Positions 1-64,000 of a stretch of 64,000 bases of DNA are shown piece after piece. Both the position numbers and the translations under genes were made by a program. The stretch is from Actinocorallia populi (GTDB taxonomy: Bacteria > Actinomycetota > Actinomycetes > Streptosporangiales > Streptosporangiaceae). The stretch covers positions 620,001 to 684,000 of the forward strand of contig NZ_PVZV01000003.1 in NCBI RefSeq assembly GCF_002995495.1, written 5' to 3'. The first letter of the stretch is position 1. Each line of letters opens with the position of its first letter. Below the pieces are notes generated by a model that did no database searches, was not told the DNA's origin, and saw only the letters and a list, made by a program, of their open reading frames with translations.

Positions 1-791
1 CGGACTTCGTACGGACCCGGTGGCAGCTGGCGGAACGTTCGCACGCGGCGGCGCTCGCCGAGGCGATGCGACGGATCCGCGCGGACGGCACGCCCGGAGC
101 GCGCGTCGTGCTGGCGCACGCGTTCGTGACGTCGGGGAACGTCGAGCCGGAGGAGAGCGAGAGCGAGCGCAACATCGCGGTCGGCGGGGTGTCGATGGTC
201 CCGGCGAGCGTGTTCGACGGCATCGGCTACACGGCGCTGGGGCACCTGCACGGACGGCAGACCCTCCGCGAGGGAGTGCGCTACTCCGGGTCGCCGATCG
301 CCTACTCCTTCTCCGAGGAGCGGCAGAAGAAGGGCTCGTGGCTGGTGGACGTGGACGCCGGAGGGCTGCGGGACGTCACGTTCGTCGAAGCTCCGGTGCC
401 GCGGCCGATCGCGCAACTGCGGGGAACCCTCCCCGAACTGCTGTCCGATCCGCGTCACGAGGCCTACGCGGGGCACTGGCTGAAGGTGACGCTGACCGAC
501 GCCAGACGTCCGGCGGGCGCGATGGAGCGGTTGCGGGCGCGGTTCCCGCACACGCTGGTCCTGGGGTTCGAGCCCGACGCCGCGGCGGCCGAGGGCGAGC
601 GCACCTGGTCCGAGCGGGTCAAGGAACGTTCGGGGGCCGAGCTGGCCTGCGACTTCCTGTACGAGGTCGGCGGCGAGGAGGTCCGCCCCGAGGAGCGCGC
701 GCTGCTCGAGGACGCCTTCACCCACTGCCGCCAGGAGGAGCGCGTGCGCGTCCCGGCGCCCCGCGCCGCAGAGAAGGGGACGTCCCGATGA
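1..791 (+). CDS. sbcD: Exonuclease SbcD, C-terminal part (truncated by window edge)
   Basis: This reading frame is open from the first bases of the window and its start lies upstream, so only about the last 263 residues are present. What remains holds the later part of a metallophosphoesterase core (GYTALGHLHGRQ, then YSGSPIAYSFSE, typical of the SbcD/Mre11 active-site end) and the C-terminal capping region. The family is the nuclease subunit of the SbcCD complex, which cleaves hairpins and processes double-strand breaks. The stop overlaps the ATG of sbcC by four bases (ATGA), which indicates translational coupling to its ATPase partner. Identification rests on the motif pattern together with the sbcC neighbour; confidence is high. 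Confidence 0.93.
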   Translation, partial: DFVRTRWQLAERSHAAALAEAMRRIRADGTPGARVVLAHAFVTSGNVEPEESESERNIAVGGVSMVPASVFDGIGYTALGHLHGRQTLREGVRYSGSPIAYSFSEERQKKGSWLVDVDAGGLRDVTFVEAPVPRPIAQLRGTLPELLSDPRHEAYAGHWLKVTLTDARRPAGAMERLRARFPHTLVLGFEPDAAAAEGERTWSERVKERSGAELACDFLYEVGGEEVRPEERALLEDAFTHCRQEERVRVPAPRAAEKGTSR

Positions 792-3700
792 GGCTGCTCC
801 GGCTGAAGGTCACCGCGTTCGGCCCTTTCTCCGGCACCGAGGAGGTCGACTTCCAGACGCTCAGCGAGGCCGGTCTCTTCCTCATCAACGGCCCCACCGG
901 GGCGGGTAAGACGAGTGTGCTCGACGCGGTGTGCTTCGCGCTGTACGGGCAGGTCCCGGGTGCGCGCAACGCGGTGAAGCTGCTGCGCAGCGACCACGCG
1001 GCCCCCGGAGTCGCGCCCCTGGTCGAGCTGGAGGCCGACATCCGGGGCCGCCGTTTCCGCTTCACCCGCTCCCCCGCCTGGGAGCGGCCGAAGCTGCGCG
1101 GCACGGGCACCCGCATGGAGCAGTCGAAGATCCTCGTCGAGGAGTGGACGGGCGGCGAGTGGATCGGCCACACCAACCGCCTGGACGAGGCCGGCGACCT
1201 CGTCCAGCGGCTGCTGGGGATGACGGCCCCCCAGTTCAACCAGGTGGCCATGCTGCCGCAGGGCGAGTTCGCCGCCTTCCTGCGCGCCAACGCCGAGGAA
1301 CGGCGCCGCGTGCTGGAGAAGCTCTTCGCCACCGAGATCTACGCCGCCGTCGAGAAGTGGCTGGCCGACGAGCGCGCCCGGACGAACCGCGAGGCCGAGG
1401 CCCTGCGGGTGGAGGCCGCCGCGACCGCCGACCGCGTCGCCGAGCTCACCGCCGCCCCGCGCCCCGACGGCTCCGCGGCCCTCCTCCTTCCCTGGGCCAC
1501 CGAGCTGACGGCCCACCACAGCGACCTCCTGACGGTGACGTCCGGCCTGCTCTCCGAATCCGAGGAGCGGCTGGCCGGGGCCCGACGCCGCCACGACGAA
1601 GGCCGCACCCTGGCGTCCCTGCAGGAACGCCACGTCCAGGCCGTCCGCCGCCGCGACGCCCTGGCCTCGCGCACCGAGGAGCGCAAGGCCTGGGGCGACC
1701 GCCTCGGCCTCGCCGACCGCGCCACCCGCGTCCTGCCCTACGGCCGCGCCGTCACCGCGCGCCGCGAGGCCCTCGCCGAGGCCGAGACGCGGTCCGGCGT
1801 CCTCCGCCGCCGCATCGCACCCCTCACTCCGCCCTCCTGCCTCTGCGAAGGCCTGGACTCCCGGGACCACGCCCTGCGCTCCGGCACGGCCCGCGGCACC
1901 GTGCTCCAGGAAGGCATGGCCCGTAACGGCGTGCCCGGGGACGACGCGCTTCCCGGTGACGGCCGTCGAAATGGCGCCGTCGAGGACGGGCACGTGTGTC
2001 CGCCGCTGACGGAGGACGCGCCGTTGGAGGTGCTGCGGCGGGCCGAGCAGGTGTGGCGGGCCGAGCTGGCACGGCTGGAGGCGTTGCGGGGTCAGGAGGC
2101 CAGGCACCGCGAGGTGCTGCGGGAGCTGACCGGAGGTCGGGAGCGGGAGAGCCGCTGGACGGGTGAGGAGGAGCGGCTGCGGGTCCGGCTGGAGGAGCTG
2201 CCGGGCCGGGTCGAGGAGCAGCGCGCCGCGCTGCAGGAGGCGCGGATCCAGGCGTCGGGCGCCGAGGCGGCCGCCAAGGTCGTGGACGACGCCGAGCAGG
2301 CGGTGGAGGACGCGCGGCGGCGCGACCTGGTGGGACGCGGGCTGCAACGGGCCGAAGCGGAGCTGCGGACGGCCGTCGACCGGGCCCAGCAGGCCCGGGA
2401 CAGGGTGCAGGAGCTGCGGGAGCTGCGGCTGACCGGGATGGCGGCGGCGCTCGCCGCCGACCTCGTGCCGGGCGAGCCGTGCAAGGTCTGCGGCTCGGCC
2501 GAGCACCCGGCGCCCGCCGCGGGCTCGGGCGAGGTCCCCTCCCAGGACGAGGAGCTGCGGGCCGCCCAGGAGGCCGACGCGGCGCAGCGGGCCCGCGAGG
2601 ACCTCAGCGGCCGGGTCGGCGGCATGCGCGCCGAGCACGACCTGCTGCAGCAGCGCTCGGACCTGCCCGTCGAGACCCTCGCCCAGGGCCTGGACGAGGC
2701 ACGGACGGCACTGGAGGCGGCCCGGAGCGCCGTCACCCGCGCCGAGACCCTCGAACGCGGGCTCAGGACCGCCGAGGCCGAGCTGGAGTCGGCGCGGCGG
2801 GCCCACTCCGACGCGGGCCGCGAGCTCGCCGAGACCAGGGCCGCGCTCAGCGCGCTGGACGGCGAGGAGGCGCGGCTGCGCGCCGAGCTGGACGCGGCGC
2901 GGGGCGGGGACTTCTCCCTCCAGGCCCGCCTCGCCCGGCTGAACGACGAGGCCGATCTGCTGACCCGCACGATCGAGGCGGGCGTCCGCGCCGCCACGGC
3001 CCGCGACGAGCTCGAGGCCGCCGGGAGGGCGCTCGCCGAGGCGGCGACGGCCGAGGGGTTCGCCTCCTCCGACGAGGCCGCCCGCGCCCGCCTGTCCCCC
3101 GACGACCGGGCCCGGCTGGAGTCCCTGGCCGGAGAGTACGACGCGGAGGCCGCGGCCGTCCGGGACCTGCTGTCCGATCCGCAGCTCACGGCCGCCGCGG
3201 CCCGTCCCGTCCCCGACCTGGCGGCCCTGGAGTCCGCGGCCGCGCGGGCCGAGCAGGCCCACACCGTCCTGGTCTCGGCCCGCGACCGCTCGGCCCACCG
3301 CCATGCCCGGCTGGCGGAGCTGCACGCCCGCCTGCGCGCCCAGCTCGCGAAGTGGGCGCCCGCCGCCGACGCCCACGAGCGCACCGCCCGGCTGGCGGGC
3401 CTGGTCAACGGACAGCCGCCCAACACCCTGCAGATGCGCCTGTCCGCCTACGTCCTGGCGGCGCGGCTCGAGCAGGTCGTCGCCGCCGCCAACGAGCGCC
3501 TCACCACCATGTCCGCGGGCCGCTACCTGCTGAAGCACACCATCGACAAGGCGGCGGGCGACACCAAGCGCGCCGCAGGCGGCCTCGGCCTGCGCGTCAT
3601 CGACGGCTGGACCGGCCAGGAGCGCGACCCCGCCACCCTGTCGGGCGGCGAGTCGTTCATCTCCTCCCTCAGCCTCGCCCTGGGCCTGGCCGACGTGGTC

Positions 3701-3928
3701 ACCGCCGAGGCGGGCGGCGCCGAGATCGCCACCCTCTTCGTCGACGAGGGCTTCGGCACCCTCGACGAGGACACCCTCGACGAGGTCATGACCGTCCTGG
3801 ACTCCCTGCGCGACGGCGGCCGCGCCGTGGGCGTCGTCAGCCACGTGGCCGAGCTCCGCACCCGCATCCCCACCCAGCTGCGCCTCCGCAAGTCCCGCAC
3901 CGGCTCCACGCTCTGCGTCGTCGGCTGA
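788..3928 (+). CDS. sbcC: Exonuclease SbcC, SMC-like ATPase subunit
   Basis: The 1046-residue protein is a Rad50/SbcC-type ATPase. Walker A (GPTGAGKTS) lies near residues 35-43. Long Ala/Glu/Arg-rich coiled-coil arms follow, with a CKVC zinc hook at about 565-568. The C-terminal lobe has the ABC signature LSGGES (about 951) and Walker B LFVDEG (about 982). SbcC dimerises through the hook and gates the SbcD nuclease on DNA ends and hairpins. The start at 788 is chosen because it overlaps the sbcD stop; the frame is open further upstream but that stretch overlaps sbcD and has no SbcC-like sequence. Residues of roughly 347-406 are Gly/Pro/Cys-rich and interrupt the first coiled-coil arm, which is unusual. 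Confidence 0.95.
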   Translation: MRLLRLKVTAFGPFSGTEEVDFQTLSEAGLFLINGPTGAGKTSVLDAVCFALYGQVPGARNAVKLLRSDHAAPGVAPLVELEADIRGRRFRFTRSPAWERPKLRGTGTRMEQSKILVEEWTGGEWIGHTNRLDEAGDLVQRLLGMTAPQFNQVAMLPQGEFAAFLRANAEERRRVLEKLFATEIYAAVEKWLADERARTNREAEALRVEAAATADRVAELTAAPRPDGSAALLLPWATELTAHHSDLLTVTSGLLSESEERLAGARRRHDEGRTLASLQERHVQAVRRRDALASRTEERKAWGDRLGLADRATRVLPYGRAVTARREALAEAETRSGVLRRRIAPLTPPSCLCEGLDSRDHALRSGTARGTVLQEGMARNGVPGDDALPGDGRRNGAVEDGHVCPPLTEDAPLEVLRRAEQVWRAELARLEALRGQEARHREVLRELTGGRERESRWTGEEERLRVRLEELPGRVEEQRAALQEARIQASGAEAAAKVVDDAEQAVEDARRRDLVGRGLQRAEAELRTAVDRAQQARDRVQELRELRLTGMAAALAADLVPGEPCKVCGSAEHPAPAAGSGEVPSQDEELRAAQEADAAQRAREDLSGRVGGMRAEHDLLQQRSDLPVETLAQGLDEARTALEAARSAVTRAETLERGLRTAEAELESARRAHSDAGRELAETRAALSALDGEEARLRAELDAARGGDFSLQARLARLNDEADLLTRTIEAGVRAATARDELEAAGRALAEAATAEGFASSDEAARARLSPDDRARLESLAGEYDAEAAAVRDLLSDPQLTAAAARPVPDLAALESAAARAEQAHTVLVSARDRSAHRHARLAELHARLRAQLAKWAPAADAHERTARLAGLVNGQPPNTLQMRLSAYVLAARLEQVVAAANERLTTMSAGRYLLKHTIDKAAGDTKRAAGGLGLRVIDGWTGQERDPATLSGGESFISSLSLALGLADVVTAEAGGAEIATLFVDEGFGTLDEDTLDEVMTVLDSLRDGGRAVGVVSHVAELRTRIPTQLRLRKSRTGSTLCVVG

Positions 3929-3972
3929 CCCCGGCCGCTTCGGGTGGCGCGGACCGCTGAGATGACAGGCTT

Positions 3973-3988
3973 ACTACCAAGCGTTAGT
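3973..3988. promoter_or_regulatory. Candidate operator ahead of nitroreductase-like gene
   Basis: ACTACC-AAGC-GTTAGT is a near-perfect 16-bp dyad (five of six arm positions pair) lying about 40 bases upstream of the ATG at 4025. The spacing and size fit a TetR-type site, but no regulator is adjacent, so this is only a candidate. Confidence 0.3.
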
Positions 3989-4024
3989 TTGTTCCTCGTC
4001 GTTCCGGTACCGCCAGGAGGGTTC

Positions 4025-4516
4025 ATGTCCGCGCAGTCGCCCCTGATCCAGCGCGTGTTCGGGCCGGTCTTCCAGAAGGTCGCCGGTGCCCGGTGGTTCC
4101 GCAGGCTCGGGCCCGGGGTCGTGCCGAAGCTGGACCAGATGTTGCACAGAGTGACAGGGGGGCGCCTCATGCTGTCCCAGTTGCTCGTGCCGACCCTGTA
4201 CCTGACCACCGTCGGCGCCAAGAGCGGCCAGGAGCGCATCACCCCGCTGCTGTGCATGCCCGAGGGCGACGGCTGGATCGTCGTGGGCAGCAACTTCGGC
4301 CGGGACAGGCACCCCGCGTGGACCGGCAACCTCCTGAAGGCGCCCGAGGCCACCGTCGAGTACGAGAAGAAGACGTACAAGGTGATCGGCACCCTCCTGG
4401 AGGGCGGGGAGCGCGCCGAAATCTGGACCCGCCTCAACGAGATCTGGCCCGTCTACACCAAGTACCAGGCCGAGGTCGACCGGGAGCTCCGCGTCTTCCG
4501 CCTCTCCCCCTGCTGA
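4025..4516 (+). CDS. Deazaflavin-dependent nitroreductase-family protein (Ddn-like)
   Basis: A 163-residue protein that matches the actinobacterial F420-binding nitroreductase/Ddn family, which fold as a split beta-barrel and use F420H2 or a related flavin to reduce nitro compounds or quinones. The visible family pattern is LTTVGAKSGQERITPLL followed by GDGWIVVGSNFGRDRHPAWTGNL and an EYEKKTYKV strand. The ATG at 4025 is preferred over upstream in-frame starts because CAGGAGG sits seven bases before it. It is a single gene between sbcC and a strong bidirectional terminator. The substrate cannot be told from sequence; the Ddn-type family assignment is fairly secure and actual F420 use is inferred. 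Confidence 0.85.
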   Translation: MSAQSPLIQRVFGPVFQKVAGARWFRRLGPGVVPKLDQMLHRVTGGRLMLSQLLVPTLYLTTVGAKSGQERITPLLCMPEGDGWIVVGSNFGRDRHPAWTGNLLKAPEATVEYEKKTYKVIGTLLEGGERAEIWTRLNEIWPVYTKYQAEVDRELRVFRLSPC

Positions 4517-4522
4517 CCGCGG

Positions 4523-4560
4523 ACGAAGGAGCCCCGCCCTCGAGGGCGGGGCTCCTTCGT
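4523..4560. terminator. Bidirectional intrinsic terminator
   Basis: A perfect 18-bp inverted repeat (4523-4540 with 4543-4560) of ACGAAGGAGCCCCGCCCT and its complement separates the convergent nitroreductase-like and lon genes. The GC-rich stem ending in A/T flanks suits termination on both strands. Confidence 0.9.
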
Positions 4561-4572
4561 TCCAGGGCGCGG

Positions 4573-6942
<2,370 letters not shown>

Positions 6943-6962
6943 TCCACTCCCCAGTCACGATT

Positions 6963-6983
6963 CTTGAGTCACTAGCACTCAAG
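6963..6983 (-). promoter_or_regulatory. HAIR element (HspR operator) upstream of lon
   Basis: CTTGAGT, seven bases, then ACTCAAG: this is exactly the HspR-associated inverted repeat consensus. It lies 20 bases before the lon ATG, where binding would block the promoter. HspR represses dnaK, clpB and lon in Streptomyces, so heat-induced derepression of lon is the expected behaviour. Confidence 0.9.
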
Positions 6984-7029
6984 AAAACGCAGCGAGGTTT
7001 CATTCCCTCCCCTCGTTCGCTCACAGCGA

Positions 7030-8067
7030 TCACCCGAAATCGGACTTCTCACCCGGCGGCAGGGCGGAAGACCCGCTGTCCGCGGCTTCCCCCGCAGGGG
7101 CGTGGGGAACGGGCGCGGCCGCGTGGGCGGCACGGGAGGACAGTTCGGCGAGGTAGGTGCGGAGTTGCGGAGGGTCGTGGACCTCGAAGGGGCAGCCGAG
7201 GATGAGCAGTTTCGCCGCCAGCCATTCCAGGGTGTCGGCGGGGCCGTGCAGGCGGCAGGTGCGTTCGTCGATCCGCTGGAAGGCGTCGGCGGGGAGGCCG
7301 AGCCGGCGGGACGCCTCGGACGCGGGAAGGTGGAGAGTCGCCGAGACCTCGTAGGTGGGGGCCGTCGAGTACAGCTTGCGGGTGACGAAGGCGGCGGCGT
7401 CCTCGTCCGGCGGCACGCGTGAGGGTACCCGGACGCCGGTGGGGTGCGGTTCGCTGACGCGGTCGGTGCGGAAGACCCGCCAGTCGTCGCGGTCGTTGTC
7501 GTAGGCCAGCAGGTACCAGTGACGGCCGGAGGCGACGAGGCGGCACGGCTCGACCAGGCGCCTGGTGAGGGTGCCGTCGGCGGCCTCGTAGGCGAATCTG
7601 AGCCGTTCCTGGGCCGCCGTGGCTCCGGCGAGCACCACCAGGATCTCCGGGTCGACGCGGGACTCGTCGCCGTTGAGCACCGACACGGTCGCGGCCCCCA
7701 GCGTGTTGACGCGGTGCCTCAACCGGGGCGGCAGGACCTGTTCCAGCTTGGCCAGCGCGCGTACCGACGCCTCGTCGATGCCGTCCACCGGATGGGAGGC
7801 CGCCGCGCGCAGTCCCACGGCGATCGCCACCGCCTCCTCGTCGTCCAGAAGAAGCGGCGGCATGGCCTTGCCCGCGACGAGCCGGTACCCGCCGGTCGTT
7901 CCCATCGTCGCCTGCACCGGGTATCCCAGGTCGCGCAGCCGGTCGACGTCGCGGCGGACCGTGCGGGGGCTGACCTCCAGCCGTTCGGCCAGTTCGCTGC
8001 CCGGCCATTCGCGCGGGGTCTGCAGGAGGGACAACAACGTGAGCAGCCGGGCGGAGGTGGTGTTCAT
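7030..8067 (-). CDS. WYL-domain (YafY/DeoR-type) transcriptional regulator
   Basis: A 345-residue regulator. Residues 1-60 form a DeoR-like helix-turn-helix (ARLLTLLSLLQ, then VSPRTVRRDVDRLRDLGYPV). A WYL ligand-sensing domain follows in the middle (LVEPCRLVASGRHWYLLAYDNDRDDWRVFRTDRV), and the C-terminal WCX extension covers about 230-310. I start at the third in-frame ATG (8067) because the protein then begins one residue before the conserved helix; ATGs at 8079 and 8076 are possible. It is divergent from an epoxide hydrolase gene, and an 8-bp inverted repeat sits between them, so it probably controls that gene and itself. WYL proteins respond to nucleic-acid or small-molecule ligands; none can be named here. 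Confidence 0.9.
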   Translation of the reverse strand: MNTTSARLLTLLSLLQTPREWPGSELAERLEVSPRTVRRDVDRLRDLGYPVQATMGTTGGYRLVAGKAMPPLLLDDEEAVAIAVGLRAAASHPVDGIDEASVRALAKLEQVLPPRLRHRVNTLGAATVSVLNGDESRVDPEILVVLAGATAAQERLRFAYEAADGTLTRRLVEPCRLVASGRHWYLLAYDNDRDDWRVFRTDRVSEPHPTGVRVPSRVPPDEDAAAFVTRKLYSTAPTYEVSATLHLPASEASRRLGLPADAFQRIDERTCRLHGPADTLEWLAAKLLILGCPFEVHDPPQLRTYLAELSSRAAHAAAPVPHAPAGEAADSGSSALPPGEKSDFG

Positions 8068-8086
8068 GGAATCCATCATGCAAGCC

Positions 8087-8113
8087 GATCTAGGACAGAA
8101 GCCGACCTAGATC
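8087..8113. promoter_or_regulatory. Inverted repeat, candidate operator of the WYL regulator
   Basis: GATCTAGG-N11-CCTAGATC, a perfect 8-bp dyad in the 77-90 bp space between the divergent WYL regulator and epoxide hydrolase genes. Position and symmetry make it the likely binding site of the adjacent regulator; this is not proven by sequence alone. Confidence 0.6.
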
Positions 8114-8156
8114 ACTCCTACTGTCGACAACGTCAGCACGAACGGCGAGGAGAACC

Positions 8157-9293
8157 ATGAACGACGAGATCCGCCCCTTCCGCATCGACATCCCCCAGGC
8201 GGACCTGGACGACCTGCGCGACCGGCTGGCCCGCACCCGCTGGTCCCGCGAACTGCCCGGCGAGGGCTGGAGCCGCGGCGTCCCCGTCGCCTACCTCAGG
8301 GAGCTCGCCGACCACTGGCGCGACGGGTACGACTGGCGCCGGCAGGAGGAGCGGCTGAACGGCTTCCCGCAGTTCCTCACCGAGATCGAGGGCCAGGACC
8401 TGCACTTCCTGCACGTCCGCTCCGCCGAGCCGGACGCACTGCCGCTCGTCCTCCTGCACGGCTGGCCGAACTCCTTCGTGGAGTTCACCGACCTCATCGG
8501 CCGGCTCACCGACCCCGCCGCGCACGGCGGCGACCCGTCCCAGGCGTTCCACGTCGTCGTCCCGTCGGTCCCGGGCTTCGGCTTCTCCGCGCCGCCGCGC
8601 GAGACGGGCTGGAACGCCGCCCGTGTCGGGCGCATGCTGGCGGAGCTGATGCGCCGCCTCGATTACGGCCGCTACGGCGTCCAGGGCGGAGACCTCGGCG
8701 CGTACATCGCCCCGGAGATCGCCAAGGCCGCACCGGAGAACGTCGTCGGCGTCTACATCATCGCCGGGCTCGGCTTCCCCACCGAGAAGGACCTGCCGGA
8801 GATGACCGAGGACGAGCGCGCCGCCTTCGCCTGGATGCAGCAGCAGGACTGGATGACCGGCGTGGACCACCACGCCCTGCTCCGCGCGGCGCCTCAGACG
8901 TTCGCCTACGGCTGGCACGACTCGCCCGTCGCCGCGCTGGCCTGGATGATGCAGAAGTTCAACGAGTTCAGCTTCGGCGGGAAGACACCCGCGGAGGCGC
9001 TCGACCGCGATCTGCTCCTCACCAACGTGAGCCTGTACTGGTTCACCGCAACGTTCGGCTCGTCGTCCTGGTTCATGTACGACAGCACCGAAACCGGATG
9101 GCCGGAGGGGCAGATGGTCGTCCCGACCGGGGTCTACAGCGGCGAAGCCCCCAGCATCCGGAGGCTCGCGGAACGACACAACAAGATCATTCACTGGCCG
9201 GAGGGCAACCCCGGCGGACACCACTTCGTGGCGATGGAGCAGCCTGATCACTTCGCCGCCGACATGCGCCTGTTCTTCGCCAAGGTCCGCTGA
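8157..9293 (+). CDS. Epoxide hydrolase, alpha/beta-hydrolase with EHN domain
   Basis: The 378-residue protein begins with the epoxide hydrolase N-terminal (EHN) domain ([22 protein letters not shown]) and continues as an alpha/beta-hydrolase. The oxyanion segment LLHGWPNS is near residue 100, the nucleophile elbow GGDLGAY places Asp179 at the centre, and the general base is His355 or His356 in [11 protein letters not shown]. Enzymes of this family open epoxides to diols through an Asp ester intermediate. The start is supported by GGCGAGGAGAA just upstream. Its divergent WYL regulator and the shared operator-like repeat suggest substrate-responsive expression, perhaps in detoxification or catabolism. 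The substrate is unknown. Confidence 0.92.
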
Positions 9294-9316
9294 ACCTCCC
9301 GGAAGGAACCCCTCGA

Positions 9317-10471
9317 ATGTCTGATGTCCCGCGTTTCTCGTGGTCCGACGTGTGCGCACGGAGGCTGGCCCGGCACGGGCTGGCCGCCCCGGCGGAGGGC
9401 GTACGGCCCGTTGACGTCGTCGCCGCGATGGCCGGCACGCACGCGCAGGTCATGTCAGCGGCCGAGCTGGCCATCGGGTTGCGCACCGCTGGAACGACTC
9501 GTCTCGACGTTCGCAAGGCGTTGTGGAGCGAGCGCAGCGTCATCAAGACGTTCGGGCCGCGCGGCACCGTTCATCTGCTGCCCGCTGAGGAGCTGCCGCT
9601 GTGGACGGCGGCTCTCTCGGCGGTCCCCGTGCCGGCAAGTACCTTCTCCGCTGATATCCGAATGACCTCCGAGCAGGCCGAGGAGGTCATCGCAGCGATC
9701 GCGAAGGTGCTGGACGGGGCCGAACTCACCATCGACGAGCTCAGCGCGGCGGTGATCGAGGCCACCGGCCCCTGGGCAGGCGACCTCGTCATGCCCGCCT
9801 TCCAGGGCATGTGGCCGCGTTGGCGGCAGGCCATGCACCTGGCCGGGATCCGTGGAGTGCTGTGTTTCGGTCCCAACAGGGGACGCAAGGTCACCTACAC
9901 CAGTCCGCAAAGGTGGCTTCCCGGCTTCCGTCCGGCCGAGACGCAGGCGGCCTTGGCGCACGTGGTGAAGCGCTACTTGTATGCGTACGGGCCGTCCACG
10001 CCGCAACGTTTCGCGCACTGGCTGAACGCCCCGACGCGCTGGGCCGTCGACCTCTTCGAGTCCTTGCGCGACGAACTCCAGCAGGTGAAGGTCGAAGGCG
10101 CCTCCGCGTGGGTGTCGCGCGGCGACCTGGAAGTACCGTCCGTCCCCCTGGAAGGCATCCGTCTTCTCCCCTACTTCGACGGTTACGCCTACCGCGTGGG
10201 CAACCAGCCGCCCGAGTTCCTCTACCCCGGCCGTGCCGCAGAACGCGCGCTCAAGGGCAACTTCCAGCTCCTCCTGGTCGACGGCGTCGTGGCGGGCCTG
10301 TGGCATCAGCGCCGCTCGGGCCGCCGCCTTCACCTCACCGTGGAATCCCTGATCGACCTCTCCCCCGCCCGGCTCGACGAGCTCGGCCGCCAGGCGGAAC
10401 GCGTCGCCGCCGTCCTGGAGGCCGTACCGGACCTGACCCTGGGCCCGGTCACGGTGGGCGGCCACGCCTGA
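9317..10471 (+). CDS. Winged-helix DNA-binding domain protein (AlkX/YcaQ-like HTH_42 family)
   Basis: This 384-residue protein fits the HTH_42 (PF06224) family, which includes the YcaQ/AlkZ DNA glycosylases that unhook crosslinks and many uncharacterised actinobacterial homologues. Family segments visible are LRTAGTTRLDVRKALWSERSVIKTFGPRGTVHLLPAEELPLW, a MPAFQGMWPRWRQ block and a C-terminal winged-helix part ending in FLYPGRAAERALKGNFQLLLVDGVVAGLW. In the N-terminal segment the QxQ-like position reads HAQ rather than QAQ, so glycosylase activity should not be assumed. It follows the epoxide hydrolase by 23 bases with GGAAGGA as ribosome site and is likely co-transcribed. Function in DNA repair is inferred from the family only. 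Confidence 0.8.
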   Translation: MSDVPRFSWSDVCARRLARHGLAAPAEGVRPVDVVAAMAGTHAQVMSAAELAIGLRTAGTTRLDVRKALWSERSVIKTFGPRGTVHLLPAEELPLWTAALSAVPVPASTFSADIRMTSEQAEEVIAAIAKVLDGAELTIDELSAAVIEATGPWAGDLVMPAFQGMWPRWRQAMHLAGIRGVLCFGPNRGRKVTYTSPQRWLPGFRPAETQAALAHVVKRYLYAYGPSTPQRFAHWLNAPTRWAVDLFESLRDELQQVKVEGASAWVSRGDLEVPSVPLEGIRLLPYFDGYAYRVGNQPPEFLYPGRAAERALKGNFQLLLVDGVVAGLWHQRRSGRRLHLTVESLIDLSPARLDELGRQAERVAAVLEAVPDLTLGPVTVGGHA

Positions 10472-10475
10472 CCGC

Positions 10476-10497
10476 CCTCCGGGGCCCCCGCCGGAGG
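10476..10497 (+). terminator. Possible weak terminator hairpin
   Basis: CCTCCGG, an 8-base loop, then CCGGAGG, placed directly after the winged-helix gene. There is no T-run and the stem is short, so attenuation rather than full termination is possible. Confidence 0.35.
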
Positions 10498-10514
10498 TCC
10501 CTATGGTGGAAGGC

Positions 10515-10973
10515 ATGGAGATCAGATTCATCCGGTTGCCCGGGAACCGGTGCGAGATCAGCGTCTCCGGCCGGGAGGGGCCGGATCTGCGGCTGCCCGC
10601 GGTGCGGGTGGGGCACATCCTGCCGCACGATCTCATGCACGCCGCCGTCGAGCGGGCCCTCGGGCTGGACGACGGCCTGTGGGGGGCAATCGCGCGGGGG
10701 GCGATGATCGACGGGACCACGTTCGCCGACGTCCGCCAGAACGGGGACACCGGGATGAAGAAGGCGCTGAGCCGGGGCGGCGACGGGATCATGGACGCCG
10801 AGATCAAGGTCAACACGGCTTACCGCGCCTGGCGGGGACTGCCCCTCCCCGCCGGACGCGCGCCCGCGCCACTGGACGCCGCCGAGCTGGAGCGGGCCGG
10901 CAAGGCCATCGCCGAGGCCGCCGAGCGGTGGGAGGGGACGCCCGAGGGCGGCGCGCTCGTCTGGCACTGGTGA
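10515..10973 (+). CDS. Conserved hypothetical protein
   Basis: A 152-residue soluble protein that I do not recognise. It starts MEIRFIRLPGNRCEISV and contains LPHDLMHAAVERALGLDDGLWGAIARGAMIDG, a pattern seen in uncharacterised actinobacterial proteins. The C-terminal part is rich in Ala/Glu helices (ELERAGKAIAEAAERW). There is no signal peptide or membrane segment. The ATG at 10515 is chosen because GGTGGAAGG lies just upstream, whereas an ATG at 10503 has no ribosome site. It stands alone between the winged-helix gene and a convergent TetR gene. Coding is supported by sustained codon bias and length. Confidence 0.75.
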   Translation: MEIRFIRLPGNRCEISVSGREGPDLRLPAVRVGHILPHDLMHAAVERALGLDDGLWGAIARGAMIDGTTFADVRQNGDTGMKKALSRGGDGIMDAEIKVNTAYRAWRGLPLPAGRAPAPLDAAELERAGKAIAEAAERWEGTPEGGALVWHW

Positions 10974-11056
10974 CCGCTTCGATACGGCCTGTGAACACCG
11001 TTGGGGCACTCGGTCTCGGCACCGGCCCCCGAACGAAGTCCGGCGCCGGGCACGCC

Positions 11057-11680
11057 TCAGTTCGTCAGATAGCGCATGAGCATGGTGACCAGGGCGTTCT
11101 CGAGGCGCTCGAGGTCATCGGGAGGGTCATGGGTGACGATGCGGTGGACCGCGCCTTCGACGGTCGTCACGACCAGGCGAGCCGCCATGGGCACGTCCGC
11201 GACGGTCACCTCGGGATCGGCCGCGAGCAGCGCCTGCAGCGCTTCGAGGAACTCCTCCTCGGCCTCATGGACCATCCGCAGGAACTCCGGGGTCCTCGGG
11301 GCCTCCTCGAAGATCACCCGGTGCAGCGGCGCGTCGTCGCGGTGGAGGTCGATGGCGATCCGCACGCACATGCGCAGCCTGCCCTCCAGGGAGTTCGGCG
11401 GCGCGCCCTCCTCGAACCGCCGCCGGAGCCGCGCGATCCCCTCCTCGGCGTGGGCCCCGGCCAGCTCCGCCAGGATCGCGTCCTTGTTCGGGAAGTACTG
11501 GTAGAGCGAACCGATGGAGTGCCCGGCCTCCTCCGCGATCCGGTTGGTGGTGCCCGCCGCGTACCCGTGCCGGGAGAAAACGCGAGCAGCCGCGTCGAGC
11601 AGCCGCTGCCGCGTCTCCATCGCACGCAGCTGACCTGGGCTTTTACGGGGCCTGAGCCGCTTTTCCACCACCGCGATCAC
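11057..11680 (-). CDS. TetR/AcrR family transcriptional regulator
   Basis: About 207 residues with a TetR N-terminal helix-turn-helix: RQRLLDAAARVFSRHGYAAGTTNRIAEEAGHSIGSLYQYFPNKDAILAELA. The remaining helical C-terminal domain would bind an unidentified ligand. GTG codons at 11680, 11671 and 11668 are all possible starts; the DNA-binding domain is intact with any of them. It is divergent from a small SRPBCC protein gene with about 50 bases between, so the two probably share a control region. No perfect dyad is visible there. Confidence 0.88.
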   Translation of the reverse strand: MIAVVEKRLRPRKSPGQLRAMETRQRLLDAAARVFSRHGYAAGTTNRIAEEAGHSIGSLYQYFPNKDAILAELAGAHAEEGIARLRRRFEEGAPPNSLEGRLRMCVRIAIDLHRDDAPLHRVIFEEAPRTPEFLRMVHEAEEEFLEALQALLAADPEVTVADVPMAARLVVTTVEGAVHRIVTHDPPDDLERLENALVTMLMRYLTN

Positions 11681-11730
11681 CTGCGTGAAAGCGAGTGGTC
11701 AACGGCTCGCGGCCCGCCCACACTCGAGGC

Positions 11731-12210
11731 ATGAAGACCTTCCACCGCACGACCGTTCTCCCCGCCGACGCCGACCGGGTCTGGGAGGCGATGCAGTACC
11801 CCGCCACCTTCCTGTACGTCTGCCGGGGCCTGCTGGGCGTCCCCTCCCTCGCCGGGCGCAGCGCCCCGCTCCGCGAGGGCGATCAGGAGACCGGCCTGCT
11901 CACGCTGTTCCATCTGATCCCGTTCTCCCGCCACACCATCCACATCGCCGAGGTGGACGCGGCCACCCGCACCATCCGCACCAGCGAACACGGCGGGCCG
12001 ATCCGGGTCTGGCGCCACACCCTGCACGCCGAGCCTCTCACCGACGGCCGCTGCCGGTACAGCGACACCGTCGAGTTCGACGCGGGCCGCCTCACCCCGC
12101 TCGTCGCCGCCGCCGTGAAGGTGCTCTACCGCCACCGGCACCGCCGCTGGCACGGGCTCGTCCGCAGACATCTGCGCCCTGCCGATGACCTGCGGAGGAA
12201 AGTTCGATGA
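11731..12210 (+). CDS. SRPBCC-superfamily (START/Bet v 1-like) protein
   Basis: A 159-residue protein that opens like many polyketide cyclase/SRPBCC proteins (FHRTTVLPADADRVWEAMQYPATFLYVCRGLLG) and ends with a basic helix (RHRHRRWHGLVRRHLRPADDLRRK). This fold forms a hydrophobic cavity for small lipophilic ligands. The ATG at 11731, preceded by GAGG, is preferred to an upstream GTG-proximal start because the SRPBCC core begins there. Divergent from a TetR gene, which is the likely regulator. No catalytic assignment is possible. Confidence 0.8.
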   Translation: MKTFHRTTVLPADADRVWEAMQYPATFLYVCRGLLGVPSLAGRSAPLREGDQETGLLTLFHLIPFSRHTIHIAEVDAATRTIRTSEHGGPIRVWRHTLHAEPLTDGRCRYSDTVEFDAGRLTPLVAAAVKVLYRHRHRRWHGLVRRHLRPADDLRRKVR

Positions 12211-12735
12211 TCCGTGTTTACCCCGAGCTGAAGATGGGGTACTTAACGTCACGAGACGATGACACGGCGTTAGGAGAGGGAGGATCCGGCCCAGAGAATC
12301 CAAAAAACCTGCGCAGCCCGCCCTCGGCAGGACCGAGCGCGTCCCGCCCGTACCGGTCGCGTCCCCGACGACCGGTACGGGAAGACGGGAGCACACCTCG
12401 GGCACTCGGTCCGCCGAGGACGGGCGACCCCAAGGACAGGGCCCGGCGGACCCGTATCCCCCGAGACGCCGCGCCCTCCGCCGGCCCGGCCGTGCCGACG
12501 CACCCGGGCCGGCTCCCCTTTCCGCCCCCGCCCCGCACCTGGCGCCCGCCCGAGCCCCGCCAACGCTTCCCGCGGCTGCTCCACCGGCGTTCTCCCTCGG
12601 GGTCCCGCCGACTCCTTCCGCCGGCGCTCCCGCCGGGGCGGCGCGCGGGTTCGCGGGCGCCGGTCCCCGTGGATGTCACCGGTCTTCCGTAGCCTGTCGC
12701 CCGGCAGCTCATCACCGAAGACCGAAGGGCGACCC
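12211..12735 (+). other. Non-coding stretch of about 525 bp
   Basis: Between the SRPBCC gene and the MmcQ-family gene. Short frames exist on both strands but they give Pro/Arg-rich low-complexity translations without ribosome sites or family resemblance, so I call no gene. The first 60 bases are AT-richer (TTTACC, TACTTAACG) than the rest. No clear operator, terminator or RNA was recognised. Confidence 0.5.
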
Positions 12736-13107
12736 ATGAACGCCGACTCCGTGACCGTCCGCCTGCGCGAGATCTGCCTGGCCTTTCCCGAGGCCGAGGA
12801 GAAGCCCTTCGGGGGCCACACCGCGCCCTCCTACCGGGTGCGGGACAAACTCTTCGCCATGACCGGCGAGGACGGGACGAGCCTCACCTTCAAGGCGGCC
12901 CCCGGCGTCCAGGAGGCGCTGGTCTCCGCCGACCCCGGGCGCTTCTTCGTGCCGCCCTACGTCGGCTCCAAGGGCTGGGTCGGCGCCCGGCTCGACGTCG
13001 ACCAGGACTGGGCGGAGCTCGCCGAGCTCCTGGAGGACAGCTACCGGCTCATCGCCCCCAAACGCCTCTCCGCCCGCCTCGACGCGGCCTCCCCCGACAC
13101 CGCCTGA
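12736..13107 (+). CDS. MmcQ/YjbR family protein
   Basis: The 123-residue product matches the MmcQ/YjbR family (double-wing CyaY-like fold): CLAFPEAEEKPFGGHTAPSYRVRDKLFAMT, then LTFKAAPGVQEALVSADPGRFFVPPYVGSKGWVGARLD, and a C-terminal helix with EDSYRLIAPKRL. The role of the family is unclear; some members have been proposed to bind DNA. The start is the ATG at 12736, with GAAGGGCG eight bases upstream. It stands alone, followed by a degenerate tandem repeat and a strong terminator. Confidence 0.85.
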   Translation: MNADSVTVRLREICLAFPEAEEKPFGGHTAPSYRVRDKLFAMTGEDGTSLTFKAAPGVQEALVSADPGRFFVPPYVGSKGWVGARLDVDQDWAELAELLEDSYRLIAPKRLSARLDAASPDTA

Positions 13108-13150
13108 CCGCCGCGTCCCGGCCCTTCCGCACCCGGCCCCCCGGACCCCT

Positions 13151-13325
13151 GCCTCTTCCAGGCACTGCGCCTTTCCAGGTGCCGCGCCTCTTCCAGACGC
13201 GCCGTGCCTCCTCCGGGCGCCGCGCCTCTTCCAGGCGCCGTGCCCCTCCAGGCGCGGTGCTTTCCCCGGGCTCGGTGCCTCCTCCGGGCACCGCGCCTCT
13301 TTCGGGCGTTGTGCCTTTTCGGGGG
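13151..13325. repeat. Degenerate ~18-nt tandem repeat, about ten copies
   Basis: Imperfect copies of GCGCCTCTTCCAGGCGCC (variants with CTCCTCCGGGC, CCCTCCAGGC and CTTTCCCCGGGC) run head to tail for about 175 bases between the MmcQ-family gene and the terminator at 13348. Each unit is itself weakly palindromic (GGCGCC ends). The copies are diverged, with single-base length changes that break the frame, so it is unlikely to be a protein repeat. Confidence 0.7.
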
Positions 13326-13347
13326 CGGGGGCGGGCGGGAGAAAGCG

Positions 13348-13378
13348 AGAGCCGGACCCCCGGGAGGGGTCCGGCTCT
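13348..13378. terminator. Bidirectional intrinsic terminator
   Basis: A 13-bp stem (AGAGCCGGACCCC and its complement) with a five-base loop, between the MmcQ gene on the plus strand and the DUF3817 gene on the minus strand. The right side continues TTCTC; both transcripts would end here. Confidence 0.85.
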
Positions 13379-13394
13379 TCTCGAGGGCCGGGGG

Positions 13395-13718
13395 TCAGGC
13401 CTTGGCGGCCGACTGGCCGGCGAAGACCTCGCGGGCCTCGGCGACGATCCTGCGCTCGATGAAGAAGGCGAGGAAGGGGACCAGGCCGGCGGAGACCATG
13501 ACCAGGAACTTCTTCATCGGCCACCGGGCCTTGGTGTAGAGGTCGAAGGAGATCACCAGGTAGATCATGTACAGCAGGCCGTGGACCGGCGAGATGATCG
13601 CGGACGGGGTCTCGTTGCCCGTGATGAGACGGATGGGCAGGCCGACGAAGCACACCAGGATCAGCATGACGCCGACGACGGTGGCCAAGATGCGGTACCG
13701 GGTGATGGCCGCTTCCAC
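13395..13718 (-). CDS. DUF3817 integral membrane protein
   Basis: A 107-residue membrane protein of the DUF3817 family, common in actinobacteria. Three hydrophobic segments are visible: ILATVVGVMLILVCFVGLPI, HGLLYMIYLVISFDLY and FLVMVSAGLVPFLAFFIE, the last flanked by the conserved RIVAEAREVFAG tail. The start is a GTG at 13718, preceded by GAAAGGCGAGAG; the longer frame upstream overlaps the next gene. It is the last gene of a leftward run with the 113-residue membrane protein upstream. Function unknown. Confidence 0.85.
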   Translation of the reverse strand: MEAAITRYRILATVVGVMLILVCFVGLPIRLITGNETPSAIISPVHGLLYMIYLVISFDLYTKARWPMKKFLVMVSAGLVPFLAFFIERRIVAEAREVFAGQSAAKA

Positions 13719-13735
13719 GTGAGTCTCTCGCCTTT

Positions 13736-14077
13736 CTACTGCCGCTGGGAGTTGAGCCGGGCCAGGTAGCGGTTGTAGGCCGCCAGGCTCGGGTCCTCCG
13801 CCTCGGCTTCCTTGATCAGTTCGGCTTCGGTCTTGGGGACGACGGGTTCGGCGGGCTCGGCCGGCTCCTCGCCCTTCAGTTCGTCGCGGATCATCTTGAT
13901 CCACATCACGATCACGAAGATCGCGAACAGCGGCCATTCGAAGGTGTAGCCCCAGCTGCGGGCGTTGCCGCTGGAGGCCCGCTCGAACTGCCACCAGCCG
14001 AACCACAGGAAACTGAAGAACAGGATCACGGCGAGGAGGTGGATGCCCAGCCAGCCAGGGGTCAGAAACCGTCTCAC
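13736..14077 (-). CDS. Small membrane protein with two transmembrane segments
   Basis: A 113-residue protein with two N-terminal membrane spans (WLGIHLLAVILFFSFLWFGWW and YTFEWPLFAIFVIVMWIKMI) and a charged cytoplasmic tail rich in Glu/Pro (EEPAEPAEPVVPKTEAELIKEAEAEDPSLAAYNRYLARLN). It overlaps the glycosyltransferase stop by four bases and is followed at 17 bases by the DUF3817 gene, with which it is often paired in actinomycetes. Function not known; a small membrane-complex subunit is possible. Confidence 0.85.
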   Translation of the reverse strand: MRRFLTPGWLGIHLLAVILFFSFLWFGWWQFERASSGNARSWGYTFEWPLFAIFVIVMWIKMIRDELKGEEPAEPAEPVVPKTEAELIKEAEAEDPSLAAYNRYLARLNSQRQ

Positions 14078-15192
14078 GGCTTGAGCGTACCGCCGCTCCC
14101 GGGATACCCGTCCCCGCCCCCGGACAGTACGCGGATCATTCCCTCGACCGCCGCCTTCCAGGGGTAGCCCTCGGCGCGGCGGCGCGCGGCGGCCCGCCGG
14201 TCGGCGACCGGCCGGGAGAGCATCCGCTCGACGCCGTCGGCGAAGCCCCGCCCGGAGGCGGGGACGGCCACGCCCGCGCCGGGGGCGAGCAGCTCCCGGG
14301 CTGCGCCGCTGTCGGCAGTGACGACGGGGGTCCCGCAGGCCAGTGCCTCCAGGACGGCGAGCCCGAACGACTCCACCGGGCAGGTGGCCAGCGCCACGTC
14401 CGCGGTCCCCAGCAGCCGCGCCAGTTCGGCGCGGGATCCCAGATGGCCGTGGAAGGTCACCGGCAGCCCCCGGGCGGCCCGTGCCAGCGGCCGCCGCAGG
14501 TTCCCCTCCCCGATCACGTCGAGCCGGACGTCCACGCCGCGCCGCAGCAGTTCCCGTACGGCCGCCAGCGCCAGGTCGGGGCGCTTCTCCCGGGACAGCC
14601 GCGACAGGTGGACCAGCCGCACCGGACGGCCGGGACGGGAGAAGCAGGGTCTGAACGTCCGGAGGTCCACGCCGAGCGGGACGAGGTGGACGTTCTCCGC
14701 CCCCACCCGCAGGAACTCCGCGGCGGAGAACTCCGAGGTGGCCACGACGGCGTCGAAGGCGCCGGCGAGCCGCCGGTTCCAGCGGTCGCCGCCCCGCTCC
14801 AGCAGGCCCGGGAACGGCACCCGCGACGAGAGGATCGCGTCCAGCCGCTCGTGGGAGAACAGGACCGAGCGCACCCCGTGCCGCCGCCCCCAGCGCGCCG
14901 CGACGGTCAGGGTGGCCTTGTCGGAGACCTCCACCACTTGCGGCTTGAGGCGTTCCAGCACCCGCAGCACCGGCCGCGGGTCGAGCACGAACCGGTATCC
15001 GGGCGCCACCGAGGGGCCGGGCACGGTGATCACCGTGCCGTGCTCGCCCTCCCGCACGCTCGGGCGCGGCCCGGGGAAGACCAGGACCCGTTCGTGCCCG
15101 GCCCGCACGTATCCCCGGCCCAGGGCGTCCACGGCGGTCCGCAGGCCGCCCGAGACGGGGCTGTAGAGGTTCGCCAGCTGGACGATCCTCAT
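14074..15192 (-). CDS. GT4-type glycosyltransferase
   Basis: The 372-residue protein has two Rossmann lobes typical of GT-B enzymes. It begins MRIVQLANLYSPVSGGLRTAVDALG and has a C-terminal nucleotide-sugar lobe with RLVHLSRLSREKRPDLALAAV and the E-x7-E-like segment PVESFGLAVLEALACGTPVV. It lacks signal peptide and membrane spans, so it acts at the cytoplasmic face. It overlaps the DUF2334 gene upstream and the small membrane gene downstream by four bases each, indicating one operon. A retaining mannosyl- or glucosyltransferase acting on a lipid or wall glycan is inferred; donor and acceptor are unknown. Confidence 0.88.
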   Translation of the reverse strand: MRIVQLANLYSPVSGGLRTAVDALGRGYVRAGHERVLVFPGPRPSVREGEHGTVITVPGPSVAPGYRFVLDPRPVLRVLERLKPQVVEVSDKATLTVAARWGRRHGVRSVLFSHERLDAILSSRVPFPGLLERGGDRWNRRLAGAFDAVVATSEFSAAEFLRVGAENVHLVPLGVDLRTFRPCFSRPGRPVRLVHLSRLSREKRPDLALAAVRELLRRGVDVRLDVIGEGNLRRPLARAARGLPVTFHGHLGSRAELARLLGTADVALATCPVESFGLAVLEALACGTPVVTADSGAARELLAPGAGVAVPASGRGFADGVERMLSRPVADRRAAARRRAEGYPWKAAVEGMIRVLSGGGDGYPGSGGTLKP

Positions 15193-15947
15193 GTCCCGCC
15201 CACCAGGGCGGCGTAGGTGAGGGGCCGGGCTCCGGCGTCGAGCGCGATCCGCAGCGCGGCGAGCGTGGTCTCGCGCAGCCCGGGACGTTGCAGGTCGGCC
15301 GGGTGGAGGGCGACGCGGAAGGACGTGCGGGTGCGGGAGAAGGCGCGGGAGGCCGTGGTCATGAGGCGGGCTCCGGTGCGTTCGCCCCGGCCGCCGGGGC
15401 GGTGGGAGAGGGCGGGCATGCGCAGCGCGCGCCCGGTGGTGAGGTCGTGGACGGCGAGCTGGCTGGTCCAGTAGGTCAGGCCGAGGGAGCGCAGGGCGGC
15501 GCGGGTGCCGGGCGAGGCGAGCCAGCCCGGCGGGGTGAAGCCGGTGACGGGCAGGCGGGCGTCCCGCATGATCCGCAGGCCCGCGGTCAGCCGTTCCAGC
15601 GCCTCGGCCTCGGTGAGCGCGCAGAACTCGCCGGCTCCCCTGGCCATGACGCGGCCGACCGCCCGCCGCCAGGGAGGGCCCCCCGGGACGGCCGCGTGGT
15701 GCAGGCCGTGCAGGGACGGCTCGTGTCCGGGCAGCGAGCGCAGCCAGGACGCGAACGCGGGGTCGTCGGCCAGGGAGGGGCCGCCCCCGAACGCTCCCGG
15801 GATCACCAGGAGCGAGGCGGGGACGGCCAGGGCGTCGAGGTCGGCCAGCCAGGCGGCGGTCTCCCCGGCGGTGGCGGGCGCCACGTCGTGGAGGGAGACC
15901 ACCAGCCTGAAGTCCCCGTCATGCCGCGCGGCGGAGCGGAGCGCCAT
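15189..15947 (-). CDS. DUF2334 polysaccharide deacetylase-like protein
   Basis: A 252-residue protein of the DUF2334 branch of the polysaccharide deacetylase superfamily. Metal-site features are visible: LVVSLHDVAPAT near the N-terminus, PSLHGLHH in the middle, a GFTPPGWLASPGTRAALRSLGL block and a late VALHPADLQRPGLR with His and Asp. Such enzymes remove acetyl groups from N-acetyl sugars. It sits between two GT4 glycosyltransferases with overlapping reading frames on both sides (29 bases upstream, 4 downstream), so it likely trims the glycan they build, similar to GlcNAc-inositol deacetylation logic. The exact substrate is not known. Confidence 0.83.
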   Translation of the reverse strand: MALRSAARHDGDFRLVVSLHDVAPATAGETAAWLADLDALAVPASLLVIPGAFGGGPSLADDPAFASWLRSLPGHEPSLHGLHHAAVPGGPPWRRAVGRVMARGAGEFCALTEAEALERLTAGLRIMRDARLPVTGFTPPGWLASPGTRAALRSLGLTYWTSQLAVHDLTTGRALRMPALSHRPGGRGERTGARLMTTASRAFSRTRTSFRVALHPADLQRPGLRETTLAALRIALDAGARPLTYAALVGGT

Positions 15948-17037
15948 GCAGGACCTCCGAGTAGTGGGTGAGCAACTGGTCGCAGACGGCCTCCCAGGTG
16001 CGGGAGCGGACCGAGCGCAGGGCCGCCTCCCCCATCCGGGCGCGGGCCGGTTCGTCCGTCACGAGGGCGGTGACGGCCGCGCGCAGCGCGGCGCCGTCCG
16101 AGGGCGGGAACAGCAGGCCGTTCACGCCGGCCTGGACGAGGTCCAGCGGCCCTCCCGCGGCGGGCGCGACGGCGGGCAGCCCGGAGGCCTGCGCCTCCTG
16201 GAGGGCTTGGCAGAACGTCTCGTTCGATCCGGTGTGCACGAAGAGGTCGAGGGAGGCCAGGAGGGCGGACAGGGCCGGACCCGTCTGGAAGCCGGTGAAG
16301 ACGGCGTGGGGCAGCAGGGAGCGCAGCCGCGGCCCGGAGGGGCCGTCCCCGATCACGACCAGGCGTGTGCCGGGGATCTCCCCGATCCCGGCCAGCAGCT
16401 CCACCTGCTTCTCGGGTGCCAGGCGCCCCAGGTAGCCGATCAGGAGCTCCCCGTCCGGGGCGAGCCGGGCGCGCAGGGTCTCGCAGCGGTGCCGGGGGTG
16501 GAAGGCCTCCTGGTCGACGCCCCTGCCCCACAGGGCCAGGCGCGGGAAGCCCTGCTCCGCCAGTTCCCGCAGGGTGGGCATGGAGGGTGCCAGGGTGCGG
16601 TCGGCCTTGGCGTGGACGTGCCGGAGCCACGACCACAGCGGCCCGTCGGTGCCGCGGAAGCCGTACCGGCGGAAGAAGCCCGCCACGTCGGTCTGGAAGA
16701 CGGCGACGCACGGCAGGTCCAGGCGGCGAGCGGCGGTGGCCCCGGCGGCGCCGAGCACGACGGGCGAGGCGAGGTGGACGAGGTCGGGCCGGAAGTCCCG
16801 CAGCGCGTGCTCGACCCTGCGCCCGGGGATTCCGACGGTGAACGACTTGTAGACGGGAAGGGAGACGCCGGGCACCAGCACCACGGGGGCGCCGGCGTGG
16901 CGGGAGGGGCCTGGGCGGGGGGCGATGACGACGGCCTCATGCCCGCGGGCCGCGAGATGATCGAGGATCCGGCAGACCGAGTTGGTCACGCCGTTCACGC
17001 GGGGCAGGAAAGATTCCGCCACGATTGCGACCTTCAC
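15919..17037 (-). CDS. GT4 alpha-mannosyltransferase-like protein (MgtA/PimB-type)
   Basis: A 372-residue GT-B enzyme starting MKVAIVAESFLPRVNGVTNSV, the pattern of GDP-mannose-dependent mannosyltransferases such as mycobacterial MgtA/PimB. The donor lobe shows IGYLGRLAPEKQVELL, VVIGDGPSG, and SNETFCQALQEAQASGLPAVAPAAGGP. Start: a GTG at 17037, because upstream residues are Ser/Arg-rich and unlike the family; an ATG exists at 17151. It leads the leftward operon with the deacetylase and second glycosyltransferase. A role in phosphatidylinositol- or glycolipid-mannoside synthesis is inferred from similarity. Confidence 0.85.
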   Translation of the reverse strand: MKVAIVAESFLPRVNGVTNSVCRILDHLAARGHEAVVIAPRPGPSRHAGAPVVLVPGVSLPVYKSFTVGIPGRRVEHALRDFRPDLVHLASPVVLGAAGATAARRLDLPCVAVFQTDVAGFFRRYGFRGTDGPLWSWLRHVHAKADRTLAPSMPTLRELAEQGFPRLALWGRGVDQEAFHPRHRCETLRARLAPDGELLIGYLGRLAPEKQVELLAGIGEIPGTRLVVIGDGPSGPRLRSLLPHAVFTGFQTGPALSALLASLDLFVHTGSNETFCQALQEAQASGLPAVAPAAGGPLDLVQAGVNGLLFPPSDGAALRAAVTALVTDEPARARMGEAALRSVRSRTWEAVCDQLLTHYSEVLHGAPLRRAA

Positions 17038-17185
17038 GGGCGTGAGGCTGGCAACCGGGAACGACCGCGGAACCGCCGTACGGGACCGGCACGGAAAACA
17101 GGAGGCGAACACTCGCGCCCCGGAGTTCCCGCTGACTATGCTGACGCGCACCTAACCGGCATTTCTGTACATCCAGAGGGCGCAC

Positions 17186-18439
17186 ATGACGACCGTCGGT
17201 TCCGGGCAGGCCTGGGCGGCCAGGCAGAGCGCCTACCGGGCGGCGGTGCAGCGCCGGGTCCTGACCGTGCTCACCGCGGGCCAGGTGCTGGGCGGCATGG
17301 GGGTGGGCCTGGGCGTGGCCGCCGGCACCCTGGTGGCCAGGGAGATGTCGGGCAGCGACACGATCGGCGGCCTGGCGCAGACCAGCGCGGTGCTCGGCGC
17401 GGCGCTGATCGCCGTCCCGGCCGCGCGCCTCTCGGCGGGGACGGGACGCCGCGCGGCCCTCACCTTCGGCTACGGCATGGGGGCGCTGGGCGCGCTGGTG
17501 GCCGCCCTCGCGGCCGCCCTCGGGTCCTGGCCGCTGTTCCTGGCCGGCCTGCTGCTCTTCGGCGGGGCGTCCGCCGCCGGGTACGCCGCCCGCTACAGCG
17601 CCACCGACCTCTCCCGCCCCGGCCACGCGGCCCGCGACCTCAGCATCGTGGTGTGGGCGTCCACCGGAGGCGCGGTCCTGGGCCCGCTGCTGGCCGGGAA
17701 GACCGACGCGCTCGGCGGCCACGCCGGCATCTACCTCCTGGCCACCGCGGTCTTCGCCCTCGCCACGCTGGGGATCTTCGTCGGGCTGCGCCCGGACCCG
17801 CTGCAGGTGGCCCGCCTGGGCAGCGACCGCGGGGAGATCCCGCCGGACCGCTCCCTGCGGACCGGGCTGCGGGTGCTGGGCCGCTCCCCCAGCGCCCGGG
17901 TGGCGGTCATGGCCATCACGGTCAGCCACACCGCGATGGTGGCGCTGATGTCGATGACGCCGGTCCACCTCGACCACGGCGGCGCCGGGCTCGGCGCCGT
18001 CGGGGTGGTGATCAGCCTGCACATCGCCGGCATGTACGCGTTCTCGCCCCTGGTCGGCTGGTGCGCCGACCAGTTCGGGCACGTGCCCGTCCTGCTGGGC
18101 GGCCAGATCCTGCTGGCGCTGGCCGCGGTCGTGGCGGGCCCGGCCGCCCCCGGCTCGGTGGCGCAGGCCGCGGCCGGGCTGGTGCTGCTCGGGCTGGGCT
18201 GGTCGTGCGGGATCGTGGCGGGCTCGGCGCTGCTCACCGAGTCCGTGCCGGTGGACCTGCGGCCGTCCGTCCAGGGCCTGTCGGACCTGCTGATGAACGG
18301 CGGCGCGGCGCTCGGCGCCCTGCTCGCGGGCGCGGTCGTGGCGGCCCTGTCCTACGCGGCGCTGTCGGCGCTGCTGCTCCTGCTGGCACTGCCCATGGGC
18401 ACGCTGCTGCTGTTCGCCCGGCGGCTCGCCGAACCCTGA
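17186..18439 (+). CDS. MFS transporter
   Basis: A 417-residue protein with about twelve hydrophobic segments in two halves of six, separated by a charged loop (GLRPDPLQVARLGSDRGEIPPDR). Segments such as GQVLGGMGVGLGVAAGTLVAREM and GLGWSCGIVAGSALLTESVP are typical of major facilitator permeases. The ATG at 17186 has AGAGGG upstream. It is divergent from the mannosyltransferase-led operon by about 150 bases. Substrate not predictable; drug or metabolite export by proton antiport is the usual activity. Confidence 0.88.
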   Translation: MTTVGSGQAWAARQSAYRAAVQRRVLTVLTAGQVLGGMGVGLGVAAGTLVAREMSGSDTIGGLAQTSAVLGAALIAVPAARLSAGTGRRAALTFGYGMGALGALVAALAAALGSWPLFLAGLLLFGGASAAGYAARYSATDLSRPGHAARDLSIVVWASTGGAVLGPLLAGKTDALGGHAGIYLLATAVFALATLGIFVGLRPDPLQVARLGSDRGEIPPDRSLRTGLRVLGRSPSARVAVMAITVSHTAMVALMSMTPVHLDHGGAGLGAVGVVISLHIAGMYAFSPLVGWCADQFGHVPVLLGGQILLALAAVVAGPAAPGSVAQAAAGLVLLGLGWSCGIVAGSALLTESVPVDLRPSVQGLSDLLMNGGAALGALLAGAVVAALSYAALSALLLLLALPMGTLLLFARRLAEP

Positions 18440-18524
18440 GCGAGTCCACACCCAACCTTTGCGGCGGCCCGGGCTTGCCCCCGCGGGGCACGGGCAGCGT
18501 GAGAGAGACTAAGGAGGCTCTCTC

Positions 18525-18809
18525 ATGGATCTGCCGATCATCACCACCTGCGAGGCCGAGGCCTGCGCCTACAACCGGGACCGGACCTGCCACGCCGGTG
18601 CCATCACCGTGGGCGACACCGTGCGCCCGCACTGCGACACGTTCGTCGAGGTCGGGGCCAAGGGCGGCATCGCCACCGAGACCGGCCGCGTCGGGGCGTG
18701 CAAGGTGGCCGGCTGCCGCCACAACCACGACCTGGAGTGCCAGGCCGAGGGCATCACCGTCGGCTACGTGAAGAACGAAGTGGACTGCCTGACCTACGCG
18801 CCCCGCTGA
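18525..18809 (+). CDS. Tandem DUF1540 cysteine-rich protein
   Basis: A 94-residue protein made of two copies of the DUF1540 motif. Copy one: CEAEACAYNRDRTCHAGAIT...C. Copy two: CKVAGCRHNHDLECQAEGIT...C. Each carries four Cys with CxxxxC spacing at the start and conserved Asn/Asp, which suggests metal binding. A very strong ribosome site (AAGGAGG) precedes the ATG, so it may be well expressed. The 3' end overlaps the convergent SDR gene by 16 bases. Function unknown; single- and double-copy members occur across actinobacteria and firmicutes. Confidence 0.88.
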   Translation: MDLPIITTCEAEACAYNRDRTCHAGAITVGDTVRPHCDTFVEVGAKGGIATETGRVGACKVAGCRHNHDLECQAEGITVGYVKNEVDCLTYAPR

Positions 18810-19702
18810 TAGTCCACGCCCGTCAGCTCGGTCGAGACGTCCCACAGGCGGCGGGCGAGCTCCACGTCGTCGCCCTTGGGGTTGAGCCGCCCGACGGCGG
18901 GCGGGCCCTGCATGACGAAGCGGGGGCCGTAGACCTGCCCGCCCTTCGCCCGCGGATCGGTGGCGGCGCGCAGCGTGGACAGCGCGGCGAACGGGCTCGA
19001 CAGGGCCACGGTGTGGCTGCCGAGCCAGTACGCCGCGGCCTCGACGGGGTTGCCGCCCAGCCGGACGGAGGAGTCCATCAGGTTGGTCGCCGCGTATCCG
19101 GGGTGGGCGACCAGACTGTCCAGCCCTTCGTACCGGCGGTCGAGCTCCTTGGCGAACAGCAGGTTGGCGAGCTTGGAGCGGCCGTACGCGCCCCAGCGCG
19201 AGTAGCGCTTCTCCCACTGCAGGTCGTCGAAGTCGATCCTGCCCATGAACGAGGCGAAGCTGGAGACGGTGACGACCCGCGCGCCCGGCCGCTCCAGCAG
19301 CGCGGGCAGCAGCAGCCCCGTCAGCGCGAAGTGGCCCAGGTGGTTGACGCCGAACTGCATCTCGAAGCCGTCGGCCGTGGTCGCCCGCGGGACGGCCATC
19401 ACGCCGGCGTTGTTGACCAGGAGGTCCAGCGGCTCCTTCACCTGCCGTGCGGCGAAGGAGCGCACCGAGACCAGGTCGGCCAGGTCGAGTTCGGCGGTCG
19501 AGACCCGGTCGGCGTCGCCCACGGCGGCGGCGATCCGCCCTGCCGCCTCCCGCCCGCGTCCGGTGTCCCGGCAGGCCAGCACGACCTGCGCCCCGCGCCG
19601 GGCCAGCTCCAGCGCCGTGTACAGGCCCAGACCGCTGTTGGCGCCGGTGACGACGGCCCGCCTGCCGGTCAGATCGGGAATCTCGGCGGCCGTCCAGCCC
19701 AT
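18794..19702 (-). CDS. Short-chain dehydrogenase/reductase
   Basis: A 302-residue classical SDR, of the type often labelled retinol dehydrogenase/WW-domain oxidoreductase-like. The NAD(P) motif TGANSGLG lies near residue 19, NNAGVM is near 90, the catalytic Ser lies in TVSSFASFMG and the YxxxK pair in YGRSK. An LACRDTGRGREAA segment after the second strand suggests NADP preference. It runs alone on the minus strand, with its stop inside the DUF1540 gene. Substrate unknown. Confidence 0.9.
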   Translation of the reverse strand: MGWTAAEIPDLTGRRAVVTGANSGLGLYTALELARRGAQVVLACRDTGRGREAAGRIAAAVGDADRVSTAELDLADLVSVRSFAARQVKEPLDLLVNNAGVMAVPRATTADGFEMQFGVNHLGHFALTGLLLPALLERPGARVVTVSSFASFMGRIDFDDLQWEKRYSRWGAYGRSKLANLLFAKELDRRYEGLDSLVAHPGYAATNLMDSSVRLGGNPVEAAAYWLGSHTVALSSPFAALSTLRAATDPRAKGGQVYGPRFVMQGPPAVGRLNPKGDDVELARRLWDVSTELTGVDYQRGA

Positions 19703-19784
19703 GTCTCGTCACCCCTCGTCGGCGATATGAGACGTGAATCTAGACCGATCATGCGACGACGGGCAAGAGCGCGCGGAGCGCGGT

Positions 19785-20273
19785 TCAGGACTCCGGCAGC
19801 GCCGCCTCGACCGCCGACACGAGCGCGGGGTCGTCCGGCTCGGTCTGCGGGGCGAACCGGGTGACGGTGCCGTCGGGAGCGATGAGGAACTTCTCGAAGT
19901 TCCACCGGATGTCGCCGGTGTGCCCGGTGCCGTCCGGGACGTCCACCAGCTGCCGGTAGAGCGGATGGCGGCCCGGCCCGTTCACCTCGATCTTCTCGGT
20001 GAGCGGGAAGGTCACGCCGTAGGTCGTCGAGCAGAAGCGCTGGATCTCCTCGGCGTCGCCCGGCTCCTGGCCGAGGAACTGGTTGCAGGGAACGCCGAGA
20101 ACGGTGAACCCGCGCCCGGCGTACTTCTTCTGCAGCTCCTCCAGCCCGGTGTACTGCGGGGTCAGCCCGCACTGCGAGGCGACGTTCACCACGAGCACGG
20201 CCTTGCCGCGGTACCGGGCCAGATCGGCCGGTCCACCCTGCAGGGACTCGATCTCCACATCGAAAACAGACAT
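19785..20273 (-). CDS. Glutathione peroxidase family, thiol peroxidase (Cys type)
   Basis: The 162-residue protein has the GPx fold. The peroxidatic Cys35 is in NVASQCGLTPQY; Gln and Trp partners are in FTVLGVPCNQF and WNFEKFL. Cys81 (QRFCSTTYG) matches the resolving Cys of non-selenium enzymes that use thioredoxin instead of glutathione, which fits an actinomycete that makes mycothiol rather than glutathione. It reduces hydroperoxides in the cytoplasm. Monocistronic as far as visible. Confidence 0.92.
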   Translation of the reverse strand: MSVFDVEIESLQGGPADLARYRGKAVLVVNVASQCGLTPQYTGLEELQKKYAGRGFTVLGVPCNQFLGQEPGDAEEIQRFCSTTYGVTFPLTEKIEVNGPGRHPLYRQLVDVPDGTGHTGDIRWNFEKFLIAPDGTVTRFAPQTEPDDPALVSAVEAALPES

Positions 20274-20336
20274 GCTTCGATCCTAGTGAGCCCCTTCGCC
20301 GGGCGGCCTCGTCGCCGCCCCGTGAAGCGTGTGCCG

Positions 20337-20492
20337 TCAGCCGCCTATGGAGCTGACGAAGAGGCCGAGCTGGTTGCCGGCGTCCCCGATGGCGGAGAAC
20401 GCATTGTTCACCACGTCGGCCGCGGCCCTCGGCTGGCTGATCAGATAGAAGATCACGAAGGCGATGGCCACGTAGCGGACCTTTTGATTCAT
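20337..20492 (-). CDS. Small membrane protein, paralogue A (51 aa)
   Basis: MNQKVRYVAIAFVIFYLISQP... is a 51-residue protein with one hydrophobic N-terminal segment and a Gly/Ala/Asn-rich amphipathic tail ending LGLFVSSIGG. It shares the spaced pattern AFVxxYxxxQPxxAAxVVxxA with the 52-residue product at 20679-20837, so the two are tandem paralogues. The ATG at 20492 has GAGGGACGG upstream; a longer frame exists but the ribosome site decides the start. Similar tiny proteins occur in actinomycetes without known function. Confidence 0.78.
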   Translation of the reverse strand: MNQKVRYVAIAFVIFYLISQPRAAADVVNNAFSAIGDAGNQLGLFVSSIGG

Positions 20493-20633
20493 CAGGCGCC
20501 GTCCCTCAAAGTACGCAGTGACACACTGACCCGATTCAGTTGTGCCCACCGTCGACAGTCCGCAAAGAGACTTTCATGTGGCCCCATCGCCACTCCGGTC
20601 GCCACCATCGTAAGACTTCACGGCGCATATGGA

Positions 20634-20662
20634 GAGCCCCGGGCCTGAAAGAACCGGGGCTC
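20634..20662 (-). terminator. Intrinsic terminator after paralogue B
   Basis: GAGCCCCGG, an 11-base loop, then CCGGGGCTC, directly downstream of the 52-residue protein gene on the minus strand. It would separate the two small genes into independent transcripts. Confidence 0.75.
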
Positions 20663-20678
20663 GCACGTTCTCTCCGTC

Positions 20679-20837
20679 TCAGGGGATGGCGCTCGTCATG
20701 AACGTCGAAAGGGAGTCGGCCGCACCGCCGAGTCCGTTGAGCGCCCCCTGGACCACACTGGCCGCCCCGTCCGGCTGTTTCACGATGTACCAGGCGACGA
20801 ACGCGACACTGCCCCACTTGAGCCACTTCTTGAACAT
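20679..20837 (-). CDS. Small membrane protein, paralogue B (52 aa)
   Basis: MFKKWLKWGSVAFVAWYIVKQP... is a 52-residue protein with a basic start, one membrane-prone segment and a Gly/Ala/Ser-rich tail (GALNGLGGAADSLSTFMTSAIP). It aligns along its whole length with the 51-residue neighbour. The ATG at 20837 follows GAAGGTG. It lies downstream of the LCP-family gene in the same direction but is separated by about 90 bases containing an inverted repeat, and it has its own terminator, so it is probably an independent gene. Function unknown; a cell-envelope link is inferred only from the neighbour. Confidence 0.78.
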   Translation of the reverse strand: MFKKWLKWGSVAFVAWYIVKQPDGAASVVQGALNGLGGAADSLSTFMTSAIP

Positions 20838-20859
20838 GACTGACCACACCTTCGGGATG

Positions 20860-20880
20860 CACTCTCGGTTACTGAGAGTG
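20860..20880 (-). promoter_or_regulatory. Inverted repeat upstream of paralogue B
   Basis: CACTCTC-N7-GAGAGTG, a perfect 7-bp dyad 23 bases before the ATG at 20837. It could be an operator or a hairpin in the leader. No T-run follows on the minus strand. Confidence 0.4.
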
Positions 20881-20925
20881 ATTCCCCCCGCCACCGGGGC
20901 GGAGGGCCGCGAAAGGTAAAGAAAG

Positions 20926-21924
20926 TCACTCGATGCCGTCGGGCAGGGGTTCGTCATTTCGGAGGGCCGTAAACAACTTTTCGGACTTGGCTTTGTCCCA
21001 GACCACATAGGACCCCGCCGCGGCGGAGGAGCCAAAACGCCCGAAAGGCACACTCAGTGTCTTTCCGTCGCCACCCGAAAGGTCGCGCATCGCGAGCATC
21101 ATCCGCCCCAGGTCGAACAGCGAGTCCCCCTCGTCCACGGTGAAGTTCCCGGTGGAGTTCCAGGCCAGGGGGACGCTGCGGAACGGGTTGAACAGCGTCG
21201 CGGGCGAGGTCGCCTTGTCGATGAGCGCCGAGAAGAACTGGCGCTGGTTCTTGATGCGCTCCAGATCGCCGTTGGCGTACTTGCGGGTGCGCACGTAGCC
21301 CAGCGCCTGCGCCCCGCTCAGCTCCTGGCAGCCCGCCTTGAGGTCCAGCCCGGCCTTGGGGTCCCTGATGGGCTTCTTCACGCAGATGTCCACGCCGCCG
21401 ACCGCGTCCACCACGCCGACGAACCCGCCGAAGCCGATCTCGGCGAAGTGGTCGACGCGGATCCCGGTGGCCTGCTCGACCGTCCGCGCCAGCAGGTCCG
21501 AGCCGCCGAGGGCGTAGGCGGCGTTGATCTTGTTCTCGCCGTACCCGGGGATCGCGACGTAGGAGTCGCGCGGGATGCTCAGCAGCGTGGTGCCGCCGTC
21601 CCCGTAGTGCAGCAGCATGATGGAGTCGGTGCGCTTGCCCTGGGCGCTGCCCGTGCGCAGCTTCCTGCGGTCGGCCCCGGTCAGCCCCTCGCGGCTGTCG
21701 GAGCCGACGATGAGCCAGTTGGTGCCGGGCGTGTCCTCGGGGCGGCCCTCGTAGTCCGCGAGCGCCGCCTCGCTCCGCAGCCGCCCGTCGAGGCTGAGGT
21801 AGGCGGCGACGGAGCCGACGAGCAGGACGACCAGGACCATCGCGAGCAGCCTGCCGGGACGGCGGCGCCGCCTCGGAGGCTCCTCGTCGTACGCGGGTGA
21901 CTCCGCGGTACGCGCGTGCGCCAT
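20926..21924 (-). CDS. LytR-CpsA-Psr (LCP) family cell-wall glycopolymer ligase
   Basis: A 332-residue membrane protein. An Arg-rich cytoplasmic start (PPRRRRRPGR) precedes one transmembrane helix (LLAMVLVVLLVGSVAAYLSL), then an external LCP domain: NWLIVGSDSREGLTGADR, the Arg/Asp-containing RTDSIMLLHYGDG, SIPRDSYVAIPG, KINAAYALGG and the late YVRTRKYANGDLERIKNQRQF. LCP enzymes transfer lipid-linked glycopolymers such as teichoic acid or arabinogalactan to peptidoglycan. I start at 21924 with GGAG upstream; 21939 is an alternative. It is divergent from an ABC exporter gene 200 bases away. Confidence 0.92.
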   Translation of the reverse strand: MAHARTAESPAYDEEPPRRRRRPGRLLAMVLVVLLVGSVAAYLSLDGRLRSEAALADYEGRPEDTPGTNWLIVGSDSREGLTGADRRKLRTGSAQGKRTDSIMLLHYGDGGTTLLSIPRDSYVAIPGYGENKINAAYALGGSDLLARTVEQATGIRVDHFAEIGFGGFVGVVDAVGGVDICVKKPIRDPKAGLDLKAGCQELSGAQALGYVRTRKYANGDLERIKNQRQFFSALIDKATSPATLFNPFRSVPLAWNSTGNFTVDEGDSLFDLGRMMLAMRDLSGGDGKTLSVPFGRFGSSAAAGSYVVWDKAKSEKLFTALRNDEPLPDGIE

Positions 21925-22125
21925 CTTCACACTCTCCATCCTGCTGCCAGGCCGGCTGGCGGACCTGCACGACAAGCTGAGGACAAACTACGAGATAGCG
22001 ACGGCCCGCGCATCGACCTGACGCATCAGCCGGATAACCCTCTGTCGTACGACACGACACGGAAATCGTCGTGCCCAAGGGTGACACTGGCGGGAGCGGA
22101 CTCATCAGCAGAGGTCAGGAGGGTG

Positions 22126-24054
22126 ATGCTGCGCTCCCCGTGGTCACGACTCACACGTCTCTTCCGGCGCAGAGGCAGGACACGCCGGACACTCCCGGAG
22201 GACGACCTCCCCAAGCTCGTCGAACGCCCCTGGGTGGCGCACTCGGTCGAGCTCGCCGAGACCAGGATGGGCACGGTGGCGCGGAGGCTGCCCTCGCTCG
22301 TCTCCCAGTCGATGCGGCTGGCCTGGCGGGCCGGCCGCCGCGACACCCTCACCGCCGTCGTCCTCAACCTGCTGGCCGGCGTGTTCACCGCGTTCGGGCT
22401 GCTGGCCACCACCGAGGTCCTGCACGCGCTGTTCGCCACGGGCCCCACGCCCGACCGGGTGCGCGAGGCGCTGCCCTCGCTCGTGCTCGTGGGCCTGGCC
22501 TTCGCCCTGCAGGGCGCGCTGCAGAGCGCCGCGGGCTGGGCGCAGTCCCGGCTCGACCCGCAGATCGAGCGCACCGTGCAGAACCGGCTGCTGGAGCTCA
22601 CCACCGGCGTCGAGCTGGCCGCGCTCGATGACTCCGACTTCCTGGACGAGCTGCAGCGCGCCGAGGGCCGCGGCATGATGGCGGCCCCGATGATGGTCGC
22701 CCACACCATCGACGTCCTCACCGGCCTGGTCGGCCTCGCCGCGGCGGCGGGCGTGCTGGGCGTGCTGCACCCGGCGCTGCTGCCGCTGCTGCTGCTCACC
22801 GCGGTCCCGCTGTGCTGGGCGTCGGTGCGCGCGGCGCGCATGGGCTACCACACCCAACTGACGCTGGCCGCGAGCCGCCGCAGGCGCTGGATCCTGTCGG
22901 ACCTCATGACCAACCGCCACCAGGCCGCCGAGGTGCGCTCCTTCACCGTCCGCGGCCTGCTGCTGCGCCAGTACGACGAGCTCGCCTCGCGGGAGCGCGA
23001 CGTCGAACTCGACCTCGCCCTGCGGCAGACCTTCACCAGGACGGCGGGCGACGCGCTGCAGGGCCTGGCCACGGTGGCCGTCTACACCGCGCTGGGCTGG
23101 CTGCTGTGGCGGGGCTCGGTGCCGCTGGCCGTGGCGGGCGCGGCGGTCCTGGCCATCCGGACGGGCAAGACCTCGCTGGCCAACCTGGTCTACGCCGTCA
23201 ACCGCTGCTACGAGAACGGCCTGTACTTCGCCGACTACCTCCACTTCTGCGACGAGGCGGAGCGGCGCCTCCCCCGGCGTCCGGGGGAGCTGGTCGCGCC
23301 GCCCGCGCGGTTCGATCTCATCCGCGCCGAGGACGTCACCTTCACCTATCCCGGCGCGGACTCCCCCTGCCTGCACGGGGTGAGCGTGGAGCTGCGGCAC
23401 GGCGAGGTGGTCGCGCTGGTCGGCGAGAACGGCTCGGGCAAGACCACCCTCGCCAAGATCCTCGCCGGGCTGTACGACCCCGACGACGGCGAGGTGCACT
23501 GGGACGGGACGCCGTCGAGGCGGATGGACCCGGAGTTGCTGCGCGAGCGGATCGCGGTCATCGCCCAGGACCACACGCACTGGCCGATGACCGCGCGGCA
23601 CAACGTCATCATGGGCCGCCCCGACGTGCCCGAGGCGGTGGAGGCGGCGATCGCCGCCTCCGGGGCCGACGAGGTGATCGCCACGCTCGCCCACGGCTAC
23701 GACACCCTGCTGGACCGGCGGTTCGACGGGGGCGCGGAGCTGTCCGGCGGGCAGTGGCAGCGGCTGGCCGCCGCCCGCGGCTTCTACCGGGACGAGCCGC
23801 TGCTGATCTGCGACGAGCCGTCGGCGGCGCTGGACGCCCGCGCCGAGCACGCCCTCTTCGAGCGGATCAGGGCGCACGCCGACGGGCGCACGGTGCTGCT
23901 CATCACCCACCGGCTGGCCAGCGTCCGGCACGCCGACCGCGTCTACGTGCTGGATCAGGGCAAGGTCGTCGAGCAGGGCGACCACGCCTCCCTCATGGCC
24001 GCGGGAGGCCTCTACGCCGAGCTGTACGGGCTGCAGGCGGCGGCCTACCGGTGA
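22126..24054 (+). CDS. ABC exporter, fused permease-ATPase
   Basis: A 642-residue half-transporter. The first about 360 residues hold the type-IV exporter membrane domain (segments around 75-100, 115-135, 190-230 and 310-340). The nucleotide-binding domain follows with Walker A GENGSGKTT (about 433), signature LSGGQWQ (about 538) and Walker B LLICDEPSAALD (about 559), then the H-loop in ITHRLASV. The ATG at 22126 sits seven bases after AGGAGG. It would work as a homodimer. It is divergent from the LCP gene and 117 bases ahead of the triple-AAA+ gene. Substrate unknown; lipid, peptide or drug export is possible. Confidence 0.9.
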   Translation: MLRSPWSRLTRLFRRRGRTRRTLPEDDLPKLVERPWVAHSVELAETRMGTVARRLPSLVSQSMRLAWRAGRRDTLTAVVLNLLAGVFTAFGLLATTEVLHALFATGPTPDRVREALPSLVLVGLAFALQGALQSAAGWAQSRLDPQIERTVQNRLLELTTGVELAALDDSDFLDELQRAEGRGMMAAPMMVAHTIDVLTGLVGLAAAAGVLGVLHPALLPLLLLTAVPLCWASVRAARMGYHTQLTLAASRRRRWILSDLMTNRHQAAEVRSFTVRGLLLRQYDELASRERDVELDLALRQTFTRTAGDALQGLATVAVYTALGWLLWRGSVPLAVAGAAVLAIRTGKTSLANLVYAVNRCYENGLYFADYLHFCDEAERRLPRRPGELVAPPARFDLIRAEDVTFTYPGADSPCLHGVSVELRHGEVVALVGENGSGKTTLAKILAGLYDPDDGEVHWDGTPSRRMDPELLRERIAVIAQDHTHWPMTARHNVIMGRPDVPEAVEAAIAASGADEVIATLAHGYDTLLDRRFDGGAELSGGQWQRLAAARGFYRDEPLLICDEPSAALDARAEHALFERIRAHADGRTVLLITHRLASVRHADRVYVLDQGKVVEQGDHASLMAAGGLYAELYGLQAAAYR

Positions 24055-24171
24055 GCCGAGCGGGCGGTCCGGCCAGAGGGGGGAAGGGCGCTCAATGATC
24101 ATGACATTTCGGTCGGACCGCCCCGTACAAAGGCGTCCCGAGCCTGCCTTCCCCCCGCATAAGGTGTTGCG

Positions 24172-27100
24172 GTGAGTTCCCCCCGGCTTCCCGAACACCT
24201 CGAGATCCTGCTGACCGACGAGCCCGTCTTCGACGTCTACGGCCACGGGCCCTGGCGCGTCCCGGACGGGCTGATCGCGGAACTGACGCGGCGGGCGGCG
24301 GAGTTCGCCGCGGACGAGCGGGCCACCGAGCTGAAACAGCCCCTCACCAGCTTCTACGCCGAGAACACCTCGGTCCTGGGCGCGGAGCTGTTCTCCCTGA
24401 TCACCTTCCTCATGGGCGCCTCGGCGGTGCGGGCCGGCAGCCGCGGCGACATGGACTACGAGCTGCTGCTGGCCTTCCTGGCCAACCCCGAGCCGCCCGT
24501 GCGCGACACCACCTCCTGGTTCAGCCAGTCGGGCCGCTGGCGCCCGCCCTCGTTGTGGCTGTCCGACCCGGCCGCCAACGACCCGGCCAAGCGGGAGCTG
24601 ATGTTCCGGCTGGCCCGCGAGTCCCTCGACGTCTTCGAGGGCCTGGAGCCGCTGGACGCCCGGCGCCGCGCCCTGATCGCCCTGCACGAGCGGCGCGAGG
24701 AGGGCGACCTCACCGTCCCCATGGGCGAGCTCGGCGAGCTGTGGACCGGCCGCGCCACCGACGCGGAGCTGGCCGTCCTGCCGGAGCTGGCCGGCGCCGT
24801 GGGCTACCTGCAGTGGGCCTGCGAGGGCTTCACCGCCGCCCACGAGCGGCTCACCGGCGCGATCTTCACCGAGCCGGTGGAGACCGCGCTGGCCAAGATC
24901 CTGCTGCAGGCCGGGCAGACCGTCCCGCCCGCCGAGCTGGCGGTGGTGCTCGGCACCGCCTCCTACTACACCCTCCAGGAGCAGATGACCACGGTCGGCG
25001 AGACCTGGTCGACCGAGGCGTGGCAGGTGGAGCTGCGCGGCTGGCTGGCGCGGCTGCTGGTGGCGGGCGAGGCCGACGCCTGCCGGGCCTGGCTGGACAT
25101 GGCCGTGCGGATCACCGGCTGCGTCCAGGGGCTGCCCGACAACGCCGCCCACCCGGCGATGCACACCCCGGTCCGCTGGTTCCAGGCCGACCTGCGCCGG
25201 CTGTTCGGGCGCCGCCGCCTGGTACCCAACCCGCTGGCCGAGCGGCTGAAGCTCCAGACTCCCCCCCGGCCCGCGCCGGAGGAGGCCGAGGAGCCGTCAG
25301 GGCTCGCCGGGCAGGTGCTGCTGGGCCAGCCCGAGCTGGTGAGCGCCCTGGACCGGGCGGTCAAGGACTCCGGGCCGGTGCGGCTGCTGGTCGCCGGGCC
25401 CGAGGGCACCGGCAAGGGCACCGCCGTGGAGGTGCTGGAGCAGGCGCTGACCGACGCCGGCCGGATCCGCGACGTCCTGTGGGTCTCCGACCAGGTCTTC
25501 GCCTCGCTGCACCTGTCCGACGCGGTGCTGTGGCTGCAGGCCCGGGTCAAGGAGTGCCTGGACGGCCAGCAGCTGCTGGTGGTCGACGGGCTCGACAAGA
25601 TCCTCTCCTACGAGCGCTGCGGGCCCGCCGTGGTGGAGGAGCTGCGCCGGCTGGCGGCCCGCAGCCCCAGGCTGAACGTGGTGGCGCTGGCCCGGCCGGG
25701 CGGGGACGAGCGGCTGTTCGCCGCCAACCCCGGCCTCGTGCAGGGGCTGCGGGTCGCCCGCACCAGCGAGTTCGGCGAGCAGGAGTACGCCGAGCTGTTC
25801 GCGCGGGCCGTGCAGGCGCGGAAGCTGAACGTCGCCCGGACGGTGGCGGCCAAGGCCGGGGCGCTGCTGGCCCGGACCGCGCCGGTGCTCAACCTGCGCA
25901 ACGCCCGGCTGGTGGAGTTCCTCGCCGACCAGTGCACGGCCGCCGCCAGGGCCAGGACGCCCCGGGCGGTCAAGGTGCTGGCCAAGGACCTGCCGGCGCG
26001 GCTGGTGCCGGGCGACCCGGCCCGCTCGGCCGACCCGCTGGCCGAGCTGGCCGCGTGCGCGGGCATCGAGCCGGTCAAGCGGGAGATCTCCGCGCTGGTC
26101 GCCGAGGCCAAGGCGGCCCGGCTGCGGCGGGAGGCCGGCATGCCGGTACCGTCGCGCCCCCGCCACCTGGTGTTCACCGGCAACCGCGGCACCGGCAAGA
26201 CCACGGTCGCCCGCATCCTCGGGCGCATCTACGCCGAACTGGGGGTGCTGTCGACCGGGCACCTGCTGGAGGTCGACCGGTCCGACCTGGTCGGCGAGTA
26301 CACCAGCGAGAGCGGCCCGAAGGTGCGCCGGGTGGTCGAGCGGGCGCTGGGCGGCGTGCTGGTGATCGCCGACGCGCACACCCTCGGCGACTCCGACTCC
26401 CCGCGCGACCGCGAGGCCCTCGACGTCCTGATGGCCGCGCTGCAGGCGCACGAGGACGAGCTCGTGGTGGTGCTGTCGGGCCCCGACGCCGCCGTCAACG
26501 GCATGCTCAAGGGCGACCCCGACCTCGCCCGCGCCTTCTCCAAGGTGGTGCGCTTCCCCGACCTCACCGAGGACCAGCTGGTCGAGGTGTTCCGCGGCAA
26601 GGCCGCCGAGAGCGGGTTCGTGCTGGGCGAGGGCGTGCTGGAGCGGGTGCGGGCGCTGCTGCGCGGCGGCCCGCGCGACACCAACGCGCGGCTGATGACG
26701 GGGCTGCTCGACCGGGCCATCGCCCTGCAGTCGCGCCGGGTCCTGGAGGACGGCGTCGTCGACGACACCGAGGCGCTCGACCTCATCCTGCCGGTGGACC
26801 TGCCCTCCAGCCTGCTGGCCACCGGCCGGGTGGAGCTGCCGGGCGACCCGCTGGCCGAGGTGGACGCGCTGATCGGCCTGGACCACGTCAAGCACGAGGT
26901 GCACCTGCTGGTCGCCGAGGCGCGGGCCGAGCGGCTGCGCCGCGAGGCCGGCATCCCGATCGGCTCCCCCACCCGGCACATGGTCTTCACCGGCAACCCC
27001 GGCACCGCCAAGACCACCATCGCCCGGCTGATCGCCGCGGTCTACGCCCAGCTCGGGCTGCTGTCGTCGGGCCACCTCGTGGAGGTCTCCCGGGCCGACC

Positions 27101-27681
27101 TGGTCGGCGAGTACATCGGCCACACCGCGCCGCGGGTGCGGGCGGCGGTCGAGCGGGCGCTGGGCGGCGTGCTGTTCATCGACGAGGCCTACTCCCTCAC
27201 CCCCGACGACTCGGCGCGCGACTACGGCCACGAGGCGATCGCCGAGCTGCTTAAGCTGATGGAGGAGCACCGCTCGGACCTGGTGGTGATCGTCGCCGGG
27301 TACGAGGGCGAGATGTTGCGGTTCCTGGACTTCAACCCGGGCCTCGCCTCGCGCTTCCCGACGGTGCTCGGCTTCCCCGACTACGCCGACGACGACCTGG
27401 TGGAGATCTTCGGCTTCATGGCCGGCCAGGCCGGCTTCACCCTCGGCGAGGGCGTCACCGACGACGTCCGCGCCCTCCTCCAGGCGGCCCCCCGCGGCTC
27501 GTCCTTCGGCAACGCCCGCCTGGTGCGCAACATCCTGGACCGGGCCCGCTCCCTGCAGGCCCGCCGGATCACCGCCGAGGGCGCCGTCGCCGACGACGCC
27601 GCCGTCCGGCTCCTGCTGCGCGAGGACCTGCCGGAGACCCCGCCCAAGCCCGCCGAGATCCCCATGGGCCAGTACCTGTGA
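24172..27681 (+). CDS. Large protein with N-terminal domain and three AAA+ modules (CbbX/SpoVK-like)
   Basis: An 1169-residue protein. Residues 1-360 form an all-helical, unrecognised domain. Module 1 (about 375-610) has Walker A GPEGTGKGT (about 409) and LLVVDGLDK. Modules 2 (about 625-880) and 3 (about 895-1150) are CbbX/SpoVK-type and similar to each other: Walker A GNRGTGKTT (about 670) and GNPGTAKTT (about 941), and pore-loop segments LVGEYTSESGP and LVGEYIGHTAP. Module 3 has an intact Walker B (FIDEAY, about 1001), whereas module 2 reads VIADAH and lacks the Asp-Glu pair, so it is probably hydrolysis-impaired. The start is a GTG with a weak ribosome site. CbbX-type ATPases remodel protein complexes; the target here is unknown. 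Confidence 0.85.
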   Translation: MSSPRLPEHLEILLTDEPVFDVYGHGPWRVPDGLIAELTRRAAEFAADERATELKQPLTSFYAENTSVLGAELFSLITFLMGASAVRAGSRGDMDYELLLAFLANPEPPVRDTTSWFSQSGRWRPPSLWLSDPAANDPAKRELMFRLARESLDVFEGLEPLDARRRALIALHERREEGDLTVPMGELGELWTGRATDAELAVLPELAGAVGYLQWACEGFTAAHERLTGAIFTEPVETALAKILLQAGQTVPPAELAVVLGTASYYTLQEQMTTVGETWSTEAWQVELRGWLARLLVAGEADACRAWLDMAVRITGCVQGLPDNAAHPAMHTPVRWFQADLRRLFGRRRLVPNPLAERLKLQTPPRPAPEEAEEPSGLAGQVLLGQPELVSALDRAVKDSGPVRLLVAGPEGTGKGTAVEVLEQALTDAGRIRDVLWVSDQVFASLHLSDAVLWLQARVKECLDGQQLLVVDGLDKILSYERCGPAVVEELRRLAARSPRLNVVALARPGGDERLFAANPGLVQGLRVARTSEFGEQEYAELFARAVQARKLNVARTVAAKAGALLARTAPVLNLRNARLVEFLADQCTAAARARTPRAVKVLAKDLPARLVPGDPARSADPLAELAACAGIEPVKREISALVAEAKAARLRREAGMPVPSRPRHLVFTGNRGTGKTTVARILGRIYAELGVLSTGHLLEVDRSDLVGEYTSESGPKVRRVVERALGGVLVIADAHTLGDSDSPRDREALDVLMAALQAHEDELVVVLSGPDAAVNGMLKGDPDLARAFSKVVRFPDLTEDQLVEVFRGKAAESGFVLGEGVLERVRALLRGGPRDTNARLMTGLLDRAIALQSRRVLEDGVVDDTEALDLILPVDLPSSLLATGRVELPGDPLAEVDALIGLDHVKHEVHLLVAEARAERLRREAGIPIGSPTRHMVFTGNPGTAKTTIARLIAAVYAQLGLLSSGHLVEVSRADLVGEYIGHTAPRVRAAVERALGGVLFIDEAYSLTPDDSARDYGHEAIAELLKLMEEHRSDLVVIVAGYEGEMLRFLDFNPGLASRFPTVLGFPDYADDDLVEIFGFMAGQAGFTLGEGVTDDVRALLQAAPRGSSFGNARLVRNILDRARSLQARRITAEGAVADDAAVRLLLREDLPETPPKPAEIPMGQYL

Positions 27682-27687
27682 CCCGCC

Positions 27688-27727
27688 GGTCCCGCGGCGC
27701 CCGCCGTCCCCGGGGCGCCGCGGGACC
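27688..27727. terminator. Bidirectional intrinsic terminator
   Basis: A perfect 15-bp stem (GGTCCCGCGGCGCCC with its complement) and a ten-base loop between the convergent AAA+ and ABC permease genes. Confidence 0.85.
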
Positions 27728-27733
27728 CGCGGA

Positions 27734-28525
27734 TCAGCGGTTCCTGTGGGTGTAGGCGTGGACCGCGAGCGGCATGAAGACCGCGATCAGCGCGAGTGAC
27801 CACAGGACGGTGGCCGCCACCGGGTGCTGGAGGGGCAGGGCGGTGGCGGGTGCCGCCGGGTTGCCGAACAGCTCCCGCAGGGCCGCCACCAGGGAGCTGA
27901 CCGGGTTCCACTCGCAGAGGACGCGGAGCCAGGCGGGCATGCCTTCGGTCGGGACGAAGGCGTTGGAGAGCATCGTCACCGGGAGGAAGATCGGCGCGAA
28001 GGCGTCCACGGTCTTCTCGTCCTTCATGACCAGGCCGAGCCAGATGCCGAGCCAGCCCAGGGCCATCCGCATCAGGATCATGAGGGCGAAGGCCGCGAGC
28101 GCCGGGGCGGCGCCCTCGTGCGGGCGCCAGCCCACCACCAGCCCGCAGACGGCCAGGGCGGCCAGGCCCGGGATGCCGGTCAGCAGGTCCGCGGCGGACT
28201 GGCCGAAGGGCATGGCCCAGCGGGTGACCGGCAGGGAGCGCAGGCGGTCCATGACCCCGCGGCCGGCGTCCGTGGCGGTCGCCAGGGCGTTGGCCATCAC
28301 GGCGGTGAAGATGACCATGCCGAACAGCCCGGGCATGAGGTACTCGCGGTAGTTCCCGCCGCCGGGCACCCGGATCGCGCTGCCGAAGACGTAGCCGAAC
28401 ATCACGATCATGAGGACCGGGAAGAGCAGGGCGGCGACGAGCTCGCCGGGGCGGCGCCTGAGCTGTGTGAGGTGTCTGCCGAACATCGTCAGGCCGTCGG
28501 CGAGGGCCCGGGTGAGCGTGTTCAC
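27734..28525 (-). CDS. ABC-2 type drug-efflux permease (DrrB-like)
   Basis: A 263-residue membrane protein with six hydrophobic spans of the ABC-2 family. Characteristic parts are the N-terminal RRPGELVAALLFPVLMIVMFGYVFGSAI and PILFP-like FAPIFLPVTMLSNAFVPTEGMPAWLRVLCEWNPVSSLVAALRELF. This is the daunorubicin-resistance DrrB type. Its start overlaps the stop of the ATPase gene by four bases, so the two form one transporter operon. The probable role is export of a drug or self-made metabolite, controlled by the divergent TetR protein. Confidence 0.92.
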   Translation of the reverse strand: MNTLTRALADGLTMFGRHLTQLRRRPGELVAALLFPVLMIVMFGYVFGSAIRVPGGGNYREYLMPGLFGMVIFTAVMANALATATDAGRGVMDRLRSLPVTRWAMPFGQSAADLLTGIPGLAALAVCGLVVGWRPHEGAAPALAAFALMILMRMALGWLGIWLGLVMKDEKTVDAFAPIFLPVTMLSNAFVPTEGMPAWLRVLCEWNPVSSLVAALRELFGNPAAPATALPLQHPVAATVLWSLALIAVFMPLAVHAYTHRNR

Positions 28526-29460
28526 ACCGTCTCCTTCGGGCGGTCGGTGAGCTTGAGGAAGACCTCGTCGAGGGTGGGGCGGCGCAGGGAGACGTCGACG
28601 GCGGCGATCCCTGCGGCGTCCAGTTCGCGGACCGCCTCCGGCAGCGTGATCTCGCCGACCGGGAGGCTCAGCCGCTCCCCCGAGAGGTCGGGCTCGCCCC
28701 TGCCCGCCCGGACGGTGAGCAGACCGGCGGCGCGGACGGCGTCCGCGGGATCGGCCAGGACGACGTCCAGGCGGGTGCCGATCTGGGCCTTCAGCCGGTC
28801 GGGGGTGTCCCGGGCGATGACGCGGCCGTGGTCGATGACGGCGATGTCGTCGGCGAGCTGATCCGCCTCGTCCAGGTACTGGGTGGTGAGCAGGACGGTG
28901 GTGCCCTGCGCGACCAGGTCGCGGACGGCCTGCCAGATCTCGCCGCGGCTGCGCGGGTCCAGGCCGGTCGTCGGCTCGTCCAGGAAGAGGACCTCGGGAT
29001 CGACGACGAGGCTGGCGATGAGGTCGAGCCTGCGGCGCATCCCGCCGGAGTAGCCGGAGGCGGGCTTGTCCGCGGCGTCCGCCAGGCCGAAGCGTTCGAG
29101 CAGCTCGTCGGCCCGCTGCCGCGCCCGCCTGCGGCCCAGGTGGTGGAACCTGCCGAACATGCGCAGGTTCTCGCGGCCGGTCAGGTACTCGTCGACGGCG
29201 GCGCTCTGCCCGGCGAGGCCGATGCGCCGCCGTACCTCCCCCGCCTGCCGGACGACGTCGAAACCGGCGACCGAGGCGCGGCCCTCCGTCGGGTCGGCGA
29301 GGGTGGCGAGGATGCGGACGGCGGTGCTCTTGCCCGCGCCGTTGGGTCCGAGCACCCCGCAGACGGAGCCTTTGGCGACCTCCAGGTCCAGGCCCCGGAG
29401 CGCGCGGGTGTCGCCGTACCGCTTGTGCAGTCCTTCGGCGACGACGATCGGGTCTTCCAT
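28522..29460 (-). CDS. ABC transporter ATPase (DrrA-like)
   Basis: A 312-residue ATPase starting MEDPIVVAEGLHKRYGDTRALRGLDLEV. Walker A GPNGAGKST is near residue 42, the signature YSGGMRRRLDL near 137 and Walker B VLFLDEPTTGLDPRSR near 157; a DrrA-type C-terminal extension follows (DVSLRRPTLDEVFLKLT). The ATG at 29460 is chosen because TTTGGAGGG stands just upstream; the ATG at 29472 lies ahead of that ribosome site. Partner of the overlapping permease. Regulated with it by the TetR protein encoded divergently, judging from operator-like repeats between them. Confidence 0.93.
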   Translation of the reverse strand: MEDPIVVAEGLHKRYGDTRALRGLDLEVAKGSVCGVLGPNGAGKSTAVRILATLADPTEGRASVAGFDVVRQAGEVRRRIGLAGQSAAVDEYLTGRENLRMFGRFHHLGRRRARQRADELLERFGLADAADKPASGYSGGMRRRLDLIASLVVDPEVLFLDEPTTGLDPRSRGEIWQAVRDLVAQGTTVLLTTQYLDEADQLADDIAVIDHGRVIARDTPDRLKAQIGTRLDVVLADPADAVRAAGLLTVRAGRGEPDLSGERLSLPVGEITLPEAVRELDAAGIAAVDVSLRRPTLDEVFLKLTDRPKETV

Positions 29461-29476
29461 CGGACCCTCCAAATGG

Positions 29477-29532
29477 GTACGTGGTACGCAGTAATAGCCG
29501 GACCCTAACTAATTGAGTACGATGTACGCAAG
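29477..29532. promoter_or_regulatory. Divergent promoter region with two operator-like repeats
   Basis: Two 16-bp copies of GTACGnnGTACGCAnn (29477-29492 and 29517-29532; 13 of 16 bases match), starting 40 bases apart, lie between the ABC genes and the TetR gene. The second is the centre of a 19-bp near-palindrome, TTGAGTACG-A-TGTACGCAA. These are the likely binding sites of the adjacent TetR regulator, one facing each gene. Confidence 0.7.
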
Positions 29533-29547
29533 TGGGAGGATGGCGGG

Positions 29548-30285
29548 GTGAACGACGAGCAGGCGAAGCTGATCATCTGGGCCAGGCCGCCCCGGTCGTC
29601 CCGCGGGCCCAGGCCCGCCTTCACGCTCGAGGGCATCGCCCGCGCCGCCGTCGCGCTCTGCGACGCCGAGGGCCTGGACGCGCTGACCATGCGCCGGCTC
29701 GCCGCGGAGCTGGGCACCGGCACGATGTCGCTCTACCGGTACGTGCAGACCAAGAACGACCTCGTCGACCTCATGGTCGACCTCACCCTCGAGGAGATCG
29801 GGCGGCCCGCCCACCCGGACTGGCGCACCGGGCTGAGCTGGCTCGCCCGCCAGATCCGCGCCCGCGCCCTACGGCATCCCTGGATCGTCCAGGTCGACGC
29901 CCCCTACTTCTTCCTCGGCCCCAACGGCATCGAGTACGTCGAGTACCTCTACGGCATCGTCGACGGCATCGGGCTCGGCATCGACGAGATGATGCGCGCG
30001 GTCAACCTCGTGGCCGTCTACGCCGAGGGCGCCGTCCGCGGTGAACTGGCCGCCGTGCGGCGGGCCGCCGAAGCCGGGTGCACCGAGGACGAGTGGATGC
30101 GGGCGCACGGCCCGCACTTCCATTCACTGATGGCCACCGGACGGTACCCGCTGATGCACCGGGTGATGCTGGAGGCCGAGCAGCCGCACATGACGCCCGA
30201 GGAGAACTTCGAGCACGGGCTCCAGCGCGTCCTGGACGGCATCGAGGACTGGCTTCCTGGACCAAGGGCGCGAGAACGCCGCTGA
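29548..30285 (+). CDS. TetR family regulator with TetR_C_1-type ligand domain
   Basis: A 245-residue regulator. The helix-turn-helix covers about 25-75 (IARAAVALCDAEGLDALTMRRLAAELGTGTMSLYRYVQTKNDLVDLMVDL). The C-terminal half resembles the tetracycline-repressor-type domain found beside drug-efflux operons. Start: GTG at 29548, with GGAGG ten bases upstream. It is divergent from the DrrAB-like pair, with repeated operator-like sequences between, so it most likely represses the exporter until a ligand binds. Confidence 0.92.
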   Translation: MNDEQAKLIIWARPPRSSRGPRPAFTLEGIARAAVALCDAEGLDALTMRRLAAELGTGTMSLYRYVQTKNDLVDLMVDLTLEEIGRPAHPDWRTGLSWLARQIRARALRHPWIVQVDAPYFFLGPNGIEYVEYLYGIVDGIGLGIDEMMRAVNLVAVYAEGAVRGELAAVRRAAEAGCTEDEWMRAHGPHFHSLMATGRYPLMHRVMLEAEQPHMTPEENFEHGLQRVLDGIEDWLPGPRARERR

Positions 30286-30291
30286 CCCGGG

Positions 30292-30567
30292 TCACCCGGG
30301 GGAGCGCAGGTAGTCCAGGTAGACGGGGCGGAGGGCGTCGGCCAGCTCGCCCTCGCCCGCGCCGAAGAAGTCGGTGACCAGGCCGAAGACGCGCATGAGG
30401 TCGGTCTCGCTGCGCTCCATGTTGCCGAGCGCGGCCTCCGCGGCGGGGATGTCGCTCAGCAGCCGCCAGAAGAAGCCCGCGTCCTTCCGGTGCAGCGCGA
30501 GTTTCACCGCCCGGTCGTGAAGCTCCTCCGACGGAAGGTCATCGAGTCTCTCCTGGTTCTCCTCCAT
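30292..30567 (-). CDS. Conserved hypothetical protein (91 aa)
   Basis: A 91-residue soluble, helical, acidic protein (EELHDRAVKLALHRKDAGFFWRLLSDIPAAEAALGNMERSETDLMRVFGLVTDFF). I have seen this pattern in uncharacterised actinobacterial proteins but know no function. Its stop lies seven bases from the stop of the convergent TetR gene. No partner gene is evident; the DNA polymerase gene upstream is in the same direction with about 60 bases between. Confidence 0.75.
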   Translation of the reverse strand: MEENQERLDDLPSEELHDRAVKLALHRKDAGFFWRLLSDIPAAEAALGNMERSETDLMRVFGLVTDFFGAGEGELADALRPVYLDYLRSPG

Positions 30568-30629
30568 GCCCGCGTCCTACCCCGCCTCCCCCCGTGCCAG
30601 ACCGTGACGGATCAGACAGGCGTGCCGCC

Positions 30630-32246
30630 TCACTTGGCGTCGGCGTAGCAGGGGACGGTGGCGGCCTCCATGGGGAAGACGACGGAGGTGGAGCCGAAGA
30701 GCAGGCGGGCGGCCTCGGCGGCGGCGGCGTGCAGGGCGCGGGTGACGGCCTCGGCCTCCCCCTCGGGAGCGTGGACGATGACCTCGTCGTGCTGGAAGAA
30801 GACGAGGTGGGCGCCGCCGGGCAGGCGGGGGCGCAGGAGCGCCATGAAGGCCAGCGCCCATTCGGCGGCGGTGGCCTGGACGACGAAGTTGCGGGTGAAG
30901 CGGCCGCGGGAGGCGGCGGCGGCGCGGCCCGCCTCGGTGGTGATGAGGTCGCGGTACTCGGCGGAGGCCGGAGGGCAGGTGCGGCCGAGCAGGGAGCGGA
31001 CCATCTCGCCCCGCTCCCCCGCGCGGGCGGCCGACTCCACGTACTCGAACGCCGCCGGGAAACGCTGCTTGAGGACGGTCAGGAGCTGGACGGCCTCGCC
31101 CGTGCCGCCGCCGTACATGGCCGACAGCATGGCGATCTTGGCCTTGTCGCGGGCGGAGGGGCCACCGGGGGTGTCGGAGAAGACCTCGGCCAGGGCGGCG
31201 TAGAGGTCGCCCTGGGCGGCGGCCTCGGCGAAGGCCGCGTCGCCCGCCAGCGCCGCCAGGACGCGGGGCTCCAGCTGGGCCGCGTCGGCGACGATCAGGA
31301 CGTGGCCGGGATCGGCGACCACGGCGCGGCGCAGGACCTTGGGGATCTGGAGCGCGCCGCCGCCCCGGGTCGCCCAGCGCCCCGAGACCACGCCGCCGAC
31401 GACGTACTCGGGACGGAAACGGCCGCCCTTGGCCCAGGTGTCGAGCCAGGACCAGCCGTGGGCGGTGTGCAGCCGGGCGAACTCCTTGTACTCCAGGACC
31501 AGCGGCACGGCCGGGTGGGCGACGCCCTTCAGCACGTACGCGCGGGTGGAGGCGACCGGGAAGCCCGCCCCGGCGAAGGCCTTCACCAGCTGCTGCGGGG
31601 AGTCGGGATTCACCGGGTGGCCGAACGCCGCGGCGATGCGGTCGGCCAGGTCCTGGAGCAGGCGGGGCCGCAGGCCGGGAGACGGTCGCGGCCCCAGCAG
31701 GCCGGTGAGCAGCTCGTCGTGCACGTCGGCCCGCCACGGCAGGCCCTCGTGGCTCATCTCCGCGGCGATCAGGCCGCCCGCGGACTCGGCGGCCGCCAGC
31801 AGCCGCAGCCGGCCCTCCAGCCGGGCGGCCTGGGCGCCGTACACCTGCGTGACCGCCTCGATCAGGGGCTCGACCGCCCCGCCGAAGAGGGACTGCTGCT
31901 CGCCCTCCTCCTCGTGCGACTCCTCCGGCGGCGGCAGGCCGCGCAGCCGGGCCAGCGCGGCGGGAACCGACCTGGACTCCCCCGGCCGGCCGTCGAACGC
32001 CAGCAGCAGCGCCTCGGTCAGCTCCAGGTCGTGGCAGCGGGCCACCCGCACCCCGGCGCGCAGCAGCCGGGGGTAGATCCGGGCCGTGGACGCCCACACC
32101 CAGCGCGGGGCCGACCGCCGCTCCCGTTCGGCGACGGCCGCCGCCAGGTCGGGGACGGGCTCGGGCTCCCCGGCGGGCCGCCCGTCCCGGGACAGCGCCC
32201 GCAGGACCCCGCCCCTCTCCCCCTCGGGCGCCACCGCGTAGAACAT
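30630..32246 (-). CDS. Bifunctional 3'-5' exonuclease/family-A DNA polymerase-like protein
   Basis: A 538-residue protein of the actinobacterial short family-A polymerase group, lacking the 5' nuclease domain of PolI. Polymerase motif A is VADAAQLEPRVLA (the usual YSQIELR here reads DAAQLEPR), motif B is RDKAKIAMLSAMYGGG and motif C is FFQHDEVIVHAP, which retains the catalytic Asp-Glu. The N-terminal about 180 residues correspond to the exonuclease-like part, but I cannot see a complete DxE set. Likely a repair or translesion polymerase. It is transcribed alone. Confidence 0.87.
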   Translation of the reverse strand: MFYAVAPEGERGGVLRALSRDGRPAGEPEPVPDLAAAVAERERRSAPRWVWASTARIYPRLLRAGVRVARCHDLELTEALLLAFDGRPGESRSVPAALARLRGLPPPEESHEEEGEQQSLFGGAVEPLIEAVTQVYGAQAARLEGRLRLLAAAESAGGLIAAEMSHEGLPWRADVHDELLTGLLGPRPSPGLRPRLLQDLADRIAAAFGHPVNPDSPQQLVKAFAGAGFPVASTRAYVLKGVAHPAVPLVLEYKEFARLHTAHGWSWLDTWAKGGRFRPEYVVGGVVSGRWATRGGGALQIPKVLRRAVVADPGHVLIVADAAQLEPRVLAALAGDAAFAEAAAQGDLYAALAEVFSDTPGGPSARDKAKIAMLSAMYGGGTGEAVQLLTVLKQRFPAAFEYVESAARAGERGEMVRSLLGRTCPPASAEYRDLITTEAGRAAAASRGRFTRNFVVQATAAEWALAFMALLRPRLPGGAHLVFFQHDEVIVHAPEGEAEAVTRALHAAAAEAARLLFGSTSVVFPMEAATVPCYADAK

Positions 32247-32300
32247 GTGTTCATTCTGGCGGGTGCGGCGGACATTCCCGCGCTCCGGGCGGGGTCTCCG

Positions 32301-33362
32301 TCAGAGGGGGACGGCGAACAGGGCGCGGCGGCGGGGGAACTCGGTGATGCTCCAGAGCCGGCCCTCGGACCGCTGGACGGTGAGGTCCTCGGGCCCGAAG
32401 GGGTAGGCGCGCGCCTCCGGCTCCTCGCCGACCCGCCCGACCAGCAGGCTGCCGCGGATCGCCCCGGTCCCCGCCTGGCTGAGGTACCAGGTGCCCCGGT
32501 GCGAGACGGCGCCCTGGATCTTGCCCGCGGGCAGCCGGTAGGCGTCCTCGGCCTCGGCGGTCCCCTCCCGGTTCGCCAGCGTCCCGTCGGACGCCAGCCG
32601 CCAGCGCGCCAGCCTTCCCGTCTCGCCGGGCCGGTCCACGTACTCGCCGCCGACCAGGAGGTCGGGCTCGGCGGAGCGGTCGACGGAGGCGAAGGAGAAC
32701 CGGGCGCCGAGCACGGCCGGGCGCCAGGCGTCGCACTGCGGCAGGATGTAGCGGTACCCGTAGGCGTGGTAGCCGCCGTCCTTGCGGCCGATCCGGTTGC
32801 GGTCGCCGGTGCCGTCCTGGACGGACCGCAGGTCGAGGATCTGCCGCAGGTCGAACACCCGCAGCCCGCGCGTGGTGTCGGCGACGTACAGGTGGTCGCG
32901 GTACCAGGCGACGCCCCCGGCGTGGATGTCGATCGGCGAGTAGCCGCCGTCCGGCCGCCCGGTGACGGCCAGCACGTGCCGGTACCGCCCGTTCTCCGGG
33001 TCCAGGAAGGTCAGCCGGATCCCGCGCTCCTCGGTCGCCAGCTCCGGCTTCCAGTACCAGCTCGCGATGAAGGCGCCGGACCCGTGGCCGGCGTCCGAGG
33101 CGCAGGTCAGGCCCTGCGGGTACCAGTCGCGGGTGTCGTCGTCGGAGTCCTCGAGGGTGAACCAGTCGACCGGCCGGGGGTCCATCTGCCCGAAGGCCGT
33201 CGTGGGGCCCCGGCGGACGGCGGTGCGGTTGGCGTCGGCGAGCACCCGGGCCACCGGGGCCGCCTCGATGTCCCGTGCCAGCCTGGCCGCCCCCTCGGCC
33301 AGGTCCCCGGTCCTCCGGCGCAGGGTGAACGGGTCGGAAGCCACCGGAGCCAGTTTCAGCAT
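32301..33362 (-). CDS. Conserved hypothetical protein, probable beta-propeller
   Basis: A 353-residue protein that I cannot place in a named family. It shows repeated beta-rich segments with spaced Trp/Tyr and Asp (GGVAWYRDHLYVADTTRGLRVFDL, AVSHRGTWYLSQAG, SIDIHAGG-like SPIDIHAGG), which suggests a propeller-type fold. No signal peptide is evident. ATG 33362 is my start; a GTG at 33377 is an alternative. It is divergent from a 19-codon frame and rsgA. A palindrome lies between them. Confidence 0.75.
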   Translation of the reverse strand: MLKLAPVASDPFTLRRRTGDLAEGAARLARDIEAAPVARVLADANRTAVRRGPTTAFGQMDPRPVDWFTLEDSDDDTRDWYPQGLTCASDAGHGSGAFIASWYWKPELATEERGIRLTFLDPENGRYRHVLAVTGRPDGGYSPIDIHAGGVAWYRDHLYVADTTRGLRVFDLRQILDLRSVQDGTGDRNRIGRKDGGYHAYGYRYILPQCDAWRPAVLGARFSFASVDRSAEPDLLVGGEYVDRPGETGRLARWRLASDGTLANREGTAEAEDAYRLPAGKIQGAVSHRGTWYLSQAGTGAIRGSLLVGRVGEEPEARAYPFGPEDLTVQRSEGRLWSITEFPRRRALFAVPL

Positions 33363-33406
33363 CGTCCGACTATGCACCGAAAGCTCTTTTCATGCCACAA
33401 GATCGG

Positions 33407-33419
33407 CACATTAAATGTG
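33407..33419. promoter_or_regulatory. Palindrome in divergent promoter region
   Basis: CACATT-A-AATGTG, a perfect 6-bp dyad around one base, extendable by an outer G/C pair, between the hypothetical gene at 32301-33362 and the rsgA transcription unit. It lies in a locally AT-rich patch and could be an operator; the regulator is not identifiable. Confidence 0.4.
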
Positions 33420-33493
33420 TCGCCCTCCCCGCCGCTCCGGGGATATCGTGGCCGGACCGCGAGGGACGCGGCACAGGTGAGAGGCAGGGCCGG

Positions 33494-33553
33494 ATGAAGA
33501 CCGTCGTTGTGACAGGCCGTTCCCAGGTCCTGGTCTCCCAGGCGCCCGCCTGA
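33494..33553 (+). CDS. Possible 19-aa small ORF upstream of rsgA
   Basis: ATG at 33494, preceded by GAGAGGCAGGG, encodes MKTVVVTGRSQVLVSQAPA and stops 46 bases before the rsgA start. The ribosome site is good and the frame starts cleanly, but at this length it could be chance. It might be a leader peptide or an independent small protein. Confidence 0.4.
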   Translation: MKTVVVTGRSQVLVSQAPA

Positions 33554-33599
33554 ACCTCTGACGCTCAGGCCGGCGCCGTTCGTGAAAGGCGCCACCTCA

Positions 33600-34631
33600 G
33601 TGGCTTTCTCTCTCTTCTCCCTCGGCTTCGACGCGTCCTTCTCCGCCGCCCTGGAGCCGGGGTACACCGCCGGGAGGGTCTCCCGGGTCGACCGCGGCTC
33701 CTGCGACGTGCTCTGCGAGCACGGCGAGCGCCGCGTCCCGTGGAGCGGAACGCTCACCCGCGCCGCCTCCCATGACCCCGTCGCGCTGCCCTGCGTGGGC
33801 GACTGGGTCGCCTTCGACACCGCGATCCGCGGCGTGCTGCCCCGGCGGACGAGCATCGTGCGCGCCGGGGTGCGGCCCGGCGACTCCCACGGGCAGGTGC
33901 TGGCCGCCAACGTGGACGTGGTCCACGTGGTGGAGCCCGCCCTGCCCGAGCCCGACCTCGGCCGGATCGAACGGCTGCTCACCCTGGCGTGGGAGAGCGG
34001 CGCCCGTCCGGTCGTCGTGGTCACCAAGGCCGATCTGGCCGATCCGGACGGCCTCCTGGACGGGATCGCCGCCGCCGCTCCGGGCGCCGAGGTGCGCCTC
34101 GTCTCGGCGCGCACCGGGGAGGGCCTGGACGCGCTGCGCCCCGCCCCGGGCGAGACGGCCGTGCTGCTCGGCCGCTCGGGAGCGGGCAAGTCGACCCTGG
34201 TCAACGCGCTGGCGGGGGCCGAGCTCATGCAGACCGGGGCGATCCGGGAGGCCGACGGGCGCGGCCGGCACACCACCGTGCACCGGGAGCTGCTGATCCT
34301 GCCCGGCGGCGGGATGATCATCGACACGCCGGGCCTGCGCGGGATCGGCCTCCACGACGCCGGGGACGGCCTGGCGCTGGCCTTCTCCGACGTCGAGGAA
34401 CTGGCCGGGGAGTGCCGGTTCGCCGACTGCGCGCACGAGGGCGAACCGGGCTGCGCGGTCCTGGCGGCCGTCGAGTCCGGCGACCTGCCCGAGCGGCGCC
34501 TGGCCTCCTGGCGGAAGCTCCGCCGCGAGGCCGAGTGGGCGGCCTCGCGCACCGACGCCAGGCTGCGCGCCGAGCGCACCCGGCAGTGGAAGGTCATCCA
34601 CAAGTCGATGCGCGGCCGCAACCGCCCCTGA
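33600..34631 (+). CDS. rsgA: Ribosome small-subunit-dependent GTPase A (RsgA/YjeQ)
   Basis: A 343-residue circularly permuted GTPase. An N-terminal OB-fold part ends with DTAIRGVLPRRTSIVRAG. The GTPase motifs come in the order G4 (VTKADL, about 142), G1 (GRSGAGKST, about 191) and G3 (DTPGLR, about 244). A C-terminal zinc-binding segment follows with Cys/His in CRFADCAHEGEPGC (from about 271). RsgA checks late 30S maturation. I start at the GTG at 33600, which has GAAAGG about ten bases upstream; a GTG at 33582 is an alternative. Monocistronic, ended by a strong hairpin. Confidence 0.92.
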   Translation: MAFSLFSLGFDASFSAALEPGYTAGRVSRVDRGSCDVLCEHGERRVPWSGTLTRAASHDPVALPCVGDWVAFDTAIRGVLPRRTSIVRAGVRPGDSHGQVLAANVDVVHVVEPALPEPDLGRIERLLTLAWESGARPVVVVTKADLADPDGLLDGIAAAAPGAEVRLVSARTGEGLDALRPAPGETAVLLGRSGAGKSTLVNALAGAELMQTGAIREADGRGRHTTVHRELLILPGGGMIIDTPGLRGIGLHDAGDGLALAFSDVEELAGECRFADCAHEGEPGCAVLAAVESGDLPERRLASWRKLRREAEWAASRTDARLRAERTRQWKVIHKSMRGRNRP

Positions 34632-34636
34632 CCGGT

Positions 34637-34672
34637 GCGGCGGCGGGTCCTCTCTCCCGGGCCCGCCGCCGC
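34637..34672. terminator. Bidirectional intrinsic terminator
   Basis: GCGGCGGCGGG, a 14-base loop, then CCCGCCGCCGC, between the convergent rsgA and SGNH-hydrolase genes. Confidence 0.75.
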
Positions 34673-34679
34673 CGCGGCG

Positions 34680-35453
34680 TCACAGCAGGTCGAGCTCGGG
34701 CCGCTTGGGCAGGCGCCCGTCGCCGGACGACTGGCCCTTGATGCGGCGCTCCACCCACGGCAGGAAGTAGTTCCTGGCCCAGTAGAGGTCCTCGCGGGTG
34801 GACTCCTGCCAGGACTTGCGGGGGTTCTTCGGCCACGGGGAGCGCCAGTCGCCCTCCACCGGGACGCCGAGGATCTCCGCGATCGCCAGGGAGAGCCTGC
34901 GGTGCCCCTCGGACGTCAGGTGCAGCCGGTCCTCGTGCCAGGCGCCGTCGTGCGACAGCACCGACATCGACCACAGGTCGACGACCTTCAGGTCGTAGCG
35001 GTCGGCGATGGAGCGGATGTGCAGGTTGAGCGTGGCCACCTTGCCGCGCCACCTGCCGTCGCCCCCGCGCCCGTTCATCCCGCGCTGCTTGGGGTCGAAA
35101 CCGGTGAAGACCACGACCTCGGACCCGGCGGCCCGCAGCCTGCGCACGCAGTCCAGGTACAGGGAGGCGATGACGTCCGGGTCGGCGCCCGGACGCAGCA
35201 TGTCGTTGCCGCCCGCGGAGAAGGTGACCAGGTCGGGGGCCATCTCCACGGCGCACGGCACCTGCTCTTCGGCGACCTGGCGCAGCAGTTTCCCGCGGAT
35301 CGCCAGGTTGGCGTACCGCAGCCCCGGCTGGACGGCGTCGATGTGCCCGGCGAGCCGGTCGGCCCAGCCGCGGAACCGGTCCGGGCCGTCGTGGTCGTTC
35401 AGGCCTTCGGTGAAGCTGTCGCCGAGCGCGACATAGGACTTGATGTCTTTCAC
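34680..35453 (-). CDS. SGNH/GDSL-family hydrolase
   Basis: A 257-residue esterase-like protein. Block I is VALGDSFTEG (catalytic Ser), block II has NLAIRG, block III is FSAGGNDML (Gly/Asn oxyanion) and block V is DRLHLTSEGHRRL (catalytic Asp-His). No signal peptide is evident, so a cytoplasmic location is likely. The start is taken as the GTG at 35453; the longer frame to 35480 adds a Cys-rich stub unlike the family. Substrate unknown; carbohydrate or lipid ester hydrolysis is typical. Confidence 0.88.
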   Translation of the reverse strand: MKDIKSYVALGDSFTEGLNDHDGPDRFRGWADRLAGHIDAVQPGLRYANLAIRGKLLRQVAEEQVPCAVEMAPDLVTFSAGGNDMLRPGADPDVIASLYLDCVRRLRAAGSEVVVFTGFDPKQRGMNGRGGDGRWRGKVATLNLHIRSIADRYDLKVVDLWSMSVLSHDGAWHEDRLHLTSEGHRRLSLAIAEILGVPVEGDWRSPWPKNPRKSWQESTREDLYWARNYFLPWVERRIKGQSSGDGRLPKRPELDLL

Positions 35454-35482
35454 GACGTTAAGCCTGCATGATGCACACAACC

Positions 35483-37000
35483 TTACGCGACCGTAGGGGA
35501 GGTGACCCCTCCCACGTCGCGGAGGCCGATCCGCAGGTCCTGCTCGACCGGCGGGGAGAGCTCGTGCTCGCGGCAGCCCGAGACGCCCAGGCAGCGGATG
35601 CGCAGTTCGTCGGCGGTGACGTCGACGCGCAGGAAGCTCTTGAAGAAGGGCGGGTCGTCGCCGTCGAAGGCCTCGGAGAAGATCTTCCGGTAGGCCTCCC
35701 CCACGGGCAGCCGGAACCTGCGGGGGGCGCCCCGCCCGCCCTTGGGCACGCCCATCAGGAACGCGATGAACCTCGCCCTCCGGGTCGCCCTCGCCCGCCT
35801 GCCCTCCTCCCGGGTCGGCTCCAGGCCGAGGCGGTCGGCGATCGCCGCGGCGGCCTCCGGGTAGGAGAGGTCGAAGAACCTCTTCAGCCCCAGGCGGCGC
35901 AGGCGGCGTCCGTACAGGCGGCTGTAGAACACCAGCGAGTCGCCGCGCAGCGGGTAGCAGGTGAAGTCCTCCTCGGGCACGACGGTGGTGCGCCCGATGG
36001 TGTGGGTGGCGTGCATGTAGGCCCCGGAGCCCCCGGCCACCAGGTACTCGATCCTCCGCCCGGCCTCCACCTCAACGGAGTACCGCTGGTAGTTGTGGAT
36101 GTCGCCGCCGATGACCGCGACGTAGCCCGACGAGCGGACGATCTCGTCGACGGTGCCGCCGCCCTCGATCGGGCACGGCTGGTACCGGTCGTTGCGGTAG
36201 AGGGGCTTGCCGGTGAGCAGCAGCTTGGGCCGGGGGTCGGCGGAGACGCGGCGCAGCCACTCCCCCTGGTCGCGGTCGATCCCGCCGCTGATCCCGGTGT
36301 CGATGCCCACGATCCGCAGGTGCGGGCTGTCGATCATCCAGTACGGCCCCGGCTGCACGCCCTGCTGGGCGGGCGCCGGGCGCAGCTTGCGCGCCTCGGC
36401 CAGCGCGCCCTCGTCCGCGGGGTCGGGGCGCCGCCACAGCCGGCGGGCCAGGAAGCCCATGCGGCCCTTCCACCAGCCCCCGGGCGAGCCGTCGCCGCGC
36501 CGGTCGCAGAAGACCCGCATGAACCCCTCGAGCCCGTCGTACCAGTCGTGGTTGCCGGGCAGCGCGTAGATGGGCCCCTGGTAGCCCTGGTAGGCGTGGA
36601 AGAACTTGTGCGGGTAGTCGTTGATGCTCCCCGTCGGGTAGATGACGTCGCTGGCGATCACCATGAAGTCGGTGTCGGCGCCCGCCTTGAGCGCGGGGGG
36701 CACCACCGCGAACTGGGAGCGGTCGCCCTCGCCGGTGTCGCCCAGCAGGAGGAACGAGAAGCCGCCCTCCTCGGTGCGCAGCAGCTGGTCGCCGGGGGCG
36801 CCCACCCAGCGGCGCCGCAGGTCGTCCACCGGGTCGCCGAACCACCGGGCGATCACGTCGTTGCGCGAACGCCACAACACCGAGGGGCGCAGCCACGACA
36901 GCGGGGCCTGCGGTCCGAGCGCCTCGAAGGTTCCGGGTTCCCGGCAGCCCCAGCCCGCGCCGGACGTGGACTGGTGTGAGTTGCGGGGGGACGTCTTCAC
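35483..37000 (-). CDS. Metallophosphoesterase
   Basis: A 505-residue calcineurin-like phosphoesterase. Motifs: FLLLGDTGEGD (GDxG), IASDVIYPTG, ALPGNHDWYDG (GNHD) and VIGGDIHNYQRY (GDIH, replacing the common GHxH). The central domain is followed by about 180 residues ending in a beta-rich part (RIRCLGVSGCREHEL). No signal peptide or spans are evident. The start is a GTG at 37000. It ends just upstream of the SGNH gene in the same orientation, so the two may be co-transcribed. Substrate unknown. Confidence 0.85.
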   Translation of the reverse strand: MKTSPRNSHQSTSGAGWGCREPGTFEALGPQAPLSWLRPSVLWRSRNDVIARWFGDPVDDLRRRWVGAPGDQLLRTEEGGFSFLLLGDTGEGDRSQFAVVPPALKAGADTDFMVIASDVIYPTGSINDYPHKFFHAYQGYQGPIYALPGNHDWYDGLEGFMRVFCDRRGDGSPGGWWKGRMGFLARRLWRRPDPADEGALAEARKLRPAPAQQGVQPGPYWMIDSPHLRIVGIDTGISGGIDRDQGEWLRRVSADPRPKLLLTGKPLYRNDRYQPCPIEGGGTVDEIVRSSGYVAVIGGDIHNYQRYSVEVEAGRRIEYLVAGGSGAYMHATHTIGRTTVVPEEDFTCYPLRGDSLVFYSRLYGRRLRRLGLKRFFDLSYPEAAAAIADRLGLEPTREEGRRARATRRARFIAFLMGVPKGGRGAPRRFRLPVGEAYRKIFSEAFDGDDPPFFKSFLRVDVTADELRIRCLGVSGCREHELSPPVEQDLRIGLRDVGGVTSPTVA

Positions 37001-37040
37001 CCGCCAAGACGATCACGAGGGGGCGCCCGGAGACAAGTAC

Positions 37041-37361
37041 TCAGCGGGGATGGTGGTGTTGCCCCGTCAGCGGGACGTGCTCCTCGCCCTCGGGAAGCAG
37101 GTCGGGCGCGGTCTGCGGGCCCGGGTCCGGCGCCGCGGCGGGAGCGGGCACGGGCGCCCCGGGCAGCCCCTGGGAGAGGACCTCGATGAACGCCGCCAGC
37201 TCGGCGGTCGGCAGGCGGAAGGTGGCGGCGCAGGTGTCGCGGTTCCACAGGCTGAGCACCACGAGGTCCACATCGGGGTGCCAGGACAACCGCAGCGCGC
37301 GGCCGTCACCGCGTGCGTCGAAGAAGACCTCGCCCGAGCGCGGCAGCGCGTAGCCAGACAT
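37041..37361 (-). CDS. Conserved hypothetical protein (106 aa)
   Basis: A 106-residue protein with an N-terminal beta-rich part (VFFDARGDGRALRLSWHPDVDLVVLSLWNRDTCAATFRL), a short helix (PTAELAAFIEVLSQGL) and a Pro/Ala-rich tail. This type recurs in actinomycetes without known function. It lies 40 bases upstream of the metallophosphoesterase gene, same strand. Confidence 0.72.
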   Translation of the reverse strand: MSGYALPRSGEVFFDARGDGRALRLSWHPDVDLVVLSLWNRDTCAATFRLPTAELAAFIEVLSQGLPGAPVPAPAAAPDPGPQTAPDLLPEGEEHVPLTGQHHHPR

Positions 37362-37407
37362 GCCGCCATGCTCTCGCGGCCGAAAGAGGGCTGTCCAGCC
37401 CTTCGGC

Positions 37408-37815
37408 TCAGCCCACCCCGAAGCCGCGCGGGTCGTCCGAGGACACGATCTCCCTGCCCAGCGGCATCAGCGAGATCGGGATCATCTTCAGATTCGCCCA
37501 GCCGAACGGGATGCCGATGATCGACAGGAACAGCGGAATGCTGGTCGCGATATGACCCAGCACCAGCCACCAGCCCGCGAACACAAACCAGATCACGTTC
37601 CCGATGAACGACGGCGCACCAGCATCCGGCTTCTTCACCGCCGTTCGCCCGAACGGCCACAACACATACCCGGCGATACGGAAGGAAGCCACACCAAATG
37701 GAATAGTGAAAATAAGGATGCAGCAGATGATTCCGGCCAGTACATACCCGATGGCCATCCAGATGCCGCAGAAGAGCAGCCAGAGCGCGTTGAGCACAAG
37801 ACCGATCACCTTCAT
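37408..37815 (-). CDS. YccF-domain membrane protein
   Basis: A 135-residue membrane protein with two YccF (DUF307) modules: LVLNALWLLFCGIWMAIGYVLAGIICCILIFTIPFG and FIGNVIWFVFAGWWLVLGHIATSIPLFLSIIGIPFGWANLKM, each followed by a conserved Phe/Pro-Gly stretch. The ATG at 37815 has GGGAGG six bases upstream. Function unknown in the family. Upstream of it, codon use and composition change toward the recombinase region. Confidence 0.9.
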   Translation of the reverse strand: MKVIGLVLNALWLLFCGIWMAIGYVLAGIICCILIFTIPFGVASFRIAGYVLWPFGRTAVKKPDAGAPSFIGNVIWFVFAGWWLVLGHIATSIPLFLSIIGIPFGWANLKMIPISLMPLGREIVSSDDPRGFGVG

Positions 37816-37853
37816 GGACTGGCCTCCCACGGCTCGCCCTCAGCGTCTCGCGA

Positions 37854-37880
37854 CCGCACACGGCTGTCACCCGTGTGCGG
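37854..37880. repeat. Perfect 10-bp inverted repeat upstream of YccF gene
   Basis: CCGCACACGG-N7-CCGTGTGCGG, about 40 bases upstream of the YccF start. It could be an operator, a hairpin or part of a recombination site, as it is ten bases from the direct repeat at 37890. Confidence 0.5.
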
Positions 37881-37889
37881 CTCCACCAC

Positions 37890-37898
37890 CGAGACTAC
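37890..37898. repeat. Left copy of CGAGACTAC, candidate att core
   Basis: This 9-mer occurs here and at 40112-40120, the two copies flanking the recombinase gene. Low information content, so only a candidate crossover core. Confidence 0.3.
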
Positions 37899-38132
37899 CC
37901 GACCCATCGACCCGACGACCGGTTCCGTTTCAACCTGGTCCATGAGTTAGAACATATCGCGATACGCGCTGATTCCTCTCGCGTTTGATGGTCGACCCCA
38001 CGGCCTTCAAATCCGCGCGCTCGTCATAAAACTGCGGCAATCCGCGAGTAATTCATTTACTCTCGCCACACGTTGAATGCCCCGGCGACGGCTGCAACCG
38101 TCCCGGGGCCGGCCGACTGTTCAGGAGCCGAC

Positions 38133-40088
38133 ATGACGAATACAAGCACACACCTGTGCGGCACGACCGAAACGGTCGTCCACACCACAACGCCGCGTGC
38201 CCTCCGGGCCGTGGACTATCTCCGGGTGAGCACCGAGGAGCAGAGGTTCGGTTACGGCATCGCCAGCCAGGCGCGCAGGAACAGCCGCCACATCGCGAAC
38301 AAGGGCTGGGAGCACATCGGCACGTACAAGGACGAGGGGATCTCAGGCTTCAAGGAGATGGGCGAACGCCCAGATTTCGATCGGCTGATGGAGGACGCGA
38401 AACTCGGTGGATTCGACCTCGTCGTTGTGGAGAAGGGCGACCGTATCGGCCGTGTCGGCCGAGCCTTCTGGCGCTGGGTCTGGGCGCTGGAGGACATGGG
38501 GATCTTCGTGGCCATCACCGACCGGAACATCGACAACACCACTCCCGAGGGACAGGTGCAGATGCGCCGGGAGGCCGACTACGCCGAGACCGAAAGGGAG
38601 AACATCCGCTCACGCACCCAAGGCGGTCTCCAGGAGAAGGCCGAAGGGCCCGGGTCGCCGCACATCGGCGGCAAGCCTCCGTACGGCTACCGGATCGAAG
38701 GGAAGGGCGTCAAGGGCGCCTCGCGCTTGGTCATCGACGAAGCCGAGCAGGCTGTCGTACGCCGCGTCCACAACATGGTGGTGGTCGACGGGCTCAACCT
38801 GCGCCAGTGCGCCATCCGTCTCAACGCCGAGGGGATCACCTGCCGTTCGGGACGTCCCTGGTCGGCGGCCAACCTCCGCGATCGAATCATGTCCCGTGCC
38901 GTGCTCGATGCCGAACTGATCTTCCGTGGCCCGAACGCCAGGACCGATGCGGACGGCAGGCCGCTCTGGGGCGAGTCGGTGACGATCTCGCTGCCGCGCG
39001 TTCTGTCCGAGGACGAGGCCGCCGCACTCCGCCGAAAGGTCGCCGCGCGGGCGAAGTCCAGCAGCCGCAACCGTGCGGTCTATCCGCTCACGGGCCGTCT
39101 GATCGGCTTCTGCACGGCTCCGTACACCGGCATCAGCCATGAGTCGCTCTCGTACGGTCGTCGCAGCTACCGGTGCCGCGGCAAGGCTGCCACTGTGCCT
39201 GGTCAAGAGGTCTGCGACTGCTCGTACGTGGACGCCGAGGCGGTGGAGAAGCGCGTCTGGTCGGAGATCGTCACCCTCCTCGGCGACTCGCGCAAGCTGG
39301 AAGCGCTGGCCGCCGAATGGGTCGGCATGTCCCATGGCGACCAGGCTGTGCATGCCGAGCGGATCGCCGGCCTCGACCGGCAGATCGATGCCCTGAAGGC
39401 TTCCACCACCGCCGTGATCCTGGTATCCGCCAAGCAGCAGCAGCCCCCGGACGCCATCGCCACCGCGACGTCGGTCCTCAACGAAGAGTTGCAACAACTG
39501 GAGGAAATGCGCGCTGAGGCCGCTGCATGGCTGGCCGAGGTCGAGGAAGCCGATCGCCGGGCCCGCAACCTCAAGGCCCTCGCCGAACCGGCTCAGCACC
39601 GACTGGCGGACATGACTCTGGAAGATCAGAGTGAGGTGCTCGGCCTACTCAACGTGAAGGTGTTCATCGAGGGACCGGTGCCCGTTCGAGCCGGAGGCCG
39701 CGCCTGCACCGTGCAAGCCTGGTACAGGGCGGCCGAAGTGAACGTTCCGGCAACCGACCTGACGGATGAGCAGTGGACACGGGTCTCCCACCTGCTCCCC
39801 ACCGGCCGACACGATCGCGTACGACGCTCGGTGGACGCCATCTTCGCCAAGGCCCGGACCGGCGCCTCCTGGCCGAGGCTCCGCGAGGAGTACGGCTCAC
39901 CGAACACGGCCTCGAAGTACTTCAACAAGTGGGTCGCACAGGGAATTTGGGACGAGCTCGACGCGGCGCTTGCGGAGGTGGCACGAGTGCCCGTTCCTGC
40001 GTGCGATTTCCTCCCGCCTATGCGAATCGAAGGGCTGGTTGATCCCCGCGTGATACTGAGCGCCGAGGAACGATCCCGAGCCAGATGA
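38133..40088 (+). CDS. Large serine recombinase with C-terminal DUF4096-like domain
   Basis: A 651-residue protein. The N-terminal resolvase domain has the catalytic Ser33 in YLRVSTEEQ, and Arg/Asp partners in VVVEKGDRIGRVGRAFWRWVW. Then comes the recombinase domain (PPYGYRI...LNAEGITCRSGRPWSAANLRDRI), a zinc-ribbon-like segment with fewer Cys than usual (GFCTAPYTG...YRCRG...CDC) and a coiled coil (about 430-500). Residues about 540-615 (LTDEQWTRVSHLLP ... ARTGASWPRLREEYG ... FNKWVAQGIWDEL) resemble DUF4096, the N-terminal domain of IS5-type transposases. Start at the ATG at 38133 with AGGAG upstream. Codons are less GC-biased than neighbours, a sign of transfer. Likely the integrase of a minimal or decayed element. 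Confidence 0.9.
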   Translation: MTNTSTHLCGTTETVVHTTTPRALRAVDYLRVSTEEQRFGYGIASQARRNSRHIANKGWEHIGTYKDEGISGFKEMGERPDFDRLMEDAKLGGFDLVVVEKGDRIGRVGRAFWRWVWALEDMGIFVAITDRNIDNTTPEGQVQMRREADYAETERENIRSRTQGGLQEKAEGPGSPHIGGKPPYGYRIEGKGVKGASRLVIDEAEQAVVRRVHNMVVVDGLNLRQCAIRLNAEGITCRSGRPWSAANLRDRIMSRAVLDAELIFRGPNARTDADGRPLWGESVTISLPRVLSEDEAAALRRKVAARAKSSSRNRAVYPLTGRLIGFCTAPYTGISHESLSYGRRSYRCRGKAATVPGQEVCDCSYVDAEAVEKRVWSEIVTLLGDSRKLEALAAEWVGMSHGDQAVHAERIAGLDRQIDALKASTTAVILVSAKQQQPPDAIATATSVLNEELQQLEEMRAEAAAWLAEVEEADRRARNLKALAEPAQHRLADMTLEDQSEVLGLLNVKVFIEGPVPVRAGGRACTVQAWYRAAEVNVPATDLTDEQWTRVSHLLPTGRHDRVRRSVDAIFAKARTGASWPRLREEYGSPNTASKYFNKWVAQGIWDELDAALAEVARVPVPACDFLPPMRIEGLVDPRVILSAEERSRAR

Positions 40089-40111
40089 GATTCAGGATCG
40101 TGCGCATACCT

Positions 40112-40120
40112 CGAGACTAC
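40112..40120. repeat. Right copy of CGAGACTAC, candidate att core
   Basis: Matches 37890-37898 and overlaps the stop codon of the diacylglycerol kinase gene. If real, the element would be about 2.2 kb and would have entered at the 3' end of that gene. Confidence 0.3.
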
Positions 40121-40986
40121 GGCCGGATCACGCGAAGCGCTCCCGGCAGGACACGGGCGGTGACGGGGAGGCGGCCGGGCAGCTCGCCGTCGCAGCCGTA
40201 GGGCAGGTCGCGGGAGGCCTCGATGCGGATCTCCTTTCCGCGCAGCACCTCGACCTGGGGCCGCCGGACGTGCGCGCCGGTCTCCAGCTCGTTCATCACC
40301 GTGGCGAACAGCAGGGGGGACATGTGATGGATGATCACGACGTCCAGCAGGCCGTCGTCCACGGAGGCGTCGGGGGCGACGTGGCGGTTGAAGCCGTAGT
40401 ACCCGGAGTTGGCGGCGACCACCGTGTACGCGCGGTGCTCCCGGCGTTCGCCGTCCAGCGTGACGGTGTAGGTCACCGGTTTCCAGGTGACGAAGGCCCG
40501 TGCCCCGCCGAAGGTGTACGAGGCCTTGCCCTTCAGCAGCCTCGTCTCGTTGGCGTACAGGTTGGCCAGGGCGTCCACGCCCGTGTAGACGCTGCCGAGA
40601 CCGGGCCGCCCGTTGACCTCGATGAGGTCGGTCGGGCGCGAGCCGCCGTGCAGCAGCAGCTCGGCGAGTTCCGGCGCGCCGGTGGGCAGCCCGAGCTGGC
40701 GGGCGAAGTCGTTGCCCCGCCCGGCGGGCACGATGCCGTACTCGGCGTCGAGCCCGGCCAGGGCGCCGCCGACCGCGCCGACGATGCCGTCGCCGCCGAC
40801 GCCCAGCACCGTGTCGCCGCGCAGGGCCGCGGCGCGGGCGACCTCCCCGGCGTGGGCGAGGCTCCGGCTGTACTCGACCTGGAGCGCGGCGCCCCCGTCG
40901 CGCAGCAGGCGGGCGAGCGCCAGGAGCGTCCGGGCGGCGGAGGCGTCGCCCGCGGTCGGGTTCACGACCGCCGTGAAGGTCCTCAC
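40117..40986 (-). CDS. Diacylglycerol kinase-family lipid kinase (Rv2252-like)
   Basis: A 289-residue protein with the DAGK catalytic fold: TAVVNPTAGDASA, the nucleotide loop LGVGGDGIVGAVGGALAG (GGDGI in place of GGDGT) and GIVPAGRGNDFARQLGLP. The C-terminal lobe has DLPYGCDGELPGRLPVTARVLPGALRV. It phosphorylates diacylglycerol or a related lipid. GTG start at 40986 overlaps the flavoprotein stop by four bases (GTGA). Its partner genes match Rv2252-Rv2249c of M. tuberculosis, where Rv2252 is a diacylglycerol kinase linked to phosphatidylinositol mannoside metabolism. Confidence 0.92.
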   Translation of the reverse strand: MRTFTAVVNPTAGDASAARTLLALARLLRDGGAALQVEYSRSLAHAGEVARAAALRGDTVLGVGGDGIVGAVGGALAGLDAEYGIVPAGRGNDFARQLGLPTGAPELAELLLHGGSRPTDLIEVNGRPGLGSVYTGVDALANLYANETRLLKGKASYTFGGARAFVTWKPVTYTVTLDGERREHRAYTVVAANSGYYGFNRHVAPDASVDDGLLDVVIIHHMSPLLFATVMNELETGAHVRRPQVEVLRGKEIRIEASRDLPYGCDGELPGRLPVTARVLPGALRVIRP

Positions 40987-42539
40987 GGGACCAGGATGCC
41001 GGGGTTGAGGATCCCGGCGGGGTCGAGGGCGCGTTTCACGGCGCGCAGGACCTCCACGCCCACCGGGCCGATCTCCTCGGCGTAGGCGGCGCGGTGCTCG
41101 GTGCCGACGCCGTGGTGGTGGCTGATCGAGCCGCCCGCCGCGATGATCGCCTCGTTGACCGCGGTCTTGGCCGCGTCCCAGTCGGCGTCCCGGGTGATCT
41201 GCCCGGAGACGACCGTGAAGTACAGGGAGGCGGACGAGGCGTAGACGTGGGAGATGTGGCACATCACGAGGTGGCCGGGGAGCGCCGCCTTGACCGCCTC
41301 GTACAGCGCCGGGATGTTCGACCAGAACGTGGTGGTCTCCAGCGTCTCGACGAAGGCGCCCACGTCCAGCAGCGAGTCGCGCAGGTAGGGCGCGGCGAAC
41401 CGGCCGTGCTCCCAGCTCTCGCCCGGCTCGGCGCCCAGGTCGGTGCCGCCGAGCGCGGCCAGGACGGCGCGGGTGCGGTCCCTGCGGGCGGCCACCTCGT
41501 CGGGCTCGCCCTCGTAGCCGACGATGGCCAGGCAGCCGGAGTCGCCTTCGCCGATGCTCCCGGCGCGGGCGAGGCCGACCATCGTCTCGGTCTCGTCCGA
41601 CAGGCGCAGGACGGTCGGCATCGGGCCGTCCTGGGACAGTTTGCGCAGCGCGGCCGCGCCGACGGCGAAGTCGGGGAAGCTCCAGCCCTCGTAGAGCTTG
41701 ACCTCCGGTACGGGCCGGATCCGCACGGTCAGCGAGGTGATGACGCCGAACGCGCCCTCGGAGCCGAGGACGAGCTGGCGCAGGTCGGGTCCGGCCGCGG
41801 ACTTCTGCGCCCGGCCCAGGACCAGGGTGCCGGTGGGCGTGGCGACGGTCATCCCGACGACCAGCTCGTCGAACCTGCCGTATCCGGCGGAGGACTGGCC
41901 GCTGGAGCGGGCGGCGGCGAACCCGCCGATGCTCGCCCATTCGAAGGACTGCGGGAAGTGCCCGATGGTGTAGCCGTGCCCGGCCAGGAGCGCCTCGGCC
42001 TGCGGGCCGCGCAGCCCCACCTGGAGGGTGGCGGTGCGGCTGGTCTCGTCGACCTCACCGAGCGCGTCTAGCCTGCGCAGGTCCAGCGCGACGAACGCGG
42101 GCGCCTGCGGGGCGAGTCCGCCGACGACCGAGGTGCCGCCGCCGAACGGGACCACCGCGAACCCGTGCTCGGTGGCCAGCTCCAGGACGGCCATGACGTC
42201 CTCGTGGGTCTCGGGCAGGACGACCGCGTCGGGGGTCTGGGCGGTGTCGCCGCGGCGGATGCGCAGCAGGTCGGGCGTGGACTTGCCTCCGGTGTGCCGC
42301 ACCCGCGTCTCGGCGTCCGTGCGCACCTCGGCGACCTCGCCGAGCGCGGCGAGCACATCGGCGTCCAGCCGGGGCGGGGGCGGCGCGATGGCGGCGAGGT
42401 CGACGGGCGGCTCGTCCCGCGGCACGACTCCGAGCACCTCGCGCAGCAGCGAGGTGATCGACTCGGACAGGGGCGTGGCCTTGGCGGGATCTCCCCAGCC
42501 CGACCACGAGATCTCCACGGGCACGTCGTTCCTTCCCAT
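40983..42539 (-). CDS. FAD-binding oxidase, alkyldihydroxyacetonephosphate-synthase-like (Rv2251-like)
   Basis: A 518-residue flavoprotein of the vanillyl-alcohol oxidase fold. The FAD PCMH domain shows VVLPETHEDVMAVLELATEHGFAVVPFGGGTSVVGGL and IGHFPQSFEWASIGGFAAARSSGQSSAGYGRFDELVVG, the pattern of AGPS (alkyl-DHAP synthase). The C-terminal half has GGSISHHHGVGTEHR, containing the AGPS-type His-rich loop. True ether-lipid synthesis in this organism is not shown. I start at 42539 rather than 42578, because the longer frame would abut the divergent TetR start and leave no promoter. Coupled to the lipid kinase. Confidence 0.9.
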   Translation of the reverse strand: MGRNDVPVEISWSGWGDPAKATPLSESITSLLREVLGVVPRDEPPVDLAAIAPPPPRLDADVLAALGEVAEVRTDAETRVRHTGGKSTPDLLRIRRGDTAQTPDAVVLPETHEDVMAVLELATEHGFAVVPFGGGTSVVGGLAPQAPAFVALDLRRLDALGEVDETSRTATLQVGLRGPQAEALLAGHGYTIGHFPQSFEWASIGGFAAARSSGQSSAGYGRFDELVVGMTVATPTGTLVLGRAQKSAAGPDLRQLVLGSEGAFGVITSLTVRIRPVPEVKLYEGWSFPDFAVGAAALRKLSQDGPMPTVLRLSDETETMVGLARAGSIGEGDSGCLAIVGYEGEPDEVAARRDRTRAVLAALGGTDLGAEPGESWEHGRFAAPYLRDSLLDVGAFVETLETTTFWSNIPALYEAVKAALPGHLVMCHISHVYASSASLYFTVVSGQITRDADWDAAKTAVNEAIIAAGGSISHHHGVGTEHRAAYAEEIGPVGVEVLRAVKRALDPAGILNPGILVP

Positions 42540-42558
42540 TCTTCGGTTTCCGGACTCT

Positions 42559-42577
42559 TGTGGTTCACTGTGACACA
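42559..42577. promoter_or_regulatory. Candidate operator between divergent flavoprotein and TetR genes
   Basis: On the minus strand TGTGTCACAGTGAACCACA is a partial dyad (TGTGnnnCAnTGnnnCACA, six of nine pairs). It ends on the A of the TetR start codon. Position favours autoregulation by the TetR protein, but the symmetry is incomplete. Confidence 0.35.
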
Positions 42578-43208
42578 TGACGTCGATTCGTCACAACCAC
42601 CGAGCGGGACGGCGGCCGGGCCGCACCGGTGAGGACACCGTCCTCGACGCGGCCCGCGACTGCGTGCTGGCCGTGGGCGTCCGCCGCACCACGCTCACCG
42701 ACATCGCCCGCAGGGCGGGCGTCTCCCGGATGACGCTCTACCGCCGCTGGCCGGACGTGCAGACGATCGTCGGGGACCTGATGACCCGCGAGTGGCTCGC
42801 CCTCGCCGAGTCCGTCATGACCGAAAGCGCAGGAGACGCACGCGAACGGCTGGTCGGCACCCTGGTGCGGGGCACGGGCGCCTTCCGCGCGCACCCGCTG
42901 CTGCGCAAGATCGTGGAGGTCGATCCCGAGCTCCTGCTCCCCTACCTGCTCACCCGGACGGGCGCCAGCCAGGAGGCGTTCCTGGAGCTCATCGAACGCG
43001 AACTCGTCCGCGGCCACGAAGACGGCAGCGTCCGCACGGACGTTCCGGCCCGCCAGGCGCGTGCCGTGCTGCTGGTCGTGCAGGGATTCGCCCTGTCGCT
43101 GCCCACGATGCTCGGCGAAGGCGACCTTTCCGCGGAGCGTTTCGACGAAGAACTCCGCCTCCTGCTCCACCGGTTCCTCACTCCCGAGGGCTCTGAAGGG
43201 AATCCGCA

Positions 43209-43212
<4 letters not shown>
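42577..43212 (+). CDS. TetR family regulator (Rv2250c-like)
   Basis: A 211-residue regulator with helix-turn-helix DAARDCVLAVGVRRTTLTDIARRAGVSRMTLYRRWPDVQTIVGDL. Its stop overlaps the TTG start of glpD (TTGA), so the two are translated together, and it is divergent from the AGPS-like gene. This matches the order Rv2249c-Rv2250c-Rv2251-Rv2252. It probably controls both directions in response to a lipid or glycerol-phosphate signal, which is inferred. Confidence 0.9.
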
Positions 43213-44765
<1,553 letters not shown>

Positions 44766-44797
44766 GGTGTGACTCCTCCTTGGCCGGGCAGGCCAAG

Positions 44798-44816
44798 TTA
44801 GGTTAGGGTGTCCTAA
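44798..44816 (+). promoter_or_regulatory. Iron box (DtxR/IdeR-type operator)
   Basis: TTAGGTTAGGGTGTCCTAA matches 16 of 19 positions of the DtxR/IdeR consensus and lies 20 bases before the GTG of the sucrase/ferredoxin-like gene. Iron-loaded DtxR-family repressor would block transcription here, so expression should rise under iron limitation. Confidence 0.8.
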
Positions 44817-44836
44817 CTAAGTTTTTCGGGGGAGGA

Positions 44837-45733
44837 GTGACGGCAGTGGTGCATTCGGCTTCCTGTGAGCACTGCCCCGGCAGTCACACCGGTGAGCGCC
44901 CCTGCCTGGCCAGCGCGACCGTCAAGCCGCACAGCTGGCTGCTGCTGGAGCACCCGGGCCCCTGGGCGCCCAAGATCGAGAAGATGGACCTGCCGCTGGT
45001 CGCCGAGGCGCTGCGGCACGGGGTGCGCCCCCAGCTCATCCGCCGGCCGGGCCGGCGCCCGGCCGCCTCCGCCACGCGCGTCTACGTCGGCTGGTCGGGC
45101 CACCGCCCGTGGATGGAGACGCGCCTGGTCGCCGACCCGGCGGAGCTGGCCGGGCTGGACCTCGCCGCGGTCGCCCGCGGCAGGCGCCCCGGCTTCGGAG
45201 AGCTCGTCGAGGAGCCCGTCGTCCTGGTGTGCACACACGGCAAGCGCAACGCCTGCTGCGCCCGCACGGGCGCGCCCCTGGCGCGCGGGCTCGCCGAGCG
45301 GTACGGCGGGCTGGTCTGGGAGACCACCCACGTCGGCGGCGACCGCTTCGCCGCCAACATGGTCTGCATGCCGCACGCCCTGTACTACGGGGACCTCGAC
45401 GCGGCCTCCGCGCGGGAGGCGGTCGAGGCCTACCTGCGGGGCGAGGTCGTCCTCGACCGGTTGCGCGGCCGCGCCGGGCTGCCGGAGCCCGCGCAGGCGG
45501 CCGAGCATTTCGTCCGTGAACGCACCGGGCTGATGGGCATCGACGAGGTACGCGTCACTTCCGTCACGGGAACCGGTCCTTATATGACCAGGGTCACAGC
45601 GGGTGGTGATCTCTGGTCCGGTACCGTCGAACTGGTAGAAAGCCCTAGTTTCTGCGGGGCAGAGTGTGATGTGAGCGTTCAGACATACCAAATGCGGGGG
45701 CTGACCCTTCACACCGAAGCGGCGCTCGTGTAA
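44837..45733 (+). CDS. Sucrase/ferredoxin-like protein, iron-regulated
   Basis: A 298-residue protein of the sucrase/ferredoxin-like family (PF06999), with a thioredoxin-like ferredoxin fold. Cys motifs occur in SCEHCPGSHTGERPCLAS, in VLVCTHGKRNACCARTGAPLA (CxxxxxxxCC) and in FCGAECDVSV. THVGGDRFAANMVCMPHALYYG is the family signature. Such proteins occur near siderophore or iron-uptake genes and may bind an iron-sulfur cluster. A DtxR-type box immediately upstream supports a role under iron starvation. The GTG start has GGGGGAGGAG upstream. Confidence 0.88.
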   Translation: MTAVVHSASCEHCPGSHTGERPCLASATVKPHSWLLLEHPGPWAPKIEKMDLPLVAEALRHGVRPQLIRRPGRRPAASATRVYVGWSGHRPWMETRLVADPAELAGLDLAAVARGRRPGFGELVEEPVVLVCTHGKRNACCARTGAPLARGLAERYGGLVWETTHVGGDRFAANMVCMPHALYYGDLDAASAREAVEAYLRGEVVLDRLRGRAGLPEPAQAAEHFVRERTGLMGIDEVRVTSVTGTGPYMTRVTAGGDLWSGTVELVESPSFCGAECDVSVQTYQMRGLTLHTEAALV

Positions 45734-45887
45734 CCTCTCGGAGGCCCCAGTCGGGGATGCTGCGCCGCGAGCTTACCCATCATAGGGAACACAGCGGCAA
45801 CTCCAGACGTTGTAAATTTCAGCGCCACTGAGCGCTAGCAACGTCTTTGTCCGAAATTGCTCAGAAATCAACTGAGGTGGGTGTTTC

Positions 45888-46184
45888 ATGGCTCAGGTAC
45901 GTCGGCAGGCTAACCTCCCCCGTCCCAGCTGGGGCTGGCAGGACGCCGCCGCGTGCCGGGGGGAAGACCTTGTGCTCTTCTTCGGCCCTGACGGCGAGCG
46001 TCAGCCCGAGCGGGAAATCCGCGAGCGCAAGGCGAAGCAGGTCTGCATGGGCTGCCCCGTCCGCACGGATTGTTTGGACTACGCCGTCTCCCGTCCGGAG
46101 AAGTACGGCACCTGGGGCGGGCTGAACGAGGACGAGCGCGCCTCCGAGCGTCGCCGCCGCATGCGCCGCGCCAACGCCGCCTGA
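45888..46184 (+). CDS. WhiB-family (Wbl) iron-sulfur regulator
   Basis: A 98-residue Wbl protein. The four cluster ligands are Cys23, Cys53, Cys56 and Cys62 (CxxCxxxxxC in VCMGCPVRTDC). GTWGGLNEDER near residue 74 is the conserved turn, followed by a basic tail (RRRRMRRANAA) for DNA contact. Wbl proteins hold a [4Fe-4S] cluster, bind the primary sigma factor and act in development, redox response or antibiotic resistance. I cannot assign a subgroup. Preceded by about 155 non-coding bases with its own promoter; followed by two hairpins. Confidence 0.95.
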   Translation: MAQVRRQANLPRPSWGWQDAAACRGEDLVLFFGPDGERQPEREIRERKAKQVCMGCPVRTDCLDYAVSRPEKYGTWGGLNEDERASERRRRMRRANAA

Positions 46185-46222
46185 CGATCGGCCGCCGGAC
46201 CCCGGCACTTCGAAGAACGTTC

Positions 46223-46246
46223 ACGGCCCCGGTTACCCGGGGCCGT
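46223..46246 (+). terminator. Intrinsic terminator of the whiB-like gene
   Basis: Perfect 10-bp stem ACGGCCCCGG-TTAC-CCGGGGCCGT followed by TTGCGTT. Confidence 0.85.
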
Positions 46247-46265
46247 TTGCGTTCCCGCAACAGAA

Positions 46266-46301
46266 AACACAAAAGGCCCTCGCGAGAGGGCCTTTTGTGT
46301 T
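46266..46301. terminator. Bidirectional intrinsic terminator
   Basis: A perfect 16-bp stem (AACACAAAAGGCCCTC and complement, loop GCGA) with A-run and T-run on opposite sides; ends both the whiB-like transcript and the convergent phosphotriesterase-like gene. Confidence 0.92.
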
Positions 46302-46311
46302 AAGCATTCAC

Positions 46312-47235
46312 TTACCCGGCGAGCCAGCGCAGGGCGTTCTTCCGCGTGATCGCGTCCAGGGTCGCCTCGTCCACGCCGTGCGCGCGCAGGGCCGGCACGA
46401 AGGCGTCGAAGACGGTGCCGTACCCCGGGCCGCCGTAGTGGGCGATCTGCTCCATCCGGCAGATCCCGCCGCCCAGCAGCAGCCGGTCGGCGTACCCGGC
46501 CTCGATGAGCTCCAGCACCGGCCGGACCGCCTGCTCCCCGGTGGCGGCCAGCCGCCCGAAGCAGACGTAGGCGCCCAGCTCGGCGAGCTTGCGGTGCGCC
46601 CCGGGGTCCGCGGACAGGCTCTGCTGCCCCACGGCGACCCTGGCGGGGTCCAGGCTCGCCGCCATCAGCAGCTCCAGCTGGGCGGGCCCGGAGCGCCCGT
46701 AGGTGGCCACGGGCAGCCCCGAGGCCAGGGAGGCCTGGGCGGCGGCCTTCAGCGCGGTCTCCTCCGCGGGGGTGGGCTGCTCGCCCCAGCAGCCGATCTC
46801 GCCGATGACGCCCGGCAGGACGCTGGTGCCGTCCATGCCGAAGCCGATCTCGGCGACCAGCCGCTCGGCCATCCGGCCGGCGTCCAGGCCGCGGGCGCCC
46901 GCCGGGTGGAAGGGCTCGGTGAAGAAGCCGGTGCCCGCCACGACCGCCACCCCGCTGGCGGCGCTGATGCGCGCCAGGGCGGGCGCGTCGCGCCCCATGC
47001 CCAGGCAGGTGAGCTCGACCACCAGGCCGAGGTCCCCGCGCTCGCGCAGCCCGGTCAGCTCGTCGCAGACGTGGATCTCCTCGTCGAGCCAGCGCCGCGG
47101 CTCGGACTCCGCGCCGACCGGCCAGCGCAGGTCCATCCGCAGGTGCTCGTGGGCGAGTACCCCGCCCTGGACGGCGGAGATCGGCAGCGGGCCCGTGACC
47201 GTACGGATAGGGGCGTCAGTGGCAGGGTCCGTCAT
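46312..47235 (-). CDS. Phosphotriesterase-family amidohydrolase with missing metal ligands
   Basis: A 307-residue TIM-barrel protein of the phosphotriesterase family. The first metal motif HxH is present (LAHEHLRMDL), and GVIGEIGCWG keeps the Glu used as bridge in E. coli Php. Later ligands look lost: the usual THT strand reads ATYGRSG, the GH(L/S)D strand reads VGQQSLSAD, and the SHD strand reads LLGGGI. The rest of the family pattern (GYADRLLLGGG, HYGGPGYGTVFDAFVPALRAHGVDEATLDAITRKNALRWLAG) is intact, so this is not simple decay. It may be a non-catalytic member or one with a different metal set. Confidence 0.82.
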   Translation of the reverse strand: MTDPATDAPIRTVTGPLPISAVQGGVLAHEHLRMDLRWPVGAESEPRRWLDEEIHVCDELTGLRERGDLGLVVELTCLGMGRDAPALARISAASGVAVVAGTGFFTEPFHPAGARGLDAGRMAERLVAEIGFGMDGTSVLPGVIGEIGCWGEQPTPAEETALKAAAQASLASGLPVATYGRSGPAQLELLMAASLDPARVAVGQQSLSADPGAHRKLAELGAYVCFGRLAATGEQAVRPVLELIEAGYADRLLLGGGICRMEQIAHYGGPGYGTVFDAFVPALRAHGVDEATLDAITRKNALRWLAG

Positions 47236-47312
47236 GGCACGCGAGGTTACGCGAACTTTGCCGGGATTAGTGAAACGTGTTCGGATTCTTTACCGACCCC
47301 CGCCGGGGCCCC

Positions 47313-48263
47313 TCAGTGCGCGCCGTTCTTCATCCGGGCCACCGCCCGGGCGCGCGACGTCCCGGCGGCGGGCCACCTCCGGTCCACCTCGGCGTTCAGG
47401 CACGCTCCCACCAGGACGGCGAAGGCCGTCACGTACAGCCAGGCCAGCAGGGCGATCGGGGCCGCCAGGGAGGCGCTCACCGAGACACCGGTCAGCGACT
47501 CCGACAGGTACACCCGCAGCAGGACGCTGCCGCCGATCCAGAAGACCACCGCCACGGCCGCGCCGGGCAGCTCCCGCCACCAGGCCGTGCGCACCGGGAC
47601 GCTCAGGTGGTACAGCAGGCTGAGGAAGAGGATCGACAGGGTCAGCAGGACCGGCCAGTAGAGCATCGCGACCAGCCGGGCGGTGGAGGGGAACGTCTCC
47701 CGCGCCAGCGCCGGGCCGGCGATCATCAGCGGGATCACCACCACCGCGACGACCAGCCCCACGGCGTACAGGAAGAAGGACCTCAGCCGGGTGCGGATGA
47801 AGCCCCGCACGCCGTCCAGGCCGTAGGAGATCGTGATCGTGTCGACGTAGACGTTGAGCGCCCGCGATCCGGCCCACAGGGAGATCAGGAAGCCCACCGA
47901 GATGACCCCGATCCGCTCGCCCCGCACCACGTCGTCCACCAGCGGCCGCACCACCTTGTTCACCACGGGCTCGGTGAGGAAGGTGCGCGACCTGGCGATG
48001 ATCCAGCCGCTGATCTCGCTGATCAGGTCGGGTCCGAGCAGTCCGCTCAGGTGGCCGACGCTGGAGACCAGGCCGAGGAAGAGGGGAGGCAGGGACAGCA
48101 GAGCCCAGAAGGCCGCCTCGGCGGCCAGACCGGTGATCCGGTAGTTGAACGCGGTGACGGTGGTGCCCTTCGTCAACGCCCACGACATACGGCACAGCGC
48201 GGCCGCCCTGCGGGGGGCCGGACCGGCGGGGGACTCCGCGACCTGCGGGGAAGCAGTCGTCAC
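47313..48263 (-). CDS. YihY/BrkB-family membrane protein
   Basis: A 316-residue protein of the YihY (virulence factor BrkB) family with about six membrane spans (for example AAFWALLSLPPLFLGLVSSVG, SFFLYAVGLVVAVVVIPLMIAG, VFWIGGSVLLRVYLSESL, PIALLAWLYVTAFAVLVGACLNAEVDRR, which holds the family's conserved end). I start at the GTG at 48263; a longer frame to 48386 adds an unrelated N-terminus. It lies in the same orientation as the phosphotriesterase-like gene, 77 bases upstream. Function unknown. Confidence 0.88.
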   Translation of the reverse strand: MTTASPQVAESPAGPAPRRAAALCRMSWALTKGTTVTAFNYRITGLAAEAAFWALLSLPPLFLGLVSSVGHLSGLLGPDLISEISGWIIARSRTFLTEPVVNKVVRPLVDDVVRGERIGVISVGFLISLWAGSRALNVYVDTITISYGLDGVRGFIRTRLRSFFLYAVGLVVAVVVIPLMIAGPALARETFPSTARLVAMLYWPVLLTLSILFLSLLYHLSVPVRTAWWRELPGAAVAVVFWIGGSVLLRVYLSESLTGVSVSASLAAPIALLAWLYVTAFAVLVGACLNAEVDRRWPAAGTSRARAVARMKNGAH

Positions 48264-48851
48264 GCCGACCACCGTAGGGCCTTGCCTGCCCGGATCATGC
48301 CACCTTGCCCAAATAGATAGATCACCCTCGGCGAGCCACCCGTCCGGTTCCCGACACCTTCTCCCTGTATATGAGGTTGCCCACACCCCGGATGTTCACC
48401 GCATCCCCGGTGATGGGTGACACTGAGTCATGATCTGTGCTGCGTGCCGGGAGCGGCATCACGAGGACTGCAGGGGCGGGACCTGGTGCGACTGCCAGCA
48501 CCAGCCCCCTGCCGAGCCCGTCGAGGAGGAGTCCCTCAACTGGGTGAGGCAGGGGTGATCCGGGGATGTCCACATGACGGACGTGACTGGACAAGGACCG
48601 CGACGCCGTGTCAGAGTCGAGCCATGACTGCTGCCCGTGACCCGTTGCTGGTGATGCGCCGGCACGTGGACTTCCTCCGGGTCCGCAGCGCCATCTGTCG
48701 GTAACGCCCTGACCACGCCCCCGACGTATCTTCGGGCGCGTGGCGACACCGGCGTGACCGCTCACGGGCTCAGCGACGAGCCTCTCCACCGAGCCGGGCA
48801 CCGGGTCCCACGCTGCCCTCCGCAAGCTTCACCCTCTGGAGAGGACGCGCC
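48264..48851. other. Long regulatory interval upstream of the sulfur operon
   Basis: About 590 bases between brkB-like and sulfite reductase genes. Apart from the leader peptide (48624-48704) I see no gene. An AT-richer segment (AAATAGATAGATCACC; CTGTATATGAGGTTG) near 48310-48380 is likely the brkB promoter. The remainder should hold the promoter and attenuation region of the sulfur operon. Confidence 0.55.
48624..48704 (+). CDS. Putative leader peptide of the sulfur-assimilation operon
   Basis: A 26-codon frame whose last 16 residues read MRRHVDFLRVRSAICR, ending in TAA. This RRHVDL-x-R-x-x-SAxC pattern is that of the short leader peptides found upstream of sulfur/cysteine genes in streptomycetes and relatives, with one or more Cys codons near the end. 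It ends 147 bases before sulfite reductase. An internal ATG at 48654 could be the real start. Cysteine-responsive control is inferred; the terminal Cys codon is what the sequence shows. Confidence 0.72.
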   Translation: MTAARDPLLVMRRHVDFLRVRSAICR

Positions 48852-50495
48852 GTGCCACCCCGCAAGCGAGGTGAGGGCCAGTGGGCCCTCGGCTACCGAG
48901 AGCCGCTGAACAAGAACGAAGAGACGAAGAAGAACGACGACCCGCTGAACGTGGGCCGCCGCATCGTCGAGATCTACAGCAAGACCGGCTTCGACTCGAT
49001 CGACCCCGCCGACCTGCGGGGACGGTTCCGCTGGTACGGGCTGTACACCCAGCGCAAGCCCGGGATCGACGGCGGCAAGACCGGCTCCATCCCCGAGGAG
49101 GAGCTGGACGACCGCTACTTCATGATGCGCGTGCGCATCGACGGCCGCCAGCTGAGCCTGGAGCAGCTGCGCACCCTGGCGGACATCTCCGTCAAGTACG
49201 CCCGCAACACCGCCGACATCACCGACCGGCAGAACATCCAGTACCACTGGATCGCCATCGAGGACGTCCCGGCGATCTGGGACGCGCTGGAGAAGGTCGG
49301 CCTGAGCACCATGGAGGCCTGCGGCGACTCCCCGCGTGCCTTCCTCAACTGCCCGCTGGCCGGGATCGACGCGGATGAGATCCTCGACGCCACGCCCCAG
49401 GCCGACGAGATCCGCGAGCGCTACATCGGCTCGCCCGAGTTCTCGAACCTGCCGCGCAAGTTCAAGACCGCGATCTCCGGCTGCGCCTCCCACTGCACCG
49501 TCCACGAGATCAACGACGTCTCCTTCGTCGGCGTGGTCAACGAGGCCGGCCAGGTCGGCTACGACCTGTTCGTCGGCGGCGGCCTGTCCACCAACCCGAT
49601 GTTCGCCAAGCGGCTGGGCGTCTTCGTCCGCCCCGAGCAGGCGCACGAGGTCTGGAAGGGCGTCATCTCGGTCTTCCGCGACTACGGCTACCGCCGGCTG
49701 CGGCACCGCGCCCGTATCAAGTTCCTGATCAGCGACTGGGGACCGGAGAAGTTCCGCGACGTGCTCCAGAAGGAGTACCTGGGCTACGAGCTGCCCGACG
49801 GCCCGCCGCCCGCGCCGCCCAAGGCCCAGCGCGACCACGTCGGCATCCACCCCCAGAAGGACGGCGCCTACTACGTCGGGTTCGCCCCGCGGGTGGGCCG
49901 GGTCAACGGCGAGAAGCTGAACGCGATCGCCGACCTGGCCGAGCGCTACGGCTCGGGCCGCACCGCGCTGACCACCGAGCAGAAGATGATCATTCTGGAC
50001 GTGCCGCAGGAGAACACCGAGGCCCTGGCCGCGGAGCTCGAGAAGCACGACCTGCAGGTCCGCCCGTCGGTCTTCCGCCGCCAGAGCATGGCCTGCACCG
50101 GCATCGAGTACTGCAAGCTCGCGATCGTCGAGACCAAGCAGCGCACGATGGACCTCACGGACGAGCTGGAGAAGCGCCTCCCGACGTTCGACCAGCCGCT
50201 CACCATCAACATGAACGGCTGCCCGAACTCCTGCGCCCGCGTCCAGGTCGCCGACATCGGCCTCAAGGGCCAGCTCGTCGTCGACGAGGACGGCAACCAG
50301 GTCGAGGGCTACCAGATCCACCTGGGCGGCCAGCTCGGGCAGACCTTCGGCAAGAAGGTCCGCGGCCTGAAGACCACCTCGGCCAACCTCACCGACTATG
50401 TCGAGCGGGTCGTGCGCAGGTACGACGAGCAGCGCGCCGAGGGCGAGACCTTCGCCCAGTGGGTGGGCCGCGCCGACGAGTCCGAACTCCAGTAG
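48852..50495 (+). CDS. sir: Assimilatory sulfite (nitrite/sulfite) reductase, ferredoxin-type
   Basis: A 547-residue siroheme/[4Fe-4S] reductase with two duplicated ferrodoxin-nitrite/sulfite reductase halves. Cluster and siroheme Cys are at 415, 421, 457 and 461 (ACTGIEYCK; NGCPNSCA). NTADITDRQNIQYHWI is a family signature. It reduces sulfite to sulfide with electrons from ferredoxin. The GTG start has GGAGAGGAC upstream. First gene of the operon with the zinc-ribbon, APS reductase and chelatase genes; the chelatase supplies siroheme, its cofactor. The gene context favours sulfite over nitrite. Confidence 0.95.
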   Translation: MPPRKRGEGQWALGYREPLNKNEETKKNDDPLNVGRRIVEIYSKTGFDSIDPADLRGRFRWYGLYTQRKPGIDGGKTGSIPEEELDDRYFMMRVRIDGRQLSLEQLRTLADISVKYARNTADITDRQNIQYHWIAIEDVPAIWDALEKVGLSTMEACGDSPRAFLNCPLAGIDADEILDATPQADEIRERYIGSPEFSNLPRKFKTAISGCASHCTVHEINDVSFVGVVNEAGQVGYDLFVGGGLSTNPMFAKRLGVFVRPEQAHEVWKGVISVFRDYGYRRLRHRARIKFLISDWGPEKFRDVLQKEYLGYELPDGPPPAPPKAQRDHVGIHPQKDGAYYVGFAPRVGRVNGEKLNAIADLAERYGSGRTALTTEQKMIILDVPQENTEALAAELEKHDLQVRPSVFRRQSMACTGIEYCKLAIVETKQRTMDLTDELEKRLPTFDQPLTINMNGCPNSCARVQVADIGLKGQLVVDEDGNQVEGYQIHLGGQLGQTFGKKVRGLKTTSANLTDYVERVVRRYDEQRAEGETFAQWVGRADESELQ

Positions 50496-50502
50496 GCGCG
50501 GA

Positions 50503-50646
50503 ATGAGCGAGCGCGCCGTCCCGTTCTACTGCCCGTACTGCGGAGACGAAGACCTAGTTCCCTTCGAGGGGGACGGGACCTGGTACTGCCGGGCCTGTGC
50601 CCGCAAGTTCCGTGTGACTTTCCTCGGGATTGGAGCCCCCCGTTGA
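50503..50646 (+). CDS. Small zinc-ribbon protein between sir and cysH
   Basis: A 47-residue protein with two CxxC knuckles, YCPYCGDEDLVPF and WYCRACARKF, forming a zinc ribbon or rubredoxin-like site. It starts seven bases after the sir stop and overlaps the cysH TTG start (TTGA). The same small gene is conserved between sir and cysH in many actinomycetes. Its role is not known; an accessory to the sulfur pathway is inferred from that linkage. Confidence 0.85.
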   Translation: MSERAVPFYCPYCGDEDLVPFEGDGTWYCRACARKFRVTFLGIGAPR

Positions 50647-51368
50647 CTCTGCTGGATACGGCACGATCGGAGACGGCGCGCCCCTCGCTGTCGCTGGAGG
50701 ACATCGTCGACTCGGCCGCCGACGCACTGGAGGACGCCTCCCCGCTGGAGATCATCCGGTGGGCCTCCGCCACGTTCGGCGACCGGATCTGCCTGACGTC
50801 CTCCATGTCGGACGCCGCGCTGATCCACCTGGTCTCCAAGGTGAAGCCCGGCGTCGACGTGCTGTTCGTCGACACCGGCTACCACTTCGCCGAGACCGTC
50901 GGCACCCGGGACGCCGTCGAGGCGGTGTACCCGGTGAACGTGATCAACGTCCAGCCCAGCCGCACCGTGGCCGAGCAGGACCGCGACCTCGGGCCGCGCC
51001 TGTACGGGCGCAACCCCGACCTGTGCTGCCACCTGCGCAAGGTCGAGCCGCTCGGCCGCGCGCTGGAGGGCTACATGGCCTGGTTCACCGGCGTGCGCCG
51101 TTCGGAGACCACCTCGCGCAAGGCGATGCGGGTCGTGGAGTGGGACCGCAGGCGCGAGATGGTGAAGGTCAACCCGATCCTCAACTGGTCGGACGAGGAG
51201 ATGGACAACTACGTCGCCGACAACGGCGTGCTGGTCAACCCGCTGCACTACGACGACTACCCGTCGATCGGCTGCGAGCCCTGCACCTCCCGCGTCGAGC
51301 CCGGCGCCGACCCCCGCAGCGGCCGGTGGGCCGGTCTGGGCAAGGTCGAATGCGGCATCCATCTGTAA
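50643..51368 (+). CDS. cysH: Adenylyl-sulfate (APS) reductase
   Basis: A 241-residue reductase with the PP-loop (SMSDAALIHL) and FVDTGYHFAET. Two Cys pairs, Cys128/129 (DLCCHLRK) and Cys211/214 (GCEPC), are the [4Fe-4S] ligands that distinguish APS reductases from PAPS enzymes. The C-terminal ECGIHL carries the catalytic Cys. It reduces adenylyl sulfate to sulfite. TTG start. The chelatase gene begins inside its last codons. Confidence 0.95.
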   Translation: MTLLDTARSETARPSLSLEDIVDSAADALEDASPLEIIRWASATFGDRICLTSSMSDAALIHLVSKVKPGVDVLFVDTGYHFAETVGTRDAVEAVYPVNVINVQPSRTVAEQDRDLGPRLYGRNPDLCCHLRKVEPLGRALEGYMAWFTGVRRSETTSRKAMRVVEWDRRREMVKVNPILNWSDEEMDNYVADNGVLVNPLHYDDYPSIGCEPCTSRVEPGADPRSGRWAGLGKVECGIHL

Positions 51369-52087
51369 GGCCTCCTCTCGTGGCGGTGGCGCACGGGTCG
51401 CGTGACCCGCGGGCGACCGCCACGGTGGAGTCCCTCCTGGACCTGGTGCGCGCCCGCGGCCTGGACGTGCGCACCTCCTACCTCGACCACGCGCCGCCCT
51501 CGCCCGTCCGGGCGCTGGACGGGCTGCGCGAGGCGGTGGTGATGCCGCTGCTGCTCACCGAGGCCTACCACAGCAAGATCGACCTCCCCGGGGTCCTGGC
51601 GCAGGCGTGCCGGCGCAATCCCGTCCTGGACGTCCGGGTGACCGGCACGCTCGGTCCGCACCCGCTGCTCCTGGACGCCCTGGAGCGGCGCCTGGCCGAC
51701 GTGGGCGTCCGGCCGTCCCCCGACACCGCGGTCGTCCTGGTCGCTGCGGGCTCGTCCGATCCCTCGGCGAACGCGACCATCGCCGCGACGGCCCGCGCGT
51801 GGCGCAACCACGGCTGGTACGACGCGCGTCCCGCCTACGCGTCGGCGGCCTCCCCCACCCCGGCCGAGGCCGTCCGCGCCCTGTACGCGGCGGGCGCCCC
51901 CCGCGTCGTCGTCGCGTCCTACTTCCTGGCACCCGGCTACTTCGCCGACAAGGTGCGCTCCGCCGCCGAGGAGGCCGGGGCGCGCGCCGTCTCCCCCGTG
52001 CTCGGCGCGGCGCCCGAGCTCGCCGAGATCGTCGTCGAGCGCTACGGCGCCGCGCTCGCCCGCCCGGCGGTCCGGGCCGCCGTCTGA
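51350..52087 (+). CDS. Sirohydrochlorin chelatase (CbiX/SirB family)
   Basis: A 245-residue two-domain chelatase of the CbiX type: VAVAHGSRDPRATATVE at the N-terminus, and LLLTEAYHSKIDLPGVL with the second metal-site His. It inserts Fe2+ (or Co2+) into sirohydrochlorin; the sulfite reductase next door uses the iron product siroheme. It starts at the ATG at 51350, 19 bases inside cysH, preceded by AAGG; GTG at 51380 is an alternative. Last gene of the operon. Confidence 0.88.
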   Translation: MRHPSVRPPLVAVAHGSRDPRATATVESLLDLVRARGLDVRTSYLDHAPPSPVRALDGLREAVVMPLLLTEAYHSKIDLPGVLAQACRRNPVLDVRVTGTLGPHPLLLDALERRLADVGVRPSPDTAVVLVAAGSSDPSANATIAATARAWRNHGWYDARPAYASAASPTPAEAVRALYAAGAPRVVVASYFLAPGYFADKVRSAAEEAGARAVSPVLGAAPELAEIVVERYGAALARPAVRAAV

Positions 52088-52207
52088 CGCGTCGGCGGGA
52101 CCCAGCCGGATGCTCCAGGTTTCGCGGGCGGCGTGGCTTTCGTGAACCGACACCGCCAATTCGGGAATTTACGTAGGAAAATTCCGACTTCCCCCGCCAA
52201 GGGCTGA

Positions 52208-52230
52208 ATGATCTCTATAACCTTGATCAT
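52208..52230. promoter_or_regulatory. Inverted repeat upstream of the conservon
   Basis: ATGATC-N11-GATCAT, about 80 bases before cvnA, with a -10-like TATAAC inside the spacer. It may be a promoter-operator; regulator unknown. Confidence 0.35.
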
Positions 52231-52308
52231 CGACAGAGGGTGATCTCGGGGCTCCGGGGCGCCCTCGCGCGGAGAGACCCGTCCGAGCCGTAGAGATCGT
52301 GAGCCTCC

Positions 52309-53679
52309 ATGTCTTCCGTTCCGACGCCGCCCGCAGCCGCACGCCGGACCCGGCCTCTCCTCTGGGGGGCGACGGCCGTGCTGGGGCTCGTCCTGGCGGC
52401 GCAGGCGGTCCTCGCGACGAACGGGGCGCTCCTGACACTGGCCTCGGCGGGCATGCTGGCGGTGGCGGGACTGGCCGCGACGCTCGTCCTGGCGCACCGG
52501 CAGGACACCGCGGACCGCGCCTGGGCGGCGGAGCGGGAACGGCAGTGGCAGCAGGCGTGGTCCGGGATGCGCGCCACCGCGAACGAACTGGTGCGGGAAC
52601 GGCTTCCGGCGGTGCTGGACGGCGCGGAGCTGCCGCCCGCCGCGCGCCCTCCGTCCGACCCGGTGCTGGTGGAGCTCCTCGACGAGGCCGTCACCCTGGC
52701 GACGGGCGCCGTCAAGCGGGGGGCCGACCGGGAGGAGTCGCTGCGGCTGGTGGTCGTGGCGCTGGCCCGGCGCGCGCAGGCCGCCGCGCACCGGGTGCAG
52801 GCCGCCGCGTCGCTGCTGGCCGACCGGCACTCCGCCGCGCCCGGCGTCGTCGAATCGTGCATGTCCATCGACCACGAGGCCGCGCAGCAGGGACGGCACG
52901 CGCAGAGCCTGGCGGTGCTGTGCGGCGAGTGGCCCGGCCAGCAGTGGCAGGAGCCGCTGGCGTTCGTGGACGTGGTGCGCTCGGCCGCCGCCCGCATCGT
53001 GGCGTTCCGCCGGGTGGAGGTGACGGGCGACCCCGACCTCGCCGCCGCCGCGCCGGTCGTCGAGCCCCTCATCCACCTGCTGGCCGAGGCGCTGGCCAAC
53101 GCCACCCAGTCCTCGCCGCCGAGCAGCATGGTGACGGTGGCGGTGCAGGCCGTGGAGCGCGGCGTGGTCGTGCGGATCGACGACGGCGGGGTCGGCATGG
53201 ACGCCCACCGCCTGGAAGAGGCCAGGAAGGTCGCCTCGGGCGAGCGGAAGGTCGGCCTGAGCCGGGTCGGCGAGATCCCGCAGACCGGGCTGGCGGTGAT
53301 CGGCCACTACGTGCGCAGGCACGGCCTGACGGTGGACCTCGTGCCCTCCCCGTACGGCGGGGTCAGAGTCGTCGTGCTCGTCCCCGATCCGCTGGTGCGG
53401 ACGCTGGAGCCGGCCGGAGCCCGGCAGGCGCCCCCGCCTTCCGAGCCGCCGCTCACGGGCGGGCCCGTCCAGCCCGCTCCGAAATCCGCGGCCACCACCG
53501 CCTCGGGCCTTCCGCTGCGGCGACGGCGCGAGGAGCAGCCCGCTCCGGCACCGGAACCGGCGCCGCCCGCCGCGCCGGAACAGGCGGCGCAGAGCCCCGC
53601 GGACGCGGCCCGCTGGGCCGGAGCGTTCTTCGCCGATCCCCCGGCACCCGAACCCGAAGGCCAGGATGGAGTGCACTGA
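52309..53679 (+). CDS. cvnA: Conservon sensor-like histidine kinase (CvnA)
   Basis: A 456-residue protein. Two close membrane segments (about 20-65) have almost no loop between them, so there is no large external sensor. A HAMP-less linker and degenerate dimerisation region follow, then an HATPase_c domain with N-box EALANATQSSPP and G1 IDDGGVGMD (about 300-350). The last 100 residues are Pro/Ala-rich. In S. coelicolor conservons this membrane protein works with a roadblock protein, a DUF742 protein and a small GTPase. The organisation here is identical. Confidence 0.92.
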   Translation: MSSVPTPPAAARRTRPLLWGATAVLGLVLAAQAVLATNGALLTLASAGMLAVAGLAATLVLAHRQDTADRAWAAERERQWQQAWSGMRATANELVRERLPAVLDGAELPPAARPPSDPVLVELLDEAVTLATGAVKRGADREESLRLVVVALARRAQAAAHRVQAAASLLADRHSAAPGVVESCMSIDHEAAQQGRHAQSLAVLCGEWPGQQWQEPLAFVDVVRSAAARIVAFRRVEVTGDPDLAAAAPVVEPLIHLLAEALANATQSSPPSSMVTVAVQAVERGVVVRIDDGGVGMDAHRLEEARKVASGERKVGLSRVGEIPQTGLAVIGHYVRRHGLTVDLVPSPYGGVRVVVLVPDPLVRTLEPAGARQAPPPSEPPLTGGPVQPAPKSAATTASGLPLRRRREEQPAPAPEPAPPAAPEQAAQSPADAARWAGAFFADPPAPEPEGQDGVH

Positions 53680-54078
53680 ATGATGCAGGACGACGCGTGG
53701 ATGCTCGCCGAGGTCACCGGCGTTCCGAACGTGCGGCACGCGATGGTGCTCAGCGCCGACGGCCTGGTGAAGGTCGCCTCCGCGAACCTGCCGCGGGACG
53801 AGGCCGACCGGCTGGCCGCCGCGTGCGCCGGGCTCCACTCGCTGGGGCGGGGCCTGGCGGGCCGGTACGGCAGCGGCACCGGCGAGGTCCGGCAGGTCGT
53901 CGTGGAGATCGACGGCGGGTTCGTGTTCCTGCGCGCGGCGGGACGCGGCTCGCAACTGGCGGTCGTCACCACCGCGGGCGTGGACCCGGCGCTGATCTCC
54001 CAGCAGATGGCCGTGCAGGTGCGCAAGATCGGGGAGAGCAACCTGGCCACGCCCCCGCGGGGGGACCTCGGTCCGTGA
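53680..54078 (+). CDS. cvnB: Roadblock/LC7-domain protein (CvnB)
   Basis: A 132-residue roadblock/LC7 protein: AEVTGVPNVRHAMVLSADGLVKVASANLPRDEADRLAAACAGLHSL, then VVVEIDGGFVFLRAAGRGSQLAVV. The family serves as a GTPase-activating or dimer partner of Mgl-type GTPases. It starts directly after the cvnA stop and overlaps cvnC. Confidence 0.93.
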   Translation: MMQDDAWMLAEVTGVPNVRHAMVLSADGLVKVASANLPRDEADRLAAACAGLHSLGRGLAGRYGSGTGEVRQVVVEIDGGFVFLRAAGRGSQLAVVTTAGVDPALISQQMAVQVRKIGESNLATPPRGDLGP

Positions 54079-54428
54079 CCGAAGACCACTACCGCGACCA
54101 GCCGCTGCGCCCGTACGTGCTCACCTCGGGCCGGGCTCAGCCGAGCCGCAACTGGATCGGGGTGGACACCCTTCTGATCGCCGCGCCCGGCGCGGAACCG
54201 CTGCCGGTGACCGCCAGCCGCCAGGAGATCGCCCTGCTGAGGATGTGCTCCGGGTTGTTGTCGGTCGCCGAGGCCGCCGCGCACCTGGCGCTGCCCGTCA
54301 GCGTGGTGAAGGTCCTGGCGTCCGACCTGATGGACTCCGGCCGGCTGCAGACCCGTTCGCGCGCCGCCATGGCACCGGATCTGGCGCTGTTGGAGGAGGT
54401 GCTGAGTGGACTCCGCGACCTCCACTGA
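54075..54428 (+). CDS. cvnC: DUF742 protein (CvnC)
   Basis: A 117-residue DUF742 protein with the pattern RPYVLTSGRAQPSRNWIGVDTLLIA and a winged-helix-like end (LSVAEAAAHLALPVSVVKVLASDLMDSGRL). The GTG start overlaps the cvnB stop (GTGA), and its end overlaps cvnD by 23 bases. It is the constant third member of conservons. Confidence 0.93.
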   Translation: MTEDHYRDQPLRPYVLTSGRAQPSRNWIGVDTLLIAAPGAEPLPVTASRQEIALLRMCSGLLSVAEAAAHLALPVSVVKVLASDLMDSGRLQTRSRAAMAPDLALLEEVLSGLRDLH

Positions 54429-55014
54429 CCACCGCTACCTGCCGGAGACCGTCCAACGTTCGGTGAAGATCCTCGTCCTGGGCGGCTTCGGCGTCGGCAA
54501 GACCACGCTGATCGGCTCGGTCAGCGAGATCGAACCGCTGTCCACCGAGGAGGTCATGAGCGACGCCAGCACCGGCGTGGACGACCTGACGGGGGTCGGC
54601 CGCAAGACCCACACCACGGTCGCGCTCGACTTCGGGCGGATCACCCTCCGCCGGCGGATCGTCCTCTACCTGTACGGGGCGCCCGGCCAGCGGCGGTTCT
54701 GGGACCTGTGGGAGGGCCTGGCCGAAGGCGCCCTCGGAGTGCTGGTCCTGGTCGACACCCGGCGGCTGGAAGGCGCCTTCGACGTGCTCGACCAGCTGGA
54801 GCACATGCCGGGGCTGCCGTTCGCCGTCGCCGTCAACCACTTCCCCGACTCGCGCGCCCACCCCGTCGCGGAGCTGCGCGAGGCGCTCGACCTTCCCGCG
54901 CACGTCCCCGTCATCGACTGCGTCGCCCCGGACCGCGTCACGTCACTGGCGGCCCTGACCACTCTCACCGACCATGCGATGCGCGTGCTCGCCACGCGGG
55001 AGGGACGTTCGTGA
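54406..55014 (+). CDS. cvnD: Conservon small GTPase (CvnD)
   Basis: A 202-residue Ras-like ATP/GTP-binding protein. The P-loop is GGFGVGKTT, the switch region is in DDLTGVGRKTHTTVALDFGRI, the G3-like motif is YGAPGQRRFWDLW, and the G4-like NHFP segment replaces NKxD, as in other CvnD proteins. It overlaps cvnC and the P450 gene. In the S. coelicolor model it forms a membrane complex with CvnA-C that resembles eukaryotic G-protein signalling. Confidence 0.93.
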   Translation: MDSATSTDHRYLPETVQRSVKILVLGGFGVGKTTLIGSVSEIEPLSTEEVMSDASTGVDDLTGVGRKTHTTVALDFGRITLRRRIVLYLYGAPGQRRFWDLWEGLAEGALGVLVLVDTRRLEGAFDVLDQLEHMPGLPFAVAVNHFPDSRAHPVAELREALDLPAHVPVIDCVAPDRVTSLAALTTLTDHAMRVLATREGRS

Positions 55015-56240
55015 CCCTTTCCCTGTCCGAGACCACGATGACCGCCGACCCGGCGGCGGTGTTCGCGCGGCTGCGCGCCGAACAGGGCCACGTCGCGTGG
55101 GTGGAGCTGGAGCCGGGCGTCGGCGCGTGGCTGGTGATGGGCTACGACGAGGTCCTCACCATCGCCCGGCGGGAGCGGCTGTACTCCAGGGACGCCCGCA
55201 ACTGGCGGCTGCTGCGGGACGGAACCGTGCCGCCGGACTCGCCGCTCGGTCCGATGATGTTCTTCCGCGACAACGTCATCGGCTACGACGGTGCCGCGCA
55301 CGGCCGGTTGCGCCGCCCGCTGGACGCCGCGGTCGGCTCCATCGACCAGCGGCGGATGCGCCGCTCCGTCGAGCGGATCTGCGGCCTGCTCATCGGCGAC
55401 TTCGCCGTGCGGGGACGCGCCGATCTCGTCGCCGACTACGCGGTGATCGTCCCGATGCTGGCCATCGCCGACCTGTTCGGCCTGGACACCATGCGCGGGC
55501 ACGAGCTGCTCGTGGCGATGCAGGCCCTGTTCGGGTCCGCCGAGGACGCCCAGGACGGCAACCGCCGCTTCGAGGAACTGCTCGGCGAGGCGATGGCCGA
55601 CCGGAGGCGCGCTCCGGCGGACGACCTGACCACCGCGCTGCTGCACCACCCCGACCTGCGCGGCGACTCCGAGGTGCTGCAGTCGATGGTGGTGATGGTC
55701 TCGGCCGGCTACCACACCACCATCTCCTGGATCGCCCAGTCGTTGCGGCTGATGCTCACCGACCCGCGGTTCGCCGCCAGGGTCCGCGGCGGGCGGCTCG
55801 GCGTCGACGAGGCGCTCGACGAGGTGCTGTGGCGGGACCCGCCGATGTGCAACATGCCGGCCCGGTACGCGCTGCGCGACACCGAGCTGGGCGGGCGGCC
55901 GATCCGGCGGGGCGACGCGCTCGTCCTCGGCCTGGCCGCCGCCAACCACGACCCGCGCGTCCACGGCGGTGCCGCGGGCGGCGCACCGGGCGCGGAGCCC
56001 GGCAACCGGTCCCACCTGGCCTGGTCGGCGGGCCCGCACTCGTGTCCGGGCCGCGTCCCCGCCCGGCTGATCACCCGCACCGCCGTCGAGACCGTCCTGC
56101 ACCGGCTGCCGGGGCTCTGCCTGACCGTCCCGGCGGACGGGATCCCGCTCGCGCCGTCGCCGTGGACCCGCTGCCCGGCCTCGCTGCCCGTCTCCTTCCC
56201 GACCCCTGACGCACCGCCGGAGGTAACCCATGACCGCTGA
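55011..56240 (+). CDS. Cytochrome P450, CYP157-like, without ExxR arginine
   Basis: A 409-residue P450. Heme ligand Cys345 is in WSAGPHSCPG; the I-helix segment is VSAGYHTTISW. The K-helix, normally ExxR, reads EVLW (Glu271, Trp274). The arginine is replaced by Trp, and an Arg follows one position later. CYP157 enzymes of streptomycete conservons show the same loss, so the assignment to a CYP157-like subfamily is likely. The GTG start overlaps the cvnD stop (GTGA). Catalytic activity is uncertain. It is coupled to the next P450. Confidence 0.9.
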   Translation: MTLSLSETTMTADPAAVFARLRAEQGHVAWVELEPGVGAWLVMGYDEVLTIARRERLYSRDARNWRLLRDGTVPPDSPLGPMMFFRDNVIGYDGAAHGRLRRPLDAAVGSIDQRRMRRSVERICGLLIGDFAVRGRADLVADYAVIVPMLAIADLFGLDTMRGHELLVAMQALFGSAEDAQDGNRRFEELLGEAMADRRRAPADDLTTALLHHPDLRGDSEVLQSMVVMVSAGYHTTISWIAQSLRLMLTDPRFAARVRGGRLGVDEALDEVLWRDPPMCNMPARYALRDTELGGRPIRRGDALVLGLAAANHDPRVHGGAAGGAPGAEPGNRSHLAWSAGPHSCPGRVPARLITRTAVETVLHRLPGLCLTVPADGIPLAPSPWTRCPASLPVSFPTPDAPPEVTHDR

Positions 56241-57450
56241 GATCCCCGTCGTCGTCCTCGACCCGACCGGCGCCGACCACCACGGGGAGGCCGCCCGGAT
56301 GCGGGAGCTCGGCCCCGTCGTGCGGATCGTGCTGCCCGGGGACGTGCCCGCCTGGGCCGTCACCCGCCACGACCTCGTCGCCGACCTGGTGAAGAACCCG
56401 CTGGTCAGCAAGGACTGGCGGAGGTGGAACGAGATCAGGCAGGGCCGCATCCCCGAGGGCTGGCCGCTGATCGGCATGGTCGCGGTCACCAACATGGTCA
56501 CCGCCGACGGGGCCGAGCACCACCGGCTGCGGCGGCTGGTCACCCAGACCCTCACCCCCGCCCGGGTGCAGGCGCTGGCGCCCCGGGTCACCGAGCTCGT
56601 CGCCGAGCTGCTGGACCGGCTGCCCGAGCACGCCGACGAGCACGGCGTGGTGGACGTGCGGACGCACTTCGCCGTCGAGGTCCCGATGCAGGTGATCTGC
56701 GAGCTGACCGGGGTGCCCGCCGAACGGCGCGCCAGGCTGCGGGAGCTCGTCGACAGCATCTTCCGCACCACGACGCCGCCGGAGGAGGTCGTCCAGGTGC
56801 AGACGGACATCTTCCGGCTGCTGGGCGACCTGATCGCGCTGCGCACCGCCGAGCCCGGCGACGACCTCACCAGCGCGCTGATCGCCGCCCGCGCCGCCGA
56901 CCCCGAGGCGCTGAGCGACGAGGAGCTCGCCGGGACGTTGTGGCTGATGCTCGCCGCCGGGCACGAGACCACCCTCAACCTGATCACCAACGCGATCCGG
57001 GCCCTGCTCACCCACCCCGTCCAGCTGGCCTTCGTCGAGCACGGCGAGGCCTCCTGGGAGGACGTGGTCGAGGAGACCCTGCGCTGGGACGCCCCGATCG
57101 GCAACTTCATGGCCCGCTACCCGCTGGAGGACCTGACCGTCGAGGGCGTCACGATCCCCGCCGGGGACGCCGTCCTGGCCCCCTACAGCGGGGTCGGGCG
57201 GGACGAGGCGCAGCACGGCGCCGACGCCGCGGTCTTCGACCTCACCCGCACCCGGGCCAGGAGCCTGGCGTTCGGCGGCGGCCCGCACCTGTGCCTGGGC
57301 GCCCCCCTGGCCCGGATGGAGACGCGGATCGCGCTGGAGGCCCTGTTCGCCCGCCACCCCGGGCTCGCTCTCGCCGTTCCGGCGCAGAAGCTGACGCCGG
57401 TGGAGTCGTTCTTCTCCAACGGTCCGCAGACCCTGCCCGTCGTCCTCTGA
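56230..57450 (+). CDS. Cytochrome P450, CYP154-like conservon partner
   Basis: A 406-residue P450 with intact features: AAGHETT (I-helix), EETLR (ExxR; Glu282, Arg285) and FGGGPHLCLG (heme Cys355). It overlaps the upstream P450 gene by 11 bases. CYP154-CYP157 pairs occur in several S. coelicolor conservons, and this pair looks the same. It is probably the catalytic monooxygenase of the locus; the substrate is unknown. Confidence 0.92.
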   Translation: MTAEIPVVVLDPTGADHHGEAARMRELGPVVRIVLPGDVPAWAVTRHDLVADLVKNPLVSKDWRRWNEIRQGRIPEGWPLIGMVAVTNMVTADGAEHHRLRRLVTQTLTPARVQALAPRVTELVAELLDRLPEHADEHGVVDVRTHFAVEVPMQVICELTGVPAERRARLRELVDSIFRTTTPPEEVVQVQTDIFRLLGDLIALRTAEPGDDLTSALIAARAADPEALSDEELAGTLWLMLAAGHETTLNLITNAIRALLTHPVQLAFVEHGEASWEDVVEETLRWDAPIGNFMARYPLEDLTVEGVTIPAGDAVLAPYSGVGRDEAQHGADAAVFDLTRTRARSLAFGGGPHLCLGAPLARMETRIALEALFARHPGLALAVPAQKLTPVESFFSNGPQTLPVVL

Positions 57451-57467
57451 TCCGCCCCTGACCGGTG

Positions 57468-57499
57468 CATGACCCGTTGGAGGTTACCGGCGGGTCATG
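57468..57499. promoter_or_regulatory. Inverted repeat at the aidB-like promoter
   Basis: CATGACCCG-N14-CGGGTCATG, a perfect 9-bp dyad that ends 13 bases before the start of the acyl-CoA dehydrogenase. Its placement suggests an operator for repression. The convergent AraC gene downstream is one possible regulator. Confidence 0.5.
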
Positions 57500-57512
57500 T
57501 ACCGTTCGGGAC

Positions 57513-59120
57513 ATGACGCACGAGGTGTTCAACCAGGTTCCCCCGCTGGTCGACCACGACCTGGCCGACGACCCCGCCCTGCTGGACGGCCTGCACCGCG
57601 AGGGCGCGGGCTGGGCGGCCGAGGAGCTGCACGCCCTGGGGCGGCTCGCCGGCACGTCCGAGGCGCAGGAGCACGGGCGGCTGGCCAACGAGTACCCGCC
57701 GGTGCTGCGCACCCACGACCGGTACGGGCACCGCGTCGACGAGGTGGAGTTCCACCCGTCCTGGCACCACCTGATGCGCACCGCGGTCGAGCACGGGCTG
57801 CACGGGCGCCCCTGGCGCGACCCGCGGCCGGGCGCGCACGTCGCGCGGGCCGCGAAGTTCTACACCTGGCGGGTGGACGCCGGGCACGGCTGCCCGGTCT
57901 CGATGACGTACGCGTCCGTCCCGGCCCTGCGGCAGCAGCCCGACCTGGCGGCGAGGTACGAGCCGCTGCTGACGTCCGAGGAGTACGACTTCGGGCTGCG
58001 TGCCCCGCTGGGCAAGCGCGGCCTGATCGCGGGCATGTCGATGACGGAGAAGCAGGGCGGCTCCGACGTCCGCGCCAACACCACGAGCGCCGCGCCCCGG
58101 CCGGACGGCACGTACCTGCTCGTCGGGCACAAGTGGTTCACCTCCGCGCCGATGTCGGACGTGTTCCTCACCCTGGCGCAGGCTCCCGGCGGCCTGACCT
58201 GCTTCCTCGTCCCCCGCGTCCTGCCCGACGGCACGCTCAACCCGCTGCAGATCATGCGGCTGAAGGACAAGCTCGGCAACAGGTCCAACGCCTCGTCCGA
58301 GATCGAGTACCACGGCGCCCACGCCTGGCGCGTCGGCGACGAGGGCCGCGGCGTGCGCACCATCATCGAGATGGTCAACATGACGCGCCTGGACTGCCTC
58401 ATCGGCGCCGCCGCCGGCATGCGGCAGGGCGTGACGGTCGCCGCCCACCACGCCGCGCACCGCACGACGTTCGGCAGGACCCTGAACGAGCACCCGCTGA
58501 TGCAGAACGTGCTGGCCGACCTCGCCGTGGAGTCCGAGGCCGCCACGGCCCTCATGATGCGCCTGGCCGGGGCCGTCGACCGCGGTGAGACGGAGTTCAA
58601 GCGCCTGTCCCTAGCCGTCGGCAAGTACTGGGTCACCAAGCGCTGGCCGTCGCACGCCGCCGAGTCCCTGGAGTGCCTGGGCGGCAACGGCTATGCCGAG
58701 GACTCCGGCATGCCCCGCCTCTTTCGCGAGTCCCCCCTCAACTCCATCTGGGAGGGCTCCGGCAACGTCGCCGCCCTGGACGTCCTGCGCGCCATGCTGA
58801 AGGAGCCGAACAGCGTCCCCGCCTTCTTCGCGGAGGTCGAGCGGGCCTCCGGCGCCGACTCCCGCCTCGACGCCGCCGTCCGCCAGATCAAGGACTCCCT
58901 CACCGACGCCGCCACCCTCGAGCTGCGCGCCCGCCGCGTCGTCGAACGCCTCGCCCTGGTGCTGCAGGGCTCCCTCCTGGTCCGCCACGGCCACCCCGCC
59001 GTCGCCGACGCCTTCTGCGCCTCCCGCCTCGGCGGCGACTGGGGCGCCGCCTTCGGCACCCTGCCCCCCGGCCTCGACCTCGCCACCATCATCGAGCGCG
59101 CCACCCCGAAGGCCGGCTGA
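57513..59120 (+). CDS. AidB-like acyl-CoA dehydrogenase family protein
   Basis: A 535-residue flavoprotein of the AidB branch of the acyl-CoA dehydrogenase family, longer than typical 380-residue dehydrogenases because of the N-terminal domain (NQVPPLVDHDLADDPALLDGL). The FAD region shows GMSMTEKQGGSDVRANTTSA and GHKWFTSAPMSDVFLTLAQ. In E. coli AidB is induced by alkylation damage and binds DNA through a C-terminal region. Whether this homologue does is unknown; a DNA-alkylation-response label is family inference. Preceded by a 9-bp dyad and the conservon. Confidence 0.88.
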   Translation: MTHEVFNQVPPLVDHDLADDPALLDGLHREGAGWAAEELHALGRLAGTSEAQEHGRLANEYPPVLRTHDRYGHRVDEVEFHPSWHHLMRTAVEHGLHGRPWRDPRPGAHVARAAKFYTWRVDAGHGCPVSMTYASVPALRQQPDLAARYEPLLTSEEYDFGLRAPLGKRGLIAGMSMTEKQGGSDVRANTTSAAPRPDGTYLLVGHKWFTSAPMSDVFLTLAQAPGGLTCFLVPRVLPDGTLNPLQIMRLKDKLGNRSNASSEIEYHGAHAWRVGDEGRGVRTIIEMVNMTRLDCLIGAAAGMRQGVTVAAHHAAHRTTFGRTLNEHPLMQNVLADLAVESEAATALMMRLAGAVDRGETEFKRLSLAVGKYWVTKRWPSHAAESLECLGGNGYAEDSGMPRLFRESPLNSIWEGSGNVAALDVLRAMLKEPNSVPAFFAEVERASGADSRLDAAVRQIKDSLTDAATLELRARRVVERLALVLQGSLLVRHGHPAVADAFCASRLGGDWGAAFGTLPPGLDLATIIERATPKAG

Positions 59121-59129
59121 TCACCGCGG

Positions 59130-59579
<450 letters not shown>

Positions 59580-59616
59580 CTGCCGAATCGTGTCACGGAC
59601 CCGCGGTCTTCGCAGG

Positions 59617-62007
<2,391 letters not shown>

Positions 62008-62180
62008 CGTCTCTCCTTCTCGTCGTCGTTTCGAGGTCGTGGGACACGTCGACCCGGTGCGCCTCGTCGATTCATGCTAAATACGGTTCTGTCCCCGGCG
62101 CTTCTCGATTCCTGCTCGGTCCGGCCGGTGCCAGAATCGGGGTACATGATCCGCTGGAGTTTCTAAGGAGTGTCCGTCTG

Positions 62181-63068
62181 ATGATGGGCCGTACGCATGC
62201 CCTGTCCGGAGCGGCGCTCTTCACGGTGGGAACGATTCCGCTGGGGCTGCCGGGCGACCAGGTGCTGATCGGGGCGGTGGCGTGCGCGGGGGCGGCGGTG
62301 CTGCCCGACATCGACCACCACGGCTCCCACGTCGCGCGGACGTTCGGGCCGCTGACGCGGGGGTTCGCCTGGGGGGTGGGCAAGGTCGCGGGCGGGCACC
62401 GCAACGGGACGCACTCGGCGCTCGGCGTCGGGCTGCTCGCCGCCGTGGTCTTCTTCGCCTCGGCCGTCTACACCCAGGACGAGGTGACGTTCTGGACGGG
62501 TTGCACCATCACCGGCGTGATGCTGGTCGTGGGGCTGCTCATCGGGATGCTCTCCAAGGGGCGCGGCCGGGCTGCCTACCGCAGGCCGTGGCACGGCTTC
62601 CTCGCGATCATGGCCTGCGCGCTGGCCGCCGCCGCGATCGGCGCGGGCACCTACCGGTACGGGCAGGACGCCGGGGTCGTGCTCGTCGGCGCCGTGCTGG
62701 TGCTGGTGCTGGCCGCGGCCATCCGGCCCCTCAACATCAAGGGGATCTGGGACGACCTGGCGCCCATCCCCATCACGTTCGCGCTGCTGTGGTTCCACGT
62801 CGACCTGTCCGTGCTGCCGTACGCGATCGTCGTCGGCGTCGTCATCCACATCTGCGGCGACATGATCACCCGCGGCGGCTGCCCGCTCGGCTGGCCCTGG
62901 TCCCAGACCATGCACGGGCCCAAGTGGTTCCGCACCGGCGACCGGACCGAGAAGCGCCTCGTCTTCCCCGCCCTCTTCGTCGCCCTGTGCGTCTCCTTCG
63001 GGGTGCACGTCTCCCCCTTCATCCTCGAGCACACCGAGAGCCTGCAGGTCACCCTCCCCGGCCGCTGA
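62181..63068 (+). CDS. Membrane-bound metal-dependent hydrolase (YdjM/DUF457 family)
   Basis: A 295-residue integral membrane protein of the DUF457 metal-dependent hydrolase family. Metal-like motifs are MGRTHALSG at the start, PDIDHHGSHVARTFGPLTRG and GGHRNGTHSALG. About six spans follow, then CGDMITRGGCPLGWPWS near the C-terminus. AAGGAG lies upstream of tandem ATGs at 62181 and 62184. It is divergent from the UvrA-like gene. Substrate unknown. Confidence 0.88.
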   Translation: MMGRTHALSGAALFTVGTIPLGLPGDQVLIGAVACAGAAVLPDIDHHGSHVARTFGPLTRGFAWGVGKVAGGHRNGTHSALGVGLLAAVVFFASAVYTQDEVTFWTGCTITGVMLVVGLLIGMLSKGRGRAAYRRPWHGFLAIMACALAAAAIGAGTYRYGQDAGVVLVGAVLVLVLAAAIRPLNIKGIWDDLAPIPITFALLWFHVDLSVLPYAIVVGVVIHICGDMITRGGCPLGWPWSQTMHGPKWFRTGDRTEKRLVFPALFVALCVSFGVHVSPFILEHTESLQVTLPGR

Positions 63069-63200
63069 GCCCTGCGACACCCCCGAAAACACCCCTGACC
63101 TGCCGATACAGGTTTGAAGAGCGGGGTCCGTTGAAAGGATCCCTACTACTTCTCACGATGTTCGGGGGCGGCGGCCCGCGCCGACATACGGGCGGTTGAC

Positions 63201-64000
63201 ATGGCGATCAGTACGTATCCGAACCGGACCGGCGGCGCGGCGGCCGACCCGGTGTGGGCCGCCACCCGGACGGGGCCCGCGCTGCTGGGGGTGGGCACCG
63301 CCGTCCCCGACACCTCCTACACCCAGTCCCGCCTGCTGGAGCTCTTCGGGGTCGAGGACGAGCGGGTGCGGTCGGTCTTCCTCAACAGCGCGATCGACCG
63401 CAGGCACCTGGCCCTGCCCTCGGTCGGCGCGGACGGCAGGCTCCGCGCCGAGAGCCAGGGCGAACTGCTGGCCAAGCACAAGAAGCAGGGCGTCGAGCTG
63501 GGCGTCCGGGCGCTGCAGACCTGCCTGAAGCGCATCGGCGCGTCCGTCGACGAACTCGGCTACCTCGTCTGCGTCTCCACGACCGGACTGCTCACGCCGG
63601 GGTTCAGCGCCCTGCTCATCCGCGAGCTGGGCATCCCCGTGCGGTGCGGGCGGCTCGACGTCGTGGGCATGGGGTGCAACGCCGGGCTCAACGCGCTCAG
63701 CGCCGCCACCGGGTGGGCGTCCGCCAATCCCGGCGGCCTCGCGGTGATGGTGTGCGTCGAGACGTGCTCGGCCGCCTACGTCTTCGACGGGACCATGCGC
63801 TCGTCGGTGGTCAACAGCCTGTTCGGCGACGGCGCCGCCGCCGTCGCGGTCCGCCTCGGCCCGGGGAGCGAGGGACCGCAGGTCCTCAGGTACGCCAGCC
63901 TCATCATCCCCGACGCGATCGACGCGATGCGCTACGACTGGGACGAGACGCACGGCAAGTTCAGCTTCTTCCTCGACCCCCGGATCCCCTACGTGGTCGG
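63201..64000 (+). CDS. dpgA: Type III polyketide synthase, DpgA-like (truncated by window edge)
   Basis: The first 266 residues are present, and the frame continues past the window. The sequence matches DpgA, the type III PKS that makes 3,5-dihydroxyphenylacetyl-CoA from malonyl-CoA: RSVFLNSAIDRRHLALP, ELLAKHKKQGVELGVRALQTCL, the catalytic Cys159 in VVGMGCNAGLNALSA, DGTMRSSVVNSLFGDGAAA, and DAMRYDWDETHGKFSFFLDP. In glycopeptide clusters dpgABCD gives the dihydroxyphenylglycine unit; DpgA homologues also occur in other polyketide pathways. It is not followed here by any visible partner, so its cluster lies beyond the right edge. The ATG at 63201 has a weak ribosome site. Confidence 0.9.
   Translation, partial: MAISTYPNRTGGAAADPVWAATRTGPALLGVGTAVPDTSYTQSRLLELFGVEDERVRSVFLNSAIDRRHLALPSVGADGRLRAESQGELLAKHKKQGVELGVRALQTCLKRIGASVDELGYLVCVSTTGLLTPGFSALLIRELGIPVRCGRLDVVGMGCNAGLNALSAATGWASANPGGLAVMVCVETCSAAYVFDGTMRSSVVNSLFGDGAAAVAVRLGPGSEGPQVLRYASLIIPDAIDAMRYDWDETHGKFSFFLDPRIPYVV

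Follow-up and report, generated by a model that had tools for sequence, protein, structure and literature searches.

A DUF4096 domain within the terminal hairpin of actinobacterial large serine recombinases, with a probable relic copy at yccF in Actinocorallia populi

What is a domain of IS5-type transposases doing inside a large serine recombinase (LSR)? The question is raised by a single gene in a 64,000-nucleotide stretch of the Actinocorallia populi genome (contig NZ_PVZV01000003.1; genome G000), referred to here as the window. An initial annotation, made from the letters alone, described the gene product as a serine recombinase with an additional transposase-like domain at its C-terminal end. 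The features of the gene are as follows.

38133..40088, plus strand: LSR (integrase) coding sequence, 651 aa, open, catalytic Ser33 (open reading frame and Pfam)
38208..38645, plus strand: Resolvase catalytic domain, residues 26-171 (Pfam PF00239, E 2.7e-29)
38742..38897, plus strand: Recombinase domain match, residues 204-255 (Pfam PF07508, E 3.4e-5)
39084..39269, plus strand: predicted zinc-ribbon (Zn_ribbon_recom), residues 318-379, without the first Cys of CxxC (Pfam PF13408, E 4.8e-6; alignment)
39288..39605, plus strand: coiled-coil region, helices within residues 386-491 (AlphaFold2 secondary structure)
39657..39668, plus strand: terminal beta-hairpin, first strand, residues 509-512 (AlphaFold2; joined by a short loop to the second-strand sequence in L064 and L124)
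39759..39959, plus strand: nested DUF4096 (IS5-transposase-type) helical domain, residues 543-609 (Pfam PF13340; domain model)
40020..40031, plus strand: terminal beta-hairpin, second strand, residues 630-633 (AlphaFold2)

The ATG at 38133 and the stop at 40088 are the correct limits of the frame, and a Shine-Dalgarno sequence, AGGAG, lies at 38123-38127. All three Pfam matches to recombinase families (Resolvase, Recombinase and zinc-ribbon) score above their cut-offs, and with the coiled-coil helices they bear out the full LSR layout first proposed: a catalytic domain with its Ser, followed by recombinase, zinc-ribbon and coiled-coil regions. Ser33 is invariant in the alignment of 24 LSRs, the protein matches an integrase family in PHROGs (E 6.9e-78), and structure matches of its model to the Bxb1 (9iu2), phiC31 (9tep) and SPbeta (9dxd) integrases span most of the model. 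Judged from its sequence, the protein is a complete LSR. It shares the catalytic, recombinase, zinc-ribbon and coiled-coil layout of these three enzymes and departs from them in the DUF4096 domain nested in a hairpin and in the absence of the first zinc Cys. A whole Cys pair had been thought missing from the zinc-ribbon; only one residue is gone, the first of CxxC, while C327 and C348 are invariant in all 24 aligned LSRs and C361 and C363 are retained. The same Cys is absent, as read by eye, from 23 of the 24 rows (L013, which has CVC, is the exception), so its loss is a trait of the subfamily.

Elsewhere in the protein, the window integrase retains a DRIGR motif that reads GRAIGR or similar in L048, L051-L055, L060, L063, L064 and L068. 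We take the Arg of this motif to be the equivalent of gamma-delta R68, which the GRAIGR-type variants move by one position. The composition of the region is less GC-rich than its flanks, as had been noticed: in windows of 500 bases GC is 0.60-0.68 between 37.5 and 40.2 kb, most windows to either side have about 0.69-0.80, and there is a separate dip to 0.61 at 45.5 kb.

The transposase-like block, first placed at about residues 540-615, is recovered by Pfam as DUF4096 (PF13340), the match running from residue 543 to 609 and covering positions 1-75 of the 76 in the profile (E 7.9e-17; 61.7 bits, the curated cut-off being 34.3), and when the C-terminal 149 residues are searched alone the match persists (E 1.1e-17). 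The NCBIfam IS5 transposase model NF033580 also aligns over residues 541-618 (E 6.6e-16), its 58.6 bits lying below a whole-protein cut-off of 110. Because both families are matched, a chance resemblance is not a tenable explanation, and the profiles support the proposed relation, in which the block is homologous to the N-termini of IS5 transposases. In those enzymes the domain is N-terminal (NF033580 profile positions 3-86 of 258), whereas in the LSR it lies near the C-terminus. The integrase is not itself an IS5 transposase, as a DDE catalytic domain is absent from the Pfam scan at E up to 10. Within the block, K573 is invariant in 23/23 LSRs, and the IS5 rows mostly have Arg at this position (6/9), in a comparison where two of the shared residues had been picked by the search motif itself.

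Other searches with the block were less informative. No chain named as a transposase was among the phmmer matches at E up to 10, and a match to prostaglandin E synthase 3 (2.9e-4) was taken as a chance SWPRL..FN.W resemblance. A PHROGs family of unknown function, phrog_6657, matches over the block (E 3.3e-16) and is found in 8/11 virus records at E 0.01. By their coordinates all eight matches fall inside integrase genes, so the family adds no independent evidence.

The block had been described as an extra C-terminal fusion. Its presence holds, whereas its position as an appended tail does not. In the AlphaFold2 model (19 sequences; mean pLDDT 77.9) the helical block sits between the strands 509-512 and 630-633, with pLDDT 78-92 over 541-620; domain placement is unsure because pTM is 0.36 at that mean pLDDT. 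In L064 and L124 the first-strand stretch passes through a short loop directly into the second-strand stretch. Since the block is missing from L064-L066 and L124 and the flanking stretches are joined directly there, it is best described as a removable nested domain and not a tail; the sequences of the more distant block-less LSRs G107 and G244 are joined in a similarly short way. Known LSRs place the coiled-coil within DNA-binding domain 2 (PMC12412911), and with the DUF4096 block that domain would hold a second insertion.

The genome of A. populi holds eight further DUF4096 matches at E 0.001, and an IS5 fragment that landed in frame in one genome would produce a similar match. The likelihood of such an artefact is negligible, as the same nested block is seen in Streptomyces, Kitasatospora, Streptosporangium, Nocardiopsaceae and viral contigs, and recurrence across genera and viral contigs excludes a one-genome accident. 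Close kin of the integrase among 60 relatives are found in G003 (66% identity), G008 (45%) and G019 (47%). The G019 copy is in two pieces (L044, about 9623-12744; L012, 2925-3794), split between coiled-coil and block by an inserted transposase gene, of IS3 type by eye.

Surveys of homologues, which had been called for to gauge the spread of the fusion, returned the block at the same place in 10/10 loci of the genome_contigs scan (proteins read; two of the ten are G003 and G008 again). The viral contigs gave 12 loci: seven with the block, three identical proteins without it, one cut by the contig end, and one partial and distant. Further scans found the block in L148 (Pfam 3.9e-11) and L151 (Pfam 1.1e-20) and not in L124. 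Among 296 genomes of the class there are eight matches at E 1e-60, four extending through the block (G000, G008, G155, G308) and four ending before it, so the architecture is real and also uncommon.

Streptomyces phages make up 20 of 25 annotated phage records matched by the C-terminal 153 residues, some being duplicate records of one phage. Coverage of the query is at least 80% in 20 of the 25; the five records from other phages cover 41-55%, and of the two fetched, one has its match in a small CDS that the following CDS overlaps, as in a split transposase, and the other is an unannotated record. The Arquatrovirinae integrases (phiHau3, Hank144, Sentinel, Nishikigoi, phiScoe1) carry the same block at the same place with about 28-32% identity to the window protein. 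They form a separate branch with long branch lengths, and DUF4096 is detected in 5/5 scanned, each time below the Pfam cut-off (2.5e-7 to 0.0041). In the part available to us of one paper on Arquatrovirinae and their integrases, the block is not mentioned. A search of published articles outside subscription journals and preprint servers found none naming a DUF4096-in-LSR architecture, linking yccF or a dprA attB with a serine integrase, or linking phiHau3 with an integrase.

Recurrence in related integrative elements and phages indicates a real integrase variant. The initial annotation had allowed that the block might be the ordinary C-terminus of an integrase family unrelated to transposases; the first half of this is what the homologues display, and the second fails on the DUF4096 and IS5 matches. 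The history of the block is compatible with one gain followed by losses or with two gains. A DUF4096 tree permits a single LSR origin (73/76; 77% of bootstrap trees), its IS5 set consisting of 9 of 36 loci tried (25 had no motif match, one was junk and one a duplicate). An integrase-core tree of 27 rows, with G141 left out, requires two changes of block presence. In the latter tree the block-less L064 pairs with the block-bearing L068 at 100/98, so the block was most simply lost in L064.

The surroundings of the gene bear on how it came to lie where it does. Its flanking features are listed below.

37408..37815, minus strand: yccF-B (element-associated yccF type), intact (Pfam YccF 9.8e-36; identity by halves)
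38079..38132, plus strand: integrase leader, with a GC-rich hairpin at 38079-38109, followed by a small stem that contains the Shine-Dalgarno sequence (conservation; fold z -3.02)
40065..40078, plus strand: element right end GAGGAACGATCCCG, present without change at the LSR end of the Kitasatospora element (sequence comparison)
40078..40107, minus strand: yccF remnant of native type (N-terminal residues MRTILNLIWL), which overlaps the last bases of the integrase gene (tblastn of G002 YccF)

Directly after GAGGAACGATCCCG at the LSR end come the first ten codons of a native-type yccF, in the order 10 to 1. The YccF of G002, a member of the same genus, matches the remnant by tblastn at 8/10 residues, with an E of only 0.095 by itself; in G002, MRTLLNVIWL opens a yccF about 90 bp from DAGK. 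A counterpart is found in Kitasatospora (G060), where the LSR lies at one end of a stretch that is identified as an AICE by its GntR, FtsK and RepSA genes together with the LSR. The N-half of yccF abuts the LSR end there; at the opposite end, about 12 kb off, is a complete yccF. Streptomyces albireticuli (G062) has a similar AICE arrangement and a separate yccF C-half. On these comparisons two related AICEs are located in yccF and the window holds a remnant junction, so that yccF is a well-supported target gene of the subfamily. In S. albireticuli (L078, C10:141500-156500) one AICE has around it a complete yccF together with a C-half and an N-half, each separate; these are signs of either repeated use of the yccF site or an element-borne yccF. 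Serine recombinases are used by 19 of 144 AICEs according to the part available to us of one survey (PMC3218068).

The second yccF of the window, yccF-B, probably contains an AT-rich att core near 37692-37708. Both of its halves are nearer at the nucleotide level to G003 and G060 (79-82%) than to the same-genus G001 and G002 (63-68%; rows of G028 were left out of this comparison), and the entire gene therefore looks foreign or element-borne. A chimera of an element N-half and a host C-half is unsupported for A. populi, as both halves track G003 and G060. Between yccF-B and the metallophosphoesterase gene there is a small minus-strand ORF (37041-37361) without a Pfam match; its DNA is partly matched at the same place in G003 and unmatched in the G001 and G002 loci.

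Conservation also extends over the start of the integrase. The 80-83 bp around it are 86% identical to the window in G060, 84% in S. canum (L050) and 78% in S. albireticuli; G003 has no comparable match. The preceding 250 bp or so do not clearly match any of the elements compared. Downstream of the GC-rich hairpin, a stem reading CGACT..GGAGTCG or CAGTC..GGACTG encloses the Shine-Dalgarno sequence. Such a stem, a pattern chosen post hoc, immediately precedes the start codon, or an ATG upstream of it, in 9/17 leaders (the window, L048, L050, L051, L058, L061, L062, L068 and L151), against about 0.7/17 expected from shuffles, and possibly confers translational control on the integrase.

The elements at L048 and L051 have the full complement of an AICE, with a RepSA replication initiator, an FtsK-type translocase, a GntR regulator and an integrase between att sites. 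None of this set besides the integrase is present in the window, where the interval between metallophosphoesterase and DAGK holds only the short ORF, yccF-B and the integrase. The window thus seems to preserve the two ends of an AICE-like element whose middle is gone, the host half of the right junction having been mostly deleted, and we infer that this copy cannot excise.

An intact frame might instead suggest that the gene is a domesticated solo integrase, still useful, paired with yccF and no relic at all. G003, which belongs to another genus, shares the order metallophosphoesterase, yccF-B, LSR, and the 66% identity of the two LSRs is near that of DAGK (62%), as vertical inheritance of the pair would predict. 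However, the Kitasatospora LSR, which resides on an AICE, is as close to the window LSR (69%), a value that argues against domestication and makes vertical inheritance of the pair no more than a possibility. Within the genus, G001 has no LSR match and G002 only a weak match to another recombinase, and the G003 contig stops 126 bp beyond the gene, where a larger element could lie. Domestication is accordingly considered quite unlikely.

A second branch of the subfamily points to another target. In L052-L057 and L060 the LSR frame continues for roughly 95-135 codons into a tail resembling the end of DprA. In G008 this tail lies upstream of a RidA-type gene (Pfam) and then genes read by eye as xerC and rpsB, and a DprA N-part is found in the same genome (G344), on the contig and strand of the LSR and about 16 kb away from it. 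Matches of the tails to DprA_WH are weak (Pfam; L052 0.0013, L053 0.045; L056 not listed, L043 no family), with other winged-helix families scoring equal or higher. From gene order and tail sequence, dprA is likely a second target gene. Several relatives share each of these sites, yccF firmly and dprA probably, a pattern that resembles ordinary site-specific integration. In L043, L052-L057 and L060 the integrase gene carries no stop codon of its own where the element meets the host, and its frame extends into host DNA; integrated and circular forms of these elements, which probably sit in dprA, may consequently produce integrases with different tails.

The remaining question is the role of the nested domain, which the initial annotation hypothesised to alter target choice. 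An additional domain tied to target behaviour has a precedent in DUF4368, which likewise marks an LSR clade. According to the part available to us of the study by Durrant et al. (2022; PMC10083194), this different domain is carried by 63% of the LSRs in a multi-targeting clade, against 0.73% of those that are site-specific. DUF4368 thus accompanies multi-targeting, whereas the DUF4096-bearing relatives share single target genes.

In the reading that we prefer, an IS5-descended DUF4096 domain would have been inserted into the last beta-hairpin loop of DNA-binding domain 2 in an actinobacterial LSR subfamily, the direction of transfer, from IS5 to LSR, being presumed. The integrase would act as an ordinary LSR, binding attP and attB as dimers, cleaving through its serine and exchanging strands by subunit rotation, while the nested helical domain would add DNA contacts beside DNA-binding domain 2 and help the enzyme to hold or distinguish att half-sites. 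An AICE-type element bearing such an integrase would have entered yccF, and an internal deletion would have left the gene stranded. For this combination as a whole (a yccF-AICE relic, ordinary LSR chemistry, and a hairpin-nested, IS5-derived block most likely adding att contacts) our confidence is evenly balanced, because two of the shared residues were motif-chosen and the yccF remnant is short. A more specific and rather doubtful version would have the block recognise an additional DNA motif adjacent to the core att half-site. This two-motif recognition would have been acquired from an IS5 transposase lineage, with the block playing a part like that of the arm-binding domain in lambda integrase.

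A domain model of the block (mean pLDDT 87.2) gives weak structural matches, mostly to DNA- or promoter-binding proteins. These speak against a protein-protein module that docks a recombination directionality factor (RDF) or holds the coiled-coils, controlling direction and not DNA recognition. We know of no RDF for elements of this integrase subfamily. The block is not strongly basic, and it follows the coiled-coil within the strands that close DNA-binding domain 2, both of which would suit a protein module. In the SPbeta integrase-RDF structure the coiled-coils move with DNA-binding domain 2 and the RDF controls their trajectory (PMC12412911). Contact with a protein partner is ranked second to contact with DNA, as a tentative alternative.

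Third in rank is a functionless passenger of an old insertion, tolerated in the hairpin loop. Its clean absence from L064-L066 and L124 indicates that some lineages manage without the block. However, the same core residues are retained across divergent AICE and phage LSRs, and the block (dN 0.189, dS 0.81) is about as constrained as the whole gene (dN 0.212, dS 0.902) between A. populi and L048, which argues against a passenger and renders it improbable.

The recurrent DUF4096-in-LSR architecture is real, and the copy in the window appears to be a relic. The nested domain suggests that domains have passed between DDE transposases and serine integrases. As tools for writing genomes LSRs are of major importance, and the determinants of their site choice and direction are an open question; the motif of DNA-binding domain 2 is positioned differently on attP and attB, and this difference sets direction (PMC12412911). 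Relatives with and without the nested domain, at integration sites that can be read (yccF, probably dprA), constitute a natural experiment, and comparing them could reveal the role of an extra domain beside DNA-binding domain 2.
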